DNA of 64,000 nucleotides, taken from Geobacter sp. AOG2 (GTDB lineage Bacteria; Desulfobacterota; Desulfuromonadia; Geobacterales; Pseudopelobacteraceae). Each line of letters opens with the position of its first letter. Position 1 is the first letter of the stretch. This document shows, piece after piece, positions 1 through 64,000 of this stretch. Location of the stretch: assembly GCF_019972295.1 (NCBI RefSeq), contig NZ_BLJA01000001.1, forward strand, positions 466,049-530,048, written 5' to 3'. Made by a program: the position numbers and the translations under genes. The notes under the pieces were generated by a model. That model searched no databases. It had not been told where the DNA came from and worked only from the letters and a program-made list of their open reading frames with translations.

Positions 1-1
1 C

Positions 2-1099
2 ATGACCGTCCGCACCATCGCCTGCCTGCCCGCGCTCAGCGGGGCGTGGCAGCGCCCCGGCGGCGGCGTGTTCCCCGGCACCTCCACCGGGGGCGCTTTC
101 CCTCTGCACCGGGTCACGCGGGAGGATTTTTTGGAGCGGCCGGCGCGCCTGGTGAGCATGAACCAACTGGGGGCCGCGCTGACCGAACTGGACGACCCGC
201 CCGTCATGTCCCTGTACGTCTATCACTCCAATCCGGCCGCCGTGACGCCGGACCAGAACGCCGTCATCAGGGGGCTTGAGCGCAACGACCTGTTCACCGT
301 GGTGCACGAGCGTTTCCTGACCGATACGGCCCGCTATGCCGACATCGTCCTGCCTGCCACCTCGTCCCTGGAGCAGTCCGACCTGTTCCGCTGCTATGGC
401 GGCTACCACAGCCAGCGCAGCAGGGCGGCCCTGCCGCCGGTGGGTGAGGCCAAATCCAACTGGGAGGTGTTTTCGCTTCTGGCCGCCGGTATGGGATGGG
501 ACGAACCCTTTTTCAGGCAGTCGGCCGACGACTTGGTGGAACAGTTGTTGGATTTCGACACCCCCTGGCGGGACAGGGAGACGACCCGACGCCTGCGGGA
601 GGGGGAACCGGTGCTGCTGACGCCCCCCTCGAGCCCCAAGGGCGACTGGAAGACCCCCTCCGGCAGGATCGAGATCTTGAACTCCCGGGAGCCGGAGCCG
701 TTGCCGCGCCTGCTTCCCACCCATGCCGCCGGTGACCACCTGCCCCTGCGCCTGCAGTCGGCAACCACCCCATTTGCCCTCAATTCCAGTTTTTACGAGC
801 AGGAAGATTTGCGGGAGAAACAGGGGGGCATGACGCTGATGATGCACCCGCAGGATGCGGCCGGGCGGTCTCTGGCTGATGGCCAGGCAGTGACGGCCCA
901 TAACGGCCTTGGCGAGGTGGCCTTTACCCTGAAGGTCACGGAGCGGGTCCCGGCGGGGACGGTGGTCACGGAAGGGGTCTGGTGGCGGGAGTTTTGCCCC
1001 GGCGAGCGCGGCGTAAACGCCCTGACGTCTCAACGCCTGACCGACGGCGGGAGAGGGAGCACGTTGTACGACGTGGCGGTGGAGGTGCGGAGGGCGTAA
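2..1099 (+). CDS. Molybdopterin-dependent oxidoreductase, C-terminal part (5' end outside window)
   Basis: This is the last ~365 residues of a molybdenum enzyme of the DMSO reductase superfamily (formate dehydrogenase, nitrate reductase and relatives). The visible part begins inside the catalytic domain (ACLPALSGAW, then a GG-rich stretch and an ADIVLPATSSLEQ-type segment at about residues 112-125). It ends with the molybdopterin-dinucleotide-binding barrel, recognisable by NSSFYEQ and by VNALTSQRLTDGG near the C-terminus. Family members usually exceed 650 residues, so the first half, with any Fe-S site and the Mo-ligand residue (Cys, Ser or Sec), lies to the left. The ATG at position 2 is therefore probably internal. 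The gene is followed by a palindromic repeat and a convergent selB. The substrate cannot be inferred, and whether the Mo ligand is Sec cannot be seen here. Confidence 0.85.
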   Translation: MTVRTIACLPALSGAWQRPGGGVFPGTSTGGAFPLHRVTREDFLERPARLVSMNQLGAALTELDDPPVMSLYVYHSNPAAVTPDQNAVIRGLERNDLFTVVHERFLTDTARYADIVLPATSSLEQSDLFRCYGGYHSQRSRAALPPVGEAKSNWEVFSLLAAGMGWDEPFFRQSADDLVEQLLDFDTPWRDRETTRRLREGEPVLLTPPSSPKGDWKTPSGRIEILNSREPEPLPRLLPTHAAGDHLPLRLQSATTPFALNSSFYEQEDLREKQGGMTLMMHPQDAAGRSLADGQAVTAHNGLGEVAFTLKVTERVPAGTVVTEGVWWREFCPGERGVNALTSQRLTDGGRGSTLYDVAVEVRRA

Positions 1100-1100
1100 G

Positions 1101-1203
1101 CCCCCTCATCCGCCCCTCCGGGGCACCTTCTCCCTGAGGGAGAAGGGAGCAGATTTTTCCCCTCGCCCACCGGGAGAGGGTGGCCGAAGGCCGGGTGAGG
1201 GGA
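1101..1203. repeat. REP-like palindromic repeat between convergent genes
   Basis: The ends form an inverted pair, CCCCTCATCCG at the left and CGGGTGAGGGG at the right, with an internal CTTCTCCCTGAGGGAGAAG hairpin. Sequences of this CCCTCA...TGAGGG type are common intergenic repeats in proteobacteria. It sits between the stop codons of the oxidoreductase and selB and could act as a transcription barrier for both. It is the only copy in this window. Confidence 0.6.
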
Positions 1204-1219
1204 AAGCTGAGGGGATACC

Positions 1220-3130
1220 CTACCTCTTCCGCAGTACCCGTTTGTCCCCCACCCGGATGGTGAGTTTCTCGCTGTCGAAGTATTCCAGGAGCGGGATGAG
1301 GAACTTGCGCGACAGGCCGGTCTGTTCCCGATATTCGGGCGGGGTGATCTCCCCTTTCGCCCGGATGAGGGCCACCAGTTTCTCCCGCAGGCCGTCCAGG
1401 GCCGGGGCGGCGTAGAACAGATCGCTGGAGATGCGCACCGCCTCCCCCTTCCTGACCAAAAGCGCCAGATTGTCGCGGACGGCCTTTTCGTCGCAGCGGA
1501 AGCGCTCCATGATCTCCTTGATCGTCGGCGGCTCGTTGCCCTTCTCCCCCAGGAAGGCGGCTATCTTGCCCGCCAGGCTGTCGCCGGAGGCGGAACTCTG
1601 CACAACCCGCCCGGCGGGTTTGACGATGTCACGTTCGGCGACCAGGGAACCGTCCCGCTCCATGGCCGACAGCAAGGGGGTGAAGAAGCGCTGGTCGCTC
1701 CGCTTGGGCAGCCGCGTTTTGAGTTCTTCCTTGCCCATGCCCTCCTTGAGGGGATTGGCTGCCAGAAAAGCGGTAACCTCGCCCAGCAGGCCGGTCTTCA
1801 AGGTTGCAAACGACTCTCTCGACAGGAAGATGCGCGGCTCCCGGACCATTTGAACGATCTCCCCGCCGGAGAGCAGTCCGGCCAGGGCCGTTTCGACCGC
1901 TTTGCGCGGGAGGCCGGAACGGAGCAGGGTTTCCTCGAAGGTAATCCCGGAGAGCAGGCCTTGGCCGACGAGCAGGGCGCAGATGCGCTGGTGCTCGTCG
2001 CCGCCCATCAATTCCAATAACTGGAGCGCATCTTCGCTGCGCCGGCGCCGGCGGGGGGGGAAGGGGTCCAGCACCACGCCGCCGCCGATCGTGGTGGCGG
2101 GGGAGGCGACCCGCAGGATGTAACTGTCGCCCGGCAAGAGCAGGGCCGGTTCCTTCAGGCGCAACTGCACGAATGCGCTCTCTCCCGGCTGTAGCGTATC
2201 CCGGTCCAGCAGGATCACCTGGGCCGGCACCTCATAGGTGGCGGAGTGGAGCCGCAGGGTGGCGCGATGTTTCAACTCGCGGGGCGCGGAGGCCAGGTGG
2301 TCCAGGCGCGCATCCACGGTCCGGGTGGCCCGGAATACCCCCCGCGGCACGAGCACGTTGCCGCGGTGCACCTGGTCCAGGTCCACGCCTTGCACGTTTA
2401 CCGCCAGGCGCTGCCCGGCCATTCCGGTCTCCACCTTGCTGCCGTGGGCCTGGATGCCGCGCACCCGTCCTTCACGGCCCGAGGGGAGCAGTTCCAGTTC
2501 GTCGCCCACCTTGATCTCGCCCGAGAGCAGGGTGCCGGTCACCACCGTGCCGAAACCGGCCATGGTGAAAACCCTGTCCACCGGCAGGCGGAAATATCCT
2601 TCCCGCCGTTTCTCCGCACTCTGCTCAGCCAGCCTGGCCAGTTCGGCCCTCAGCGCATCCAACCCCTCACCGGTACGGGCGGACACCGGCATGATCGGCG
2701 CATTTTCCAGAAAACTGCCGGTCGTGAATTCCCGCACCTCCTCGGTCACCAGGGCCAGCCAGTCCGGGTCGACCATGTCCCGCTTGGTCAGGGCGACCAG
2801 GCCGCTCTTCACCCCCAGAAGCCTCAGGATATCCAGATGTTCCCGGGTTTGAGGCATGATCCCCTCGTCGGCGGCGATCACCAGCATGACCAGGTCCATG
2901 CCTCCTACGCCGGCCACCATGGCGCGCACGAATTTTTCGTGGCCCGGTACGTCCACAATACCGAAGACGATGCCGCCCGGCAGCTCAAGATGGGCGAACC
3001 CCAGCTCAATGGTGATGCCGCGGGCCTTCTCCTCTTTGAGACGGTCGGTGTCGATGCCGGTCAGGGCCTTGACCAGCGAGGTCTTGCCATGGTCGATATG
3101 TCCGGCGGTGCCGAGGATGAGGTGTTTCAT
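1220..3130 (-). CDS. selB: Selenocysteine-specific elongation factor SelB, copy 1
   Basis: SelB is a cytosolic GTPase that carries selenocysteyl-tRNA(Sec) to the ribosome when a UGA is followed by a SECIS hairpin. The 636-residue product has the G1 motif GHIDHGKTS (residues 10-18), G3 DVPGHEKF and G4 TKRD. These are followed by EF-Tu-like beta-barrel domains II/III ([11 protein letters not shown]) and a C-terminal array of winged helices that bind SECIS RNA (ends [16 protein letters not shown]). The start at 3130 has an AAGGA ribosome site 6-7 nt upstream, just beside an interspersed repeat. A second selB of the same length lies at 48507. Over the first 60 residues the two differ at about five positions, and the last ~35 residues are also nearly identical. 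There is no selA or selD in the window. Confidence 0.96.
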
Positions 3131-3146
3131 GGGATGTTCCTTCAGG

Positions 3147-3286
3147 AGGTTGTTGAAAAACAGCCATCTCGTCGCCGTCCTCGAAGCCTCTTTTGTGCGG
3201 CGTAGCGCTGCTACGCCTCCGCAGGGTATTCTGCGGGTGCGGCGATCTGGCTATTTTTGAACAACCTGAGTTTTCCAACAGTCTGC
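3147..3286 (+). repeat. Interspersed element copy A (nested inverted ends)
   Basis: The left end AGGTTGTTGAAAAACAGCCA pairs, with two mismatches, to TGGCTATTTTTGAACAACCT near the right end. An outer tail, TTTTCCAACAGTCTG, repeats part of the left end again in inverted form. The core carries the perfect hairpin GGCGTAGC-GCT-GCTACGCC. The element lies between selB copy 1 and the response regulator, with its left end 16 nt upstream of the selB start codon. Six more copies occur in the window. Confidence 0.85.
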
Positions 3287-3325
3287 CAGGATTCAGTCCC
3301 GTAAGGGGGGACGGGGAAAGGGGTG

Positions 3326-4033
3326 CTATGCTTGCCGGTTGAAGCGATACCCCACCCCGCGCACGGTCTGGAAATGGACCGGTTTGCCGGGATCGGGCTC
3401 GAAGTACCTGCGCAGGCGGACGATGAAGTTGTCCAGGGTTCTGGTTTCGGTGTCGCTGGTGTAGCCCCATACCGATTGGAGCAGCTCGCCCCGCGGGATG
3501 ATCTCGCCTTCCTTCTGGAAAAAGAGCGCAAGGACGCGCACCTCCATCTCGGTCAGGTCGATCTCCCCCTGGGCGGTGCGGGCGCGGTAGGAGAGCAGAA
3601 ATACCTCGTTGTCGCCGAAACGGTATCCCTCCTCGACCGGCTCGGGCCGGTACCAGGAGGAGCGACGCAGCATCCCCTTGACCCGCAACAGAAATTCCAC
3701 CAGGTTGAACGGTTTGGTAAGGTAGTCGTCGGCCCCGTTCTCCAGGCCTTCCACCCGGTCGCTATCCTCGGAGCGAGCGGTCAGCATGAGAATCGGCACG
3801 CGCGGGTCCAGTTTGCGCACGGCGCGGCAGACCTGAAAACCGTCCATGCCGGGTAGCATGACGTCCAGGATGATCAGGTCGAAATGTTCCACCTCCAGGG
3901 TGACCAGCGCCTTTTCACCCGAGTCGAAATGGCTGACGCGGCAGCCCTCCTCCTCAAGGTTGAAACAGATGCCACGCGCCAGATGGATCTCGTCCTCGAC
4001 AAGCATGATGTGGGGTTTGTCGTGTGTCATCAT
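3326..4033 (-). CDS. OmpR/PhoB-family response regulator
   Basis: This two-domain DNA-binding response regulator has a receiver with acidic pocket VEDE, phospho-acceptor in LIILDVMLPGMDGF and the conserved Lys in DYLTKPF. A winged-helix output domain follows, ending GVGYRFNRQA. The upstream frame is open to 4087, but the double ATG at 4033/4030 preceded by TTGAGG is the sensible start (about 235 residues), placing it 10 nt after the histidine kinase stop. It is the partner of that kinase, and the order is binding protein, kinase, regulator on the minus strand. Target genes are unknown. The upstream binding-protein gene is an obvious candidate. Confidence 0.92.
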   Translation of the reverse strand: MMTHDKPHIMLVEDEIHLARGICFNLEEEGCRVSHFDSGEKALVTLEVEHFDLIILDVMLPGMDGFQVCRAVRKLDPRVPILMLTARSEDSDRVEGLENGADDYLTKPFNLVEFLLRVKGMLRRSSWYRPEPVEEGYRFGDNEVFLLSYRARTAQGEIDLTEMEVRVLALFFQKEGEIIPRGELLQSVWGYTSDTETRTLDNFIVRLRRYFEPDPGKPVHFQTVRGVGYRFNRQA

Positions 4034-4043
4034 ACGATTAACC

Positions 4044-4979
4044 TCAAGCAGCGGGGATTTTGATGGTAAAGGTGCTGCCTTTGCCAAGTCCTGCGCTTGT
4101 TACCGCAACCGTTCCGCCGTATCCCTTGACGACCGACTGGACGATATACAGCCCCAGCCCGGTCCCCCGAACATGTTCGCCTGCCTGTCGGACGCGGTAG
4201 AACATCTCGAAGACCTTTTTCAACTCCTTCTTTTCCAGGCCGCGCCCGCAGTCCTTGACCGAGAGGACGAGCTGCGTCCCCGACCTGGCCAGGGTCACGG
4301 AGATATCGGGACTTTCCGGCGAATAGAGTTCGGCGTTTTCAAAGAGGTTGCGCAGCACCATGCCCATCTCTTCCGGATCGATGGATGCCTTGAGCCCCGC
4401 TTCCGACTCCAGGGAGATGTTCCCACCCTGGGGGAGCCTGCTCCGTTCCCGTTCCACCTGCTCCTCCAGCAGCGCCGAAACGTCGGTCAGACGCCGCTCG
4501 GGCGGTTTGCGGCGCTGATCCAGGCGCGCCGCCATGAGCAGGTTATTGATCAGGTAGTGCAGTCGCTCCGTATCGGCCAGCATGGTGCCCACGAAGTTGT
4601 CCAGCCTCTCTTCCGGCGGCCGCCGCAGGCGGATGGTTTCCAGGTGGAGCTGGATGGATGCCAGGGGAGATTTCAGTTCATGGGTAACCTGGGAGATGAT
4701 GTTGCGTTGTTGGGCGTACAGGTTCGACTGGCGGTTCCAGTAGTGAAAGATGACGTACACGCCGACCAGGATGGCCACCAGCATGACCAGTCCTTCGACC
4801 ATGACCGGCCAGTTGTACCCCTGGCCCAGCAGCTCCGGCCGATACTTCTCCGCCAGGTTGCGGAACTCGCGATGTTTGCCGATGAACCAGTAGATCCAGC
4901 AGACCACCAGGGTGATCCAGACCACCTGGACGGCGATCAAGGCCATGACCGGATTGAATAAACGCCGGAGCAGTCGCAT
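4044..4979 (-). CDS. Membrane sensor histidine kinase
   Basis: The 311-residue inner-membrane kinase has two N-terminal membrane segments (about residues 10-33 and 60-82) flanking a very short periplasmic stretch of some 25 residues. The dimerisation/phospho-acceptor helix has the H-box SQVTHELKSPLAS (His near residue 99). The ATPase domain shows the N-box LRNLFENAELYS, the G1 box VKDCGRGL, an F-box KVFEMFYR and the G2 box GTGLGLYIV. Its start lies 1 nt past the stop of the substrate-binding-protein gene, so the two are very likely co-translated. The small sensor loop suggests membrane or protein-protein sensing rather than direct ligand binding. Sensing through the adjacent binding protein is an inference. 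Confidence 0.9.
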   Translation of the reverse strand: MRLLRRLFNPVMALIAVQVVWITLVVCWIYWFIGKHREFRNLAEKYRPELLGQGYNWPVMVEGLVMLVAILVGVYVIFHYWNRQSNLYAQQRNIISQVTHELKSPLASIQLHLETIRLRRPPEERLDNFVGTMLADTERLHYLINNLLMAARLDQRRKPPERRLTDVSALLEEQVERERSRLPQGGNISLESEAGLKASIDPEEMGMVLRNLFENAELYSPESPDISVTLARSGTQLVLSVKDCGRGLEKKELKKVFEMFYRVRQAGEHVRGTGLGLYIVQSVVKGYGGTVAVTSAGLGKGSTFTIKIPAA

Positions 4980-4980
4980 G

Positions 4981-5889
4981 TCAGTGAAACGCCATGAGCA
5001 GTTTTCTTATATTTATCTGCATCATCTCAAGGTAGTTGCCGTTCATTATGCCCGCGTGCTCATTTCCCATCACCCCCAGCGGCACAATGGTGGCGTCGAT
5101 CCTCTTGGCGATCTGCGTGAGCGGCCGGCTGGGAGGGCGGTGGTTGCGGAAAATGAGGTGGACTCCGGCAAGCCTGCCCCTGGCGATCATCCTCGACATC
5201 CTTTCGGCGCTGATCTCCGTCTTTTCATCGGGTACGATCACCTCTACGGGCACCAGGCCGTAGCGGTTGAAGAGGAAGTTCCAGGCCCCTGTTTGGGCCA
5301 TGAACGGCTTGGGAGGCATCTGCGCCAGCAGGGCGCCGGTCTCGTTATCCATCTTCGAGAGTTCAAAAAAGAGGCGGCGGAAGTTGCGCCTGAAATCCGC
5401 CGCCCGGATGGGGCGCAGTTCGGAAAGCGCCTGCAATACCGCGGGTGCGATGCGGTCGCGTACGATCCGGGGGTCCAGCCAGACATAGAGTTGCGGGATG
5501 GATGAGCCGGCCGGTTCGCGCGGACCGGCAAAACGGTTCGCAACGGCAAGATCCTCCTGGCGGGCGGCATTGATGACCGATACGTTTGCACCGGCCGCCG
5601 CAATGAGACGGTCACTCCAGGGGTCGCCACCCTCTCCGATACGGATAACCAGCTCCGTGCCCCTCATCTTGGCCAGATAGCTTTCGCGAAAAACGTATTC
5701 CGAGGGGTACGCCCCCGGAGCAAGGACTGTCGATACCGCTACATGTCGCCCACCGATCTTACGGACAATGTCACTCAAAGGCGATACCGTGCCGACCGCT
5801 CTGATCGGTTCCTCGGCCGAGGCGGCGAAGGGAAGGACGGTCAGCCAGAGGGTCGCGATCATGACCGTTCTGAATAATGGTGCCATCAT
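4981..5889 (-). CDS. TroA/ZnuA-fold periplasmic binding protein with unusual metal site
   Basis: This is a 302-residue secreted protein with a clear signal peptide (cleavage near AASAEE). It resembles the cluster-9 metal ABC-transporter binding proteins (ZnuA/TroA): VGTVSPLSDIVRKIGG, a APGAYPSEYVF segment, YVWLDPRIV and NRYGLVPVEV occur in the family order. The usual His ligands appear to be replaced: Ser at the PHxYEP position (about residue 63), Val in the xHxWLDP motif and Thr in the HDA motif. The C-terminal acidic ligand region reads IFRNHRPP. No permease or ATPase genes adjoin; instead a histidine kinase and response regulator follow directly. A sensory accessory role is plausible, and classical Zn/Mn uptake is doubtful. 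The start at 5889 has AAGGAG six nt upstream. Confidence 0.8.
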   Translation of the reverse strand: MMAPLFRTVMIATLWLTVLPFAASAEEPIRAVGTVSPLSDIVRKIGGRHVAVSTVLAPGAYPSEYVFRESYLAKMRGTELVIRIGEGGDPWSDRLIAAAGANVSVINAARQEDLAVANRFAGPREPAGSSIPQLYVWLDPRIVRDRIAPAVLQALSELRPIRAADFRRNFRRLFFELSKMDNETGALLAQMPPKPFMAQTGAWNFLFNRYGLVPVEVIVPDEKTEISAERMSRMIARGRLAGVHLIFRNHRPPSRPLTQIAKRIDATIVPLGVMGNEHAGIMNGNYLEMMQINIRKLLMAFH

Positions 5890-5909
5890 CTACAGCTCCT
5901 TATGAAGGC

Positions 5910-5939
5910 TTGCGTATAACCGTGTTATTCTGTTATAAA
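5910..5939 (+). promoter_or_regulatory. Sigma-70-like promoter with inverted half-sites in a divergent region
   Basis: TTGCGT, 18 nt, TATAAA precede the + strand membrane-protein gene. The same stretch carries TATAAC and GTTATA half-sites 11 nt apart plus ATAAC-CGT-GTTAT, the kind of A+T-rich dyad bound by Fur/Zur-type repressors. It lies between the metal-binding-protein-like gene (minus) and the membrane gene (plus). The assignment to a regulator family is inference only. Confidence 0.35.
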
Positions 5940-5990
5940 CTCAGGGCGCCGCCAACGCAATTCATTAATAGCATTGCGGAGAATAAATCC

Positions 5991-6473
5991 ATGCCCAATC
6001 CTGATGCCAAACGGATTAACCGCACCATGATGATTTACCGCGTCGTCCAGGCCCTGTTGATTGCCCTGCTGGCGTATATGGCGTTCAATTTTCAGAGGTT
6101 GTTCGCCCTGCGTGGCCGGCCGGATCAATTCGTAACCGGCATCATTGCCGCCATCGTGGTCCAGGTGATCCTCATCTATCCGGTGTATCGGCTCGCCTGG
6201 CGGGACGCCGGGCTCGAGATCGAAGGGAGTGTCCCCGGACTGTCCATCGACCAGTTGGCCGCCTTGCGCAAAAAACGCCTGTTGGGCGACCTGTGGAAAT
6301 TCTGCGCCGTCGCTTTTTTTATCATCTTTGTCGCCCTGGCGCCTGACCAGGCAAAGGCCCAGGGAGCACCATTGGTGCTTTCCAGTGTCCTGTTCTCGTT
6401 CCTCTTTGCCTGTCTCTCCTATTTCCAGTGCTTCAACTTCAGCGTCAGGAAGCGGATGAAGCAAGGCCTCTAA
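5991..6473 (+). CDS. Conserved hypothetical four-helix membrane protein
   Basis: I do not recognise a functional family. The frame is open from 5877, but the ATG at 5991 follows GCGGAG at a good distance and gives a 160-residue protein. Four hydrophobic stretches are visible: about residues 14-36 (VVQALLIALLAYMAFNF), 45-66, 90-108 and 117-137. The linker DAGLEIEGSVPGLSIDQLA lies between helices 2 and 3, and the C-terminus is basic. It is an inner-membrane protein with no catalytic motif that I can see. Its stop codon is followed 1 nt later by an interspersed element, which separates it from the convergent helicase gene. Confidence 0.7.
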   Translation: MPNPDAKRINRTMMIYRVVQALLIALLAYMAFNFQRLFALRGRPDQFVTGIIAAIVVQVILIYPVYRLAWRDAGLEIEGSVPGLSIDQLAALRKKRLLGDLWKFCAVAFFIIFVALAPDQAKAQGAPLVLSSVLFSFLFACLSYFQCFNFSVRKRMKQGL

Positions 6474-6474
6474 G

Positions 6475-6652
6475 AGGCTGTTGAAAAACAGCCATCTTAG
6501 CGCCTATCGGCGTCCCGCTGAACGGGATGACTACGCTATCGCTCCGTCACCGATAATTATGCTCACGCATAATTATACGCCGCCATCCTCGAAAGCCCCC
6601 TTGTACGGCGATCTGATTATTTTTGAACAACCGTGGTTTTTCAACAGCCTGC
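6475..6652 (+). repeat. Interspersed element copy B (long variant)
   Basis: The left end GGCTGTTGAAAAACAGCC is matched by an outer TTTTTCAACAGCC tail at the right and an inner TATTTTTGAACAACC. The interior differs from copies A, D, E and F: it has GCCTATCGGCGTCCCGCT, a CACCGATAATTATGCTCACG segment and ATAATTATACGCCG, nearly identical to copy G. It fills the space between two convergent stop codons almost completely (1 nt and 7 nt left over). Confidence 0.82.
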
Positions 6653-6659
6653 TAAGGCC

Positions 6660-9167
6660 TTACGAAGGAAGCCCGTCAAAGAACGCTTCCATTCTCCCGA
6701 ATACTTCCTCCGAATTTCCCGTCACCAGCGCCGTATCGGGCAGGGAGCGCAGAAAGATCCTGCCGTAGTTCTTGGTGGTTACCCGGCGGTCGAGGATCAA
6801 CACCGCGCCGTGGTCATCCCTGCTGCGGATCAGGCGGCCAAAACCCTGGCGGAATTTTATTACCGCCTGGGGCACGGAGAACTCGCGGAAAGGATCGCCG
6901 CCGGCAGCCTGGATCTGTTCGGTGCGGGCCTGCTGTACCGGCTCGGTCGGTACCTGGAAGGGGAGCCGGGCGATGATCACCAATCTGAGCGCGTCCCCCT
7001 TAACGTCCACCCCTTCCCAAAACGAATCGGTGCCGAACAACACGGCGTTGTTTTCCTTGCGAAAGCGGGAGAGCAGGGCATGGCGCCCGGTTTCCCCCTG
7101 CCTGAGGGCCACCAGCCCCTGCCTGGCCAACTCCGGCGCCAGCGCGCCATGGACGCGGTTGAGCAGATCGTAGGAGGTGAACAGGATGAAGGCACCTCCT
7201 TTCGCGATGGTCACGGCCCGCAGGATGCGTTCCTCCAGCGCCTGGCGAAAGCCGGGCGCGGTCGGTTCGGGCATGTCCTCGGGGATGCCGGCGAAGACCT
7301 GGGAGGCGTAGTCGAAGGGGGAGGCCAGGCGCAGTTCCTTCAGGCGTTCAGGCTTCAGAAGGCCGAAGCCGGTGCGTTTTTTCAGGTAGCCGAAATCTCC
7401 CCCCACGGTCAGGGTGGCCGAGGTGACGATGATGGTCTTGATCCGGTCCAGAATCGTTTCCTTTACCTGGCCCGAGACGTCCAGGGGCGCAGCACAGAGC
7501 CTAGCCTGCACGCCCCGGTGGCCGGAGCGGGATTCGATCCAGCGGCAGTAGCCTTCGGCATCGGAGATGAAGAACAGGAGGTCGTCGGCCATTGCCTGGA
7601 GGCGCCCTTCGATACCGCCGGCATCCAGCAACTGGTCGGCCAGCTTCTCCCGCAGTTTGTCCGGCAGATCCTCGCACCGGCGCAGCAAACTGCGCAGGGC
7701 CGAGGTGTAGTCGTTCAGCGCATCGGACAGGGCATGGGTCCGCTGGCGGCATTCCTGCCAGAACGCGCCCTGTTCCACCGCCTGCGTGATCCGCAGTTTG
7801 CGCTCCCGCCCTGCCTCGCCCCCCGTCTCCCGCTCAACGGTCAGGGCCAGCCAATCCATGCTCTGCTCGGTCAGGCCGGCCAAATCGTGGGCCTTGGGAA
7901 GCAGGTGGCTTTCAAGCAGGGCCGACAGCTCGGTATAGAGCGCCTCCATGGTGTCCGGCAGATCCCGGGCCAGACGGGCGGAGATGATCGTCAGGAGACC
8001 GCTGCGGCTGGCTTTCTGGGGGACCAGCCGATGCAACTGGCGCAGGATGCCGCCGCGGGAGATGACCAGGGAGAGGTGACTGGTGGCCACATCCTCCAGG
8101 TGGTGCCCCTCGTCGAAGATCAGGCGGGTGAAGGGGGGCAGGATGGCGGTGGCGTCGTAGCCGGTCTCCTTGCGCAGCACGATGTCCGAAAGCAGCAGGG
8201 CGTGGTTGACCACCAGCACCTTGGCGGCCGAGGCCTCGCGCCGGGCCCGGTAGAAGAAACAACGGTTGAAATGCTTGCAGCGGGAGCGGCTGCATTGGTC
8301 CGCTTCGCAGCAGACTTCCTCCCAGGTGCCTTCCCGCGGGGTTAGGGCCAGGTCGCTACGGCAGCCGTCCTGGGTGCCGCGGCTCCATTCGATGATGGCG
8401 GTCAACTCCGCCGCCGCCTCGTCCGGGAACAGGGATGGCTCGGCCTCGGCGTTTTCCAGTTTACGCAGGCAGACGTAGTTGCCGCGCCCCTTGACCAGCA
8501 CGGCCTTGAATTCCAGCGAGGAGTTGCGCGCCAGAAAAGGGAGGTCCTTGCGGATCAACTGTTCCTGGAGGTTGATGGTATTGGTGGAAACCACCACCCG
8601 TTGGTTGTTGCGTACCGCCCAGAGGATCGCCGGCACCAGGTACGCCAGGGATTTGCCGGTACCGGTGCCGGCCTCGACCAGGGCTACCCGGTCGTGGTTG
8701 AATGCCTCTGCCACGGCAAAGGCCATTCGCACCTGCTCGTCGCGCTGCTCGTACCCCTTGAGGTGGGCCATCATCCCGTCCGGCGCGAAGACCCGGGCAA
8801 TCTCGTCCAGGGAGAGCAGTTCCCCCTTTTTTTCGGTAAAAGGGGACACCACCTGGTAACAGCGGGTACAGCCGTTATCGATGATCGCGAAGCCGATCCC
8901 CTGGTTGCCGGCCACCGAGGCGATGTCCATGTCCGCCCCGGAAGGGGTCAGATCACCGGAGGGGTGGTTGTGGATGACCACGTCGCCGCAGGCCGCGCGG
9001 GTGAGGATGGCGGGCACGGCCTGCTTGCTGCCGCGGGCAATGGCCTCTGTCTCGAAAACAATGCCGTCAATATTGGCCCGGCCGATGAAAAAGACCTCGT
9101 TGCCGGCGGCTGCCTCAATCTCGTGGCGCATCAGAAGCAATGCGTCGTCGCTGAAATACTTGTGCAT
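6660..9167 (-). CDS. JAMM/JAB-domain fused to a DinG/XPD-type Fe-S helicase
   Basis: This 835-residue fusion starts with a ~115-residue JAB domain carrying a complete JAMM zinc motif: H66-N-H68, seven residues, Ser76, two residues, Asp79 (HNHPSGDLTPSGAD). The rest is a superfamily-2 DNA helicase of the DinG/XPD group. It has Walker A EAGTGTGKS, four cysteines of an Fe-S domain (VCLRK, ADQCSRSRCKHFNRC), the DEAH-like box LIFDEGHHLED and motif VI QGFGRLIRS. DinG-like enzymes unwind 5'-overhang DNA, R-loops and G-quadruplexes. The JAB part resembles the RadC/Mov34 type. It could be a metallopeptidase or a nucleic-acid-binding module; the motif is intact but the substrate is unknown. The start at 9167 keeps the whole JAB domain. 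Confidence 0.85.
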   Translation of the reverse strand: MHKYFSDDALLLMRHEIEAAAGNEVFFIGRANIDGIVFETEAIARGSKQAVPAILTRAACGDVVIHNHPSGDLTPSGADMDIASVAGNQGIGFAIIDNGCTRCYQVVSPFTEKKGELLSLDEIARVFAPDGMMAHLKGYEQRDEQVRMAFAVAEAFNHDRVALVEAGTGTGKSLAYLVPAILWAVRNNQRVVVSTNTINLQEQLIRKDLPFLARNSSLEFKAVLVKGRGNYVCLRKLENAEAEPSLFPDEAAAELTAIIEWSRGTQDGCRSDLALTPREGTWEEVCCEADQCSRSRCKHFNRCFFYRARREASAAKVLVVNHALLLSDIVLRKETGYDATAILPPFTRLIFDEGHHLEDVATSHLSLVISRGGILRQLHRLVPQKASRSGLLTIISARLARDLPDTMEALYTELSALLESHLLPKAHDLAGLTEQSMDWLALTVERETGGEAGRERKLRITQAVEQGAFWQECRQRTHALSDALNDYTSALRSLLRRCEDLPDKLREKLADQLLDAGGIEGRLQAMADDLLFFISDAEGYCRWIESRSGHRGVQARLCAAPLDVSGQVKETILDRIKTIIVTSATLTVGGDFGYLKKRTGFGLLKPERLKELRLASPFDYASQVFAGIPEDMPEPTAPGFRQALEERILRAVTIAKGGAFILFTSYDLLNRVHGALAPELARQGLVALRQGETGRHALLSRFRKENNAVLFGTDSFWEGVDVKGDALRLVIIARLPFQVPTEPVQQARTEQIQAAGGDPFREFSVPQAVIKFRQGFGRLIRSRDDHGAVLILDRRVTTKNYGRIFLRSLPDTALVTGNSEEVFGRMEAFFDGLPS

Positions 9168-9319
9168 TTGGCTATAAACTTCTTTCCTGCGGACAGTGTG
9201 CCGTCGGCAATCACTGTTGTAAGTTTAGCAGCGCTGCCGGTGGGCGGCAAGGAAAAAGGGGGCTCTCCCCGGTTGAAATGATTGCCTGAGTCCGGCCTCC
9301 GTGATACATATAGTAAACG

Positions 9320-9602
9320 AGGTTGTTGAAAAACAGTCATCAGGCCTTCGTCCTCGAAGCCCCTTTTGTGACTGAGGCCTTTGGCCTCACCCTTCGGGCG
9401 CCTTCGCGGTCCAATTTCACAAGTGAAATTGTGCGGCGTAGCGCTGCTACGCCTCCGCAGGGCCTTTAGCAGAACCCTTCCGGTTCTGTCCCTGCGGGAT
9501 GAACTCCGCTGCGCTTCGTCACCGATAATCGCCGGAGGCGATTATACTGTGGATGCGACGATCTGACTATTTTTGAACAACCTGAGTTTTTCAACAGTCT
9601 GA
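9320..9602 (+). repeat. Interspersed element copy C (longest, composite)
   Basis: The copy has the same terminal structure as the others: AGGTTGTTGAAAAACAGTCA at the left, TATTTTTGAACAACCTGAG then TTTTTCAACAGTCTG at the right. At 283 bp it is a mosaic. It combines the GGCGTAGCGCTGCTACGCC core of copies A/D/F with a CACCGATAAT segment like that in B/G, plus extra small hairpins (AATTTCACAAGTGAAATT and others). It lies between divergent genes, 153 bp from the helicase start and about 40 bp from the mtnA start. Confidence 0.82.
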
Positions 9603-9641
9603 TGGTAAACTGCCTTTATAACCCCGTACAAGGAGCTTTGC

Positions 9642-10682
9642 ATGTCCTTCCGCACCATCGAGTGGCGCGACAACACCGTGATCATGATCGACCAGACCCG
9701 TTTGCCGGGAGAAGAGGTCTACAATACCTACGAGGATTTTAAGTCCGTGGCCGAGGCCATCAAAGGTATGATCGTCCGGGGAGCGCCGGCCATCGGAGTT
9801 GCGGCGGCCATGGGGGTTGCTCTGGGGGCGCGGGAGATCATCGCCGATACCCAGGAGTCGTTTTTCCGCCAGTTGGAGAATGTCTGCGAGGTCATGGCCC
9901 GCACCCGCCCCACTGCGGTCAACCTGTTCTGGGCCATTGATCGGATGAAGCGAGTGGCGGAGGCCAACCGCGGCAAGACGCTCGATCAGATCCGGGAGGC
10001 ACTCAAAAAAGAGGCCATCCGTATCGAAGAGGAGGATTTGACTATCTGCCGCAACATCGGCAAATGGGGGGCCACCCTGATCCCTCAGGGGGCCACGATC
10101 CTGACCCACTGCAACGCCGGTGGCCTGGCCACCGCCGGCTACGGCACCGCCCTGGGGGTGATCCGCGCAGCCCACGAAGCGGGCAAGGGAATCAAGGTCT
10201 TTGCCGACGAAACCCGCCCCTGGCTGCAAGGGGCTCGCCTGACTGCCTGGGAACTGGTCAAGGAGGGAATCCCCGCCACCCTGATCTCCGACAATATGGC
10301 CGGTTTTTTTATGAACCGCGGCGAGATAACCTGCTGCGTGGTTGGGGCGGACCGTATCGCCGCCAACGGCGATACGGCCAACAAGATCGGCACCTATTCG
10401 GTGGCCGTGCTGGCCAAGGAGAACAATATCCCTTTCTATGTGGCCGCGCCGGTCTCGACCCTGGACCTCTCCCTGAGCGACGGCAGCCAGATCCCCATCG
10501 AGGAGCGCCACGCGGGTGAAGTGACCCATATCAAAGGGATCGCCATCGCCCCCACGGGGATCAGCGTCCGCAACCCGGCCTTCGACGTCACGCCGGCCCG
10601 TTATATTACCGCCATCATCACCGAAAAGGGGATTGTCAGCGGCGACTACCTCTTCGGGCTCAGGAAGGCCGCAGGTATCTGA
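9642..10682 (+). CDS. mtnA: Methylthioribose-1-phosphate isomerase
   Basis: MtnA converts 5-methylthioribose-1-phosphate to methylthioribulose-1-phosphate in the methionine salvage pathway. The 346-residue product is of normal length. It shows [16 protein letters not shown] (phosphate-site region, about residues 43-58), [14 protein letters not shown] with the catalytic Cys (about 156), [19 protein letters not shown] with the catalytic Asp region, and the C-terminal [12 protein letters not shown]. The ATG follows AAGGAG by 8 nt. No other salvage gene is adjacent. glnE starts 3 nt downstream, so the two are probably one transcript. The related eIF2B/ribose-1,5-bisphosphate isomerase families are less likely given the exact motif set. 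Confidence 0.95.
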
Positions 10683-10685
10683 CCC

Positions 10686-13600
10686 ATGCCAGGGGAACGA
10701 TTCTTCCGGGAATTCAGCCGGATAATGGGACTGGACGACCATGACGGTCGTACGCGGGAACTGGCCGCTTTCCTGGAGTCACGGGGCTTTCTCCACGGCG
10801 AGCGCTCGGCAGAAAATATTATCCTGACCGCGTCACATTTCCCTACTGACTCGCTGCATCGTATTGTTGCCGGCTCACTGTTGTCCCCCCTGCCCGACAT
10901 TGCGCTCAACGCCTTTGAGCGTCTGGCGGGCGCCATCCCCCCCGAAGATCTGGCCGAAATAGCGCACCGCGGGAAACGTCTGGGGCAGTTTATTCTGTTG
11001 TGCGGTTCTTCGCCGTTCCTGGTTAACCTTATCTTCAAAACCCCCGCCATATTCCGCTGGCTGTTTCTGGAGAATGCCATCGACCTCGCCCGGAAAGAGG
11101 GTGAGATGTTGGATGCCCTGCGTTCCCGGGTGGATGACACGACCGACTTCGCGGAACTGCTCCGGGTGTTGCGCTGCTTCAAGCGGGCCGAGATCCTGCG
11201 CATTGCCGCCCGCGATTTGAACGGTCTTGCTGCGCTGGAGGAGGTGACCGGCGAGCTTTCCAGCCTGGCGTCCGCATCGCTGCAGGTGGCCTATGAGGTG
11301 TGCCGCCGTTGTCTGATCCGGGAATACGGCGTGCCCCTGACGGAGGGGGAGGACGGACTTCGCGAAGCAGAGATGGTCGTGATCGGTATGGGTAAACTGG
11401 GGGGGAATGAACTGAATTTCTCTTCGGACATCGACATTATCTACTTCTACGAATCGGACCGGGGCGAGACCAGCGGGATCGGAGTCGATCCCGGAGGACG
11501 GACGGGCGTTATCTCGCTGCACGGTTTTTTCAACAAGCTGGGGGAGATGATCAGCAAAGCCCTTTCCCTGGTTACCGAGGATGGTTTTGTCTTCCGTGTG
11601 GACATGGGACTGCGGCCGGAGGGCAAATCCGGCGATATGGCGATTTCAGTGCGCTCGGCGGAGATCTACTACGAATCGTGGGGCCAGTCGTGGGAGCGGA
11701 CGGCCATGCTCAAGGCGAGGCCCGTGGCCGGTTCCCTGGAGTTGGGCGACCGGTTGCTGAAGATGCTCCAGCCGTTCGTCTACCGGAAATACCTCGATTA
11801 CAACCTGATCGAGGATATGAAGAATATGAAGCAGAAGATCGACGCCTCCCTGGCCCGCTCCATGGAAGGGGAGGCAAACCTCAAGCTGGGGCGGGGAGGG
11901 ATTCGGGAGATCGAGTTTTTCATCCAGGCCCTGCAACTGGTGTACGCCGGAAAGAACCCCAACCTGCGGGAACGCAATTCGCTCCGGGCGCTGGACGCCC
12001 TGTTGGCGGTACGCCTGATCTCGGACGACGATCATCGCAAGCTCTCCGAGGCCTATCGCTTCCTGCGGACGGTCGAACATCGCATCCAGGTGGTTCAGGA
12101 ACGTCAAACCCACAACCTGCCCGCCAAAGAGGAGGAACTGGGGGCGCTGGCGCGGCGTTGCGGCTTCCTGCGCCCCACGGGTACGGCGCGGTTCCTGGAA
12201 ACGCTGGAGGAGCATCGCGGCAATGTCTCGGCCATCTACGGGAATCTGTTCCATTCCCGCGACGAGAAGCTTAAACAGGATGTGGATCCCCGGGTGCTCC
12301 TTTTTCTCGATACCAAGGCAGATCCCGACCTGGTCAAGGACATGCTGGCCGAACGACGATTCGAGGACGTGGAACGCGCCTACGCAAACCTGCAATCGCT
12401 CCGCCGCGGCCCCGAAAGCGGCAACCTTACCGAGCGCGGCCGCCGCATCCTGGAAAAGATCGCCCCGCTGCTTTTACAGGAGACCTTCCTGTCGCCCGAT
12501 CCCGATATGGCCCTTGCCAATCTGGAGCGCTTTCTGGCCATCATCGGCACCCGTTCCTCCTACTACGCCCTCCTGGCCGAAAACAGGGAGACGCTCAAGC
12601 TGCTGGTGTCCCTGTTCAGTATGTCCGAATTCCTTTCCAAGATCCTGATCGGCCATCCGGAGTTGCTGGACAGCATGGTGGACCGGAGTTACGCTTCCAC
12701 GCTCAAGTCCCGGGATATGATGACCATGGAACTGGACAGCCTGCTGGAGCGAACCGACTACTTCGAGGAGCAATTGGATCTGCTGCGGCGTTACCGCAAC
12801 GAGGAGTTTCTGCGCATCGGCCTGAACGACATCCACGGCAAGCTGGCCCAGGGAGAGGCGACCGCCCAGTTGACCGTGCTGGGCGAGGCCTGCCTGGGGG
12901 CGGCTTATCGCCTGGCTGCTCTGGACCTGAAGCGCTTCGGGCGCCCGATGTACCGTTTCGAGGGCAGGAATGCGGAGGCATCGCTGGCGGTGATCGCAAT
13001 GGGCAAGCTGGGTGGAGGCGATCTCAACTATCATTCCGACCTGGACATCATCTTCGTCTATGACCACCAGGGCGCAACGAACGGCGAGAAGCAGGTTTCC
13101 AACCATGAATACTTTGCCAAACTGGCCCAAAAGATCATCTCGATCCTGAGCATGCAGACCCGCGAGGGGTATGTCTACAAGATCGACACCCGCCTGCGGC
13201 CGTCGGGCAACGCCGGCCCGCTGGTCACCTCCCTCGATTCGTTCCTCGAGTATCACCGCAAGGAGGCCCAGATCTGGGAACGCCAGGCGCTTACCAAGGC
13301 CCGCGTGGTACTGGGGGATGAAGGGCTGGGCGGCCAGCTGCAGGACGTTATTCGCCATACGGTCTACGGGGCGTCCATCGATGACGAGGGGCGCCGCGAG
13401 ATCCACCGGCTGCGGATGCGCATGGAGAACGAACTGGCGCGGGAGAAGAGCGGCAGCTACAATATCAAGACCGGCCGGGGCGGGATCGTCGATGTGGAAT
13501 TCGTTGCCCAGTATCTGCAACTCAAGTACGGCTGCGGCTATCCGGAGCTGCGCACCACCAGCACCATCGTGGTCCTCAAGGAGATCAACTCCCTGGGGCT

Positions 13601-13859
13601 TTTGCCGCACGACGACGCGGAGGCGTTACTCTCCGGTTTTACGTTCCTGCGCAGATTGGAAAACCGTCTGCGCATCATTCACGACTACTCGGTGAACGAT
13701 CTGGCCGGATCCAAAAGCTACATGAACAAGCTGGCCCGACGGTTGGGGTACGATCCTGCGTTGAAAAATCCCGGCGCTTTGCTTATCAGCGATTACGAAG
13801 AGACAACCGGCAAAATCCGGGACTGCTATGCCAGGATTCTTGGGGAGTCGGCGCTCTGA
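10686..13859 (+). CDS. glnE: Bifunctional glutamine synthetase adenylyltransferase/adenylyl-removing enzyme
   Basis: GlnE adds AMP to, or removes it from, glutamine synthetase in response to the PII state and glutamine. The 1057-residue product (somewhat longer than the E. coli enzyme) has the two expected nucleotidyltransferase halves. The N-terminal removase has GMGKLGGNELNFSSDIDIIY (about residues 236-255). The C-terminal transferase has AMGKLGGGDLNYHSDLDIIF (about 770-789). Helical PII-binding/linker domains follow each half (KLGRGGIREIEFFIQALQL and KTGRGGIVDVEFVAQYLQL). The gene begins 3 nt after mtnA and ends 12 nt before the UGA-containing gene. No frame damage is visible. Confidence 0.96.
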   Translation: MPGERFFREFSRIMGLDDHDGRTRELAAFLESRGFLHGERSAENIILTASHFPTDSLHRIVAGSLLSPLPDIALNAFERLAGAIPPEDLAEIAHRGKRLGQFILLCGSSPFLVNLIFKTPAIFRWLFLENAIDLARKEGEMLDALRSRVDDTTDFAELLRVLRCFKRAEILRIAARDLNGLAALEEVTGELSSLASASLQVAYEVCRRCLIREYGVPLTEGEDGLREAEMVVIGMGKLGGNELNFSSDIDIIYFYESDRGETSGIGVDPGGRTGVISLHGFFNKLGEMISKALSLVTEDGFVFRVDMGLRPEGKSGDMAISVRSAEIYYESWGQSWERTAMLKARPVAGSLELGDRLLKMLQPFVYRKYLDYNLIEDMKNMKQKIDASLARSMEGEANLKLGRGGIREIEFFIQALQLVYAGKNPNLRERNSLRALDALLAVRLISDDDHRKLSEAYRFLRTVEHRIQVVQERQTHNLPAKEEELGALARRCGFLRPTGTARFLETLEEHRGNVSAIYGNLFHSRDEKLKQDVDPRVLLFLDTKADPDLVKDMLAERRFEDVERAYANLQSLRRGPESGNLTERGRRILEKIAPLLLQETFLSPDPDMALANLERFLAIIGTRSSYYALLAENRETLKLLVSLFSMSEFLSKILIGHPELLDSMVDRSYASTLKSRDMMTMELDSLLERTDYFEEQLDLLRRYRNEEFLRIGLNDIHGKLAQGEATAQLTVLGEACLGAAYRLAALDLKRFGRPMYRFEGRNAEASLAVIAMGKLGGGDLNYHSDLDIIFVYDHQGATNGEKQVSNHEYFAKLAQKIISILSMQTREGYVYKIDTRLRPSGNAGPLVTSLDSFLEYHRKEAQIWERQALTKARVVLGDEGLGGQLQDVIRHTVYGASIDDEGRREIHRLRMRMENELAREKSGSYNIKTGRGGIVDVEFVAQYLQLKYGCGYPELRTTSTIVVLKEINSLGLLPHDDAEALLSGFTFLRRLENRLRIIHDYSVNDLAGSKSYMNKLARRLGYDPALKNPGALLISDYEETTGKIRDCYARILGESAL

Positions 13860-13871
13860 GAGGGGGTAACC

Positions 13872-14138
13872 GTGAACATCCGCAAGAAGTTTCTCGATTA
13901 TGAGTACGAAGAGGTGTTGGACGGCCGCACGCGCGAGTTGATCCGCGTGGGGTGCGCCATCGCCGTGGGGTGTCCCACCTGACTGAAGAAACACTTCGCG
14001 GCCGCGAAGTCCTACGGCGCCACGGACGCCGAACTCCGTGAAGCGATCGCCTACGGCGCCATCGCCCCCGGCGGCAGGGCCAAGAACTTTGCCCTGGATA
14101 TGCTGGCGGAGATTGAAGAGGAAAACCCGAATCCGTGA
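13872..14138 (+). CDS. AhpD/CMD-like selenoprotein with in-frame UGA (Sec37)
   Basis: Read from GTG 13872 (AGGGGG five nt upstream), the frame runs 88 codons to TGA 14136-14138 with one internal TGA at 13980-13982. Decoded as Sec, it gives GCAIAVG-C34-P-T-U37-L-K-K-H41, followed by YGATDAELREAIAYGAIAPG. This is the carboxymuconolactone-decarboxylase/AhpD fold, whose active site is normally CxxC-x3-H with a Glu on the helix before it. The second cysteine is thus replaced by Sec. A perfect 7-bp hairpin with loop GGCC begins 11 nt after the UGA. tRNA-Sec and two selB genes occur in the window. Likely role: small thiol/selenol redox or peroxide protein. Alternative: an inactivated CMD gene, which the intact downstream frame and the hairpin argue against. 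Confidence 0.85.
13993..14010 (+). promoter_or_regulatory. Putative bacterial SECIS hairpin for the AhpD-like gene
   Basis: ACTTCGC and GCGAAGT form seven perfect base pairs around the loop GGCC. The loop begins 18 nt after the UGA, inside the distance known for bacterial SECIS elements (roughly 16-37 nt), and starts with G as expected. The hairpin lies inside the coding region, as bacterial SECIS must. It resembles the second candidate at 63802 in stem sequence (TTCGC/GCGAA). Confidence 0.7.
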
Positions 14139-14314
14139 CGTCTCCACGGCTCCGTGTGTCCGGGAGGCCCCAGTCTTTGCCCCTGCGAAGATGGCGGCAA
14201 CCCGCCGGAGGAACGGCAGAGCGAGTGACGTGTTGCGGCACGTGCGCCGGGGGGGCAGGCCCTTCCGGCCACTGCGGCATTCCGGCGTCACGGATTCAGG
14301 GGTGGTAGAAAACG

Positions 14315-14343
14315 ATGCGGGCGGGGAATATCTCCGCCCGCAT
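14315..14343. terminator. Bidirectional hairpin terminator between convergent genes
   Basis: ATGCGGGCGG pairs with CCGCCCGCAT across a short A+T loop. T-rich sequence follows on the + side. It separates the AhpD-like selenoprotein gene from the convergent DUF116 operon. The 14139-14314 stretch before it holds no gene I can support. Confidence 0.6.
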
Positions 14344-14352
14344 TATTGTGTG

Positions 14353-15150
14353 TCAGGCGGTTGGGGGAGCGGCTTCTTCCGGGAGGATCACCTGGCTCAG
14401 GGCCTCGTCGATTTTGGCGGTATCGACGGTGGTATTGAAACAGGGGCCGAAAGGGCGATCGTTGAGGATGCCGATTACCGGCAGGGGGTAGCAATCCTTG
14501 ATACCGGAGGTGAGGTCGCGTTCGCACGCCACTGCCAGTACCAGTTTCGGGCGCTTCTCCACGATCACTTTGCGTGCCAGGGTGCCCCCGGTGGCCACCG
14601 ATATGTCCACATGGTACTTTCGTCCGATGTCCACCAAACCCTTGATGTCGCACCGACCGCATTGCACGCACTTCTTTATGTCGCCCGTGACCTTGATCTC
14701 GCAGTCGAACAACTGGATGCAGTGGGGGAGCAGCACCAGGATGCGATCGGGCTTGACCTTCTGGCGCTGCGAGACGACCAGGCTGTTGTTCATGGCAATG
14801 AAGGATTGGCGGATACTGTCCTTGTCGAGCCCCAGCCCGCGCCCTACCAGCTCGATCATCGGCAGGAGGAATTTGATGACCACCAGGCGCATGAAGCGGG
14901 TGAAGAAGATGTCCTTCCCCAGGGCGGTGGTCAGCACCAACAGGCCGGTTCCCAGGATGGCAACGCCCGAGAGCACCGCCACAACGATGCCGACGATGTG
15001 GGGCAGCCGGGGGTGGATATTGGCGAGGCCGCGATTGGGAACCCACCAGGCGAGAAAGATCAGGCCCACCACGATCAGGCAGGTAAAACCCATCAGCGAG
15101 ATGAACAGGCGTTTGCGGGGAGGGGTATTGGTCTCTTTTGTGCCGGTCAT
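14353..15150 (-). CDS. DUF116 family membrane-anchored protein
   Basis: The 265-residue protein matches the DUF116 pattern. Two N-terminal membrane helices (about residues 16-38 and 50-74) are followed by a cytosolic domain with LPHCIQLFDCEIKV, a cysteine cluster KKCVQCGRCDIKG, VATGGTLARK, AVACERDLTSGI and RPFGPCFNTTVD. The conserved cysteines suggest an Fe-S or metal site. No reaction is established for the family. Its start overlaps the fmt stop by one base, so it belongs to the def-fmt-DUF116 transcript. This order suggests a link to translation initiation or formyl metabolism, which is inference from context only. Confidence 0.85.
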   Translation of the reverse strand: MTGTKETNTPPRKRLFISLMGFTCLIVVGLIFLAWWVPNRGLANIHPRLPHIVGIVVAVLSGVAILGTGLLVLTTALGKDIFFTRFMRLVVIKFLLPMIELVGRGLGLDKDSIRQSFIAMNNSLVVSQRQKVKPDRILVLLPHCIQLFDCEIKVTGDIKKCVQCGRCDIKGLVDIGRKYHVDISVATGGTLARKVIVEKRPKLVLAVACERDLTSGIKDCYPLPVIGILNDRPFGPCFNTTVDTAKIDEALSQVILPEEAAPPTA

Positions 15151-16109
15151 TATTGCCTGTCTCCGCCGCCGGTTTCACCGCCAAGCCGGGAACCTTCCAG
15201 CACCGGGCAGCCGGCCAGGAAACTGGCCGAATCCAAACGTTTTTTTCCTGCCGTCTGCAACTCTTCGATAATCAGGCTTCCCGTCAGACAGGCGACCTCA
15301 AACGTCCCTTTGGCGGCACGCAGCACCGTACCCGGTTGGCCGTTGCCGGTTCCAACCCGCGTGCGGTAGATCTTGAGTGCCTGGCCGTCCATGAGAGTAT
15401 AGGCGACGGGCCAGACGCTCAGGCCGCGCACCTGGTTGTGGATGGCGCGGGCGTCGCGGCACCAGTCGATCAGGCCATCCTCCTTCTTCAACATGGGGGC
15501 ATAGCAGGAGAGGGCGTTGTCCTGCTCCCGCGGGGATATGGAGGCGGTATGGAGGCCGTCCAGGGTTTCGGCCAGCAATTGTGCGCCCATCACGGACATG
15601 CGATCGTGAAGTGAGGTGATATTCTCGTCCTCATCGATGGGGGTGGAGCGGCTTAACAGCATCGGGCCGGTATCCAGGCCAACGTCCATCAGCATGGTGG
15701 TGACGCCGGTTTCCCGTTCTCCGTTGACGATGCTCCAGTTGAGCGGCGCAGCGCCCCGGTAACGGGGGAGGAGTGAGGCATGGACGTTGATGCAGCCATG
15801 GGGCGGGATTTCCAGGAGCGCCTTGGGAAGGATCTGCCCGAAAGCCACCACCACGATCACGTCCGGTTTGAGCTGCAAGATGCTCTCGATGAAGGCGGGC
15901 TCGCGCACCTTGAGGGGTTGGCGCACCGGGATGCCGTGATGCAGGGCCAGCTCCTTGACCGGGGGCGGCATCAACTTCTGGCCGCGCCCTTTGGGCCGGT
16001 CCGGTTGGGTAACCACCGCCACCAGGTCTTCTCCGCGGTCGATAAGGACCTGTAGCGTGGGGCACGCGAATTCGGGGGTCCCCATGAAAATCACCCGCCA
16101 GCCGGTCAT
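15150..16109 (-). CDS. fmt: Methionyl-tRNA formyltransferase
   Basis: Fmt transfers a formyl group from 10-formyl-tetrahydrofolate to initiator Met-tRNA. The 319-residue product is standard length. It shows FMGTPEFACPTLQVL (residues 8-22), the catalytic block INVHASLLPRYRGAAPLNWS with the Asn/His pair, and DVGLDTGPML with the catalytic Asp. The C-terminal OB-like domain covers about residues 205-319. It overlaps def by ATGA at its start and DUF116 by one base at its end, so the three genes are translationally coupled. Confidence 0.96.
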   Translation of the reverse strand: MTGWRVIFMGTPEFACPTLQVLIDRGEDLVAVVTQPDRPKGRGQKLMPPPVKELALHHGIPVRQPLKVREPAFIESILQLKPDVIVVVAFGQILPKALLEIPPHGCINVHASLLPRYRGAAPLNWSIVNGERETGVTTMLMDVGLDTGPMLLSRSTPIDEDENITSLHDRMSVMGAQLLAETLDGLHTASISPREQDNALSCYAPMLKKEDGLIDWCRDARAIHNQVRGLSVWPVAYTLMDGQALKIYRTRVGTGNGQPGTVLRAAKGTFEVACLTGSLIIEELQTAGKKRLDSASFLAGCPVLEGSRLGGETGGGDRQ

Positions 16110-16621
16110 TTTTCGCCCCTTTTCTCTTCTGCGGCCTTGCGGAACTTGCGCTGGAACAGGTCGCGCTTGAGGGGCGAAAGGTGATCGACAAAGAGCACAC
16201 CGTCCAGGTGGTCGATCTCATGCTGGAAGGCAATGGCCAGCAGGTCTTCCGCCCGCCAGCTTTTCTCGTTCCCCGACAGATCCAGTCCCTTGACCACGAC
16301 GCTTGCATGGCGGCGGACATTGGCCGCATATCCGGGAACGGAAAGGCAGCCCTCTTCTTCGTAGGCTTCCCCCTCGGCGTGGACGATGACGGGGTTGATT
16401 GCTACAATCAGTTCAGGCGGTTCGTCCTTGGCGGAAACATCGATCACGATAACTCGCTGGTGTACGCCGACCTGCGGGGCGGCCAGTCCGACCCCGGGTG
16501 CGTCATACATGGTTTCCGCCATGTCTTTGACCAGTTGCTGAAGGGACTCATTGATAACGGTGACCGGCGCCGACTTTTTCTTGAGTTCGGGGTTGGGATA
16601 GGTGAGGATTGTGCGGATCAT
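16106..16621 (-). CDS. def: Peptide deformylase
   Basis: Def removes the formyl group from nascent proteins using a Zn/Fe site. All three family motifs are present: GVGLAAPQVG (motif 1), EEGCLSVPG (motif 2, metal Cys) and QHEIDHLDG (motif 3, two metal His and the catalytic Glu). An ATG two codons further upstream (16627) also exists. The second ATG, with AAGGA five nt before it, gives the usual N-terminus MIRTILTYPNPELKKKS and about 171 residues. It is first in the def-fmt-DUF116 operon, and its stop region overlaps the fmt start. Confidence 0.96.
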   Translation of the reverse strand: MIRTILTYPNPELKKKSAPVTVINESLQQLVKDMAETMYDAPGVGLAAPQVGVHQRVIVIDVSAKDEPPELIVAINPVIVHAEGEAYEEEGCLSVPGYAANVRRHASVVVKGLDLSGNEKSWRAEDLLAIAFQHEIDHLDGVLFVDHLSPLKRDLFQRKFRKAAEEKRGEK

Positions 16622-16627
16622 AAACAT

Positions 16628-17013
16628 CCTTGAATGTATTCTGTGCGTCCGGCGCCATCATGCGCCGCGAGCGGGGCCAGCGTGTCATAAGCCGCTCAAG
16701 AAGGGCGGCCCCTTCGCTCCCTTGCTTTTTCCCATCGGGAGTCAGACTCTACGTTAGTTTATTAGGATACTATTTCGGATAAAAAAAATCAATTTATCAT
16801 CTTGAACGCTGGTGCGGGGCATATGGCGGACTCGGTCGGAGGGATCGGCGGGGTAAAGGGCCGGGCAGGAATAGTCCGCAGAGGGCCGGAGGAAAAAGGG
16901 AGGAACGACCGGAAGGAGCGGCAAGGCGGCCGCATCGATAGTTAAAGAGAGGTCGGCGAAATGGCGCGGGAAGATGACCGGGGAAGCTCTTCCCGAAACG
17001 TTGTAGCCCTTTT
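16628..17013. other. Intergenic stretch without a supported gene
   Basis: The part near def (16640-16800) includes an A+T-rich segment around 16745-16800 that probably holds the def promoter on the minus strand. The rest is G+C-rich with an open minus-strand frame of 85 residues of low-complexity Pro/Arg composition and no recognisable motif, which I do not accept as a gene. Confidence 0.5.
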
Positions 17014-17862
17014 CTAGCTGAAAAAGCCCTTGTCCCGGCTGAAGGCTTCCACAAAGGTCTCCAGAAGAAAGTTCATCTTTTCCTCATCGATATCCAGGAT
17101 GACCGCGGGAGCTGTTTCGTGGAGCGCAAAATCCTCCGGCTCGCGGATGCCCGCCCCCACCCTGTGGCAGAAGAGGTTTGCCAGTCCGACAACGCAGGTC
17201 AGCCGCACCTGGTAGGGGTCTTCGTCGGTGCCGAAGTCGTAGGTGTGGTGCTTCAGGACCGCATGCATGAGGATCTCGGGGAAGTTCCATTTCTTGATGA
17301 CCAGCGCCCCCACGTCGGCATGACTGTAGGGATACACCTGCCGTTCGGCTTCCAGGAACGAAATCCGATCATTATAGCATTTCTGCATGACGCTCTGGAA
17401 CTGCTGGCTGTCCATGGTGTTCATGATGATCTTGCCGATATCGTGGAACAGGCCGCCCAGAAAGGCCTCCTCCTCATTCACCAGCCGGGTTATGCCGGCG
17501 ATGATACGGGCGGCCAGGCCGGCGCCGAAGGAGTGCTCCCAGAGCATTTTCTCGGTCAGGCCGTAGGGTTTGTAGACCTGTTTGACCGAGGCCGCCACCA
17601 CAAGGCTTTTCAGGGTGCTGAAGCCCAGGATCATGATGGCGTGGGACAGCGTCTGGATCTGGCGCTGGCAGCCGTAAAACGATGAGTTCGAGATCTTCAG
17701 GACCCGGGCGGCAACAGCCGGGTCGGACGCCACGATCTTGGCCAGTTCTTCCGAAGTGGTGCTTTCGCTTTCAACGAGTTGCATGACCTTGGTTGCGACC
17801 ACCGGGATGGTGGGCAGGTCGCTGGCGTTCATGATCAGCGTTTCAAGTTCCTGGTTCATCAT
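17014..17862 (-). CDS. HDOD-domain signalling protein
   Basis: HDOD proteins are HD-fold relatives without assured hydrolase activity. They are common in Geobacter regulation of chemotaxis, cell cycle and stress. The 282-residue product shows the family core: LPTIPVVATKVMQLVE, IVASDPAVAARVLKISNSSFYG, HAIMILGFSTLKSLVV and GGLFHDIGKIIMN with an HD pair, then SHADVGALVIKKWNFPE and HH. The double ATG at 17862/17859 with AAGGAG five nt upstream is preferred over the 17880 start. It is a single-domain protein with no receiver or output domain. It is divergently transcribed from the TPR-protein gene at 18029. Confidence 0.88.
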   Translation of the reverse strand: MMNQELETLIMNASDLPTIPVVATKVMQLVESESTTSEELAKIVASDPAVAARVLKISNSSFYGCQRQIQTLSHAIMILGFSTLKSLVVAASVKQVYKPYGLTEKMLWEHSFGAGLAARIIAGITRLVNEEEAFLGGLFHDIGKIIMNTMDSQQFQSVMQKCYNDRISFLEAERQVYPYSHADVGALVIKKWNFPEILMHAVLKHHTYDFGTDEDPYQVRLTCVVGLANLFCHRVGAGIREPEDFALHETAPAVILDIDEEKMNFLLETFVEAFSRDKGFFS

Positions 17863-17964
17863 TTCCGCTCCTTGCTGCATGCAAACGGGTATGGCCGACA
17901 GGTCTTACACGGAAAGGAATTATTGCATAAAAATGTAAATAATCAAAGATATTCGCCGAAATAA

Positions 17965-17993
17965 TTGAATTTTGACCAGGTGCCATGTATAAT
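17965..17993 (+). promoter_or_regulatory. Sigma-70-like promoter for the TPR-protein gene
   Basis: TTGAAT, 17 nt, TATAAT lies 35 nt upstream of the ATG of the secreted TPR protein. The spacing and the perfect -10 hexamer make this a good vegetative promoter. Confidence 0.6.
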
Positions 17994-18028
17994 CCCCCCC
18001 CATCACTAACCAAGGACAGTCCAAGAAC

Positions 18029-19957
18029 ATGCCAATGATTCGCTCATATCTTGCCTTGCCCTGCGCGGTACTCATGTTGACCGGCTTTACCTGGGGGTTG
18101 GGGTCGGACAATTGCCCCAAGGCCTTGGAGCTTACCGGGAAGCTGGGGGCACTCCATGATGAGACCAAGGTGCGTCAGGCCGAGGCGGAGATCCTCTCGC
18201 TCTGTCCTGACGGTGCTGCCGGTCACTTTGTTACCGCATTGCAGTTCGAGCGGGTGGGCAATCTGGACGGAGCGATTGCGGAATATCGCAAGGCGCTGCA
18301 GTTGGAACGGTCCTTTCCCCTGGCGAGCGGCAATCTGGGGCTCCTGTACGCCCAGAAAGGGATGAACGACGAGGCCTCGGTCGAGTTGGCCCGCGGCCTC
18401 GCGTCGATTTCCAATCCCAAATATCATAAGGCCATGGCCTTGATCCTGGCGGAGCGTAAGGTTTATCCCCTCGCCATCTATCACTTTAATGAAGCCGGTC
18501 GTGAATTAACCGGTGATGCCGGCGTGTTTACCGGCCTTGCCGAGATCTATGTGGCCATCGGACAACAGGGCAAGGCCCTGGAGGAGTATCGCCGGGCGCT
18601 GGCGGCCGACCCGAATTCCGAAAAGGCTCATCTGGGCATTGCCTCCATTTATCTGGAGCGCAACGACCTGAACAAGGCGCTGGACGAGCTGAAGAGGGCT
18701 GCGTTGTCCAGCCCGCAAAACCGCGAAATCCACTTGATGATGGCCGACATCTATACCAGAAAAGGCGATAAAAAGCAGGCCGAGTATGAAAGGCTTCTGG
18801 GCGGCAAGGGCAAGACGGCCTCGGCTGTCTCACCTCAGGGTCCCCCTCCAGCCCCCGTTGCTGCCAAGCCGGTAGCCGAAGCCCGGCCCCGGGCAGAGCT
18901 TGAAAAGGCGATCGAGAGGCTGAAGGCGACCATCAAGGAGCAGCCCGATGCCGTGGCGGCGTATGAAGAGCTCGGCAACCTGTACCGCTCGGCCGACATG
19001 GATAATGAGGCCATTGCAGCCTATAAGGGCGCGGTTTATCGCAACAGCACCAGCAGCGACGTGTACCTCAACCTGGGTATTCTCTACGAGAAACGGGACA
19101 TGCTGGACGAGGCGGTGGTCGCCTACAAGCAGGCGGTACGGGTCAAGCCGCAAAATGCCGATGCCAGGCTACGTCTGGCGGATATCTACCTGAACCGCGG
19201 AAGCAATGCCCAGGCGGTGGAGCAGTACGGCGAATTTCTCAAGCTCAGGCCCAACAGCCCCGATATCCAGCTCAAGCTGGCGCGACTCTTTGCCCGCAAC
19301 AAAGAAACGAACCTGGCCATCGAAGGGTATCAGGCGGTGCTGAAGCAGTCTCCCGAGAATGTCGATGCAAATCGTGAGATTGCCGCCCTTTACCGGATGA
19401 AGGGTTTGAACGACAAGGCCATCGAGCATTATAAAAAGGTGCTGGAACAACAGAAAGACGACATGGACACGCGTAACGCCTTGGTTTCTCTCTATGTCAA
19501 GGACAAGCGTTACGACGAGATTACCGACCTGCTCAAGGGCACGGCGGAACTCTTCCCCGACGACCCCAACAACCACTACAAGCTGGGCCTGATCTACGAT
19601 TTCAAGAAGGACTATGACGACGCCATTGCCAGCTATAAAAAGGCCCTGGCGCTGAAACCCGACCACGCGCGCGCTCTCAATGCACTGGGGCGCCTCTACC
19701 TGAAGACCGGCCGGCTCACCGAGGCCAAAGAGGCGCTCGAAGCGGCCAAAAAGGCCGATCCCGGTCTGGAGGAAGCTTCGATATTGTTGAACAATATCCG
19801 GGATGAATTCAATCCCGAACCCCACAAGATCAGCAATAAGATCGGCAAAAAGAGCAAGAAGAGCAAGTCCAAGAAGGCAAAGAGGACAAAAACCTCCAAG
19901 AGCGGCAAGTCCGCAAAGTCGGATAAGAGCAAGACCAAGACCAAGAAAAAACATTAG
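18029..19957 (+). CDS. Secreted TPR-repeat protein with lysine-rich C-terminal tail
   Basis: The 642-residue protein starts with a signal peptide (residues 1-24, LPCAVLMLTGFTWG). It consists mainly of tetratricopeptide repeats in two blocks: about residues 68-245 and 290-590, with typical AIAEYRKALQLER, AIAAYKGAVYRN and AIASYKKALALKPDHARAL units. The blocks are separated by a Pro/Ala linker at about 265-290. The last ~33 residues are almost only Lys, Ser and Thr, like a histone H1 tail. TPR arrays scaffold protein complexes; the basic tail could bind polyanions such as cell-envelope polymers. A sigma-70-like promoter precedes it and no gene follows closely. Partners are unknown. Confidence 0.85.
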   Translation: MPMIRSYLALPCAVLMLTGFTWGLGSDNCPKALELTGKLGALHDETKVRQAEAEILSLCPDGAAGHFVTALQFERVGNLDGAIAEYRKALQLERSFPLASGNLGLLYAQKGMNDEASVELARGLASISNPKYHKAMALILAERKVYPLAIYHFNEAGRELTGDAGVFTGLAEIYVAIGQQGKALEEYRRALAADPNSEKAHLGIASIYLERNDLNKALDELKRAALSSPQNREIHLMMADIYTRKGDKKQAEYERLLGGKGKTASAVSPQGPPPAPVAAKPVAEARPRAELEKAIERLKATIKEQPDAVAAYEELGNLYRSADMDNEAIAAYKGAVYRNSTSSDVYLNLGILYEKRDMLDEAVVAYKQAVRVKPQNADARLRLADIYLNRGSNAQAVEQYGEFLKLRPNSPDIQLKLARLFARNKETNLAIEGYQAVLKQSPENVDANREIAALYRMKGLNDKAIEHYKKVLEQQKDDMDTRNALVSLYVKDKRYDEITDLLKGTAELFPDDPNNHYKLGLIYDFKKDYDDAIASYKKALALKPDHARALNALGRLYLKTGRLTEAKEALEAAKKADPGLEEASILLNNIRDEFNPEPHKISNKIGKKSKKSKSKKAKRTKTSKSGKSAKSDKSKTKTKKKH

Positions 19958-20070
19958 TATTCCCTGTAGCGTTCATCGGTCCGACGGATTACGGGCAGCC
20001 CCGTTCCGGCGTTCCTGCCGCTGTAACCCTAAGGAGGCTGGCAACAATAACATGAACATCTTGCATCTCA

Positions 20071-20190
20071 TCTTCCGGCCATCTTTGACCGCAGCTCAAT
20101 CGCAAAATCCTCGACGTAGCCCTGCTACGCCTGCGGTTTTGTTCAATCGCTACCGCCAAATCTGACCAAAATCTGAGCGCAATTCTGTTC
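20071..20190. repeat. Hairpin-containing intergenic repeat-like element
   Basis: CAAAATCCTCGACGTAGC and GCTACGCCTGCGGTTTTG form an imperfect inverted repeat around CCT. Flanking segments CTGACCAAAATCTGAGCG and TTCTGTTCAAT recall small mobile or REP-type elements. Its GTAGC...GCTAC core is shared with the seven-copy family elsewhere in the window, but the ends differ. It fills the space between the TPR and glycosidase genes together with a short open frame (20052-20165) that I do not accept. Confidence 0.45.
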
Positions 20191-20235
20191 AATTTATTAT
20201 TACGAGCCTCCCAACACCCACGGCCGGACACAGAT

Positions 20236-23200
20236 ATGACTGAACTGAGCAGCGCGCTAGATTACTTTCCCCACACTATCCAGATATCCGCCCGGTATTG
20301 GCGCTCCCTAGAGTTGGGGGTGCTTTCGCAACGCATCGCCACCCGCAGTATCCCACCGGTCATGTTTTACCGGCAACTCGCTTTCAAGCTGAATCGCGGC
20401 AAAAGTGCCGAAGCGCCACCGGCCCATGCCGGCCATCTCGTTCTCTATGCCATGCTGCTCAAGGTGTACCGTCATCTCATCGACGTTTTGGGAGAACAGG
20501 CAACACCGGGGGTGATGACGGATGCCCTGCAACGGGGAGGGTGTGATCCGGCCGGGGCTGAAACGGCTGCGACGCTGGAGCGCTTCATAGCACTTTTTCC
20601 GCCGGATGGGGTGTTGCAAGGCACGCAGCAAAGCGGCGAATGGCTCGGTGCAGCCGGTGAGAAGGGCAGGCGGATGGTCCTGCGGGAGTTGCTCCTGCTC
20701 CGGCTGGCCGCTCAAAATCCGGCTCTTGACAGCTTTCGTGCCATTCTTGACGACCGGCCCCTGGCGAGTGAGACCACGTACCCGGTTATGGCCGCCGGCA
20801 TGCAGAGCGCCCTGAAGCAGGGGCCGCTTCTGGAGGAGTTGGGCTGTACCCTTGGTGATGCCTTGTGGGCGCCCATCGGTTCCGCCCCCACCTCGCTCGC
20901 CGGCCAACTGGATTTTGTCCGCACACGGTGGGTCAAGCTACTGCCGCCGGAACTGCTGGAAGAGGTGGTCGAAGCCTTCGATATCCTGCTGGAAGAGGAG
21001 CGGGAGTGGGGCGGAGCCGGAGCGCCGGGACCGCCGCCGGTTCTGGAGTTCGGCCGTGGCGGGCACGGGCAGGCAGGCGGCAGCTCGGTCTTCGGCGGCT
21101 ATGATTACCCGGAGTACGAGGGGTTCTCGCCGGATGCGGACTGGATGTCCAACGTGGTGCTGATCGCAAAAATGGTCTATGTCTGGCTCGATCAGCTCTC
21201 GAAGCAGTACGGCTGGCCCATCACCCGCCTCGACCAGATACCGGAAGCGGAACTGGACCGGCTGGCCGCAGCCGGCGTCACCGGACTCTGGTTGATCGGG
21301 GTCTGGGAACGCTCGCCGGCCTCCCAGCGCATCAAACAGTTGTGCGGCAATTCCGACGCCATCGCCTCGGCCTATTCCCTGTACGACTATGAGATCGCCG
21401 CCGACCTGGGTGGGTGGGCCGCGCTGGGCAACCTGCGGGAGCGGGCCGTCCGGCGGGGCATCCGCCTGGCCAGCGATATGGTCCCCAACCACACCGGCAT
21501 CTATTCCCGCTGGGTCATCCAGCACCCGGACTGGTTCGTGCAGACCGATTACCCCCCGTTTCCCACCTATCAGTTCAACGGTGAGGACCTGTCCCACTCG
21601 GGCGACGCCTGCATCCAGATCGAGGACGGCTACTGGACCAAGACGGACGCCGCCGTGGTCTTTCGCCTGATCGAGCGCACGACCGGCCGCATTCGCTACA
21701 TCTACCACGGCAACGACGGGACCAGCATCCCCTGGAACGATACGGCCCAACTCAACTACCTGATCCCCGAGGTGCGCGAGGCGGTCATTCAGACCATCCT
21801 GCACGTGGCCCACAATTTCCCGATCATCCGTTTCGACGCCGCCATGACCCTGGCCAAGAAGCACTACCAGCGCCTCTGGTTCCCGATCCGCGGCCTGGGG
21901 GGCGGCATCCCGTCCCGGGCGGAGCACGGCATGAGCCGGGAGGAGTTCGATACCCTCTTCCCGGTTGAATTCTGGCGCGAGGTGGTGGACAGGGTGGCGG
22001 CCGAGGCACCGGGTACCCTGCTCCTGGCCGAGGCCTTCTGGCTGATGGAGGGGTATTTCGTACGGACCCTGGGCATGCACCGCGTCTACAACAGCGCCTT
22101 CATGAACATGCTCAAGACGGAGGAAAACGCCAAGTACCGGCAGACCATCAAGAACGTCCTGGAGTTCAACCCCGAAGTGCTCAAGCGCTTCGTCAACTTC
22201 ATGAACAACCCGGACGAAAAGACCGCCGTGGAGCAGTTCGGGACCCAGGGCAAATACTTCGGCGCCTGCGTGTTGCTGGCGACCATGCCGGGGCTGCCCA
22301 TGCTCGGCCATGGCCAGATCGAAGGCTTCCACGAAAAGTACGGCATGGAGTACAAGCGGGCCTACTGGGACGAGGCGGTCGACGAAGGGCTGGTGCGCGG
22401 CCACGAGATGTGGATCTTCCCGTTGTTGCGCCGGCGCTGGCTCTTCTCCGGGGCGGATAATTTCGTGCTGTACGATTTCTACGCCGGCCACGCAGTCGAC
22501 GAGAACGTCTTTGCCTATTCCAACCAGGTGGGTGAACAGCGGGCGCTGGTCCTGTACCATAACCGGTACGCCAGTTGCGCGGGATGGATCAAGGATTCCG
22601 CCGCGTTCGCCGTCAAGACCGACGGCGATGCCGTCGAACTGCGCCGGACGACATTGGGGGCGGCCCTCGGCGTTACGGCTGAGGATCACGTCTTCTATGC
22701 CTTCCGCGACCACACCCGGAATCTGGAGTATGTGCGCAACGGCCGGGAACTGGCGGAAAAGGGGCTCTATGTGGAGCTGGGCGAATACCAGTTCCACGTC
22801 TTCATGGATTTCCGGGAGATCCGGGACGATGCCGAGGGAAGCTGGCAGGGCCTCTGCGCGGCACTCAACGGCCAAGGGGTGGAAAACCTGGAGGACGAAC
22901 TCAAACAACAACGCTACGCCTCCCTGAACACCGCCTTCCGGGCCGTACTGCAGACGGTGCCGATGCCGGATAAGGACCGTCCGGTTGCCGGAGCGGATAC
23001 GGCCGATGTTATCCGGGCGGCCCAGCGTTTCCTGGCCGTGCTGCATGCGCACCTGCCCGGAGGCGTGAGCGGGGCCGATGCCGTGCTGAAGGAGATTTCC
23101 GCCTGGCGAGAATTCTCGACGGCCTTCCGGGCGATGAAACCGGCTGCCAAGATCGCACAGGCAACGCACACCGGGCTGATGGAGCTGTTGGACAGTCCTG

Positions 23201-23763
23201 TGGGCACCCGGGTGCTGTTGGGGTGGCTGCTCCTGAAACATGCCGGGGGGGACGCCCTGGGGACCTTCGGGCTCGATTGCACCCTCAGGCGAGTACTACA
23301 GGAGGATCCGGGCCGGGATGCCGCCCTGCTCCTCACCTTGTTGCTGGCGTGGGACGACGGCCAGGGCGGCGGCGGACGTACTATCGCCACGGCCTTTGCC
23401 TGCCCGCCCTGCCGTGATTTCATGATGATTCACGAAAGTGACGGCGTCGAGTGGTTCAACAAGGAGCGCTTCGAAGAGCTGGTTGCATGGCTGACCGTAA
23501 TCGGTCTGGTGGAGTTGGCGCTGAAACGTCCGGCCAGCCGTACTGTTTCGGCATGGCTGGCCGCGGCCGGCCGGGAACGGGCTGCCAGTACCGCTCTGGC
23601 CGCCCATGCGGGCTACCGCAGCAGCCTGTTTCAGCAGTTATCGGAGCCGGCGCTGGAGATCGACGCCGAAAGCCCGGCGAAACACAAAAGAAAGGGTACG
23701 GATGTTCAAGGCGGCGCTCGAGCGCATACGTCAAAAACACCGGACGACACGCTACCCCGCTGA
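20236..23763 (+). CDS. Very large GH13-like alpha-glucan-active protein
   Basis: This 1175-residue protein has a (beta/alpha)8 alpha-amylase-family domain between about residues 320 and 780, flanked by long helical extensions (1-310 and 840-1175). Visible motifs: region I ASDMVPNH (about 414-421), region II IRFDAAMT with the nucleophile Asp (about 533), region III LLAEAFW with the acid/base Glu (about 599), and region IV FMNNPDEKT (about 655-663). There the Asp is kept but the usual His before it is Pro. ITRLDQIPEAELDRLAAAGV shows the typical barrel entry. No signal peptide is seen, so it is probably cytosolic, acting on glycogen or a related glucan. Its 3' end overlaps the next gene by 62 nt. 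Exact specificity is unknown. Confidence 0.8.
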   Translation: MTELSSALDYFPHTIQISARYWRSLELGVLSQRIATRSIPPVMFYRQLAFKLNRGKSAEAPPAHAGHLVLYAMLLKVYRHLIDVLGEQATPGVMTDALQRGGCDPAGAETAATLERFIALFPPDGVLQGTQQSGEWLGAAGEKGRRMVLRELLLLRLAAQNPALDSFRAILDDRPLASETTYPVMAAGMQSALKQGPLLEELGCTLGDALWAPIGSAPTSLAGQLDFVRTRWVKLLPPELLEEVVEAFDILLEEEREWGGAGAPGPPPVLEFGRGGHGQAGGSSVFGGYDYPEYEGFSPDADWMSNVVLIAKMVYVWLDQLSKQYGWPITRLDQIPEAELDRLAAAGVTGLWLIGVWERSPASQRIKQLCGNSDAIASAYSLYDYEIAADLGGWAALGNLRERAVRRGIRLASDMVPNHTGIYSRWVIQHPDWFVQTDYPPFPTYQFNGEDLSHSGDACIQIEDGYWTKTDAAVVFRLIERTTGRIRYIYHGNDGTSIPWNDTAQLNYLIPEVREAVIQTILHVAHNFPIIRFDAAMTLAKKHYQRLWFPIRGLGGGIPSRAEHGMSREEFDTLFPVEFWREVVDRVAAEAPGTLLLAEAFWLMEGYFVRTLGMHRVYNSAFMNMLKTEENAKYRQTIKNVLEFNPEVLKRFVNFMNNPDEKTAVEQFGTQGKYFGACVLLATMPGLPMLGHGQIEGFHEKYGMEYKRAYWDEAVDEGLVRGHEMWIFPLLRRRWLFSGADNFVLYDFYAGHAVDENVFAYSNQVGEQRALVLYHNRYASCAGWIKDSAAFAVKTDGDAVELRRTTLGAALGVTAEDHVFYAFRDHTRNLEYVRNGRELAEKGLYVELGEYQFHVFMDFREIRDDAEGSWQGLCAALNGQGVENLEDELKQQRYASLNTAFRAVLQTVPMPDKDRPVAGADTADVIRAAQRFLAVLHAHLPGGVSGADAVLKEISAWREFSTAFRAMKPAAKIAQATHTGLMELLDSPVGTRVLLGWLLLKHAGGDALGTFGLDCTLRRVLQEDPGRDAALLLTLLLAWDDGQGGGGRTIATAFACPPCRDFMMIHESDGVEWFNKERFEELVAWLTVIGLVELALKRPASRTVSAWLAAAGRERAASTALAAHAGYRSSLFQQLSEPALEIDAESPAKHKRKGTDVQGGARAHTSKTPDDTLPR

Positions 23764-24457
23764 GCCGGCGCTCCTGCCGGCACTGTTCCGGGGCTATCCG
23801 CGGCTCGACCCGGCCCAATGCCCGCCCGGCTGTACCTGCTGTTCGGACGTCTGTCCGGTGGATGCCATCTACCACGCCAACGGCTTGGCCCTGGACATGG
23901 GCAAATGTCTGTTCTGCCCCGAATGCGAACGGGCCTGTCCCAACGGCGCGGTGCGCTTCACCGCCGACGAAAAGCTGGCTACCTCGGAACGGGAGGACCT
24001 GGTGGTCCGGGAGGGAGAGGAACGCCGGCTGGCCCACAGCATGGGTAAGGAACTGGTGTCCCTGTACGGGCGCTCCTTCAAACTGCGGGAGGTGAGCGCC
24101 GGCGGCTGCAACGCCTGTGAGGCCGACACCAATGTCCTCTCCACCATCGGGTTCGACCTGGGGCGCTTCGGCATCCAGTTCGTGGCCTCGCCGCGCCATG
24201 CCGACGGCATGTTCGTCACCGGGCCGGTCACGGAGAACATGCGCATCGCCCTTCTCAAGACGTGGGATGCCATCCCCGGCCCCAAGGTGGTCATCGCCGC
24301 CGGGGCCTGCGCCATCGACGGCGGCCCCTTTCGCGGGCACCATGAGGTGCACGACGGTATCGATAAATTTTTGCCGGTGGATCTCTATATCCCCGGTTGC
24401 CCGCCTCATCCCCTGACCATCCTGGACGGTTTGCTGCGGCTGTTGGGGAGGAGATAG
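23702..24457 (+). CDS. Orphan NiFe-hydrogenase-3/complex-I-type small subunit with ferredoxin domain
   Basis: The 251-residue protein begins with an 8-Fe ferredoxin segment (CTCCSDVCP and CLFCPECERACP, about residues 41-80). This is followed by a NuoB/HycG-type small-subunit domain: GGCNACEADTNVL (Cys ligands), FVTGPVTENMR, VVIAAGACAIDGGPF and VDLYIPGCPPHP, the set that holds the proximal [4Fe-4S] cluster. Such subunits work with a large subunit and membrane partners in group-4 hydrogenases or formate hydrogenlyase. None is adjacent: upstream is a glycosidase, downstream a MoxR ATPase. The ATG at 23702 lies inside the upstream gene; a longer frame from 23606 is open but lacks family sequence. 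It may serve a remote complex or be a solitary redox protein. Confidence 0.82.
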   Translation: MFKAALERIRQKHRTTRYPAEPALLPALFRGYPRLDPAQCPPGCTCCSDVCPVDAIYHANGLALDMGKCLFCPECERACPNGAVRFTADEKLATSEREDLVVREGEERRLAHSMGKELVSLYGRSFKLREVSAGGCNACEADTNVLSTIGFDLGRFGIQFVASPRHADGMFVTGPVTENMRIALLKTWDAIPGPKVVIAAGACAIDGGPFRGHHEVHDGIDKFLPVDLYIPGCPPHPLTILDGLLRLLGRR

Positions 24458-24461
24458 ACCA

Positions 24462-25286
24462 ATGAAACAAACAACCATCGACGGTATCGCCCTGAACCTG
24501 GCTTCCCCGGTAACCCTTGCGCTGAAATGGGTGGGGCAGGAAGAGTTGCTTACCCAACTCTTGGCGGCGTGGATGGTGATCGATGAACGGGATATCCCCT
24601 TCAACCCGCGTCTGGTGGGAAAGCCGGGGGTGGGCAAGACCACCCTGGCCTATGCCGCGGCCCAGCATTTGGGGCGGCCGGTCTATCTCTACCAGGCCAC
24701 CATGGATACACGGCCCGAGGATCTGATCATCTCGCCGGTCATCAGCCCGGACGGGAAGATCCAGTATGCCGCATCGTCCCTGGTTTCGGCCATGCTTGCC
24801 GGAGGGGTGCTGATACTGGACGAGGGCAACCGCATGAGCGAGAAGGCCTGGGCCTCGCTGGCGCCGCTGTTGGACGACCGCCGCTACGTGGAATCCGTCG
24901 TCACCGGCCTGCGTATCCCCGCCGCCCGGGATTTTCGCATCGTCGTCACCATGAACGAGGATTCCTCGACCTTCGAGGTGCCGGAATACATCCACTCCCG
25001 CCTCCAACCCCAGATATACATCGACTTCCCTGATGCCGACGAGGAGTTGCTGATCCTCAGGGAAAACCTGCCCTTCAGCAGCGGCCGCATCCTGAGGTAC
25101 GTGGTGGATTTCCTCCAACGCGCCCATGCCGCCGATGAGTCCTACTCCGTGCGGGACGGCATCAACATTGCCCGCTACGCCCTCAAGATGATGCGCATGC
25201 AGGGCACGGAAGCCGCCGAGTTGCTCCCGTTGGCCGTGGAGCGCGTGCTGGGGGACGAGGCCCTTGCGTATCTTGATCGTGTTTGA
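24462..25286 (+). CDS. MoxR-family AAA+ ATPase
   Basis: This 274-residue AAA+ protein shows Walker A GKPGVGKTTLAYAAA (about residues 48-62), Walker B VLILDEGNRMSE (about 116-127), sensor 1 FRIVVTMNEDSSTFEVPE and a short C-terminal helical lid. MoxR ATPases act as chaperones that activate or assemble partner complexes, usually with a von Willebrand A (VWA) protein. The gene starts 4 nt after the hydrogenase-like subunit, so both are probably co-transcribed. A role in maturing that redox protein or in acting with the 658-residue neighbour are both open. No VWA gene is seen here. Confidence 0.88.
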   Translation: MKQTTIDGIALNLASPVTLALKWVGQEELLTQLLAAWMVIDERDIPFNPRLVGKPGVGKTTLAYAAAQHLGRPVYLYQATMDTRPEDLIISPVISPDGKIQYAASSLVSAMLAGGVLILDEGNRMSEKAWASLAPLLDDRRYVESVVTGLRIPAARDFRIVVTMNEDSSTFEVPEYIHSRLQPQIYIDFPDADEELLILRENLPFSSGRILRYVVDFLQRAHAADESYSVRDGINIARYALKMMRMQGTEAAELLPLAVERVLGDEALAYLDRV

Positions 25287-25322
25287 CGCCAACTGCGTTT
25301 CCGGATGACCACGAATTAACTG

Positions 25323-25460
25323 ATTGTTGAAGACCCAGGTTGTTCAAAAATAGTCAGATCGTCGCACCCGCAGAAAGCCACGAGGAGGCGTAGCAGCGCT
25401 ACGCCGCACGAAGTGGCTTTCGAGGACGGCGGCGAGATGGCTGTTTTTCAACGACCTGTC
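25323..25460 (-). repeat. Interspersed element copy D
   Basis: This is the reverse-orientation copy: AGGTTGTTCAAAAATAGTCA at the low-coordinate side, GGCTGTTTTTCAACGACCT at the high side, core GGCGTAGCAGCGCTACGCC. It separates the MoxR ATPase from the 658-residue protein and its left end stops 17 nt before that start codon. Confidence 0.83.
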
Positions 25461-25474
25461 AAGAGTGCTGACCC

Positions 25475-27451
25475 ATGCCCACCCGCCTCCACCTGGAAAC
25501 CTTCGGCCCCGTCCACGCCCTGCCCATCCTGCATTACCGCATGGAGTTCGCCCATCTGGTACGCCAGGCTATCCAACAGGTCCGGCCCGACTGTATTGCC
25601 GTGGAATTGCCCTCCACCCTGGAAGAACGCTTCATCCAGGCGATACGCAGATTGCCCCAGGTCTCGGTCATCTCCTACGATTCCGTTCCCCGTTCTCCTG
25701 CCAACTCCCTCAAAGCAAAAACCATCTATCTGCTGGTGGAACCGGCCGACCCGCTGGCGGAGGCCGCCCGTTGCGCCCTGGAACAGGGAATCCCCCTCCA
25801 CCTGGTGGACGTCGATCTGGACGACTATCCGGCTGTGGAAGAACTCCTGCCCGATTCCTATGCCGTCCAGCGCATCGGTCTGGCCGACTATTACCGGGAA
25901 TACTGCCGGGCCGCGACGGATACGGTGCCGTGCCGGGAGGACATCCGCCGCGAGCAGGGGATGGCGTTTCGGTTGCAACGGCTGGCGCAGCATCATGAAC
26001 GCATCCTGTTTGTGGGCGGTATGGCCCACGTAGGGCGGATCAGGGAATTCTACGGACAACCCCGCAGCGAGCCGTTGGGTCGGCTGCGCCGTAACGATGT
26101 CCGCATCTTTAACCTCCATCCCGAATCATGTAGCGAGGTGATGGGCGAATTTCCCTTTGCGTCGGCTCTCTATGAGATGCGCAGAAGCGGCCTGCCGCCG
26201 GAGCGCGGGTGCGCGGTGCCCCCCTTGCGGCGTCGCTTTAACGCGTTGGAATTGATCACGGGAGGGAAGCAGGAACTGCCCGAACAGGAGATCATGCGGG
26301 CGGCCATGGAGGAGAGTGCCCGGAAGGTGGGGGTGGAGGGGGAGATGCCGGACCGGCAACGTATCCATCTGCGCCTGTTCGAGCATGCGGCCCGGCATTA
26401 CCGGCAGGAAACGGGTGAGCACCTCCACTACTGGCAGAAGCGGGCCTTCTTTCGTTTCTGCCGCAACTACGCCGCCCTTTCGGGACGTCTGCTCCCCGAT
26501 CTCTTCCAGCTTCTGACCGCCGCCCGGGGCTGCGTGGACGACAACTTCGCCTACGCCTTCTGGCGGTTGGCCGGCTGTTATCCCTGGCAGCGGGAGGAGA
26601 CGGAGATTCCGGTGTTGCGCCTGCGGGTCGAAGACCTCTACGACCAGAGCCGCGTGATCCGCTTTCGTCCCCGCAAGCAGTCGGACAAGGGCCGTTACGG
26701 TTTGCGGGGCCTCAAGCGGAAGCGGGAACAGCGGCCGGGTGAATGGCTGGATGGGTTCGACGACGGCTCGGTCTGCTCCTGGCCGCCCGAGGATATCGTC
26801 ATCGAAAATTACGGCAAGCTTCTGAAGCGAAAGGGGATAAAGCAGCTCTCCGAGGAGCAGAGCCGGGTGGAACCCCTGAGTACCTCGCTGCTGGACGGTA
26901 TCGACCTGCGCGAGACGATCCGCAACAAACCCCACGACGGCCGCATCTATGTGTGGGAGCGGATGCGGATCAGAGGCGGCGTGGGAAGCGTGGTGATCAT
27001 CTTCGACGAGGACCGCCGCAACCGCTATCCTTTTGCCATGACCTGGTTGGGAGAGCACGAACAGGAGTCGGACATGGCCTTTTACGCCACCGAACCGGGC
27101 GACAACGTGAGCGGGCCGGGCATCTGCCGCTGCGAGTACGGGGGGCTGCTGCTGTCATATCCGCCGCGCCGGATGCGGGATGTGTGGCAGGACCCCTCCT
27201 ATCGGGGATGGGGGACCAAGGCCGAGGTCCTGCTGATGGCCGCCCTCGATTATTCGCCGGAGACCCATGTGGTCTATGCGGCGGCCCGGCCGCCGCGCAG
27301 CGTCTTCAAGCGCATAGCAGCCGGCATGGGGAAGAAAATAGTCTACATCCCCTTGGGAAGCCTGTCTCCCCCCGCGCTGAAGCGGATCAGGGTGATGCAC
27401 CTGTTGTACGGCCACGACAAGCGGGAGATCGCAAAGGATTATATCTGGTAG
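25475..27451 (+). CDS. 658-residue protein, TraB/EreA-like N-terminus (DUF5682-type resemblance), function unknown
   Basis: I do not recognise this protein with certainty. The N-terminal ~200 residues (TFGPVHALPILHYRMEFAHL, RPDCIAVELPSTLEE, LVEPADPLAEAAR, FVGGMAHVGRIREF) resemble the TraB/EreA-type fold, in which His and Glu residues after short strands form the active site. DUF5682-like members of this kind are found beside MoxR ATPases in MoxR-VWA systems. The middle is helical and rich in aromatic and basic residues. The C-terminal ~170 residues (IYVWERMRIRGGVGSVVIIF, GTKAEVLLMAALDYSPETH, MGKKIVYIPLGSLSPPALKR) look like a separate alpha/beta domain. There is no signal peptide. The preceding MoxR gene supports a functional pair, but an interspersed element lies between them. 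Confidence 0.55.
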   Translation: MPTRLHLETFGPVHALPILHYRMEFAHLVRQAIQQVRPDCIAVELPSTLEERFIQAIRRLPQVSVISYDSVPRSPANSLKAKTIYLLVEPADPLAEAARCALEQGIPLHLVDVDLDDYPAVEELLPDSYAVQRIGLADYYREYCRAATDTVPCREDIRREQGMAFRLQRLAQHHERILFVGGMAHVGRIREFYGQPRSEPLGRLRRNDVRIFNLHPESCSEVMGEFPFASALYEMRRSGLPPERGCAVPPLRRRFNALELITGGKQELPEQEIMRAAMEESARKVGVEGEMPDRQRIHLRLFEHAARHYRQETGEHLHYWQKRAFFRFCRNYAALSGRLLPDLFQLLTAARGCVDDNFAYAFWRLAGCYPWQREETEIPVLRLRVEDLYDQSRVIRFRPRKQSDKGRYGLRGLKRKREQRPGEWLDGFDDGSVCSWPPEDIVIENYGKLLKRKGIKQLSEEQSRVEPLSTSLLDGIDLRETIRNKPHDGRIYVWERMRIRGGVGSVVIIFDEDRRNRYPFAMTWLGEHEQESDMAFYATEPGDNVSGPGICRCEYGGLLLSYPPRRMRDVWQDPSYRGWGTKAEVLLMAALDYSPETHVVYAAARPPRSVFKRIAAGMGKKIVYIPLGSLSPPALKRIRVMHLLYGHDKREIAKDYIW

Positions 27452-27465
27452 TGCAAAAATATTTG

Positions 27466-27495
27466 CCACAGAGACACGGAGACACAGAGGAAAGC
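27466..27495 (+). repeat. Short CCACAGAGACACGGAGACA-type repeat
   Basis: This purine-rich repeat begins GCCACAGAGACACGGAGACA. The same sequence occurs twice more, in inverted orientation to each other, between gatA and gatB (36129-36268). Such CACAGAGACACAGAG units are widespread intergenic repeats in Geobacter-type genomes. Confidence 0.6.
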
Positions 27496-27567
27496 ACAGA
27501 GAAAATGCCACACGGGAGGACACCAGGCTGCTCCTTCGGTATTCGGTGCCTCAGAGCGTGATGGAAC

Positions 27568-27606
27568 AAAAGAGCCCCGAGGTTTTCCCAACCTCGGGGC
27601 TCTTTT
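27568..27606. terminator. Rho-independent terminator of purA, bidirectional
   Basis: AGAGCCCCGAGGTT and AACCTCGGGGCTCT pair perfectly around TTCCC, with an A-run on one side and TTTT on the other. It ends purA on the minus strand and could also stop transcripts of the 658-residue gene. Confidence 0.88.
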
Positions 27607-27625
27607 ACAACGTGTCAGAGACCGG

Positions 27626-29077
<1,452 letters not shown>

Positions 29078-30379
29078 CTAGTTCTCTTCAATAATAGTAA
29101 CAAGATTTTCGTGCAGTAGCATCTCTTTGGTGATTTTGAACCGTTTGCCGTCGCGAACCCGCACGGCGGTGTATGCTTCCCCGCACGCCTCATCCCCGAT
29201 GATCAGCATGCTGCGGATATTCATACGCCGCGCATAGGCCAGCGAGTCGTCGTACTCCCGACGGATGATGTCCCTGGCGGCGGTGTAACCGCGCGAGCGG
29301 AGCAGGCGCGCCACCTCCAGCACCTCACGCCGGTCGTCGCGGCTGTTGAACAGCAGAAAATCCCTGGTGGTGCTGGCCTCCACCTCGGGTCGCCGTTCCA
29401 GCGCCTGGAGCAGGCTGAGCACGTTGAAGGTGAAACCGGTGGCCGGGGCGGAAAAACCGTAGCGGGCTGTCAGGTTGTCGTAGCGGCCACCGCTGCACAC
29501 CGGCTCGCCCAGACCGCTGACAAATCCCTCGAAGGTGATGCCCGTGTGATAGCCCAGGCCGCGTGTTTCTCCCAGGTCAATGGTCAGATGATCGCTGACA
29601 CCGTGAATATCCAGGATTTCCAACACCTGGCGAAGGTTCGCGAGTGCCGCGCGGGACCGCTGGTTGTCCACCACCTGCTCGGCTTCATCCAGAACGCCGC
29701 GGCCGCCGAAAAGACGGGGCAGGGCTGAGATTTCCCGGCGGGAGGCCTCGGAAACGGCGCTGGCGGCCAGCACTTTCGACACGGCCGACACATCCTTGCG
29801 TGCGATAGCCTCCTGTAATTCCCGGAGCGGCTGGCCGTTCAGGCCGGAAGCGGTCATGATCCCCCGGCAGAACTCCACCTGTCCCAGGTCGATCTTGAAG
29901 TTGTCGAAGCCCAGGTTCTGCATGGCCTCGATCGCCATGGTGATCATCTCGGCGTCCGCTTCGGGCGAGTCCAGGCCGATCAGTTCCACCCCCGACTGGA
30001 AGAGTTCGCGGCTGCGGCCGGTCTGCATCTCCGTCTGGCGCAGAACGCGCCCGCTGTAGCTTATGCGGTGCGGCAAGGGCCAGCCGGAGAGGCGGGTCGC
30101 CACAATGCGGGCGATCTGCGGTGTAATGTCCGGCGGGAAAGCCAGCAGGCGCCCGGTTTGGCGGTCGTCGAAGCGATAGGTCTTCCCTTGCAGTTCCTCT
30201 CCCATGCCGATGGTCAGCACATCCTCGTATTCCAGCTTGGGCGGGATGATACGCCGGAACCCCCACAACTCGAAGACGTGGCGGATCTTTGCCTCGATGA
30301 AGCCTATCTTGGCGGCGGCATCCGGCAGAAAGTCGCTAACGCCGCGGGGGAGTGATATGTCGGGTGATGGCATGGTCAT
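29078..30379 (-). CDS. hisZ: ATP phosphoribosyltransferase regulatory subunit
   Basis: HisZ is a histidyl-tRNA-synthetase paralogue that activates the short form of HisG in histidine biosynthesis. The 433-residue product begins [20 protein letters not shown]. It contains the class-II core ([46 protein letters not shown]) and the HisS/HisZ motif [13 protein letters not shown] true HisRS would carry the anticodon-binding domain in standard form. The modest C-terminal stretch and the general look fit HisZ better, and this hisZ-purA order fits Geobacter-type genomes. The ATG at 30379 follows AGGAA by about 9 nt and is preferred over the open frame from 30433. Confidence 0.85.
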
Positions 30380-30508
30380 GTATATCAATTCCTGAAGTAG
30401 ATAATCTCCCGCACGTGGCCTGTTCGCACGCACAAAGAATTCGGACCGGAAAGACGTCCGGGGGGAGCGGCTTTCCGGTCCGGGTACCGGGATAACCAGG
30501 GGATTAAG

Positions 30509-32026
30509 CTATTCCGCCTTTTTGATCGCCAGGGATGAGGCGCCGCGAGTAGTTATGCCGGAACGCTGCACGGTCTGAAGAATCCACAACTCGTTACGGG
30601 CATCGTCGAAATAATAGTCCGGCATGTAATTCTGGGTGTCGCGGGTGTGCCATTTTTCCTCAAGACTCGAACCGTTCCAGGCAAAGCAGTAGACCGAGCC
30701 TTTCTTGTAGGAACGGGCATTGCCCAATACCCAAAAGCCTTCGTTCTTGCCCACCAGGATAGTGCCGGCCGCGGTCACCTGAATGCGCATGTTCATGAAT
30801 ATCCAGCGGAGTTTATCTCCCGACATGCGATAGGTAGCGCCCGTATCCTCTCTTTGGAAATAAAGTTCCGAGCCGCCGAACTTGTCGTTACCGCGCCACA
30901 ATTCTTTCTGCTCCTGGTCGTAGACAATAAGGTAGCCGTCCGGGTTGATGACGACGGTGAGAATTTTCCCGTCCTGGTCGCGGAACTGGTTGAAGGTGTA
31001 GATATTGCCGAAGCGCGGCATCTTGATGGGATTCTTCAGGGTTATCTCTTTGCCGGAGCGAGTGGCCTCGAATACGTCTCCGTAGAAATCGGTCTCGCGG
31101 CCAATGGCCTGGGCGTAAAGTTTTTTGGTGCCGCCGGCCGGGCTGAAGGCGCGGAAGTAGTAGGGTAATTCCTCGGCCAGTTTTACCAGCTTGTCGCCCT
31201 GTACCTGCCAGACCTGGGAGGCGAGCTCATCGCCACGAACGAGCGTCACGTAGATCTCAAGACCCTTGCTGCCGGCTATCGTGTCCAGCGAGAGGATTTT
31301 TTCCGTGTTTCTGAACTCCGTCTCAGTCACCAGCTTCATGTCCCGTCCCTGGCGGTAGTAGGCAAGACGGCGTTCCTCGGCCAGGAATACCTCGCGGCTC
31401 CCGTCAGGCAGGGTTGTACCCAGACTCATCAGGTTGGCCGCGCCGGCGAGGCGCTTGCTCAGCCAACCGCCGGCACCGCCCTGTTCCGTTTCCTTGGGCT
31501 TGATGAATTCGCTGTCAGGGGCCGGGCGGACTTGCTCGCTTTTGATGAAATCGGATTTTGGCGCTACAAGCGGGGCCGCCGGAGCAGGGAGGGCGGCCTG
31601 GGCAGCCGGAGCAGGGACAATCGGCTGCCCGCCGGAATAGACCTTGTCCAGTTCGGCCGTCAGCTTCTCCGCCAGTTTACCCACGGCGGGGATCAACTCG
31701 TCTTTGCTGTCACCCTGAATATAGACGCGCGTCAGTGTCTTGCCGCCGGTGGTCCTGGCCATGGCGTCCATGCTGAATACCTTGCCCAGAACGATGTACG
31801 TGCCGGTCACAACGGCGTCGGCCTCGGCCGCACTGCCGACAGCTATGATCTTCTCGCTGTTCAGGCGTGCCGCCAGCAGGGTTTGGAGTGTGGTTTTCAT
31901 CTCATCCTTATTGGGTACGCCAATGGCGTTCATGTCGGACACAAATACCCGCACCTGCGCCGCAAAAGCCGGCAGGGCAGCCAGCGGAACGAACAGTGCG
32001 GCGAGTAGTACGATCAGTTTTTTCAT
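30509..32026 (-). CDS. Secreted protein with N-terminal FlgO/TolB-like region and VCBS-like C-terminus
   Basis: The 505-residue protein has a signal peptide (ALPAFAAQVRVF). A ~130-residue domain follows (VFVSDMNAIGVP, TLLAARLNSEKIIAVGS, ADAVVTGTYIVLGKVFSMD) that resembles periplasmic TolB-N/FlgO-type modules of outer-membrane assembly proteins. After a Pro/Ala linker (about 155-185) come beta-propeller-like repeats (ILTVVINPDGYLIVYDQ, WIFMNMRIQVTAAGTILVGK, WILQTVQRSGI). Function is unknown; a cell-surface or periplasmic role is likely. The ATG at 32026 starts the signal peptide; the longer frame from 32074 adds a polar, non-signal extension. It lies between hisZ and the porin terminator. Confidence 0.7.
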   Translation of the reverse strand: MKKLIVLLAALFVPLAALPAFAAQVRVFVSDMNAIGVPNKDEMKTTLQTLLAARLNSEKIIAVGSAAEADAVVTGTYIVLGKVFSMDAMARTTGGKTLTRVYIQGDSKDELIPAVGKLAEKLTAELDKVYSGGQPIVPAPAAQAALPAPAAPLVAPKSDFIKSEQVRPAPDSEFIKPKETEQGGAGGWLSKRLAGAANLMSLGTTLPDGSREVFLAEERRLAYYRQGRDMKLVTETEFRNTEKILSLDTIAGSKGLEIYVTLVRGDELASQVWQVQGDKLVKLAEELPYYFRAFSPAGGTKKLYAQAIGRETDFYGDVFEATRSGKEITLKNPIKMPRFGNIYTFNQFRDQDGKILTVVINPDGYLIVYDQEQKELWRGNDKFGGSELYFQREDTGATYRMSGDKLRWIFMNMRIQVTAAGTILVGKNEGFWVLGNARSYKKGSVYCFAWNGSSLEEKWHTRDTQNYMPDYYFDDARNELWILQTVQRSGITTRGASSLAIKKAE

Positions 32027-32142
32027 GGTTTCTCCTAGGCCTGTTCCTGGGGCGTTTTTTTCAGAGCGGTGCAATCCCGGAAAGGTTGTTGCGATGAGTA
32101 TCGGAAAGCCTGGGGATTATCGCAAAATAGGCCGGACATGTC

Positions 32143-32172
32143 AAAAAAAAAGGGCGGGATGGTTCCCGCCCT
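32143..32172 (-). terminator. Rho-independent terminator of the porin gene
   Basis: GGGCGGGA and TCCCGCCC flank a four-base loop, followed on the minus strand by nine Ts. It lies 26 nt beyond the porin stop codon. Confidence 0.9.
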
Positions 32173-32197
32173 TCCGGACATCGGGTGTAACGTCAAA

Positions 32198-33697
32198 TTA
32201 GAATGCGTAGGTCAGGCCGACGCGAGCGGTGTAGGGGTTCTCCGGATCGGTAGCGGAGCCGTTGCCCTTGGTAAGGGAGTTTTTGTAGTAGCCGCCCAGC
32301 ACGACGTATGCGGCCTGCACGTAGGCGGTCAGGTTGTCATACATCTTGTAGCCGGTTTCGAGGTTGATCTCGGAGCCCATGTAGTTGCTGGAATTGCGCA
32401 GGCCTGTTCTCTTGTCGGTCGGTTTCAGGCCGTTGGTCTTGGCGGTCCAGGCAAAGCCCAGGTTGGCATTGGCATAGAGCTTGGGAGTGATGGTGGCGTC
32501 GTAGCCCAGGGTGTAGAGGTAGAGGCCCTGCATGTCGAGCGGGTTGGTGCCGTTGCCGGTGTTGTAGGCGATGGAGCGGTCCGTCGTTCCGCACTGTGCG
32601 GCGGCGTTGCGGTTGAGCAGCATCATGCCGGACTCGTTGTAGGAGCTGGTACCGGTAGTGGAGGACCAGGTGCGGTCCTTGGACTGGCTGGTGCCGACCC
32701 AACCGGTGAGGTGGCCGCTCTTTACGTCACCCTGGCCGGAGGTAAAGAGCAGGGCGGTCTTCAGGCTGCCGGGGCCCACCGCGGCCTTGGCGGCCACGTT
32801 GTATGCCAGGGCGTTGGAGTAAGCGCTGGCGCCGGATACGAGCCCCAGTCCCGTAACATTCCGGTACACACCACCCTGATAGGCGGCAAAGCCGCTCAAG
32901 GCAACCGGGCCGACCTTGGCATCGGCAGTGAGGCCGAGGGTGTGCAGCATGATGGAGGTAGTGTTAACGCCCGTTACCGAGCCGTTGCTCAGGCCGTTCA
33001 AACCGCGGCCATCAGCATACAGGTAGTAGACGGCGCCCACATTCATATCTTTCGTGATGGCCATTTTGGCTTCAACAACGCCGATGTCCAGGTTTTGCTG
33101 CCCTTTCGGCAGGCTGGTGCTGAAGTAGGATTCGTCGTAGCCGCGGATGTAGCCGAGGTTGAGGGTCAAGGGGCTGAGCTTCGTGGAGGTCATGATGCCG
33201 GCGCCGTCGAAGTCGAAGAAGATGCCCTTGAGGGAGTCCTTGAAGGGTTGAATACCGGCCGTGACTTTCGTCGGGGTCGAGGGGATCTTGAAATCCAGGT
33301 AGACCCACTTGGTCTCCAGGTTGACGGCATCGGATTCCAGGGCGCCGCCGGTGTTCCTGTTCGTGCCGCTCTGGGCAGTGTCGCCCCACATGGAGTCGAT
33401 CTCGAAGCCGGTCACCAGTTTCAGATCGTCGTTGGCCTTGGCGGTGTAGAAGAGGCGGGCCCGCTGCTCGAAATAATTTTGGGTCTGAAGGTTTTCGGTC
33501 GTGTCCGAGGTTACGGGTTTGCCGGGAGTCGGTCCGTAGAGAATCGGGCCGCCGTTATAGCCTTCATAGTTCGACACGAAGTATCTCAGTTTGTAAAATC
33601 CGTGAAACTCGTTCTCGAGTGCCATTGCCGGAACAGCGGTCAGGGCACCCAAAACGCCTGCTGCTGCAACTGCCAAAATCCTCTTTTTGAAACTCAT
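32198..33697 (-). CDS. Outer-membrane porin-like beta-barrel
   Basis: The 499-residue protein has a signal peptide ending AVPAMALENEF. Alternating-residue beta strands follow throughout (EFHGFYKLRYFVSNYEGY, FEQRARLFYTAKANDDLKLV, WVYLDFKIPSTPTKVTAGIQ). It closes with TARVGLTYAF, the terminal Phe typical of Bam-inserted barrels. It resembles the large family of Geobacter putative porins of unknown cargo. The start at 33697 has AAGGAGG six nt upstream and is preferred to 33712. A strong terminator and a long A+T-rich promoter region indicate a separate, probably well-expressed gene. Confidence 0.83.
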   Translation of the reverse strand: MSFKKRILAVAAAGVLGALTAVPAMALENEFHGFYKLRYFVSNYEGYNGGPILYGPTPGKPVTSDTTENLQTQNYFEQRARLFYTAKANDDLKLVTGFEIDSMWGDTAQSGTNRNTGGALESDAVNLETKWVYLDFKIPSTPTKVTAGIQPFKDSLKGIFFDFDGAGIMTSTKLSPLTLNLGYIRGYDESYFSTSLPKGQQNLDIGVVEAKMAITKDMNVGAVYYLYADGRGLNGLSNGSVTGVNTTSIMLHTLGLTADAKVGPVALSGFAAYQGGVYRNVTGLGLVSGASAYSNALAYNVAAKAAVGPGSLKTALLFTSGQGDVKSGHLTGWVGTSQSKDRTWSSTTGTSSYNESGMMLLNRNAAAQCGTTDRSIAYNTGNGTNPLDMQGLYLYTLGYDATITPKLYANANLGFAWTAKTNGLKPTDKRTGLRNSSNYMGSEINLETGYKMYDNLTAYVQAAYVVLGGYYKNSLTKGNGSATDPENPYTARVGLTYAF

Positions 33698-34221
33698 GTG
33701 TGCCTCCTTCAATTTTTATTGAATGCTTGTACTGCTGCGGACTGCAAACCTTGTGAATTCCGGTTTCTTTTCCGGCGACCACCACCTTTCATGCGAAATT
33801 CGGTATCAAATACTTGATTACCGTTATCAAAATCACGACAATAAAAACACGAATACCCCCAAGCCGGGCTGCATCAGCAGACTGCTTGAAGGTAATAGAG
33901 GGCGCTTCCCGCTTTTTTCGATGATTCTCTGAAACGTTTCACAGTGTCACTCGCCTCCTTGGTTGCAGCCACTCCGAAAAAAGAAAAGTGTCTATAAAAC
34001 AACGGGATAGCAGTTTTGTCGGATCGTTTGTTTCAGTATCTGTTCTAAAAAGTTGTGTAAAATATATAATAAATAAAACCAAAGTCAAGTAAAAAGTCGT
34101 TTTAAGACGGCACCGCCGTCCTCGGGAGGTGCCGTGAACGTGGTTGTCAAGAGGGGTGTTTCATGCTACAAAACAGTCCTCATAAGGACGAATTACTTTC
34201 ATGTTGCGGAGCAGAGATGTC
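33698..34221. other. A+T-rich divergent intergenic region between porin and gatC
   Basis: No gene is supported: the only open frame (33723-33932) has no ribosome site or family signal. The stretch holds promoter-like A+T-rich sequence for both flanking genes, a 12-bp palindrome (33930-33941), and a small GGCACCGCCG...GGAGGTGCC hairpin near 34110-34133. Confidence 0.5.
33930..33941. promoter_or_regulatory. Operator-like palindrome TGAAACGTTTCA
   Basis: This is a perfect 12-bp palindrome with a central CG, of the form bound by LacI-family repressors such as FruR/Cra. It lies about 230 bp upstream of the porin start and 280 bp upstream of gatC. No LacI-family gene is in the window. Confidence 0.4.
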
Positions 34222-34509
34222 ATGAAAATCACGGTTACCGACGTCGAGTACGTTGCCCGGCTGGCTCGCCTGGAACTGAGCAAGGCCGAAACGGATCTTT
34301 TTGCCGGCCAGATGGATGCGATCCTCGGCTATGTGGAAAAGCTCAATGAGCTCGACACTGCCGATATCCGCCCCACCTCCCACGCCGTTCCGGTGGAGAA
34401 TGCCTTCCGCGAGGACGCGGTTCGCCCGTCCATCGGTGTTGGGGCCGCCCTTGCCAATGCCCCGGACAGGGTGGAAAGTTTCTATCGCGTGCCGAAGGTC
34501 ATCGAATGA
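34222..34509 (+). CDS. gatC: Asp-tRNA(Asn)/Glu-tRNA(Gln) amidotransferase subunit C
   Basis: GatC is the small scaffold subunit of the GatCAB amidotransferase that converts Glu-tRNA(Gln) and Asp-tRNA(Asn) to the amide forms. The 95-residue product has the family sequence KITVTDVEYVARLARLELS, a central EKLNELDTADIRPTSHAVP and the terminal SFYRVPKVIE. An ATG at 34201 is also possible; 34222 gives the usual N-terminus. gatA follows after 149 bp and gatB further on, so this is the first gene of a gatCAB unit interrupted by repeats. Confidence 0.95.
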   Translation: MKITVTDVEYVARLARLELSKAETDLFAGQMDAILGYVEKLNELDTADIRPTSHAVPVENAFREDAVRPSIGVGAALANAPDRVESFYRVPKVIE

Positions 34510-34658
34510 CGCCCGTTTGTCCGCCCGCCGCAAAGTCCAAAGAACATAAGTTGCGGACTATACGCCGCAAAGTTTGAGATATGGTTGCCGTTATGTTTCG
34601 TTTCTGTTACATGCGGGATTTTTGGCGAAACACCCCATATACGTGGAGATAGGATTGA

Positions 34659-36116
34659 ATGGATATCTTTGAACTTACCATCGGCCAACTGGCTAATCAG
34701 CTGAAGGCCGGCACGGTGTCCTCCGTGGAGGCCACCAAGGCCATGCTGGAACGTATCGAGGCGGTCGAGCCCCGCGTCGGTTCGTTCATCACCGTAACCC
34801 CGGAGTCTGCCCTGGCGGAAGCCGAGGCCGCCGACCGGCGCATCGCTGCCGGGGATGCCCATATGCTCACGGGGGTTCCCCTGGCCCTCAAGGACATCTT
34901 TCTGACCGAGGGTATTCGCACCACCTGCGGTTCGCGCATACTCCACAACTTTATCCCCCCCTACAGCGCCACGGCCTGGGAGCGGCTGCGCGGCTGCGGT
35001 TCCGTCTTGCTGGGCAAGCTCAACCAGGATGAATTCGCCATGGGGTCGTCCAACGAGTCCAGCGCCTTTGGCGTCACCCGCAACCCCTGGGATATCACCC
35101 GCATCCCAGGCGGGTCGTCCGGCGGTTCCGCGGCGGCCATCGCGGCCCGTCAAGCCACGGCGACCCTGGGGACCGACACCGGCGGCTCCATCCGTCAACC
35201 ATCTTCCCATTGCGGTTGCGTGGGTCTCAAGCCTACCTACGGCCGCGTCTCGCGCTACGGCGTGATCGCGTTCGCATCCTCCCTTGACCAGGTGGGCCCG
35301 ATCACGCGGGACGTGACCGATTGCGCCATCATGTTGGGGGCGATTGCCGGCCATGATCCCAAGGATTCCACCAGCATCAACACGCCGGTTCCCGATTACA
35401 CGGCCGCACTGACCGGCGACGTCAAGGGCCTTAAGATAGGCCTGCCCAAGGAATATTATATCGACGGCCTCGACCGGGACGTCCAGGCGGCCATGGACCG
35501 GGCCATCGAGACCTATCGCCGGCTGGGGGCGGAATTTGTGGAAATTTCACTGCCCCACACCGACTATGCCGTGGCGACCTATTACCTGATCGCCACCGCC
35601 GAGGCCAGCTCCAACCTGGCCCGTTACGACGGCGTTCGCTTCGGACATCGAAGCCCGCAGGCCGCAGGGTTGATCGACATGATGACCAAAAGCCGCAGCG
35701 AGGGGTTCGGGGCCGAGGTCAAACGCCGCATCATGCTGGGCACCTACGCCCTCTCGTCCGGTTACTACGACGCCTATTACGTCAAGGCCCAGAAGGTGCG
35801 CACGCTGATCATGGGCGATTTCACCCGCGCCTTCGAGGCGGTGGACGCGATCCTGACCCCGGTGGCGCCGACGCCGGCCTTCAAGATCGGCGAGATGGTC
35901 GATGACCCGTTGCAGATGTATCTGTCGGATATCTTCACCATCCCGGTCAACCTGGCCGGTACCTGCGCCATGTCCGTACCGGCCGGATTTTCCGCGTCGG
36001 GCCTGCCCATCGGCCTGCAACTGATCGGCAAACCCTTTGGCGAGGAGACCATTCTGCGTGCGGGCCATGCCTTCGAGCAGGCCACGGAATGGCATACGAG
36101 AAAGGCAGAGATATAA
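34659..36116 (+). CDS. gatA: Glutamyl-tRNA(Gln) amidotransferase subunit A
   Basis: GatA is the amidase that releases ammonia from glutamine. The 485-residue product has the amidase-signature catalytic triad: Lys in [10 protein letters not shown], the cis-Ser in [11 protein letters not shown] and the nucleophile Ser in the preceding [12 protein letters not shown] block. The C-terminal [20 protein letters not shown] is typical. The start follows AGGA closely. It lies between gatC and gatB; a long inverted repeat separates it from gatB. Confidence 0.97.
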
Positions 36117-36128
36117 CCGTTTTAAAAT

Positions 36129-36268
36129 CTGCCACAGAGACACGGAGACACAGAGAAAACCTTTAACACGTAACAAGGTCGTTACACTCGGAACCTTGAA
36201 ATATTGTTACCGTTGTTCTTCTCGATGACATCTCTGCGAACCTCTGTGTCTCTGTGTCTCTGTGGCAG
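36129..36268. repeat. Inverted pair of CACAGAGACAC repeats between gatA and gatB
   Basis: Two 27-nt arms (36129-36155 and 36242-36268) are inverted copies differing at one position (CTGCCACAGAGACACGGAGA at the left; its partner reads CTGTGGCAG at the right end). The loop is about 86 nt. The unit is related to the repeat at 27466. Within a presumed gatCAB transcript it could form a very stable hairpin. Confidence 0.75.
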
Positions 36269-36314
36269 GTTTATTCTTTTCCAGGTTTCAGCTAATTTTT
36301 TGGAGTATCTACCT

Positions 36315-37760
36315 ATGAAATTTCAACCTGTTATCGGCCTTGAGGTCCATGCCCAACTGAAGACCGGGTCAAAGATCTTCTGCGGCTGTTCCACTGCCTT
36401 CGGTTCCGAACCCAACTCCCAGACCTGCCCGGTCTGTCTGGGCATGCCGGGCGCCTTGCCGGTGCTCAACAAAAAGGTGGTCGAATTCGCCATCAGGGCC
36501 GGGCTGGCCACCAATTGCACCATTGCCCATCATAGCGTCTTTGCCCGCAAGAATTACTTTTACCCCGACCTCCCCAAGGGGTATCAGATCAGCCAGTTCG
36601 AGGAGCCGATCTGCCGGAAGGGGTGGCTCGATATCCAGGTGGAGGGGCAGGAGGTCAAGCGCATCGGCATTACCCGCATCCACATGGAGGAAGACGCAGG
36701 CAAGCTGGTCCATGGCGACGTCCCCGGATTGGATGACGGTTCCGGGGTTGACCTGAACCGGTCCTGCACGCCGCTTCTGGAGATAGTTTCCGAGCCGGAC
36801 CTGCGTTCGTCGGACGAGGCGGTGGCCTATCTGAAACAGTTGCACCGCATTGTGACCTGGCTGGGGATCTGCGACGGCAACATGGAGGAGGGGAGCTTCC
36901 GCTGCGATGCAAACGTCTCGGTCATGCCGGTCGGCTCCGATACCCTCGGTACCCGGGCCGAGATCAAGAACGTCAATTCGTTCAAGTTCGTCAAACAGGC
37001 CATCGAGTACGAAATTCAACGCCAGATCGACCTGATCGAGGATGGCGGCACCGTGGTCCAGGAAACGCGCCTGTTCGACCCGAACAGCGGGACGACCCGC
37101 TCCATGCGCAGCAAGGAGGAGGCCCACGACTATCGCTATTTCCCCGATCCCGACCTGGTGCCGCTGGTGATCGGCGCCGATTGGGTCCAACATGCGCAGA
37201 AAGAGTTGCCGGAACTTCCCGAGCACCGGCAGCAGCGCTTCATCACCGAGTTGGGACTGCCGGAATACGATGCCGAGGTGCTCACCGCCAGCCGCGAACT
37301 GGCCGATTACTTTGAGGAGTGCGTGGCCTTCCACCACAACGCCAAGGCCGTATCCAACTGGCTTATGGGCGAGGTTACCCGGTCGCTCAACGATTCGGGG
37401 ACGGCCATCGAGGCGTGCCCCGTCACCCCCCGCCAGTTGGCCGAACTGCTCAAGCTGATCGACACGGGCGCCATTTCCGTCAAGATTGCCAAGACGGTCT
37501 TTGAGGAGATGTGGAAAAACGGCGGAGAACCACAGGCAATCGTAGAAAAACAGGGATTGGCCCAGGTTTCCGACAGCGGCGAGATCGAGGCCATCATCGA
37601 CGGGATCATTGCCGCCAACGCCGCTCAGGTGGAGGAGTTCCGGGGCGGCAAGGAAAAGGTGTTCGGTTTCTTCGTGGGGCAGGTCATGAAGGCCAGCAAG
37701 GGCAAGGCCAACCCGGCAGTGGTGAACGAACTGCTGTTGACGAAGCTCAAGGGGCCTTAG
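36315..37760 (+). CDS. gatB: Asp/Glu-tRNA amidotransferase subunit B
   Basis: GatB binds the mischarged tRNA and phosphorylates its side chain. The 481-residue product shows [20 protein letters not shown], the zinc cysteines CGC and [38 protein letters not shown] and [16 protein letters not shown]. The C-terminal YqeY-like tail ends [16 protein letters not shown]. The frame is open from 36204, but the ATG at 36315 with TGGAG upstream is the family start. It is the last gene of gatCAB here; chemotaxis-type genes follow. Confidence 0.97.
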
Positions 37761-37771
37761 TGCTTTTGGAT

Positions 37772-37816
37772 CCTCTGGGACCTATGGGACTTATAGGCCC
37801 TATAGGTCCTATAAGG
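37772..37816 (+). repeat. Imperfect GGACCTATGGGACTTATAGG microrepeats
   Basis: This is a short run of roughly 9-11-nt units (GGACCTAT, GGGACTTATAGG, CCCTATAGGTCCTATA) that can also fold on itself. Between gatB and cheY there is no coding evidence; read in one frame it would give a Gly-Pro-X pattern, which is a by-product of the repeat. Confidence 0.55.
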
Positions 37817-37854
37817 AATTTGGTTCGCTACCCACGGGCGCAATGGAGGCGACA

Positions 37855-38220
37855 ATGAGTAACGCTACGGTAATGATCGTGGATGATGCCCTGTTCATGC
37901 GTAATATTCTCGGCACCATCCTGAGGGACAAGGGCTATGCCGTCGCCGCCGAGGCCGCCAGCGGCATAGAGACCATGAGAAAACTCCACGACTGCAATCC
38001 CGACATCATTTTCCTGGATATCATTCTGCCCGATGCCAATGGGATCGAACTGCTGGGCTCGATCCGCAAGATCAAACCGCAGGCCAAGGTGATCCTCTGC
38101 TCGGCCATCGGCCAGGAGGCGATCGTCAAAAAGGGGCTGGACCTGGGTGCCAGGTATTATGTCCAGAAACCCTTCAGCCCGGAAAAGATCGCGGAAGCTC
38201 TGGAAAGTCTGGGGGAGTAA
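37855..38220 (+). CDS. CheY-like single-domain response regulator
   Basis: The 121-residue receiver domain has acidic pocket VDDALFMR, phospho-acceptor Asp55 in IIFLDIILPDANG and the conserved Lys in YYVQKPFSP. There is no output domain. GGAGG precedes the ATG at 37855 by 6 nt, and the longer frame from 37843 is rejected on that basis. It starts 95 nt after gatB and ends 3 nt before a CheA-type kinase, its presumed phosphodonor. The target (motor, type IV pili or other) cannot be told from the window. Confidence 0.93.
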   Translation: MSNATVMIVDDALFMRNILGTILRDKGYAVAAEAASGIETMRKLHDCNPDIIFLDIILPDANGIELLGSIRKIKPQAKVILCSAIGQEAIVKKGLDLGARYYVQKPFSPEKIAEALESLGE

Positions 38221-38223
38221 GCC

Positions 38224-39858
38224 ATGGATATGTCCCAGTACCGGGATTTGTTCGTCTCAGAATCCAAGGGGCACATTCAGGTATTCAACGAACTGATCGT
38301 CAGGCTGGAGGATAATGCCGCCGATACGGCCGCTATCGACGAGTTGTTCCGCCATGCCCATTCCCTCAAGGGAATGGCGGCTACCATGCAGTATCAGGCC
38401 GTCGCCGACCTCGCCCATCGCATGGAGGATCTTTTGAGCAGGGTGCGCAGCGGGGAGTTTGGCTTTACGCCGGGCTTGGCCGATATCCTGCTGGAAGGGA
38501 GCGACGTCCTGGCCGCCATGGTCTCGACGATCGAAGCCGGCGACGACCGGTTGCCGGATGCCGCTGAACTGGTCAACCGGCTGGCCGCATTCGACGCTGC
38601 CGCCGGTCCCACCCCGCCACAACCGCCCGTTGGCGCCGATACCGAACCTGTGGGCGGCGACCGCGACCCGGCAGGTGCGGCCCCGGAGCATCAGTTCCGT
38701 CACACCGATTCCTTCAAAAGTGTTCGCGTCAAGACCGAAACCCTCGACCGCCTGGTGAACATCACCGGCGAACTGATTACCACCCGTTACCGCCTGGCGG
38801 ACCGTGCGCAGCATGGTGAGGGGGCGCAGCTCGAAGAGCCGCTCAAGCGGCTTTCCATGCTGCTGCGGGAGCTTCGCGACGAGGTGTTCCAGGCCCGCAT
38901 GCTCCCGTTCTCGTTCGTTGCCGATCGCTTTCCCCGGCTGGTGCGCGACCTGTCCCGCAAGCAGGGCAAGGAGATCCTGTTTCAGGTGGAGGGGAAGGAG
39001 ATCGAACTGGACCGCGGGATTCTCGAGGAGGTAAGCGAGCCTTTGGTGCATATCCTGCGCAATGCCGTCGATCACGGCATGGAAATGCCCGGAGAGCGGA
39101 TTGCCGCCGGAAAGCCCGGCCCCGGTACGATCCGCATTGCCGTGTCCCGCGACAAGGATTGCGTGAATATCGTCGTTAGCGACGACGGGCGGGGCATGGA
39201 CCCCGGGAGGCTCGCCGACAAGGCGGTGGAAAAGGGGGTGCTCAGCCGTGAACAGGCCAGCGTCCTGACCCGGCACGAGGCGCTCATGCTGATCTGCGCC
39301 CCCGGTTTTTCCACGGCAGAAACCGTCAGCGACATCTCGGGCCGCGGTGTTGGCATGGACGCCGTGAGGACCGCCATTCACTCCTTGGGCGGAGGGCTCG
39401 TCATAGAATCGGAGACAGGCCGGGGAAGCCGTTTCCTGCTGCGGCTCCCTCTCTCGGTCTCGATCATCCACGCCCTTCTCGTGGAGTGCGGTCCGCTGAC
39501 GCTCGCGTTTCCGGTCAATGTCGTCGATCGCACCGTCGAGCTCGGGGATGGCGAGATATTCGGAGAGCGGGACCAATCGGTTTTCGTTCTCGACGACAGG
39601 CAGGTCCCCCTCAAGAGCCTCAACCGCCTGCTCGGGCAACCGACCACCGCACCCGATCCGGGGGAGTTGGTCCCGACGGTCGTCGTCGATACGGGCGGTG
39701 TCGTGACCGGGCTGACCGTCGACCGCCTGCTCGGCCAGAGAGAGATCTTCGTGAAACCGCTAGGCATTCCGCTCTGCCGCATCAAAGGGGTTACCGGCGG
39801 GGCTATCACGGGGGACGGGCGGATCGTGTACGTCATGGATGCCAGTGCTCTGCTCTGA
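38224..39858 (+). CDS. cheA: CheA-type hybrid-free histidine kinase (Hpt-dimer-ATPase-CheW)
   Basis: The 544-residue kinase has an N-terminal Hpt domain with the phospho-site His46 in HAHSLKGMA. A Pro-rich linker (about 125-150) lacks a clear P2 domain. Next come the P3 dimerisation helices (VRVKTETLDRLVNITGELIT) and the P4 ATPase with HILRNAVDHGME, VSDDGRGMD and ISGRGVGMDAVR. The C-terminal P5 CheW-like domain starts with SIIHALLVECGPLTLAFPV. It is shorter than classical CheA because P2 is missing. Paired only with the adjacent CheY-like protein, it lacks neighbouring cheW, cheR, cheB and receptor genes, so it may be a non-flagellar Che-like module. Confidence 0.92.
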   Translation: MDMSQYRDLFVSESKGHIQVFNELIVRLEDNAADTAAIDELFRHAHSLKGMAATMQYQAVADLAHRMEDLLSRVRSGEFGFTPGLADILLEGSDVLAAMVSTIEAGDDRLPDAAELVNRLAAFDAAAGPTPPQPPVGADTEPVGGDRDPAGAAPEHQFRHTDSFKSVRVKTETLDRLVNITGELITTRYRLADRAQHGEGAQLEEPLKRLSMLLRELRDEVFQARMLPFSFVADRFPRLVRDLSRKQGKEILFQVEGKEIELDRGILEEVSEPLVHILRNAVDHGMEMPGERIAAGKPGPGTIRIAVSRDKDCVNIVVSDDGRGMDPGRLADKAVEKGVLSREQASVLTRHEALMLICAPGFSTAETVSDISGRGVGMDAVRTAIHSLGGGLVIESETGRGSRFLLRLPLSVSIIHALLVECGPLTLAFPVNVVDRTVELGDGEIFGERDQSVFVLDDRQVPLKSLNRLLGQPTTAPDPGELVPTVVVDTGGVVTGLTVDRLLGQREIFVKPLGIPLCRIKGVTGGAITGDGRIVYVMDASALL

Positions 39859-39940
39859 ACCGTCCGATCCTTAAAAGCGGTTGCGATAGCTGCAGGCCTG
39901 TGGCAGAATCAGCGGCCGGATTGCGCCATTTTCCGTTTTA

Positions 39941-40083
39941 ACAGCCTGTTGAACAACCCAGGTTGTTCAAAAATAGTCAGATCGTCGCACCCGCAGGAAG
40001 CCCTGCGGAGGCGTAGCAGCGCTACGCCGCACAAAAGGGCTTTCGAGGACGGCGGCGAGATGGCTGTTTTTCAACAACCTCTT
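39941..40083 (-). repeat. Interspersed element copy F
   Basis: This is the reverse-orientation copy: outer ACAGCCTGTTGAA, then AGGTTGTTCAAAAATAGTCA, core GGCGTAGCAGCGCTACGCC, and GGCTGTTTTTCAACAACCT at the high-coordinate end. That end lies 18 nt before the lolA ATG, so an open frame reads from inside the element into lolA. Confidence 0.84.
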
Positions 40084-40098
40084 AAGAGAGGTTTCACT

Positions 40099-40815
40099 AT
40101 GATACGTTGGTTCGGACCTGGTTTGTTACTTGTGCTGGTTCTGGCCTGGGCGCCTCTGCAGGCTGCCGACAAACCTGCGAGCCTCAAGGATGTGATCGGG
40201 GCGCTGGAGAAGGGGTATGCCGGTTTGCGGGACGTACGCGCCGATTTCTCACAGCGCACGCTTATCAGCGGGGTCGGCCGCGAGCAGAAGGGTGACGGCG
40301 AGGTGTTCCTGAAACGGCCGGCTTCGAGTGCCGCCATGTTCCGCTTCGACTATGCCAAGCCCAAACAGCAGATTGTCTCCAACGGCAAGCAGGTCTGGTA
40401 CTACATGCCGGAAAACCGGCAGGTGATGGTCAGCTCGGTGGGGGACATGTTCAAGGGGGGCAACTCCATCGCTCTCTCCTATCTGACCGGCCTGGGGCAC
40501 GTTACGCGCGATTTCGCGGTCTCCTTTGCCAAGGAACAGCGCGATAAAAATGGCGACTACCAACTCGAACTGGTCCCCAAAAAGCCGACGCCCGTTCTGG
40601 TGCGGCTCCAGTTGACCGTTTCGGCCGAAGCGGTTGAGCGGTTCCGGCGGCAGGGGAGCGTGCAGGATACGTTTCCGGTGCGGGCTTCGGTGGTGCATGA
40701 TGCCGGCGGCAATCAGACCCGCATCGACTACAGCCGCGTCAGGGTCAACAAGGGCATCGACAACGGCACATTCAACTTCAAGGTCCCCGCAGGGGTCGAG
40801 GTCGTCAAGCCGTAA
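40099..40815 (+). CDS. lolA: Outer-membrane lipoprotein carrier protein LolA
   Basis: LolA shuttles lipoproteins across the periplasm from LolCDE to the outer membrane. The 238-residue product has a signal peptide (LLLVLVLAWAPLQAADK) and the LolA half-barrel pattern: DVRADFSQRTL, GEVFLKRPASSAAMFRFDY, KQQIVSNGKQVWYYMPENRQ and the C-terminal DNGTFNFKVPAGVEVV. The frame is open from 39949 through the upstream repeat, but the ATG at 40099 with AGAGG seven nt before it starts the signal peptide. The gene fits a window rich in outer-membrane lipoproteins, though they are not adjacent. Confidence 0.9.
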   Translation: MIRWFGPGLLLVLVLAWAPLQAADKPASLKDVIGALEKGYAGLRDVRADFSQRTLISGVGREQKGDGEVFLKRPASSAAMFRFDYAKPKQQIVSNGKQVWYYMPENRQVMVSSVGDMFKGGNSIALSYLTGLGHVTRDFAVSFAKEQRDKNGDYQLELVPKKPTPVLVRLQLTVSAEAVERFRRQGSVQDTFPVRASVVHDAGGNQTRIDYSRVRVNKGIDNGTFNFKVPAGVEVVKP

Positions 40816-40956
40816 GGCGCTTTTCTGTGCAACACCGCAGAGTCGCTCAAAGTACACGGAGGGGCGCGGGCAAGCGGGCGCGTTGCAAAATTTCATCCCC
40901 TTTACGACTTCAGGGTGAATATACTACAATCACATATCAATCCGGAGGATGCTGAT

Positions 40957-41442
40957 ATGCCGTCATTCGACATCGTTTCAAAAGTGGACATGCAGGAAGT
41001 GGATAACGCCGTCAACCAGGCGATCAAGGAGATCGGCCAGCGTTACGACTTCAAGGGGTCCAAGAGCGAGATCAGCCAGGAAAAAGACGCCGTCAAGATC
41101 CTGGCCGACGACGACTACAAGCTCAAGGCGGTGGTAGATGTGCTCCAGTCCAAATTTCTCAAGCGCAACATCTCCATCAAGGCCTTGCAGTACGGCAAGA
41201 TCGAGCAGGCCTCGGGCGGCATGGTACGCCAGATCATAACGGTCCAGCAGGGAATCTCCAAGGAGAAGGGCAAGGAGATCATTGCCGCCATCAAGGAGAG
41301 CAAGATCAAGGTCCAGGGCCAGATCCAGGATGACCAGGTGCGGGTGACCGGCAAGAACCGCGACGATTTGCAGGAGGCTATCCAACTCCTCAAGGGGAAG
41401 GATTTGGGGGTGGAGATGCAGTTCGTGAATTTCAGGGAGTAG
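40957..41442 (+). CDS. YajQ-family nucleotide-binding protein
   Basis: The 161-residue protein fully matches the YajQ/UPF0234 family: [51 protein letters not shown] and [20 protein letters not shown], with the usual C-terminus QFVNFRE. YajQ members bind nucleotides, and some bind cyclic di-GMP, acting as effectors with a transcription factor partner. The ATG at 40957 follows GGAGG by about 9 nt. It ends 1 nt before interspersed element G. The cyclic di-GMP link is family knowledge, not shown here. Confidence 0.93.
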
Positions 41443-41443
41443 G

Positions 41444-41619
41444 AGGTTGTTGAAAAACAGCCATCTTAGCGCCTATCGGCGTCCCGCTAAGCGGGATGAC
41501 TACGCTGTCGCTCCGTCACCGATAATTATGCTCACGCATAATTATACGCCGCACAAGGGCCTTTAGCGGGTGCAACGATCTGACTGTTTTTGAACAACCT
41601 GGGATTTTCAACAGCCTGA
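41444..41619 (+). repeat. Interspersed element copy G (long variant)
   Basis: This copy is nearly identical in interior to copy B (GCCTATCGGCGTCCCGCT, CACCGATAATTATGCTCACG), with the standard ends AGGTTGTTGAAAAACAGCCA and TGTTTTTGAACAACCTGGG then ATTTTCAACAGCCTG. It fills the gap between the YajQ-family gene (1 nt away) and rimO (24 nt away). Confidence 0.84.
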
Positions 41620-41643
41620 TAGTGAAAAAATGAAGAGGTGTGT

Positions 41644-42990
41644 GTGAGCGAAAGGGTTAAACAAAAAGTAAGTATGGTCAGCCTGGGCTGCCCCAAGAAC
41701 CTGGTGGATGCCGAGGTCATGCTCGGCGTGCTTGCCAAGGACGACTACGAGATCACCACCGACGAGAAGGACGCGGACGTGATCATCGTCAATACCTGCT
41801 CGTTCATCAAAGAGGCCAAACAGGAGAGTATCGACGCCATTCTGGATCTGGCGGAACGCAAGCACGACGGGCGCTGCCATACCCTGATCGTTTCCGGCTG
41901 CCTGCCGCAGCGGTACCAGGAGGAGTTGGCCAACGATCTGCCCGAGGTGGATATCTTCATCGGCACCGGCGATTACCCGCGCATTGCCGAGATCCTGGCC
42001 GAGAAAAAAGACGCGGAGGGCCAACTGCGCTACGTGGGCGATCCCGATTACGTCTATGACGAATCATTGCCGCGCCTCAATTCATCGCCGGCATGGTATT
42101 CCTACCTCAAGATCGGCGAAGGCTGTTCCAATTGCTGCTCGTACTGTGTTATCCCGCAACTGCGGGGCGCTTACCGGTCCCGTCCGCTGGAGGCGCTGGT
42201 GGCCGAGGCGGAACGGCTGGCGGCCCGCGGGGTGAAGGAGATCAACGTCATCTCCCAGGATGTCACCCGTTACGGCAGCGATCTCGACGACGGCTCCACG
42301 CTTGAAACATTGCTGCGCCGGTTGGCGGCCATCGAGGGCATCAAATGGGTGCGCCTGCTGTATGCGTATCCCGACGGGATCACCGACAGCCTGATCGCAC
42401 TGATACGGGACGAGCCGAAGATTTGCAAATATCTGGATATTCCGATCCAGCACATCGCCGACCCGGTACTCAAGCGCATGAAGCGCCGGAGCAGCGAGGC
42501 GCAGATCCGGGAGCTGATTGCCACGCTGCGCCGCGAGATCCCCGGCATTGCGTTGCGCACCTCCCTGATCGTCGGCTTTCCCGGTGAAACGGTGGACGAT
42601 TTTACCAACCTGATGCGGTTCGTGGAACAGACCCAGTTCGATCGCCTGGGGGTCTTCTGCTACTCGCGGGAAGAGAATACGCCGGCAGCCTCCCTGCCGG
42701 ACCAGATCTCGGAGAGGGTCAAGCGTGAACGCTACCGCAAATTGATGCGCGCCCAGGCACGGCTTTCGTTCCGTCGCAACCGGGCCCTGATCGGCACCAC
42801 GGAACAGGTCATCGTGGAGGGGTACAGTGAAGAAACCGACCTGCTCCTCAAGGGGCGCTCATCGCGCCAGGCTCCGGATATCGACGGGCAGGTCTATATC
42901 ACCGCCGGGACCGCCGAGGTGGGGGATATCGTTTCTCTCAAGGTCACCGACTCATCGGATTACGATCTGATCGGTGAGATCGTAGCGTGA
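41644..42990 (+). CDS. rimO: Ribosomal protein S12 methylthiotransferase
   Basis: RimO is a radical-SAM enzyme that adds a methylthio group to an Asp of ribosomal protein S12. The ~448-residue product has the N-terminal UPF0004 domain with its cluster cysteines ([34 protein letters not shown]). The radical-SAM motif is [12 protein letters not shown] (CxxxCxxC), and [10 protein letters not shown] and [17 protein letters not shown] follow. A TRAM domain ends the protein ([19 protein letters not shown]). The start is taken at GTG 41644 with AGAGG six nt upstream; GTG 41638 is the alternative. The motif set favours RimO over MiaB. Confidence 0.95.
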
Positions 42991-43011
42991 GGCGGCTCCC
43001 GGTTGTTTGGC

Positions 43012-43039
43012 TTGACAAATGATCTGTTTTCTGTAATAG
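43012..43039 (+). promoter_or_regulatory. Sigma-70-like promoter for the DksA-type gene
   Basis: TTGACA, 16 nt, TAATAG lies 53 nt upstream of the start codon at 43093. The perfect -35 and a near-consensus -10 make it a strong vegetative candidate. Confidence 0.65.
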
Positions 43040-43092
43040 TTTGCCCCCTTTTCAGGGCGGTATGAAAGCAGACCAGGGGAGTGAGGAGCACC

Positions 43093-43533
43093 ATGACCAC
43101 TAAGCCGGCAAAAAAGAAATGGAAAGAAATCAAGGATATCCTTCAGCAAATGAAAGAGGATACCCTGCGGGAAATATCCAAAACCGTGAAGAGCGGCGCC
43201 GAAACCACGGCGGTCGGAGAGCCGAGCGGCGACATCTATGACCAGGCTTCATCCGAACGGGATCGTGAGCTGGGCCTTTTGTTGGGGGACCGTGAGCGGG
43301 AGAAGTTGCACAGTATCGACGAGGCTCTCCTGAGAATAGATGAAGGGGAGTACGGCATTTGCGAAGAGTGTGAAGAGGAAATCCCCCTGGGGCGGCTCAA
43401 GGCCATGCCGTTCACGCGCCATTGCGTCAAGTGCAAATCCGATCTGGAAAAGCTCCAGGCCCAGACCAAGCGCTTCGAGGAGGATCGCGCCTACCGCGAG
43501 ATTCCCATAGGCGGCGAGGAAGAGGACGCCTAA
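43093..43533 (+). CDS. DksA/TraR-family zinc-finger regulator
   Basis: DksA-type proteins insert a coiled coil into the RNA polymerase secondary channel and help ppGpp regulate promoters. The 146-residue product has an N-terminal coiled coil (KKKWKEIKDILQQMKEDTLR and onward) and acidic residues at the turn (DIYDQASSERDRELG). The C-terminal zinc finger is CEECEEEI, 17 residues, CVKC (C-x2-C-x17-C-x2-C). GAGGAG precedes the ATG at 43093 by about 5 nt. Its 3' end overlaps the convergent DUF362 gene by 4 nt. Confidence 0.93.
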   Translation: MTTKPAKKKWKEIKDILQQMKEDTLREISKTVKSGAETTAVGEPSGDIYDQASSERDRELGLLLGDREREKLHSIDEALLRIDEGEYGICEECEEEIPLGRLKAMPFTRHCVKCKSDLEKLQAQTKRFEEDRAYREIPIGGEEEDA

Positions 43534-44678
43534 CGTCTCCTTCTCCGCGAACGACTTAAAGCGGTCGCGATCCTCAGCAGCACCCCCCGCCGTACGTGCA
43601 TGGCATCATGGGGGCATAGCTCGCGGCAGCACCAGCAACGAATGCAGCTCCCATGGTTAACCACCAGGGAGCTGTTTTCTATGGTGATGGCCTGCGGCGG
43701 GCAGGCGTCCCGGCAGATGCCGCACAGGAGGCAGCGGCGGGTATCGGCCACGGGAAATGAGGTCAGGTGCCGCCTGAGACCTTTTTTTATGAAGGCGGGC
43801 AAGCCGAACTGGACATCAAGGCCGGTGGGGAGCCTGAACCGCCTGTCGCCGAAACAGTCGGGCGAAACGCCGCTCATCTCTATCTCCTCCATCTCCGTCC
43901 CCGCCAATCCCATGCGAGCAGCTTCCCGTTCCACATACAACAGCTCGGCGGGTATCCCGGCCAGCCGACCGGCCACCACATCCACCGCCACCGGGCTGAC
44001 GCCGGCGATCAATACCCCCAGCCCGATCGGGTCGCCGCTTCCGGGGCCGTTCCCTTCCATGGCAACGATACCATCCACAATATTCAGAATGGGCTTTTTC
44101 AGCAGGTATATTTCCAGCAGCAACCGGGCGAACTGCTCCCGGGATGTTCCGGCCTTGAGGTGCCACGCCGGTTTTTCCGCACCCACGACCGCACCGAACA
44201 GATTCTTTACGGCGCAGGTCATGGTCATCATCTCGTGGGTCTTCAGTTTGGGCAGGTTGATGATCTTGTCGGCCTCCCAGTAAGCCCGCGCTATGGCGAT
44301 ACGACGGAAGGTCCCCGCGCCTTTGAGTTCGACGGTTTCTTCGAATTCAACCAGTTCGGCGCCGCTTTCCCGCGCCGCCTGGGCGATGCCGCTTTTGTCG
44401 GCCACCTTCCGGAAACCGCCAATGCCGGGGCTGTCTCCAATCATCACCCGGCATCCTGCATCCCTGAGCAACTCCGCAACCGCCTTTACGACGGCAGGAT
44501 GAGTGGTTACGGCTGCTTCCGGCACTTTGGCGGCCAGGAGGTTCGGCTTGAGCAAGACCCTGTCGCCCGGCCGCACGAACGCCTCGATGCCGCCCAGCGG
44601 TTCCAGAAGCGAGATCAGCGCCGCCCTCACCCGGGAATAGTCATAGTCGTTGCAACGTGCAATGCTTATCGCTTCCAT
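43530..44678 (-). CDS. DUF362 protein with two C-terminal [4Fe-4S] motifs
   Basis: The 382-residue protein has a DUF362 domain (VRPGDRVLLKPNLLAAK, TTHPAVVKAVAELLRDAGC, INLPKLKTHEMMTMTCAVKNLFG, NIVDGIVAMEGNGPG). An 8-Fe ferredoxin domain follows (CLLCGICRDACPPQAIT and CIRCWCCRELCPHDAM). The combination is common in anaerobes, but no reaction is established for it. It is probably cytosolic. The convergent neighbour is the DksA-type gene, and the diguanylate cyclase gene diverges 105 nt upstream. No operon partner is visible. Confidence 0.88.
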   Translation of the reverse strand: MEAISIARCNDYDYSRVRAALISLLEPLGGIEAFVRPGDRVLLKPNLLAAKVPEAAVTTHPAVVKAVAELLRDAGCRVMIGDSPGIGGFRKVADKSGIAQAARESGAELVEFEETVELKGAGTFRRIAIARAYWEADKIINLPKLKTHEMMTMTCAVKNLFGAVVGAEKPAWHLKAGTSREQFARLLLEIYLLKKPILNIVDGIVAMEGNGPGSGDPIGLGVLIAGVSPVAVDVVAGRLAGIPAELLYVEREAARMGLAGTEMEEIEMSGVSPDCFGDRRFRLPTGLDVQFGLPAFIKKGLRRHLTSFPVADTRRCLLCGICRDACPPQAITIENSSLVVNHGSCIRCWCCRELCPHDAMHVRRGVLLRIATALSRSRRRRR

Positions 44679-44783
44679 TCATCTTCCTTTGTCCGGGTTG
44701 CCCGCCGGTGCACTTGCGGGGGACCGATTATACGATACACTCATATACATATGGGCGGGTAAATATGAAAATGGTTCGATGCC

Positions 44784-46085
44784 ATGTCCCCATTGAATCT
44801 CCATAATGACATCTCGTTACTGTTCGTCGAGGACGACGAAACCGCCCGGGATACGGTTTCACGACTGCTCATGCGCGTTGTCGGTACCGTTTATGTCGCG
44901 GCCGACGGCAGGGAGGGGCTCGAAACATACAAGGTTCATACCCCGGATGTCGTGGTGACCGATATCAGGATGCCGGTCATGGACGGCATCGAGATGGTCC
45001 GCGAGATCCGCCGCCTCCGACCGGATTGCCAGGTTGTGATTTTGACGGCATTCAGCGATATAGAATATCTTCTGGATTGTGTCTCTCTCGGCATTAATCA
45101 TTACATCAGGAAACCCATCGATTTTGCCAGGCTGGCAGAGGCCATAGATAAATGCTGTGACTATATCGATCTCAAACGCCGCCTCCGCAAACAGGATGAA
45201 ACCCTCAATCTGTTGTCCCAAGCCATGGAGCAGGCGCCGGCATCGGTTCTCATTACCGACCTTCAGGGCGCCATCGAATATGTCAATACGACCTTCACCA
45301 AGGTGACCGGCTACAGTACCCAGGAGATCATCGGCAAGAATCCGCGTATCCTCAAATCGGATCTCAACCCTCCCGAGCTTTACCGGGAACTCTGGAACAG
45401 CATCAGGGAGGGGAAAGAGTGGGAGTGTGAACTGGCAAATCGCCGCAAGGACGGTCAGGTCTATTGGGAGCTGGCAAAGTTCTGCCCTCTGCGCAACTCC
45501 GCTGGCGCCATAATCAAGTATCTCAAGGTATCCCAGGATATTACCGAGCGCAAGCACTATGAGGAAAACCTCCGGTATCTCAGTAATCACGACTCGCTCA
45601 CGAACCTTTACAACAGGGCGTATTTCGAGGCTGAGATGAGCAGGCTGGCGGCCAGCCGGGACTTTCCGGTCAGTATTGTGATTGCCGATATCGATGGTCT
45701 CAAGTTGATCAACGACAACTACGGCCACGACGAAGGCGACCGGCTGATTCGCATGGCCGCAGAGCTGCTCTTGTCCGCCTTTCGGGCCGGCGACGTTGTT
45801 TCACGCATCGGCGGGGACGAGTTTGCCGTATTGTTGCCGCGCACCGACCAGGAAACCGCTCAGGAGGCGGTACAGCGCATTATACAGGGGGATTGCCGGC
45901 CAAAGAAGGAAAAGAACGGTTACGCCCGCGGCCTGTCATTGGGCGTGGCGACCGCATATGATGCGTCCGGGCTCCATGCCGCCCTCAAGCTGGCCGACAG
46001 GCGCATGTACCTTGACAAGTACGACAAAAAGGGACATGCGCCGCCGCAGCACCTGCCGGAGGACGATGGCATGGCAGGGGATTAA
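44784..46085 (+). CDS. Receiver-PAS-GGDEF diguanylate cyclase
   Basis: The 433-residue response regulator is predicted to make cyclic di-GMP. It has a receiver (about residues 9-125, VVVTDIRMPVMDG with the acceptor Asp; HYIRKPIDF). A PAS domain (about 145-265) includes ATDLQG-like VLITDLQGAIEYVN, and a PAC segment WELAKFCPLRNSAG. The GGDEF domain has RIGGDEFAVLLP, an intact active site. Just before the GGDEF domain is the usual HDSLTNLYNR entry. The partner kinase is not adjacent. The PAS domain points to redox, light or ligand sensing. No inhibitory RxxD was identified with confidence. Confidence 0.93.
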   Translation: MSPLNLHNDISLLFVEDDETARDTVSRLLMRVVGTVYVAADGREGLETYKVHTPDVVVTDIRMPVMDGIEMVREIRRLRPDCQVVILTAFSDIEYLLDCVSLGINHYIRKPIDFARLAEAIDKCCDYIDLKRRLRKQDETLNLLSQAMEQAPASVLITDLQGAIEYVNTTFTKVTGYSTQEIIGKNPRILKSDLNPPELYRELWNSIREGKEWECELANRRKDGQVYWELAKFCPLRNSAGAIIKYLKVSQDITERKHYEENLRYLSNHDSLTNLYNRAYFEAEMSRLAASRDFPVSIVIADIDGLKLINDNYGHDEGDRLIRMAAELLLSAFRAGDVVSRIGGDEFAVLLPRTDQETAQEAVQRIIQGDCRPKKEKNGYARGLSLGVATAYDASGLHAALKLADRRMYLDKYDKKGHAPPQHLPEDDGMAGD

Positions 46086-46110
46086 ATTGTTACGAAAGTA
46101 AAAATAATTG

Positions 46111-46139
46111 TTGACTCGTATTTGTTTCTGTTGTAAAAA
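46111..46139 (+). promoter_or_regulatory. Promoter of the tRNA-Lys/tRNA-Glu pair
   Basis: TTGACT, 17 nt, TAAAAA ends 13 nt before the first tRNA base. The position and the -35 hexamer fit a stable-RNA promoter. Confidence 0.65.
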
Positions 46140-46152
46140 TGCAATTCTCTTT

Positions 46153-46228
46153 GAGCCGCTAGCTCAGTCGGTAGAGCACCTGACTTTTAATCAGGTGGTC
46201 GTTGGTTCGATCCCAACGCGGCTCACCA
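46153..46228 (+). tRNA. tRNA-Lys (anticodon TTT)
   Basis: The acceptor stem GAGCCGC/GCGGCTC, D-arm AGCTCAGTCGGTAGAGC, anticodon loop CTTTTAA with TTT and T-arm GTTGGTTCGATCCCAAC are all intact. A CCA end is encoded. It is followed 8 nt later by tRNA-Glu. Confidence 0.97.
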
Positions 46229-46236
46229 CTGAAAAC

Positions 46237-46314
<78 letters not shown>

Positions 46315-46323
46315 AAAACAATG

Positions 46324-46354
46324 AGGCCCTGAACTTCGGTTCAGGGCCTTTTTT
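46324..46354 (+). terminator. Rho-independent terminator of the tRNA operon
   Basis: AGGCCCTGAAC, loop TTCG, GTTCAGGGCCT, then a T-run. It is an 11-bp perfect stem with a UUCG tetraloop. Confidence 0.93.
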
Positions 46355-46357
46355 GTT

Positions 46358-46432
46358 GGTCATGTCCCTTGCCGGTAGGCTAGCCGACTCTTAATCGGCA
46401 GGTCCTTGGTTCGAACCCAAGTATGCCCACCA
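46358..46432 (+). pseudogene. Degenerate tRNA-Lys (CTT) with intact 3' two-thirds
   Basis: From 46383 onward the tRNA is perfect: anticodon arm GCCGA-CTCTTAA-TCGGC with CTT, T-arm CTTGG-TTCGAAC-CCAAG, acceptor 3' strand TATGCCC, A, CCA. The 5' part does not fit: GGTCATG pairs with TATGCCC only with one mismatch and one wobble. The D-arm lacks conserved A14 and a proper stem. The 5' end abuts the T-run of the preceding terminator. It is probably a truncated gene or an integration-site remnant; a weakly functional tRNA cannot be excluded. Confidence 0.6.
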
Positions 46433-46468
46433 AAATTTCCCCGGTCTGGGGAAGCCGAGACGAAGGAG

Positions 46469-46499
46469 CCCTCCCGCTATGAGCAGGAGGGTTTTTTTT
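46469..46499 (+). terminator. Hairpin with T-run after the degenerate tRNA
   Basis: CCCTCC and GGAGGG flank an 11-nt loop and are followed by eight Ts. The weaker stem but long T-run fits an intrinsic terminator. Confidence 0.7.
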
Positions 46500-47084
46500 G
46501 TTGATTGTCATGCTCGGCAGAGGGGGCATGACATTGATGCCTGATTCGCGCGTGTCATTAAGGATTATTCACTCGTTTTTCGACATGGGTCATTTGACGC
46601 AATGAGTAAATAAAAGTTCGTTTTTAAGCAAGGCAACGAAATAGCCCCGAGGGGATGCCATGGAATTGTTTTATGGTATCTCAAGATTTCCGATATCGTA
46701 ACTATATGTTAATAAGGTGATTTATAATTTATCTGCGTTGAAATAGTTCCTGATCGTCGCTTTATGGTTTCAGCCTCCCATCGGAGAGGCCAATCTGGTA
46801 TGCATTTTGCTTAATTCAAAAATATATATATCTGATTTACGTTATACTTGATTAGGCATATGCACATATGTTTATTCGGGGATGGTTTTCTGTCGCCAAC
46901 TCCTGCCGGCGAGGCGATGGATACGATCGGTTGTTATCGAACAAGCGGCACTGACGAATGTGTTGCCGCAAACAGACATCAAACATTTTATGTAGTTACC
47001 TGCCGGGCCGCTAACTTCGCTCATGATGTTATTGGCATCTCTTCCCTGTAGGTATGTATTGGCTGGATAACGCGAGGATATCTG
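46500..47084. other. A+T-rich region upstream of the LysR gene
   Basis: No gene is supported; an open frame at 46848-47051 starts with TTG, has no ribosome site and resembles nothing. Base composition is much more A+T-rich than the surroundings, which fits acquired or non-coding DNA. It holds an inverted repeat TGTCATGC-N12-GCATGACA (46506-46533) and a sigma-54-type promoter sequence (46796-46812). Confidence 0.5.
46796..46812 (+). promoter_or_regulatory. Sigma-54-type -24/-12 sequence upstream of the LysR gene
   Basis: TGGTATGCATTTTGCTT matches the form GG-N10-GC with TTGCTT at -12. It lies about 270 nt before the LysR start codon. A start near 46822 would leave a long leader, so the target is uncertain. 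Confidence 0.4.
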
Positions 47085-48020
47085 ATGGAAACGCAATATC
47101 TGAGGACACTCATGATGGTGCTGAAGACGGGCAGTTTTTCCCGTGCCGCTGAAAAGCTGTGTTTGTCCCAGTCCACGGTTTCCCAGCGCATAAAATTGCT
47201 TGAAGACCACTATGGGTGCCAACTCGTGGACCGTTCCGGCTCCGTTCTCAGGGCGACCCCGCCGGGAGAGAAGGTCCTGGAGAAGACGAACCTGATATTG
47301 ACGGCTGAACAGGAAATCGAAAATGAAATGAAAAATATCGGGAGAAAGATACAGCTTTCGGTTGGGTTTACACCTACGTTCGGTATCGTTTATCTGCCGA
47401 AGGTTCTTAAACTTTTTATGAAGGAAAAATCCGAAGAGGTGAGTTTGGAGCTCATCGCTCAACAATCGGAGCAGTCGATTAAAGGCCTGGCTGATAAGCA
47501 TTTCGACCTTATCGTTATTGAGCACTGCGATGAATTGATTTCAGAGGAAGCTGCCTATTTCCGTCTGCCTCCGGATGACCTGGTTTTAGTTTCATCGCCT
47601 TCGTTAAAGATACCAAGCGAAGGGGCTACGTTGAAAAATCTATTCAAGTATCGCCTTATTACCCACAGGGAAGGCTGCAGTTCGCGCTGTCTTCTCAAGA
47701 AAAACTTATGCCACCTCGGTTTCAGCATGGATAATTTCAAGGGCGTGGATATCTATGACGATCTCCCCCTCACAATACAATCCATCCTGCAGGGACAAGG
47801 CGTTGCTTTCGTATCGAGAGACCTGGTCGATGATCATCTTCGGAGGGGGGAGATCCGGGAGCATGTTATTCCCGGCTTTTCATATACCCGTTCGCGCACG
47901 TTGGCCACTGACCATAAGTGGCTTGAAAATTATTATTTCAAGAATTTTATCGAGAGCGTCCATTCGGTTTTTTCTTTGCCGTCACCTTTCAAGCCCTCCG
48001 GGCACAACGCTGACAGGTAA
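47085..48020 (+). CDS. LysR-family transcriptional regulator
   Basis: The 311-residue regulator has an N-terminal winged helix (YLRTLMMVLKTGSFSRAAEK, LCLSQSTVSQRIKLLEDHYG, ATPPGEKVLEKT). The LysR substrate-binding region follows (LSVGFTPTFGIVYLPKVLKL, FDLIVIEHCDE, GVAFVSRDLVDDHL). It ends 34 nt before tRNA-Sec in the same direction. The ligand is unknown. Conserved Cys residues at GCSSRCLL in the effector domain could make it thiol-, selenium- or metal-responsive, which is speculation. Base composition is lower in G+C than its neighbours. Confidence 0.9.
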   Translation: METQYLRTLMMVLKTGSFSRAAEKLCLSQSTVSQRIKLLEDHYGCQLVDRSGSVLRATPPGEKVLEKTNLILTAEQEIENEMKNIGRKIQLSVGFTPTFGIVYLPKVLKLFMKEKSEEVSLELIAQQSEQSIKGLADKHFDLIVIEHCDELISEEAAYFRLPPDDLVLVSSPSLKIPSEGATLKNLFKYRLITHREGCSSRCLLKKNLCHLGFSMDNFKGVDIYDDLPLTIQSILQGQGVAFVSRDLVDDHLRRGEIREHVIPGFSYTRSRTLATDHKWLENYYFKNFIESVHSVFSLPSPFKPSGHNADR

Positions 48021-48054
48021 GCGATACGGGCAAATCGGGCAGTATCTTTGTTTC

Positions 48055-48152
48055 GGAAGCACGTCCGTCGCTGGTGGGCGGCCCGGTCTTCAAAACCGGT
48101 GGGGGGGATGAGAAATCGCCCCGGTGGGTTCGATTCCCATGTGCTTCCGCCA
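48055..48152 (+). tRNA. selC: tRNA-Sec (anticodon TCA)
   Basis: The 98-nt RNA has an 8-bp acceptor stem (GGAAGCAC/GTGCTTCC), anticodon arm CCGGT-CTTCAAA-ACCGG with TCA, a long G+C-rich extra arm, T-arm GGTGGGTTCGATTCCCA and encoded CCA. The long acceptor stem, large variable arm and TCA anticodon together identify selenocysteine tRNA. It lies between the LysR gene and an aminotransferase remnant leading into selB. Confidence 0.97.
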
Positions 48153-48306
48153 TTTTATGCTTATACGGATCCGGTGTTGCCAAGAGCACGCATTGCATGG
48201 GGCGTTTGACAGGTTGCCCTGAATAACCCCGGAAAATTTCCGTACCCCCTCTGGTTTGTTGGAAGCTCGCACCCAAGTTCATCCTTCAGAAAGTCAACCC
48301 GCGCAT

Positions 48307-48510
48307 ATGGCCATCTATCTCGATAACGCGGCAACATCGCACCCCAAGCCGGAATCCACGTATCAGGCGGTCATACATGCCATGCGTGGCATCGGCGCCT
48401 CTCCGGGCCGGTTGTTTTCCGTTCCCGACCCGGCGCGGATCATCTTCACCCACAACGTCACCGAATCACTCAATCTGGCCCTTCGCGTTTTCGCGAGGTG
48501 TCGGCCATGA
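48307..48510 (+). pseudogene. Remnant of a class-V aminotransferase/cysteine-desulfurase-like gene
   Basis: The ATG at 48307 opens with MAIYLDNAATSHPKPESTYQ, the N-terminus of cysteine-desulfurase-like proteins. After IGASPGR the frame jumps directly to LFSVPDPARIIFTHNVTESL, which lies some 20 or more residues further on in intact proteins. It then ends after 67 residues at the selB start. Over 300 residues, including the PLP lysine, are gone. The remaining frame stops in an ATGA overlap with selB, so it may now serve only as a translated leader. Related intact genes occur beside selenium genes in other bacteria, so the location is probably ancestral rather than random. Confidence 0.8.
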
Positions 48511-50417
48511 AAAACCTCATCCTCGGCACGGCCGGCCATATCGACCATGGAAAAACCTCACTGGTAAGGTGTCTGACCGGTATTGACACCGACCGGTTGA
48601 AGGAAGAAAAGGCGCGTGGGATTACCATCGAACTGGGGTTTGCCCACCTGGAACTTTCCGGGGGCATCCGGTTCGGCATCGTCGATGTCCCGGGACATGA
48701 ACGGTTCGTGCGGGCCATGGTGGCCGGCGTTGGCGGTATGGATGTCGTCATGCTGGTCGTAGCGGCCGACGAAGGGATCATGCCCCAAACAAGGGAGCAT
48801 ATGGATATCCTGCGGCTGCTTGGAGTTAAAAAAGGGTTGGTGGCCCTGACCAAGCGCGATTTGGTTGAGCGGGAATGGTTGGAACTGGTGACGGAGGAAG
48901 TGCGTGAATTCGTGGCCGGCAGTTTTTTGGAAGACGCTCCGATCATGCCGGTTTCGTCCCGCACGGCCGAAGGTCTCGAAGAGTTGAAGGCGGTCCTCGC
49001 CGATCTGGCAGGTGCCGTTGACGAAAAACGCCGCGAGGGGCAGTACCGCTTGCCGGTGGACAGGGTCTTTACCATGGCCGGTTTCGGTACCGTGGTGACC
49101 GGAACGCTCCTTTCAGGCGAGATTGCCGTGGGTGACGACCTCAAACTGCTTCCTTCGGCGAGAGAAGGCCGGGTTCGTGGCATTCAGGCCCACGGAAGGA
49201 AGGTGGAGAGAGGTCTTGCCGGCCAGCGCCTGGCGGTCAATCTGCAAGGAGTTGACCTGGACCAGGTGCATCGCGGAGACGTGGTTGTTCCGCGTGACGT
49301 GTTTCAGGCAACGCGAGCCGTGGATGTCCGCCTCGACTATCTTCCGACGGCGCCCCGGGAATTGAAGCATCGCGCGGGCGTGCGCCTCCATTCGGCCACC
49401 TATGAGGTTCAGGCCCACGTTATTTTGCTGGATCGCGATGTACTCCAGCCGGGGGACAGCGCCTATGTGCAGTTGCGTCTGAGTGAACCGGTGTTGCTGA
49501 TCTCGGGGGACAGCTACATACTGCGGACAGCCTCCCCCGCCGTAACCATAGGCGGCGGAGTAGTGCTGGATCCCTTTCCCCCCGGCCGCAGGCGCCGGAG
49601 CGAAGAAACGGTGCAACTTCTCGATTCGCTGGAAAATCAGGAGCATCAGCGTATCAGCGCCCTGATAATCGGACAGAGCAAGCTGACGGGAATTTCATTC
49701 GACGATATCCTCCTGCGCTCCGGTATCCCCCGCAAGGCGGCCGAAGCAGCGATTTCAGCACTCCTGAGTACGGGCGATATCCTTCAGATGACCCGCGAAC
49801 CACGTATTTTTCTGGCAAAGGAAGCCTTCGGGACTCTTAAGAATGGGTTAGTGGATGAAGTAAACGCTTTTTTGGCCGCCAACCCGCTGAAAGAGGGGAT
49901 AGGAAAGGAAGAGCTCAGGACGCGGCTGCCGAAGCGGAGCGATCCGCGTTTTTTTACCCCGCTCCTTTCGGCCCTGGAGCGGGACGGGTTATTGGTTCCC
50001 GAACGGGATATCGTCAGGCCGGCGGGGCGGGCTGTGCCGGCAGCCTCTCAGGCAGGCGACATGACAGCGGCCGTCTCCCTGTTTCTGCGCGAAAAAGCGC
50101 TTGAACCTTCCAGCATAAAAGAACTTATGGAGCGTCTTCACTGCAGCGAAAAATCCGTCCGGGATACCATTGCCCTTCTGACCAGAACCGGCAGCGCAGT
50201 GCGTATCGCCAGCGACCTGTTCTACGCCGGCGAGGCGTTGGAGACCCTTCGGCAGAAACTGGTACGCCATCTCCAGGAAAATGGAGGGATAACCCCGCCG
50301 GAATATCGCGAGCTGACGGGACTGTCGCGCAAATTTCTGATACCGCTTCTGGAGTATTTCGACAGCGAGAAGGTTACCATCAGGGTGGGGGATAAGCGGG
50401 TTTTACGGAGACGTTGA
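48507..50417 (+). CDS. selB: Selenocysteine-specific elongation factor SelB, copy 2
   Basis: The 636-residue product is equal in length to copy 1 at 1220. It has the same [17 protein letters not shown] and TKRD GTPase motifs, the same domain II entry [11 protein letters not shown] and the same C-terminal winged helix [16 protein letters not shown]. The most divergent part is the linker and first winged helices (about residues 365-590). The start at 48507 overlaps the stop of the aminotransferase remnant as ATGA. A GTG at 48498 is an alternative. Close linkage to tRNA-Sec suggests this is the selC-associated copy; copy 1 is a paralogue more than 45 kb away. Confidence 0.96.
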
Positions 50418-50787
50418 TATTTGGAACATCATTGAACGGGGTAGCCACCTCAATGGCGTAACGGCTGTTCACTTTTTGGTCCGGCTTATGTGGAGAAGCC
50501 GGGCAACCGGCTTGTTGAATAAACGAAAAAATTTTTACTGCCACTATGGTTATACAAAATAGTTCTTCAGATTTTAATGTAATAATATCAGTAATTTGAA
50601 TTGTGTCGTGCAGCCTCATCGGAAACTTGAATATCATCATTAAAACAAATCGTTTTACCTTATAGATAATATTCTCTATATATAGCATTAATTTAATCTG
50701 TTCGTGTGTAATGCGTGGAGAATTGCTTTTCTCTCGCGATAGCCATCGCGGAGAATCCGGAGCAATGATTGATTGAGGAGGGCAGCC
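50418..50787. other. A+T-rich intergenic region
   Basis: No gene, tRNA or clear repeat is visible. The sequence is strongly A+T-rich from 50500 to 50700. It probably carries the promoter of the sigma-54 activator gene, but no hexamer pair is convincing. Confidence 0.4.
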
Positions 50788-52278
50788 TTGAATAACAGAA
50801 TTCTCGTTGTCGACGATGAACATCTTATTTCCTCGATGCTTTGTCTGAGGCTTGAAAAGGCCGGATATGTTGTCGAAACGGCTGCTTCAGGAGAGGAAAC
50901 CCTCAAAAAATTTCACGATTTCAAACCTGAGCTGGTGATACTTGACCTCTATCTTCCCGATATTTTTGGCCTCGACCTGCTTGTTACGATGAGGGAGGAT
51001 GACGGCAATCTCCCCTTCATCGTCATTACCGCCAGCTCTCTTGCGGATTCAGCCGTTAAGGCGTTCAAGCTGGGTGCGGTCAACTTTTTCGGCAAGCCGT
51101 TCAACATGGAGATGATCGTTCATGCCGTAGCTCAAAGTTTGGAGGAAAAGCAGAAAAAAGATGTCGAGTCCCTCTCCACGGAACGCCGGAAAAAAACCGC
51201 GCCGGACCAAATGATCGGCAACTCTCCCAAGATGGTGGATATCTTCCGGCTGGTGCACGTGTGTGCCTCGACTGACGCAAAAACGGTCCTGATAACCGGT
51301 GAAAGCGGTACCGGAAAGGAATTGGTGGCACGGGCCGTCCACCAGTACAGCGCTCGATCCGGTGCAACGTTCGTTGAGGTGAATTGTGCGGCCATACCGG
51401 AGAATCTCATCGAAAACGAACTGTTCGGGCATGAAAGAGGCGCATACACCGATGCATCCAAAAAGCAGAAAGGGATCTTCGAGCTTGCCAATGGCGGTAC
51501 TGTTTTCCTCGATGAAATAGGCGACATGCCGCCCACGATGCAGACGAAGCTGCTGAAAGTCATGGAGACGAAGCGCTTTCGCCGCCTTGGAGGCGAGGGT
51601 GAGGTGGAGACGGATGTACGAATCATTGCCGCGACCAACCAGGACCTCCCGCAAATGGTTGCGGACGGGCGTTTCAGGGGAGATCTGTACTACCGGCTCA
51701 ATATGATAAATATCCGTATCCCGCCACTGCGTGAACGGCTCGAGGATGTCCCCGCCCTGGTACAGTATTTCATACAGAGCCTGAATGCCGAGTATGGCAG
51801 GAGGGTTGAACGGGTCTCACCCGATGCGTTGGAAGAGTTGCTTTCCTATTGCTGGCCGGGCAATGTCCGCGAGCTGCGCAATGTCATCGAGCGGGCCATG
51901 ATGCTCGAGAAAGGCCACGAGCTGGCGCACTTCCATTTATGCAGGGAACCTCAACGGGATCAGCAGAGCCCGGAACCGTTGCCGGCCACGTATGCCGCAT
52001 TACCGGCGGATAATGGAGGCCGTTTTGCCGGGTTCCAACTGCCCCCCGAAGGGATCTCCTTCGAGGAGGTTGAAAAACAGTTGATCACCCTTGCCCTGGA
52101 AAACGCCAACGGCAACCAGTCAAAGGCGGCAAAATCCCTCAAGATGAGTCGTGATACCTTGCGTTACCGCATGAAAAAATTCGGAATTTCCGAATATACG
52201 GAGAGAGGCTTGCTGGACACGGTTCAGGGCGAGTCCAAACTTGATGGATATAGTGCCTCCAAGTGGGCCAACTGCTGA
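50788..52278 (+). CDS. NtrC-family sigma-54-dependent response regulator
   Basis: The ~496-residue regulator has a receiver (VDDEHLIS; LVILDLYLPDIFG with the acceptor Asp; NFFGKPFNM). The AAA+ domain has Walker A GESGTGKELVARAVH, sigma-54-contact loop GAYTDA, Walker B GGTVFLDEIGDMP, and an R-finger region. A Fis-type helix-turn-helix (NQSKAAKSLKMSRDTLRYR) ends the protein. The usual contact loop is GAFTGA; the Asp variant here is noteworthy but known in natural activators. The start is TTG 50788 with GGAGG six nt upstream. It precedes the cytochrome island, where sigma-54-type promoters are seen, so it could be their activator. No kinase gene is adjacent. Confidence 0.92.
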   Translation: MNNRILVVDDEHLISSMLCLRLEKAGYVVETAASGEETLKKFHDFKPELVILDLYLPDIFGLDLLVTMREDDGNLPFIVITASSLADSAVKAFKLGAVNFFGKPFNMEMIVHAVAQSLEEKQKKDVESLSTERRKKTAPDQMIGNSPKMVDIFRLVHVCASTDAKTVLITGESGTGKELVARAVHQYSARSGATFVEVNCAAIPENLIENELFGHERGAYTDASKKQKGIFELANGGTVFLDEIGDMPPTMQTKLLKVMETKRFRRLGGEGEVETDVRIIAATNQDLPQMVADGRFRGDLYYRLNMINIRIPPLRERLEDVPALVQYFIQSLNAEYGRRVERVSPDALEELLSYCWPGNVRELRNVIERAMMLEKGHELAHFHLCREPQRDQQSPEPLPATYAALPADNGGRFAGFQLPPEGISFEEVEKQLITLALENANGNQSKAAKSLKMSRDTLRYRMKKFGISEYTERGLLDTVQGESKLDGYSASKWANC

Positions 52279-52385
52279 GGGCGGAAGGGGTAAGGTAACG
52301 CTGGCCTGCTCCCGGACCATTTCACCAAACCGGTATGAAGCGCCTGACGCCGGTTTTCGTCCTCCGGGGCTAACGACACAGCGAC

Positions 52386-52413
52386 AAGCGCCTCCCCAGG
52401 GAGGCGTTCTTGT
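52386..52413 (+). terminator. Hairpin terminator candidate after the sigma-54 activator
   Basis: CGCCTCCC and GGGAGGCG pair around a minimal loop, followed by TTCTTGTT. It lies 110 nt beyond the activator stop. The remaining 52279-52571 shows no gene. Confidence 0.5.
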
Positions 52414-52571
52414 TATCTGCCGCGGATATTCCGGAAACTTGAGCGGATTGGCCTCCGGGCTTTCATGGCGGCGCCACACCAAGGTGCGAATTGTATGCGA
52501 TCACAGCCATTTCTCCTGCGTGCCACGGTAGATGGCGGGTGCATAAAGCAGGGGCGTCAGGGAGTTGAAAA

Positions 52572-53060
52572 GTGAAAAAACCGCATGTCGCAATCATTTT
52601 CTGGTGCATTCAGTTTGTTGTGGCTTCCATGCCTGCCTGGGGATTCGACGGCTTGGACATCCCCGCGATCAGGAAGCTGGCGGAGGAGGGCAAGGCGGAC
52701 GCCCAGTCGAAGCTTGGTGTTTTGTATGCCTCGGGCGTGGGCATCAAAATGGACAAGCAGGAAGCGGTCAAGTGGTATCGGAAGTCGGCTGAGCAGGGTT
52801 ATCCGGTTGGCCAGTGGAATCTGGCGTTCATGTACGTGAGAGGCGAAGGGGTCGAAGCCGACTTCAATGAGGCCCGTAAACTTTTTCGTAAATCCGCGGA
52901 AAGTGGCTTTGCAAATGCCCAATATGATTTGGGGATGATGCTTCTCCAGGGGCTTGGCGGAAAACAGGATCAGGACGAGGCTGAAAAATGGTTCCGCATG
53001 GCTGCGGAGCAGGGGTATCGGGAAGCGAAAAAAATACTGAAAGAGCTTGATCGCAAGTAG
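52572..53060 (+). CDS. Secreted Sel1-like repeat protein
   Basis: The 162-residue protein has a signal peptide (FVVASMPAWGFDG). Three to four Sel1-like (SLR) helical repeats follow (AQSKLGVLYASGVGIKMDK, AVKWYRKSAEQGYPVGQWNL, ANAQYDLGMMLLQGLGG, AEKWFRMAAEQGYREAK). SLR proteins mediate protein-protein contacts; the name has nothing to do with selenium. The start is GTG at 52572 with GGAG seven nt upstream. It precedes the cytochrome island and could help assemble it, but only position suggests this. Confidence 0.85.
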   Translation: MKKPHVAIIFWCIQFVVASMPAWGFDGLDIPAIRKLAEEGKADAQSKLGVLYASGVGIKMDKQEAVKWYRKSAEQGYPVGQWNLAFMYVRGEGVEADFNEARKLFRKSAESGFANAQYDLGMMLLQGLGGKQDQDEAEKWFRMAAEQGYREAKKILKELDRK

Positions 53061-53125
53061 GCGTCGGACTCCTGGCGCTGAAACCGCCACCGCTCTGCAC
53101 ATGAACATGGGATTGGGAGTATGTC

Positions 53126-53416
53126 ATGGTTTGTGAGATATTCAAATGCTGCAAATTTTTCAACGATGCGATGCCGGAAATGCCCCAGGCGGCGGACTAC
53201 ATAAAAAACAAGTATTGTTTCGGGGATAACAGCTCCTGTGCCAGGTACCGCGCGTATAAGGAGCTTGGCGGAGACGACACGATGCCGGCCCCGCCGCTTT
53301 CCCTCGGCACCGACGAAATCAAGAAAATCATGCAGTGCATGAAAAGCAGGAATCTGCCGGATGACGCCGCAACCCTTCGCTCACTTCTGAACGACTACCT
53401 GAATGATGACCATTGA
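53126..53416 (+). CDS. Small conserved-looking cysteine-containing protein
   Basis: I do not recognise this 96-residue protein. Cysteines cluster in the N-terminal half (CEIFKCCKFFND, then NKYC and SSCARY) in a pattern that could bind metal or an Fe-S cluster. The C-terminal part is a short helical region (IKKIMQCMKSRNLPDD). It has no signal peptide, so it is cytosolic. GGGAG lies six nt before the ATG. It overlaps the start of the 15-haem cytochrome frame by 14 nt, so the two may be translationally coupled. Confidence 0.65.
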   Translation: MVCEIFKCCKFFNDAMPEMPQAADYIKNKYCFGDNSSCARYRAYKELGGDDTMPAPPLSLGTDEIKKIMQCMKSRNLPDDAATLRSLLNDYLNDDH

Positions 53417-54803
53417 TCGTCTTAACCCCATGAAAACCGGGGCCTCCCCATGCATCGCGGTAACGAGGCGCCTCGTATCCCTTCTCCCGGTAATGATGCT
53501 CGGCGCCACGGCAGCGGTGGCATATGCCGAAACCTGCGTGACGTCATCCTGCCATCTTTCTTTTACTACCATAAAAAACATGCATCAGCCGGTCAAAGAG
53601 AACGACTGTCTCTCCTGCCATGTGCAAAAAAACAAGGAACATCCGCTCAAAGGAGGCAAAAGCTTTGACGTGACCGCCAAGGGCGCAGCTCTGTGTTATC
53701 AGTGCCATGACGCAATGGGGAAGAAATCGGTGGTCCATGCACCGGTCAAGGACGGGGATTGCCTCTCCTGCCACAAACCCCATGGAGCAAACGGCCGCTT
53801 TCTTCTCGACGACAGCGAGGATCAGACAGGTCTCTGCCTCGGTTGCCACGACAGCGAGCCCTTCAGCCGGAAATACGCCCACGGCCCCGTGGCGAGCGGA
53901 AGTTGCACCACCTGTCACGATCCTCACCAATCCGACGGCAAGGCTCTTTTAAAAGCGGCTCCCCGTGAAACCTGCCTGGCGTGCCACGCCTATTTTGCCA
54001 AAAAAATGCAAGCCGCAACGGTCGTCCATCCGCCCGTGAAGAAGGAACCGTGCACCTCCTGCCACAACCCGCACAGCTCGGCGTGGCCCAACCTCCTGAA
54101 ACAGGCGATGCCGGACCTTTGCACGGGGTGTCACACGGAAACGGGGAAGAAGATCAGAAACAACAAAGTACCCCACAAGCCTGTCGTTAGCGGCAAACTG
54201 TGCGCCAACTGCCATACGGCGCATTTCTCCAAGGCCAAGGGGCTGCTCCAGGCCGATGACGAAAAAAGCGCCTGCCTCGGTTGTCACAATACCGATAAGC
54301 TTGGCACCCCGCCCCTGGGCAACATCAAAAAGGAACTGGATGGGAAGAAGCACCTGCATGGCCCCATTCAAAAAGCTCAATGCAGTGGCTGCCATTCGCC
54401 CCATGGCTCGGACTTCCCCAGGATACTGGCGGGAAATTACCCCAGCGACTTTTATGTTTCCTATAAAGATGGCAGCTACAGTCTGTGCATGAAATGCCAT
54501 GACAAAAATATCTTCCGTTTCTCCGAAACCACCCTCTATACGAAGTTCCGCAACGGCGGCAGGAACCTCCATTATGTACATGTCAACACCGGCAAGGGCC
54601 ATAGTTGCCGGGCTTGCCACGAGCCGCACGCCTCCAGCGGCCCCATGCTGATCAGCGCTGATGGGGCAAAGTTCGGCCAATGGCGGATCAAGAGCCGCTT
54701 TCAGCTCACCCCGACCGGGGGGAGCTGCGCTCCGGGATGTCACCGCCGGTTCAATTATGACCGGGAGACGCCCTTCGACCTTCGTATCCCCCTGAAAAAA
54801 TAG
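53403..54803 (+). CDS. Multihaem c-type cytochrome (15 potential haem sites)
   Basis: This exported cytochrome of up to 466 residues has 13 CxxCH motifs (CLSCH, CYQCH, CLSCH, CLGCH, CTTCH, CLACH, CTSCH, CTGCH, CANCH, CLGCH, CSGCH, CMKCH, CRACH). It also has one CX4CH (CVTSSCH, first cysteine directly after the signal cleavage) and one CX3CH (CAPGCH, near the end). Pairs of motifs followed by PH or AH resemble doubled cytochrome-c modules of NrfH/CymA-like or doubled-CXXCH proteins. A signal peptide ends AVAYAETC. The ATG at 53403 overlaps the preceding gene; an ATG at 53430 also gives a complete signal peptide, and neither has a clear ribosome site. Likely a periplasmic electron carrier. Confidence 0.9.
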   Translation: MMTIDRLNPMKTGASPCIAVTRRLVSLLPVMMLGATAAVAYAETCVTSSCHLSFTTIKNMHQPVKENDCLSCHVQKNKEHPLKGGKSFDVTAKGAALCYQCHDAMGKKSVVHAPVKDGDCLSCHKPHGANGRFLLDDSEDQTGLCLGCHDSEPFSRKYAHGPVASGSCTTCHDPHQSDGKALLKAAPRETCLACHAYFAKKMQAATVVHPPVKKEPCTSCHNPHSSAWPNLLKQAMPDLCTGCHTETGKKIRNNKVPHKPVVSGKLCANCHTAHFSKAKGLLQADDEKSACLGCHNTDKLGTPPLGNIKKELDGKKHLHGPIQKAQCSGCHSPHGSDFPRILAGNYPSDFYVSYKDGSYSLCMKCHDKNIFRFSETTLYTKFRNGGRNLHYVHVNTGKGHSCRACHEPHASSGPMLISADGAKFGQWRIKSRFQLTPTGGSCAPGCHRRFNYDRETPFDLRIPLKK

Positions 54804-54829
54804 CATTATCCCGTGTGTCGCCTCCATGA

Positions 54830-54855
54830 ACGGCGCCTTGCAGGGCGCCGTTTTC
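54830..54855 (+). terminator. Rho-independent terminator of the 15-haem gene
   Basis: ACGGCGCC, loop TTGCAG, GGCGCCGT and TTTTCC. It separates this gene from the sigma-54-type promoter of the following cytochrome. Confidence 0.82.
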
Positions 54856-55013
54856 CGTGTGCCCTCACGGCAGTGGTGCATATACCCCACCTCTTTTTGC
54901 CCGCTGAGCGAAATCCCCCACATTTTTGTAATCGGAGCGGTCGATGCTGCGGCAATAAATGCCTTTATTAATATATTCGATATGTTGAGGTGCGATAAAA
55001 ATCATTATTTTAC

Positions 55014-55030
55014 TGGCATCCGACTTGCTT
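55014..55030 (+). promoter_or_regulatory. Sigma-54-type promoter of the tetrahaem cytochrome
   Basis: TGGCATCCGACTTGCTT matches the -24/-12 consensus (TGGCAY, five nt, TTGCTT; GG-N10-GC spacing exact). Initiation would be near 55041, leaving a 140-nt leader. The preceding terminator marks a separate transcription unit. Confidence 0.72.
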
Positions 55031-55040
55031 TATCACCGTG

Positions 55041-55115
55041 TCATCTGCACGCAACAAGGAGTTTGCAGGGAAACGGTTGCTTTGGGGGAAGCTGCCGTTT
55101 TCGGTAAGGTGCAGG
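55041..55115 (+). other. Structured 5' leader of the tetrahaem cytochrome mRNA
   Basis: The predicted leader begins with an outer stem CTGCAC/GTGCAG (55045-55050 with 55109-55114). It encloses a hairpin AACGG...CCGTT (55072-55099) with an inner GCTT/AAGC. It does not match the GEMM cyclic di-GMP riboswitch consensus as I know it. It could stabilise the mRNA or be an unrecognised regulatory RNA. Confidence 0.35.
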
Positions 55116-55182
55116 ATCCACAGAGAAAGAGAGCCACGGAGCGTACCCAAAAAATTACCTATTTCAGGAGGAAATAGTACCC

Positions 55183-55992
55183 ATGAAAAAACAGATCATT
55201 ACCCTTGTCGCCCTCGCCGGTATCGTTGCGGGCGCCACCCTGGCCTATGGAGCCGCCGGCTCCCAAGGCGGCGGCATTGTCGGCTCCAAGCATGACATGA
55301 ACGTGTTCCTTACCAACAACGGCGGCGTAAAAGATACCGACCAGCGTGTCTGCGCATACTGCCACACCCCGCACCACTCGGCCGACCCGACCCAGACCTC
55401 AACGGTAACGGTTACCGATCCGGGCACCGGTACCACGACCGACATTACGTACAACGTCTACGTGCCCCTTTGGAGCCGTGCCGTTCTCAGCACCCAGTTC
55501 GACCAGTATGTCAGCGCCACCTTCAATCCCGCAGCGGACGGCAAATTCTACGACAACATGGCAGGCCCCTCGCGCCTTTGCATGAGCTGCCATGACGGCA
55601 ACACCGCCGTTGACTCCTACTATGGGAAAACCGGCACGGTCTCGAACCTGGGCGACGACCAGATGAATTACTTCGGTTCAGGGCACTTCGCCATCGGCCA
55701 ATCGTATGGGCTTTCCAATGACCATCCGGTCGGATTCGTGTATGCCGACATGCAGGGGGATAGCAGGTATGAGTTGAAAACAGCCGATTCTTCCATAGGG
55801 GTCAAGAAGATCTCCGATGTCCTCACGAACATCGACGGAGTTGGCGCCGTCATGACCTGCGCCTCATGCCACGACGTTCATAACGGCACGGCCGTTCAGA
55901 ACACTGCACCGGCTTCCGGCCGCGGTTACTTCCTGCTCGCGGACCAGAAGGACTCCGCGCTGTGCCTGTCATGCCATGATAAGAACAAATAA
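55183..55992 (+). CDS. Exported tetrahaem c-type cytochrome
   Basis: The 269-residue protein has a signal peptide (VAGATLAYGAAG) and four CxxCH motifs: CAYCHTPH, CMSCHDG, CASCHDVH, CLSCHDKN. The N-terminal GSKHDMNVF and PLWSRA are shared with the 551-residue cytochrome at 61247, so the two are related. No lipobox is present, so it is periplasmic, surface-exposed or secreted. Four haems in a short extended protein recall the filament-forming tetrahaem type of Geobacter (OmcE), but similarity beyond haem number was not established. AGGAGG lies 11 nt before the ATG. It has its own sigma-54-type promoter, structured leader and terminator, suggesting high regulated expression. Confidence 0.92.
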   Translation: MKKQIITLVALAGIVAGATLAYGAAGSQGGGIVGSKHDMNVFLTNNGGVKDTDQRVCAYCHTPHHSADPTQTSTVTVTDPGTGTTTDITYNVYVPLWSRAVLSTQFDQYVSATFNPAADGKFYDNMAGPSRLCMSCHDGNTAVDSYYGKTGTVSNLGDDQMNYFGSGHFAIGQSYGLSNDHPVGFVYADMQGDSRYELKTADSSIGVKKISDVLTNIDGVGAVMTCASCHDVHNGTAVQNTAPASGRGYFLLADQKDSALCLSCHDKNK

Positions 55993-56025
55993 TTGAGCAC
56001 GTGCCTGTCGTGTACAGCTCTCAAA

Positions 56026-56052
56026 GGGCTGCCGGGCTCCGGCGGCCCTTTT
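56026..56052 (+). terminator. Terminator or attenuator after the tetrahaem cytochrome
   Basis: GGGCTGCCGG, loop GCT, CCGGCGGCCC (one G-U pair), then TTTT. The following NHL gene starts 112 nt later with no obvious promoter, so partial read-through would give a high-to-low expression step. Confidence 0.75.
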
Positions 56053-56163
56053 CTTGCCGCTATTTTATCCATGTATGCATATAAATTTATATTAAAGCGC
56101 CGCCACTGGGCGGGTTTTTCGGCGCGGCATGTGGCTGCCGTCCGAAAAAACAAGGGGGAAGGC

Positions 56164-57411
56164 ATGAGCAAAAAGGATGCAAATCAGGAACGGATGTGGA
56201 GGGCGGGTATGAAGTGGATTGCCTTGGCGCTTCTGACCATAAGCTTGACGGCCTGCGCCGGTCGATCCGGTATGAAACGGGTATTCTGGCCCGCTCCCCC
56301 CGACCTGCCGCGCGTTCAGTTTCTCAAGGCCATCAAGGACTCGACCGACGTCGTGGAGAGCAAGGCGCTGTCGCTTCTGGCTCTCAACGGCAGCAACAGC
56401 GACGATTTCATCCCATTGGTCAAACCCTATGGGGTCGCGGTGGGCAACGGCAAGGTCTATGTCTGCGACACCGTCCAGGCGGACGTCCTGATCATTGACC
56501 TCCCCAATAAAAAAATGACCCGCCTGCCGGGCAACGTCAATGCCGGACGGCTGAAAAAACCGGTAAACGTGGCGGTCGACGAGCAAGGCAACATCTATGT
56601 CGCCGATACCTCCCGGCTGGAAGTGCTGCAGTACGACCCCGAGGGCTCCTTTCTGCGCAGCTTCGGCCGGGGCAAGGATATGAAACCGGTTGCCGTGGGG
56701 GTTGAGGGGAACTTCGTCTACATCCTGGATCAGGCCAGCAGCCAGGTTCACCTTTTCGACCGGATCACCGGCGATTACCAGAAATCCATCGGCCGTGACG
56801 AAGACCCCAGAAAAGGCCTGTCCGGCCCCACCAACATGGCGACCGACGGCAAGGGGGTCCTGTATGTCTCCAACTTCGGCACCGGCCGGGTCATCAAGCT
56901 GGACCGGGACGGCAACTTCCTGATGGGTTATGGCCGTCTGGGCGTCAATTTCGGAGAATTCGGCCGCCCCCGCGGGGTTGCCGTGGATAAGGACGGCCTT
57001 GTCTACGTGGTAGATGCCGCCGCTCAACAGGTGCAGATATTCGACCCGCAGATGCGGCTGCTGATGTTCTTCGGCGCGCCGGGCACGCCGGGCTCGCTCA
57101 ACATCCCCGCCGGCATTGCCGTCACCAGCGACAATCTCGGCTATTACCAGAAGCTGGCCGCTCCGGATTTTATCCTCGATAAGGTGCTTTTCGTGGTGAG
57201 CCAGGTCGGCGATCACATGATCAATGTCTACGGCCTCGGCAAAAAACAGGGGCTCGATTACGACGCCGAGTACAGGAAGGCGCTTGCCGACCAGGAAAAG
57301 CGGGCGGCAGAGGCTGCGGAAAAGGCCCGAAAGGCCCAGGAGGGGAAAGACAAAGCCACCGGCCAACCGGCGATTGGCGAGGGCAGCGCCGACGTCCCGC
57401 CGGCACAGTAG
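56164..57411 (+). CDS. NHL-repeat beta-propeller lipoprotein 1
   Basis: The 415-residue protein has a lipoprotein signal ending SLTAC (lipobox LTAC). This is followed by six-bladed propeller NHL repeats: PYGVAVGNGKVYVCDT, PVNVAVDEQGNIYVADTSRL, PTNMATDGKGVLYVSNFGTG, PRGVAVDKDGLVYVVDAAAQ and related blades. The charged C-terminal tail (KRAAEAAEKARKAQEGKD) is coiled-coil-like. The frame is open from 55993, but the ATG at 56164 with a GGGGGAAGG site gives the lipoprotein N-terminus. NHL proteins commonly accompany Geobacter cytochrome clusters. Probable role: outer-membrane scaffold for the neighbouring cytochromes. Confidence 0.85.
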   Translation: MSKKDANQERMWRAGMKWIALALLTISLTACAGRSGMKRVFWPAPPDLPRVQFLKAIKDSTDVVESKALSLLALNGSNSDDFIPLVKPYGVAVGNGKVYVCDTVQADVLIIDLPNKKMTRLPGNVNAGRLKKPVNVAVDEQGNIYVADTSRLEVLQYDPEGSFLRSFGRGKDMKPVAVGVEGNFVYILDQASSQVHLFDRITGDYQKSIGRDEDPRKGLSGPTNMATDGKGVLYVSNFGTGRVIKLDRDGNFLMGYGRLGVNFGEFGRPRGVAVDKDGLVYVVDAAAQQVQIFDPQMRLLMFFGAPGTPGSLNIPAGIAVTSDNLGYYQKLAAPDFILDKVLFVVSQVGDHMINVYGLGKKQGLDYDAEYRKALADQEKRAAEAAEKARKAQEGKDKATGQPAIGEGSADVPPAQ

Positions 57412-57429
57412 AAGCGAGGCCATTCTCCC

Positions 57430-58044
57430 GTGGAAAACACGCATATGCGCCTGCGCCGCGCCCTTTGTTGCGCCTTGTCGGCCGGCCTGATCTGGTCGGT
57501 CACGGGTTGCGACCCCCTTACCCGGCACAAGGCCCTGACCTCCATCCTCGACGGATACCCGACCCTCCCGCCTGTCGAGGAACTCTGCAAGGAACATGTG
57601 GAACGGGTCAAGGCCGCCGCCCTGAAAGACCAGGCAAACGCCGCTCCGGCACTTTCGGCGGCGGTCAGGGGGTCCGAGCACAGCCCCTACAAGGAGAAGC
57701 GCTGCAACGATTGCCACAAGGCGGACAAGGGGGGCGCGAGCGGCGGCGAAGAGGGACTGTTGGTCACGTCGCGGGAAAATCTCTGCTTCACGTGCCACAA
57801 GGACCTCCTGACCAAGCCGTTCCAGCACGGTCCCGCGGCGGTGGGCGATTGTCTGGCCTGCCACCTCCCCCACACCTCTGCCTATCCGTCGTTGCTTACC
57901 ACGAATAAAGCGGCTCTCTGTGCCAAGTGTCACACCGAGCGCCGCAAAGCCGCCCGCATGCACGACCTGTTCGCTGAAAAGGGTATAGCCTGCGACAACT
58001 GTCACGATCCCCATGCCGGGGATTCGGCCTATTTTCTGAAGTAG
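57430..58044 (+). CDS. Pentahaem cytochrome c lipoprotein
   Basis: The 204-residue protein has a lipoprotein signal with lipobox VTGC at about residues 24-27. After a ~65-residue spacer come five CxxCH motifs: CNDCHK, CFTCHK, CLACHLPH, CAKCHT, CDNCHDPH. It is probably attached to the outer membrane beside the barrel encoded next. The start is given as GTG 57430; ATG 57445 is equally possible and keeps the signal. It lies 19 nt after the NHL gene and 38 nt before the barrel gene, within one apparent operon. Confidence 0.88.
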   Translation: MENTHMRLRRALCCALSAGLIWSVTGCDPLTRHKALTSILDGYPTLPPVEELCKEHVERVKAAALKDQANAAPALSAAVRGSEHSPYKEKRCNDCHKADKGGASGGEEGLLVTSRENLCFTCHKDLLTKPFQHGPAAVGDCLACHLPHTSAYPSLLTTNKAALCAKCHTERRKAARMHDLFAEKGIACDNCHDPHAGDSAYFLK

Positions 58045-58081
58045 TTCTCGCGATGGGGAGCACTGTCGGAGTTAACGGTTT

Positions 58082-60103
58082 ATGAGTCCCGTCCTGATGA
58101 TCTGCAGGAACGCATCCGTCACCGTGCGGGACGCAGTCCGGTTTCTTTCGTATGGTCTTGCCGGGTTCGGCGCGGCCTTGACACTGTTCCCCGCATCTGC
58201 CGAAGCGGCCCGCTTCACCCTGCTCGGTCTGAGCGACCTGCGCCAGTCCGCGGGGCTCAGTTACAACTATAACGATAGCCTGAGCAAGGCCGGTACCACG
58301 AAAAACAGCTCGACCAATAATGACTTCAGCGAATCCTACACCATCGGCGGCGGGTATTCGATCCTGCACCCCCGCCTGCTCCGCGGCGAGGCCACCATAA
58401 CCCTCAGCGCCAATCAGATGCTGGTCAACAATACCACGGAAGGCGGCTCTACGGGTAACAACACGCACGTATCCTACAACGTCAACGGAATCATCCTCGA
58501 CCGCATGAACTATCCTTTCAATTTTTCAGCCAGTTCATCCAACGCAACAATCCGGCCGCCCTTCAGCCGGGCCTATACACTCGACACGGAGGGGCAGAGC
58601 GTTTCCTTCGGCATCCCGAACAAACATCTGCCGGTCACGTTAACCTACGACCGGAGTTCTTCGACAACCCACGGCCTTGCCGACGACATCGACCGCTCTT
58701 CCCAGACGGCATCCGTTTTGTTTCTCCACAGAACCAAAGAACTGAGCAGGACAAGACTTTTCCTGGCCCAGTCTTTTGATCGCCAGACCCTGCTCGGGAC
58801 CGGCACAACCGACAACCGTAACGATTGCAACCTCGACGCGGCCAATACCCTCTCCTGGAAAAATGTTCAAGGCTTGCACCGCCAGATCGATTCAAAGTTC
58901 GTTTACCATGAACGGAGCGGCAATTATCCGGGTTTGCAGACCTATTTCGGGTCATTCCTCAACTGGCAGATCGGGAAGGCGTTGGACAGCAATCTCTCCT
59001 ATACCAGGAACCGCAACGTGGACGAGAACCGGGCCAATAATCAGGAGAGCATCTCCGGGTCGCTCTCGCAAAAGTATCTCAAATGCCTGCTGACCAATGT
59101 GGGAGGGTCTCTCGCGCAAGGGAGCTATAACGACGGGTCGGACCGCAATGCCTCGTGGAATGCGAACATCGTCTATACGAACGAACTCGCCAGGGATGGC
59201 TCGATCAGGCTCAATTACGGTTATCAGTATACGATTCAGGAGCGCAAGCGCACGGACGTGAGCTTGACGGAGGTGGAGAAGGTTCCGCTCGGTTCCCTGT
59301 TTCCCCAATTCGTCGACTTGACGGCGAACAATATCGACAGCGGCACGGTCGCCATCTTCAAGGACGCCGGGAGAACGCTCCCCTTCAGCGACTTCAGCGT
59401 CGTGTTGTCCGGGTTCCAGACCAGGCTCCTGATCAATTCCGACCCGGGGGTCCCGATCATTTATATCAGTTACTCCTATCGTCAGAGCCCGAACATCACC
59501 TTTTCCACTTCCGGTCATACCGTCGGCGGGAGAGTTGGCCTGTTCGGGAGAAAATTCCTCCTGCACGCCAACTACAGCCACAGCGACAGCCGGATTCTCA
59601 GCGGAACCGACCCCAGCACAACGATCGGGGCGAACACCCATCTCGCCGCCGGTATCGAGAGCCTGCTCGCTCCCCATACGGTATCGCTCGAATATTCGCT
59701 CAACAAGAGCGTGTACCAGAACCTCCAGCATATCGAGGCGCTCTGGACGCACACCCTGTCCGGGGGCAAGGCTTCGCTTCTCACCAAGGCGAACGAGCGT
59801 TATTCGTGGTACGAAAACACCGCCGCAGGCGCATCAAACTCGCAGGGATGGGACAACACCTTTCTTTTGTCCACCGCCTACAGCCGCTTGATCGCGCAGA
59901 ATTTCAAGGGCAAGGCGACCTTGGGCTACTACAATCTGTTCACGGCTTCCGCCACCAGTAACAGGTTCAGTATCGAACTCGGCCTGGAAGGCAACTTCGG
60001 CCGAACGGTCGTCACGCTTGATTCCTCGGCGAACTGGGGGGTCTCGTCATCCGGCTACAGCCGAAGCCAGTCCGTTACCCTGAATGTACGGAGGATATTC
60101 TGA
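58082..60103 (+). CDS. Outer-membrane beta-barrel of the cytochrome cluster
   Basis: The 673-residue protein has a signal peptide (FPASAEAARF) and then continuous amphipathic beta strands (SAGLSYNYNDSLSKAG, NTHVSYNVNGIILDRMN, FSVVLSGFQTRLLINSDPG, RVGLFGRKFLLHANYSHSDS). It ends SVTLNVRRIF with the terminal Phe of outer-membrane proteins. The size suggests 20 or more strands, in the range of porins that sheath cytochromes (MtrB, OmbB, ExtD). No sequence match to those was recognised, and there is no N-terminal CXXC as in MtrB. It sits between a pentahaem lipoprotein and an NHL lipoprotein (1-nt overlap with the latter). A porin-cytochrome conduit role is inference from context. Confidence 0.8.
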   Translation: MSPVLMICRNASVTVRDAVRFLSYGLAGFGAALTLFPASAEAARFTLLGLSDLRQSAGLSYNYNDSLSKAGTTKNSSTNNDFSESYTIGGGYSILHPRLLRGEATITLSANQMLVNNTTEGGSTGNNTHVSYNVNGIILDRMNYPFNFSASSSNATIRPPFSRAYTLDTEGQSVSFGIPNKHLPVTLTYDRSSSTTHGLADDIDRSSQTASVLFLHRTKELSRTRLFLAQSFDRQTLLGTGTTDNRNDCNLDAANTLSWKNVQGLHRQIDSKFVYHERSGNYPGLQTYFGSFLNWQIGKALDSNLSYTRNRNVDENRANNQESISGSLSQKYLKCLLTNVGGSLAQGSYNDGSDRNASWNANIVYTNELARDGSIRLNYGYQYTIQERKRTDVSLTEVEKVPLGSLFPQFVDLTANNIDSGTVAIFKDAGRTLPFSDFSVVLSGFQTRLLINSDPGVPIIYISYSYRQSPNITFSTSGHTVGGRVGLFGRKFLLHANYSHSDSRILSGTDPSTTIGANTHLAAGIESLLAPHTVSLEYSLNKSVYQNLQHIEALWTHTLSGGKASLLTKANERYSWYENTAAGASNSQGWDNTFLLSTAYSRLIAQNFKGKATLGYYNLFTASATSNRFSIELGLEGNFGRTVVTLDSSANWGVSSSGYSRSQSVTLNVRRIF

Positions 60104-61188
60104 TGAAACGCACCGCGACCCACGCAGGAAGGGAACGATTGCCGCGGGGGACCGCACTTGCCGTGGCATGGCTCCTGGCGTTCGCCCTCGTGGCGGGGAC
60201 GGTGGGGTGTGCCGCCGTCTCCGGGCCGAACACGGCAACCACGCTCGACAAGATCGTCTGGCCGCCTCCCCCCATGCCGCCCCGCGTCGTCTGGGTCCAG
60301 TCCCTTGCTACCGCCGATGACGCCGGGATCCGCAAAGGCTTCTGGAGCAGGTTGTGGGGCGCCGTCTTCGGTGAGGAGGTGATACGCATTACCCGTCCCT
60401 ACGGCCTTCACGTGGATGACAAGAACCGGATACTCATCGCCGATGCGGGCGGCAGGGCCATCCATGTCATCGACCGGGCTTCAGGACGGTACGAACTGGT
60501 CAGGGGACAGGAGGGAAACCGGTTTTCATCGCCTATCGGCATCGCGGAGGATGCCGGCGAAATGGTCTACGTGAGCGACTCGGCGGCGGGGAAAATCTAT
60601 CGGTTCAATCTTGACGACCTCCGGGTTGAACCGTTCATTACCCACGGTTTGCAGCGGCCTACCGGCATCGTCTACAACCCGCGCAACAACCTGCTGTACG
60701 TAAGCGATACCCTGGCGGGGCAGATCGCGGCCTTCACCATCAAAGGAGCGGAGGCCTTTCGTTTCGGCATGCCCGGCGAAAATCCGGGCCAGTTCAACCG
60801 TCCCACCGACCTGACGGTCGATGGCCAGGGGCGTATTTTCGTGACCGACGCCCTTAATGGCCGGGTGCAGATCTTTTCTGCGGATGGCGCCTACCTGAAA
60901 GGCTTCGGCAAACTGGGCAACGCATCGGGGCTCTTTGCCAAACCCAAGGGGATCGGCATCGACAGTGACGGGCACATGCATATCTGCGATGCGCTCTTCG
61001 ATACGGTTCAGATATTTGATGAAGATGGGCAGTTCCTGCTCAGCTACGGCAACAGAGGCGGCGGCAAAGGCGAACTCTGGATGCCGTCGGGGCTTTACAT
61101 CGATCGCAACGACTTCATCTACGTAGCCGATACCTACAACAACAGGCTCCAGGTGTTCCGGTACATCCGGGAACCACGGGGAAATTAG
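60103..61188 (+). CDS. NHL-repeat beta-propeller lipoprotein 2
   Basis: The 361-residue protein has a lipoprotein signal (lipobox TVGC at about residues 33-36) and about six NHL blades: PYGLHVDDKNRILIADAGG, PIGIAEDAGEMVYVSDSAAG, PTGIVYNPRNNLLYVSDT, PTDLTVDGQGRIFVTDALNG, PKGIGIDSDGHMHICDALF, PSGLYIDRNDFIYVADTYN. It shares the WPAPPDLPR/WPPPPMPPR segment after the lipid anchor with NHL protein 1, so the two are paralogues. The start codon overlaps the barrel stop (TGATG). It probably caps or scaffolds the same outer-membrane complex. Confidence 0.88.
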   Translation: MKRTATHAGRERLPRGTALAVAWLLAFALVAGTVGCAAVSGPNTATTLDKIVWPPPPMPPRVVWVQSLATADDAGIRKGFWSRLWGAVFGEEVIRITRPYGLHVDDKNRILIADAGGRAIHVIDRASGRYELVRGQEGNRFSSPIGIAEDAGEMVYVSDSAAGKIYRFNLDDLRVEPFITHGLQRPTGIVYNPRNNLLYVSDTLAGQIAAFTIKGAEAFRFGMPGENPGQFNRPTDLTVDGQGRIFVTDALNGRVQIFSADGAYLKGFGKLGNASGLFAKPKGIGIDSDGHMHICDALFDTVQIFDEDGQFLLSYGNRGGGKGELWMPSGLYIDRNDFIYVADTYNNRLQVFRYIREPRGN

Positions 61189-61246
61189 GCTCGAAGGCGG
61201 TATCCTGACCAGGTGCAGGGCTTTGTCCGGTAAGGGGGAAACAACG

Positions 61247-62878
61247 ATGCAGAAGATTTCGCAGCCGGCGACACTCGTAATAGCGGCTTTGGCCCTGGCG
61301 ATCATCGCTCCGGGCACGTCCGTGGCTACTGGAATACTGAACAGCAAACACAACCTGTCCATATCGGGGCCCGGCACCATCAAGGCCGTCAGCGAAGAGC
61401 GGGTCTGCGTTTTCTGTCACACGCCCCATCACGCGAACCCCTTGACACCGCTCTGGAGCCGCCCGACCAGCACCGCCATCTACGACCTCTACCAATCCTC
61501 GACCCTGGTGGCGAAACCGGGGCAGCCGAGCGGCTCCGCACGCCTCTGCCTCAGCTGTCACGACGGCACCATCGCCCTGGGGGCCTTTTACGGTTCGTCG
61601 GAAAGCATCCCGATGGCCGGGGGAATAACCTCCATGCCGACCGGCAACCCGACCAACCTGAAAACCGACCTGCGTGACGACCATCCCATATCCTTTGCCT
61701 TCACCAACGAGTTGGCCCTGCAGAACGGCCAGCTCAATCCGCCCGGTTCCCTTCCTCACGCGGTCCGGCTCGAAGAGGGGGGAATGCTTCAATGCACCGC
61801 CTGCCACAACCCCCATAGCGATACCTACGGCAAGTTCCTGGTTATGAATAACTCCGACTCGGCTCTGTGCAAGGCCTGCCACAGCATAACCGGATGGAAC
61901 GCCTCCATCCATGCCACCGCCGGTCAAGGGGCGGGCTGCACCCTCTGCCACGCCAGCCATAATGCCGGCAGAAACGAGCGGCTGCTCAAATTCGCCGACG
62001 AGGAGGCCAACTGTTATCAGTGCCATTCGGCAACCGGCGGGGCGGCGGATATAGCAACCGTAACCAACAAGTTCTACAATCATCCCGTGAGCGCGACCAC
62101 CGGCGTCCACGACCCCGGCGAAAATCCGCTGACCGCCTCGAAGCATGTGGAATGCGAAGACTGCCACAACCCCCACCAGGTGCAGACGGCGTCTGCGGCA
62201 GCCCCGGCCGTCTCCGGTTCCCTGGTAGGGGTCAAAGGGGTTTCGAGCAGCGGTGCGGTGCTCCCCACAGCCGCCACCAACGAGTTTGAGATCTGTTTTC
62301 GGTGCCATGCCGAGAATAGTTTTTACGCCACGCAGACCATCGTCAGGCAGATTCAGGAACTCAATACGCGTCTGGACTTCGATACCTCGAACCCCTCCTT
62401 TCACCCCGTGGTGGCCATCGGCAAGGGCGGCAACGTACCAAGCCTGCGCATCCAGTACAGCACCAGCAGTATGATCTACTGCTGCGACTGCCACGCCAAC
62501 GACGACAGCAGCCAACCCAAGGGGCCGCACGGTTCCAACTACAAGCATATCCTGGTTGCCCGTTATGAAACCGACATCTACCCGCTCGCCTACAGCGAGG
62601 CCAATTATGCCCTCTGCTTCCGCTGCCACGATCAGAATATTGTGCTTGATCCCGCCAAGTCCGCGTTTCCGGCCCACCAGCAACATGTGGTTACCCACCA
62701 GGTCCCCTGCTCGGTCTGCCATGACCCCCACGGCGTCCCGCAGGCCCGCGGCGCCACCGTGGCCGCCAACTCCCATCTGATCAATTTCGACCTCCGGTTT
62801 GTCACTTCGGGGACATACGATTCCTCCGCCCGGAGCTGTACGGTGAGTTGCCATGCAGCGAATCCCAAGTATTACTGA
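61247..62878 (+). CDS. Multihaem c-type cytochrome (12 potential haem sites)
   Basis: The 543-residue exported protein has a signal peptide (IIAPGTSVATG) and 11 CxxCH motifs: CVFCH, CLSCH, CTACH, CKACH, CTLCH, CYQCH, CEDCH, CFRCH, CCDCH, CFRCH and CSVCH. A final CX3CH (CTVSCH) lies eight residues from the end. Its first 120 residues resemble the tetrahaem cytochrome (SKHNLSI, VCVFCHTPHH, PLWSRP, RLCLSCHDG). There is no lipobox. The TTG at 61223 is rejected in favour of ATG 61247, which follows AGGGGG. It is the last gene of the operon starting at 56164 (59 nt after NHL 2). Likely the long electron wire of the complex or a secreted partner. Confidence 0.92.
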   Translation: MQKISQPATLVIAALALAIIAPGTSVATGILNSKHNLSISGPGTIKAVSEERVCVFCHTPHHANPLTPLWSRPTSTAIYDLYQSSTLVAKPGQPSGSARLCLSCHDGTIALGAFYGSSESIPMAGGITSMPTGNPTNLKTDLRDDHPISFAFTNELALQNGQLNPPGSLPHAVRLEEGGMLQCTACHNPHSDTYGKFLVMNNSDSALCKACHSITGWNASIHATAGQGAGCTLCHASHNAGRNERLLKFADEEANCYQCHSATGGAADIATVTNKFYNHPVSATTGVHDPGENPLTASKHVECEDCHNPHQVQTASAAAPAVSGSLVGVKGVSSSGAVLPTAATNEFEICFRCHAENSFYATQTIVRQIQELNTRLDFDTSNPSFHPVVAIGKGGNVPSLRIQYSTSSMIYCCDCHANDDSSQPKGPHGSNYKHILVARYETDIYPLAYSEANYALCFRCHDQNIVLDPAKSAFPAHQQHVVTHQVPCSVCHDPHGVPQARGATVAANSHLINFDLRFVTSGTYDSSARSCTVSCHAANPKYY

Positions 62879-63404
62879 TAGGGGGCGCTGGATGAGCGAA
62901 GGCCGGTTCCCGTACCACACGAGTAGCCATACGCCGCGCTGAACGGGCAATCGGGCCATTTCCCCCTGCGTGGGTTATATCCCCCCTCCGGACGGGTGAA
63001 ATTATTCGAATCGGTCCGAACCCCTCCCCATCAACGAAGCGATCCGCCCAGGAGCGAGAGACGGTGAGGCAGAGGGTATTCACCGCGGTTTGCTCGCGCT
63101 CCACCGGAATAAAATTAATAAAATTCAGTTGGTTAAGCTGATCTTGCCGGGTCCCCTCCCATCATAATTCATTAAACCAAATACATATATAAAACGTTTG
63201 CCGTATGCAAAGCGTTTTTGGTCCTGGTTTTGCTAGTTTGAGCTACAGCTCTCTTTCCCTTGCCCGGCCCGCACCCCCATGCGGATCGAGCAGCGTCTGC
63301 CGCACTGCAACCGTTTGATGCGGCAGAGGTACCCGGGCCCCGGTGCTTATCGCCGGTGGTCTTCTTTAGTGCAAAAACACTGCTACGGAAAGGAAATCAA
63401 CTAC
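62879..63404. other. Regulatory intergenic region before the Sec-containing cytochrome
   Basis: There is no supported gene. From 63100 to 63240 the sequence is A+T-rich. It holds an imperfect dyad AACGTTTGC-CGTAT-GCAAAGCGTT (63194-63217) just upstream of a sigma-54-type promoter (63219-63235). The inferred leader carries the perfect hairpin CTGCCGCA/TGCGGCAG (63297-63304 with 63319-63326). AAAGG lies about 13 nt before the ATG at 63405. Confidence 0.5.
63219..63235 (+). promoter_or_regulatory. Sigma-54-type promoter of the Sec-containing cytochrome
   Basis: TGGTCCTGGTTTTGCTA fits GG-N10-GC with TTGCTA at -12; the -24 element is less perfect (TGGTCC). It would start transcription near 63245, 160 nt before the ATG. 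Confidence 0.5.
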
Positions 63405-64000
63405 ATGAAACGATTGAGAATCAAAACGGGCCTGCTGACGGCGACAACCGCTGCCAGCCTGGTCCTGGCGGCAGGCACTTCGTTTGCCGCCCATCCTCCG
63501 GTCACGCTCTATACCTTCGAGGAAATCGGCATGCAAATGGCCGGTGGAGCGAAAGTGCCGGTCCAGGTCGATGCAAACGGCAACGGCATGCCCTACAGCC
63601 CGAAGCAGACCTGCGGCACCGCAGGCTGCCACGTGATGAACGGCGTCGATTACACCTACGACAAGATCTCCGACCACGCGTTCCATTCGAACCAAGGGAG
63701 AAGTGAGTACTCCGATTCTTCCGACGGAAAATTCGATGCCACCAAGAACAAGCCATGGACCCAGTCGACCGCCATGGTCGGCAAGTGGTGAAGCCCCTCT
63801 CTTCGCCAGGTGGCGAACCTCATGAATCAAAATCCCGGCAACTCGACTATCTCCTCATTAAATTACGTTGATAATTTGAGCAATTTCATATCCGGCAGCA
63901 GCAGTACGGTCACCGCCGGTTCAACAACGAACACCGGAAGCCAGTTTACCATGGTCGATCTTTCGGTATGGGACCTGTCGACAACCTGCGGCAGCTGCCA
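63405..64000 (+). CDS. Selenocysteine-containing multihaem cytochrome c, partial at right edge
   Basis: From ATG 63405 the frame encodes a signal peptide (LAAGTSFAAH), a CX4CH haem motif C70-GTAG-C75-H76 and NKPWTQSTAMVGKW. It then meets TGA at codon 129 (63789-63791). In the same frame it stays open to the window end for 69 more codons: SPSLRQVANLMNQ and onward, closing with TCGSC plus the first two bases of a His codon, a second haem motif. A perfect 6-bp hairpin with loop AGGT begins 10 nt after the TGA. tRNA-Sec and two selB genes are in the window. Together this points to Sec129 rather than a stop. Alternatives: a nonsense mutation of a Cys codon, or a second gene from ATG 63834, which has only a weak ribosome site. 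Confidence 0.78.
63802..63817 (+). promoter_or_regulatory. Putative bacterial SECIS hairpin in the cytochrome gene
   Basis: TTCGCC and GGCGAA pair perfectly around the loop AGGT, which starts 17 nt after the UGA. A G at loop position 2 and a GGU in the apical loop agree with known bacterial SECIS loops such as that of E. coli fdhF. The stem shares TTCGC/GCGAA with the hairpin at 13993. Confidence 0.7.

Follow-up and report, generated by a model that had tools for sequence, protein, structure and literature searches.

A UGA codon inside the frame of a multihaem cytochrome c of Geobacter sp. AOG2 is almost certainly decoded as selenocysteine (Sec). The gene starts at position 63405 of the window, i.e. 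the whole stretch of 64,000 nucleotides that was analysed (C1:466049-530048 of the 3.92 Mb genome, which consists of one contig), and the UGA is its codon 129. As the role of this residue, we propose that Sec129 is part of a catalytic Sec-Lys-haem site on an exported octahaem reductase; judged from the comparative evidence, the probability of this reading is about 55%. The following features of the window concern the codon and its decoding:

1232-1369, - strand: second SelB C-terminal domain, within a 676-aa frame (coordinates converted from the genome match)
48055-48152, + strand: tRNA-Sec, anticodon tca
50265-50405, + strand: SelB C-terminal winged-helix domain, within a 696-aa frame (coordinates converted from the genome match)
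63405-64000, + strand: 5' part of the Sec-cytochrome gene, with signal peptide, haem 1 (CX4CH), Sec129 and, at the window edge, haem 2
63789-63791, + strand: TGA read as Sec, codon 129 of the frame from the ATG at 63405, motif GKW-U-SPSLRQV
63802-63817, + strand: SECIS-like hairpin of 6 bp, loop AGGT at 63808-63811, covarying across 59 distinct homologous sequences

The initial annotation had described the frame as open through the UGA up to the window edge, where a second haem motif is cut. Both were seen again, the motif being that of haem 2 (C195), and in the genome the frame stays open until it ends with a TAA. The gene extends to C1:533169 and encodes 1238 amino acids with this single in-frame TGA. 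Extension of the sequence to the right also bore out the multihaem claim, since eight motifs were counted, namely seven CXXCH (C195, 299, 373, 548, 613, 674 and 915) and a CX4CH as haem 1 (C70-H76). The protein is predicted to carry eight haems and, according to a signal peptide recognized by eye, to be exported. A PKD domain is located at the C-terminus (Pfam PKD_4, E 6.2e-9); besides this domain, no Pfam or NCBIfam model reached its cut-off. The third-position excess of the frame persists 3' of the UGA. In the closest pair of sequences, the differing codons among codons 130-198 were 13 synonymous and 13 non-synonymous ones, which marks this part as less constrained. A motif search of the own genome returned the Sec-cytochrome site and three further sites, none of these three in a cytochrome frame.

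Decoding of codon 129

A search of 97 related genomes gave a match in 26, some of them to the PKD end only. Of the match rows printed, 33 extend across the codon, and each of these contained a single TGA and no other stop (hand count), with the motif GKWU-x-PS and identities from 90% downward. A read-level error at 63789-63791, which the initial annotation had considered, is excluded by these independent genomes, and an assembly error as the source of the TGA was likewise rejected. The column was then read in ORFs that have five or more haem motifs downstream of it, with the column masked in the profile and repeats of one gene included. In 142 such ORFs it held Sec (114), Cys (19) or Ser (9) and nothing else. 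The alignment of homologues, which had been recommended along with the selenocysteine claim, thus revealed neither an unrelated residue nor a gap, and the claim is strongly supported. The UGA is read as Sec because the homologous column holds only UGA, Cys or Ser.

If translation ended at the UGA, the gene would consist of a short secreted protein with one haem and a separate large ORF behind it. Standard ORF calling does split the gene at this point, and several relatives likewise. Against this, the Cys and Ser members of the 142 ORFs are continuous, a covarying hairpin follows the UGA, and no signal peptide was recognized by eye in the downstream ORF, though attachment of haem c is extracytoplasmic. 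Moreover, the UGA lies mid-protein, about 400-600 codons in, in two loci (L070, frame from 3501, and L049, frame from 3) in which a Sec cytochrome is apparently fused behind an upstream haem-containing sequence. On the evidence of column, hairpin and fusions, the stop codon was rejected as very improbable. The insertion of another residue, either Trp or by unspecific readthrough, is more improbable still: the non-UGA relatives that were read carry Cys or Ser and never Trp, and SelB, SelA and tRNA-Sec are present in the genome. A reassigned UGA was rejected for these two reasons.

The tRNA-Sec and the two selB genes, which had been reported for the window, were all found. They include both SelB-type genes of the genome, and the copy at 50265-50405 (+) lies about 2 kb from the tRNA-Sec; SelA is encoded outside the window. 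SelA was detected in 47 of 50 genomes with a TGA copy versus 366 of 394 overall, and three genomes of 90-91% completeness (G178, G298 and G437) possess a TGA copy with no SelA match. The co-occurrence of SelA is non-discriminating and gives no support for the Sec reading. Decoding would proceed by the cell's own SelB and tRNA-Sec via the hairpin downstream of the UGA, a step that is strongly supported.

The 6-bp hairpin with the loop AGGU, noticed earlier past the UGA, was confirmed at 63802-63817. Its loop starts 16 nt after the UGA, and its energy is -7.8 kcal/mol. It agrees with the bacterial SECIS model as printed in the available part of PMC13188914, which asks for G within the first two positions of the loop, a distance of 16-37 nt between UGA and loop and an MFE <= -7.5; several homologous hairpins are weaker than -7.5. 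Most Sec genes share a loop A-G-[GTA]-T, 16 nt past the UGA, on a GC-rich stem, and weak or divergent stems occur in some (L121, L123, L132 and L133). Two extra codons displace the hairpin by 6 nt in the C-type genes, and in the Cys gene of Desulfocapsa it is lost.

In the 59 distinct sequences, 90.7% of the cells were paired versus 81.5% in shuffles, and 37 double changes were counted versus 12.3. The covariation score was reached by 0 of 500 shuffles and had its maximum at slide 0. Two of five covariation measures were unexceptional: 63 of 500 shuffles reached the observed count of pairs with double changes, and 400 of 500 that of pair types. The stem covaries at its lowest pair (CG/UA) and the next one (UA/CG/GC), with rare changes above. 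Conservation of the hairpin is partly due to constraint on the protein (R-Q-L-A). All 57 scored Sec rows have TTG as the codon of the loop Leu after R-Q, versus one of ten Cys and one of six Ser rows (L099 and L090 being the exceptions among non-Sec rows); five Sec rows were unscorable, one of which, L123, has CTT at a nearby Leu. This codon bias would stand against protein constraint as the sole cause.

Statistics on the single sequence were rejected as proof of Sec, as a loose bacterial SECIS test was passed by 346 of 1810 TGAs in the window (the exact geometry by 2 of 1810) and the 65-nt fold gave z = 0.20. Taken alone, the hairpin of the window is weak evidence. Across the homologous sequences, conservation of the UGA together with the hairpin exceeds chance by far.

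The phylum sample comprised 394 genomes of 248 genera. Matches at E <= 1e-10 were obtained in 95 genomes and 62 genera; 66 match rows from 50 genomes contained one TGA, and TAA or TAG occurred in none (hand count). Thirty loci from this search, the own gene included, were read at the column, with 26 U and four Cys: the TGA was situated in the Sec column in all 26 TGA loci, and all four TGA-free loci had Cys. When the GTDB genome collection was scanned with the N-domain alignment, at least 71 loci were obtained, 80 of 120 relatives being kept; organisms are named after the titles of their records. UGA occurs at the column in Geobacterales, Desulfuromonadales, Desulfobulbaceae, Calditrichota, one Nitrospirota MAG, Ammonifex and others, and Cys in Zixibacteria, Ignavibacteria, Bacteroidota, Acidobacteria, Verrucomicrobia and Myxococcales MAGs; of the two copies in a Desulfocapsa MAG, one has Cys. 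The 118 distinct rows (92 Sec, 19 Cys, 7 Ser) required at least eight state changes on a tree that was made by a quick search and contains several long branches.

Three paralogue families possess the UGA, with the motifs GKWU-x-PSLRQ (A), G-x-WUPPSARQL (B) and GKWUPPSSD (C). A further paralogue lacks the UGA and has Ser at this position (GKWSP or similar motifs, with TCC, TCG or TCT as the codon). It is clustered with UGA genes at L040, L045, L054 and L055, and at L042 it is the sole such gene on the fetched stretch. As this Ser paralogue (7 of 118 rows) demonstrates, not every member of the family depends on the selenol.

Relation to octahaem tetrathionate reductase

The octahaem core also occurs in compact relatives from Syntrophobacterales, Calditrichota, Ammonifex and others. 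Three of nine scanned compact proteins (L103, L117 and L120) have a C-terminal cytochrome b561/FDH-gamma-like quinone domain with TIGR01583 over its cut-off, which suggests direct coupling to quinones.

The window protein gave no match to the model of octahaem tetrathionate reductase (OTR, TIGR04315) at E <= 1. The best score among nine relatives scanned was 50.4 bits, with a curated cut-off of 375 bits, and the compact homologue L103 matched below the cut-off with E 1.8e-13; membership in OTR proper was rejected. Global hhalign of the family versus OTR gave 99.7%, to which the haem motifs contribute; the region of haems 1-2 alone gave 25% and left the Sec site of the family and the OTR site unpaired. 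In mixed alignments of 39 compact family rows and 37 OTR rows (three MAFFT modes, the window protein not among the rows), the eight haems follow the same order, and their modal columns coincide in 24-31 of the 39 family rows and in all 37 OTR rows. The lysine of the KRG motif of the family falls into the OTR lysine column in 33 of 39 and 37 of 37 rows, respectively, and within the family Lys is found there in 99% of 118 rows. Weak NrfA matches were obtained with the compact core. From these profile and alignment comparisons, the core of the Sec-cytochrome family appears to be a remote relative of OTR.

The OTR proteins themselves have a comparable site. Twelve OTR loci from relatives have one more conserved Cys in the interval from haem 1 to haem 2, and OTR rows from the search of 394 genomes (E <= 1e-90) showed one TGA in 30 of 86 cases and TAA or TAG in none (hand count). 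The 40 loci that were read all have C (29) or U (11) at the site N-x-[FYW]-C/U (in-frame TGA at L185, L189, L190, L191, L195, L199, L201, L203, L206, L208 and L209). Counted along the alignment, this site is residue 64 of 1sp3, with Asp150 and Lys153 further on. We take Cys64 to lie in the pocket of the active-site haem, of which Lys153 is presumably a ligand. A literature search on Cys64 of OTR found nothing.

The family Sec shares with the OTR Cys or Sec the interval between haems 1 and 2 and the position after an aromatic residue. With Sec and Cys masked, the family column and Cys64 of OTR were not aligned, and they coincided only when both were written as Cys; the equivalence of the two sites would be a topological one. 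Because the masked alignments keep the Sec sites in separate columns, a likeness of working is claimed here and not membership. The differences are as follows: the window protein has 1238 amino acids versus 440 positions of the TIGR04315 model, its Sec precedes haem 2 by 66 residues versus 10 or 15 in OTR, the flanking motif is GKWUSPSLRQ versus NNFU, the stretch from haem 4 to KRG is about 150 residues longer in the window protein, and this protein has the PKD domain. The own genome also encodes an octahaem OTR-like protein (C1:2705516-2706688; E 1.7e-40, below the cut-off).

Possible role of Sec129 and its genomic context

The initial annotation had offered a haem ligand, a redox switch or a metal-binding site as roles of the selenol. 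Judged by comparison with relatives, Sec129 is more likely to be part of a catalytic haem site; of the roles offered, the distal ligand is retained as an alternative. According to the preferred reading, Sec129 would sit in the catalytic pocket of a Lys-ligated haem (the ligand being Lys531, in the column of Lys153 of OTR), placed as Cys64 or Sec is in OTR, and may help to bind or reduce a substrate containing sulfur, selenium or nitrogen. As a first guess, sulfur or selenium oxyanions could serve as substrates, because of the likeness to OTR and the link to selenite proposed for ExtKL in the available part of PMC5877670.

Eight proximal His are accompanied by five conserved non-motif His (94, 543, 640, 668 and 901). 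In a sixth column, 92% of the compact rows have His and 93% of the A-type rows have Cys (Cys582), and Lys531 and Sec129 are the other conserved candidates for ligands. These numbers fit one Lys-ligated haem with Sec near or on a haem and are compatible with catalysis as well as with ligation. AlphaFold models were poor for the compact core A2 (pLDDT 58) and the A-type core A4 (pLDDT 55), and Foldseek with both models returned no match at E <= 0.001. A PDB sequence search with the N-domain profile yielded matches to single-haem cytochromes only, with E 0.33 or worse.

The same count of ligands allows for the possibility that residue 129 (Sec or Cys) binds one haem as its distal axial ligand and tunes the potential of this haem, so that the protein would be a wire and not an enzyme: five His and the His/Cys582 column are available for eight haems, Lys531 and Sec129 are the obvious remaining candidates, and the operon has the look of an electron conduit. 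The distant OTR, termed a respiratory enzyme in the title of Mowat 2004 (as cited in the available part of PMC8840924), nevertheless keeps Cys or Sec and Lys between the same haems, and the Ser paralogue would be devoid of this ligand. We regard the axial ligand as rather unlikely. A metal- or substrate-binding site beside the haem, comparable to the haem-copper centre of the sulfite reductase MccA, is clearly less probable than that. The octahaem cytochrome MccA has copper at the active site (PMC6703420, available part), and the stretched haem 1 motif of the A family has a counterpart in MccA and SirA, whose motif is also stretched (PMC6976685, available part). In the A family, the Cys-Cys spacing of haem 1 varies among genomes (CXnCH, n from 2 to 14), which is unusual within one family. 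On the other hand, many of the compact members with Sec have a plain CXXCH at haem 1, and no second conserved free Cys common to all members was identified.

Upstream of the Sec-cytochrome gene, the following genes are oriented in the same direction:

53403-54800, + strand: cytochrome with 13 CXXCH (doubled-CXXCH type)
55183-55989, + strand: cytochrome with 4 CXXCH
56155-57408, + strand: NHL-repeat protein (start picked by us within a longer ORF)
57430-58041, + strand: cytochrome with 5 CXXCH
58082-60100, + strand: 673-aa protein, probable outer-membrane beta-barrel (judged from sequence and neighbours)
60103-61185, + strand: NHL-repeat protein
61247-62875, + strand: cytochrome with 11 CXXCH, directly upstream of the Sec-cytochrome gene (start picked by us)

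For the probable barrel protein, neither Pfam nor NCBIfam gave a match at the thresholds used. This arrangement resembles a porin-cytochrome conduit, and electrons would arrive at the Sec cytochrome, which may be located at the cell surface, through these neighbouring proteins. Downstream of the gene, an ArsR-type regulator (L003:14378-14665) and a PPIC-type peptidyl-prolyl isomerase (L003:14763-15770) are encoded.

Known selenocysteine cytochromes and significance

The earlier statement that no characterised case was known is too strong. Two such proteins have been listed before, namely ExtKL, a pentahaem cytochrome with a predicted Sec, and a Sec cytochrome of the OTR type; both are outside the Sec-cytochrome family. 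According to the available parts of the papers, a study of 2007 proposed that GSU2937-2936 is a selenoprotein and found no SECIS for it (PMC1914089); the protein is named ExtKL (PMC5877670, PMC6148476) and was studied by an anti-ExtKL Western blot in 2018 (PMC5877670). A 2026 review and catalogue of selenoproteins comprises 119 families or subfamilies, and the cytochrome or CXXCH entries in its available part are ExtKL, the GSU2204-type and a GenBank-annotated OTR (PMC13188914). That part also contains unnamed hypothetical families, and their NCBIfam models are absent from the five listed for the window protein. In the literature on selenocysteine or selenoproteins and cytochromes, no paper was recognized as describing the family, the search covering openly available main texts.

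ExtKL (NF040886) has in common with the window protein a predicted Sec, a multihaem cytochrome c, the occurrence in Geobacter and a gene beside that of an outer-membrane porin-like protein. It is, however, pentahaem, its Sec is located C-terminal of the haems in the unrelated motif GHxIPDGUPTPN, and it belongs to a separate operon. The assignment of the window protein to ExtKL was rejected, as both the profile match and this motif are absent, and the own genome contains no ExtKL over the cut-off. The GSU2204-type (NF041027) likewise has an entry in the available part of the 2026 catalogue, where it is given as a CXXCH protein that contains Sec, but as an outer-membrane beta-barrel type. This assignment was rejected too, with no match listed for the window protein; a GSU2204-type match of the own genome (82.8 of 350 bits) lies elsewhere. 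MccA, SirA and OcwA are multihaem reductases of the NrfA superfamily and are set beside the window protein by description; the available parts of their descriptions do not mention Sec (PMC6703420, PMC6976685). OcwA, of the NrfA/MccA superfamily, is described as a terminal reductase at the cell surface (PMC6703420, available part) and is a precedent for catalysis there; the NrfA superfamily therefore does serve extracellular electron transfer.

The Sec-cytochrome family was found in none of the catalogues and libraries searched and is very likely new to them. More tentatively, and with somewhat less than even odds, it may constitute an uncatalogued family of selenium-dependent octahaem reductases in several phyla, in which Sec or Cys by a Lys-ligated haem would be catalytic and the giant PKD members would be extracellular and fed by a conduit. 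As standard ORF calling splits the genes at the UGA, the database entries of many members are probably cytochromes that are truncated or headless.

The multihaem cytochromes found in electroactive bacteria are usually regarded as wires. A position for Sec, Cys or Ser that is kept throughout the family (92 distinct Sec members) points to chemistry at a defined site and offers a testable reason why electroactive bacteria use selenium. Since Sec, Cys and Ser forms exist among the relatives, the role of selenium at the haem can be tested by exchange of the residue. If the more tentative reading of extracellular, conduit-fed reductases is true, the cells would reduce sulfur, selenium or another substrate extracellularly with a selenol-haem centre.
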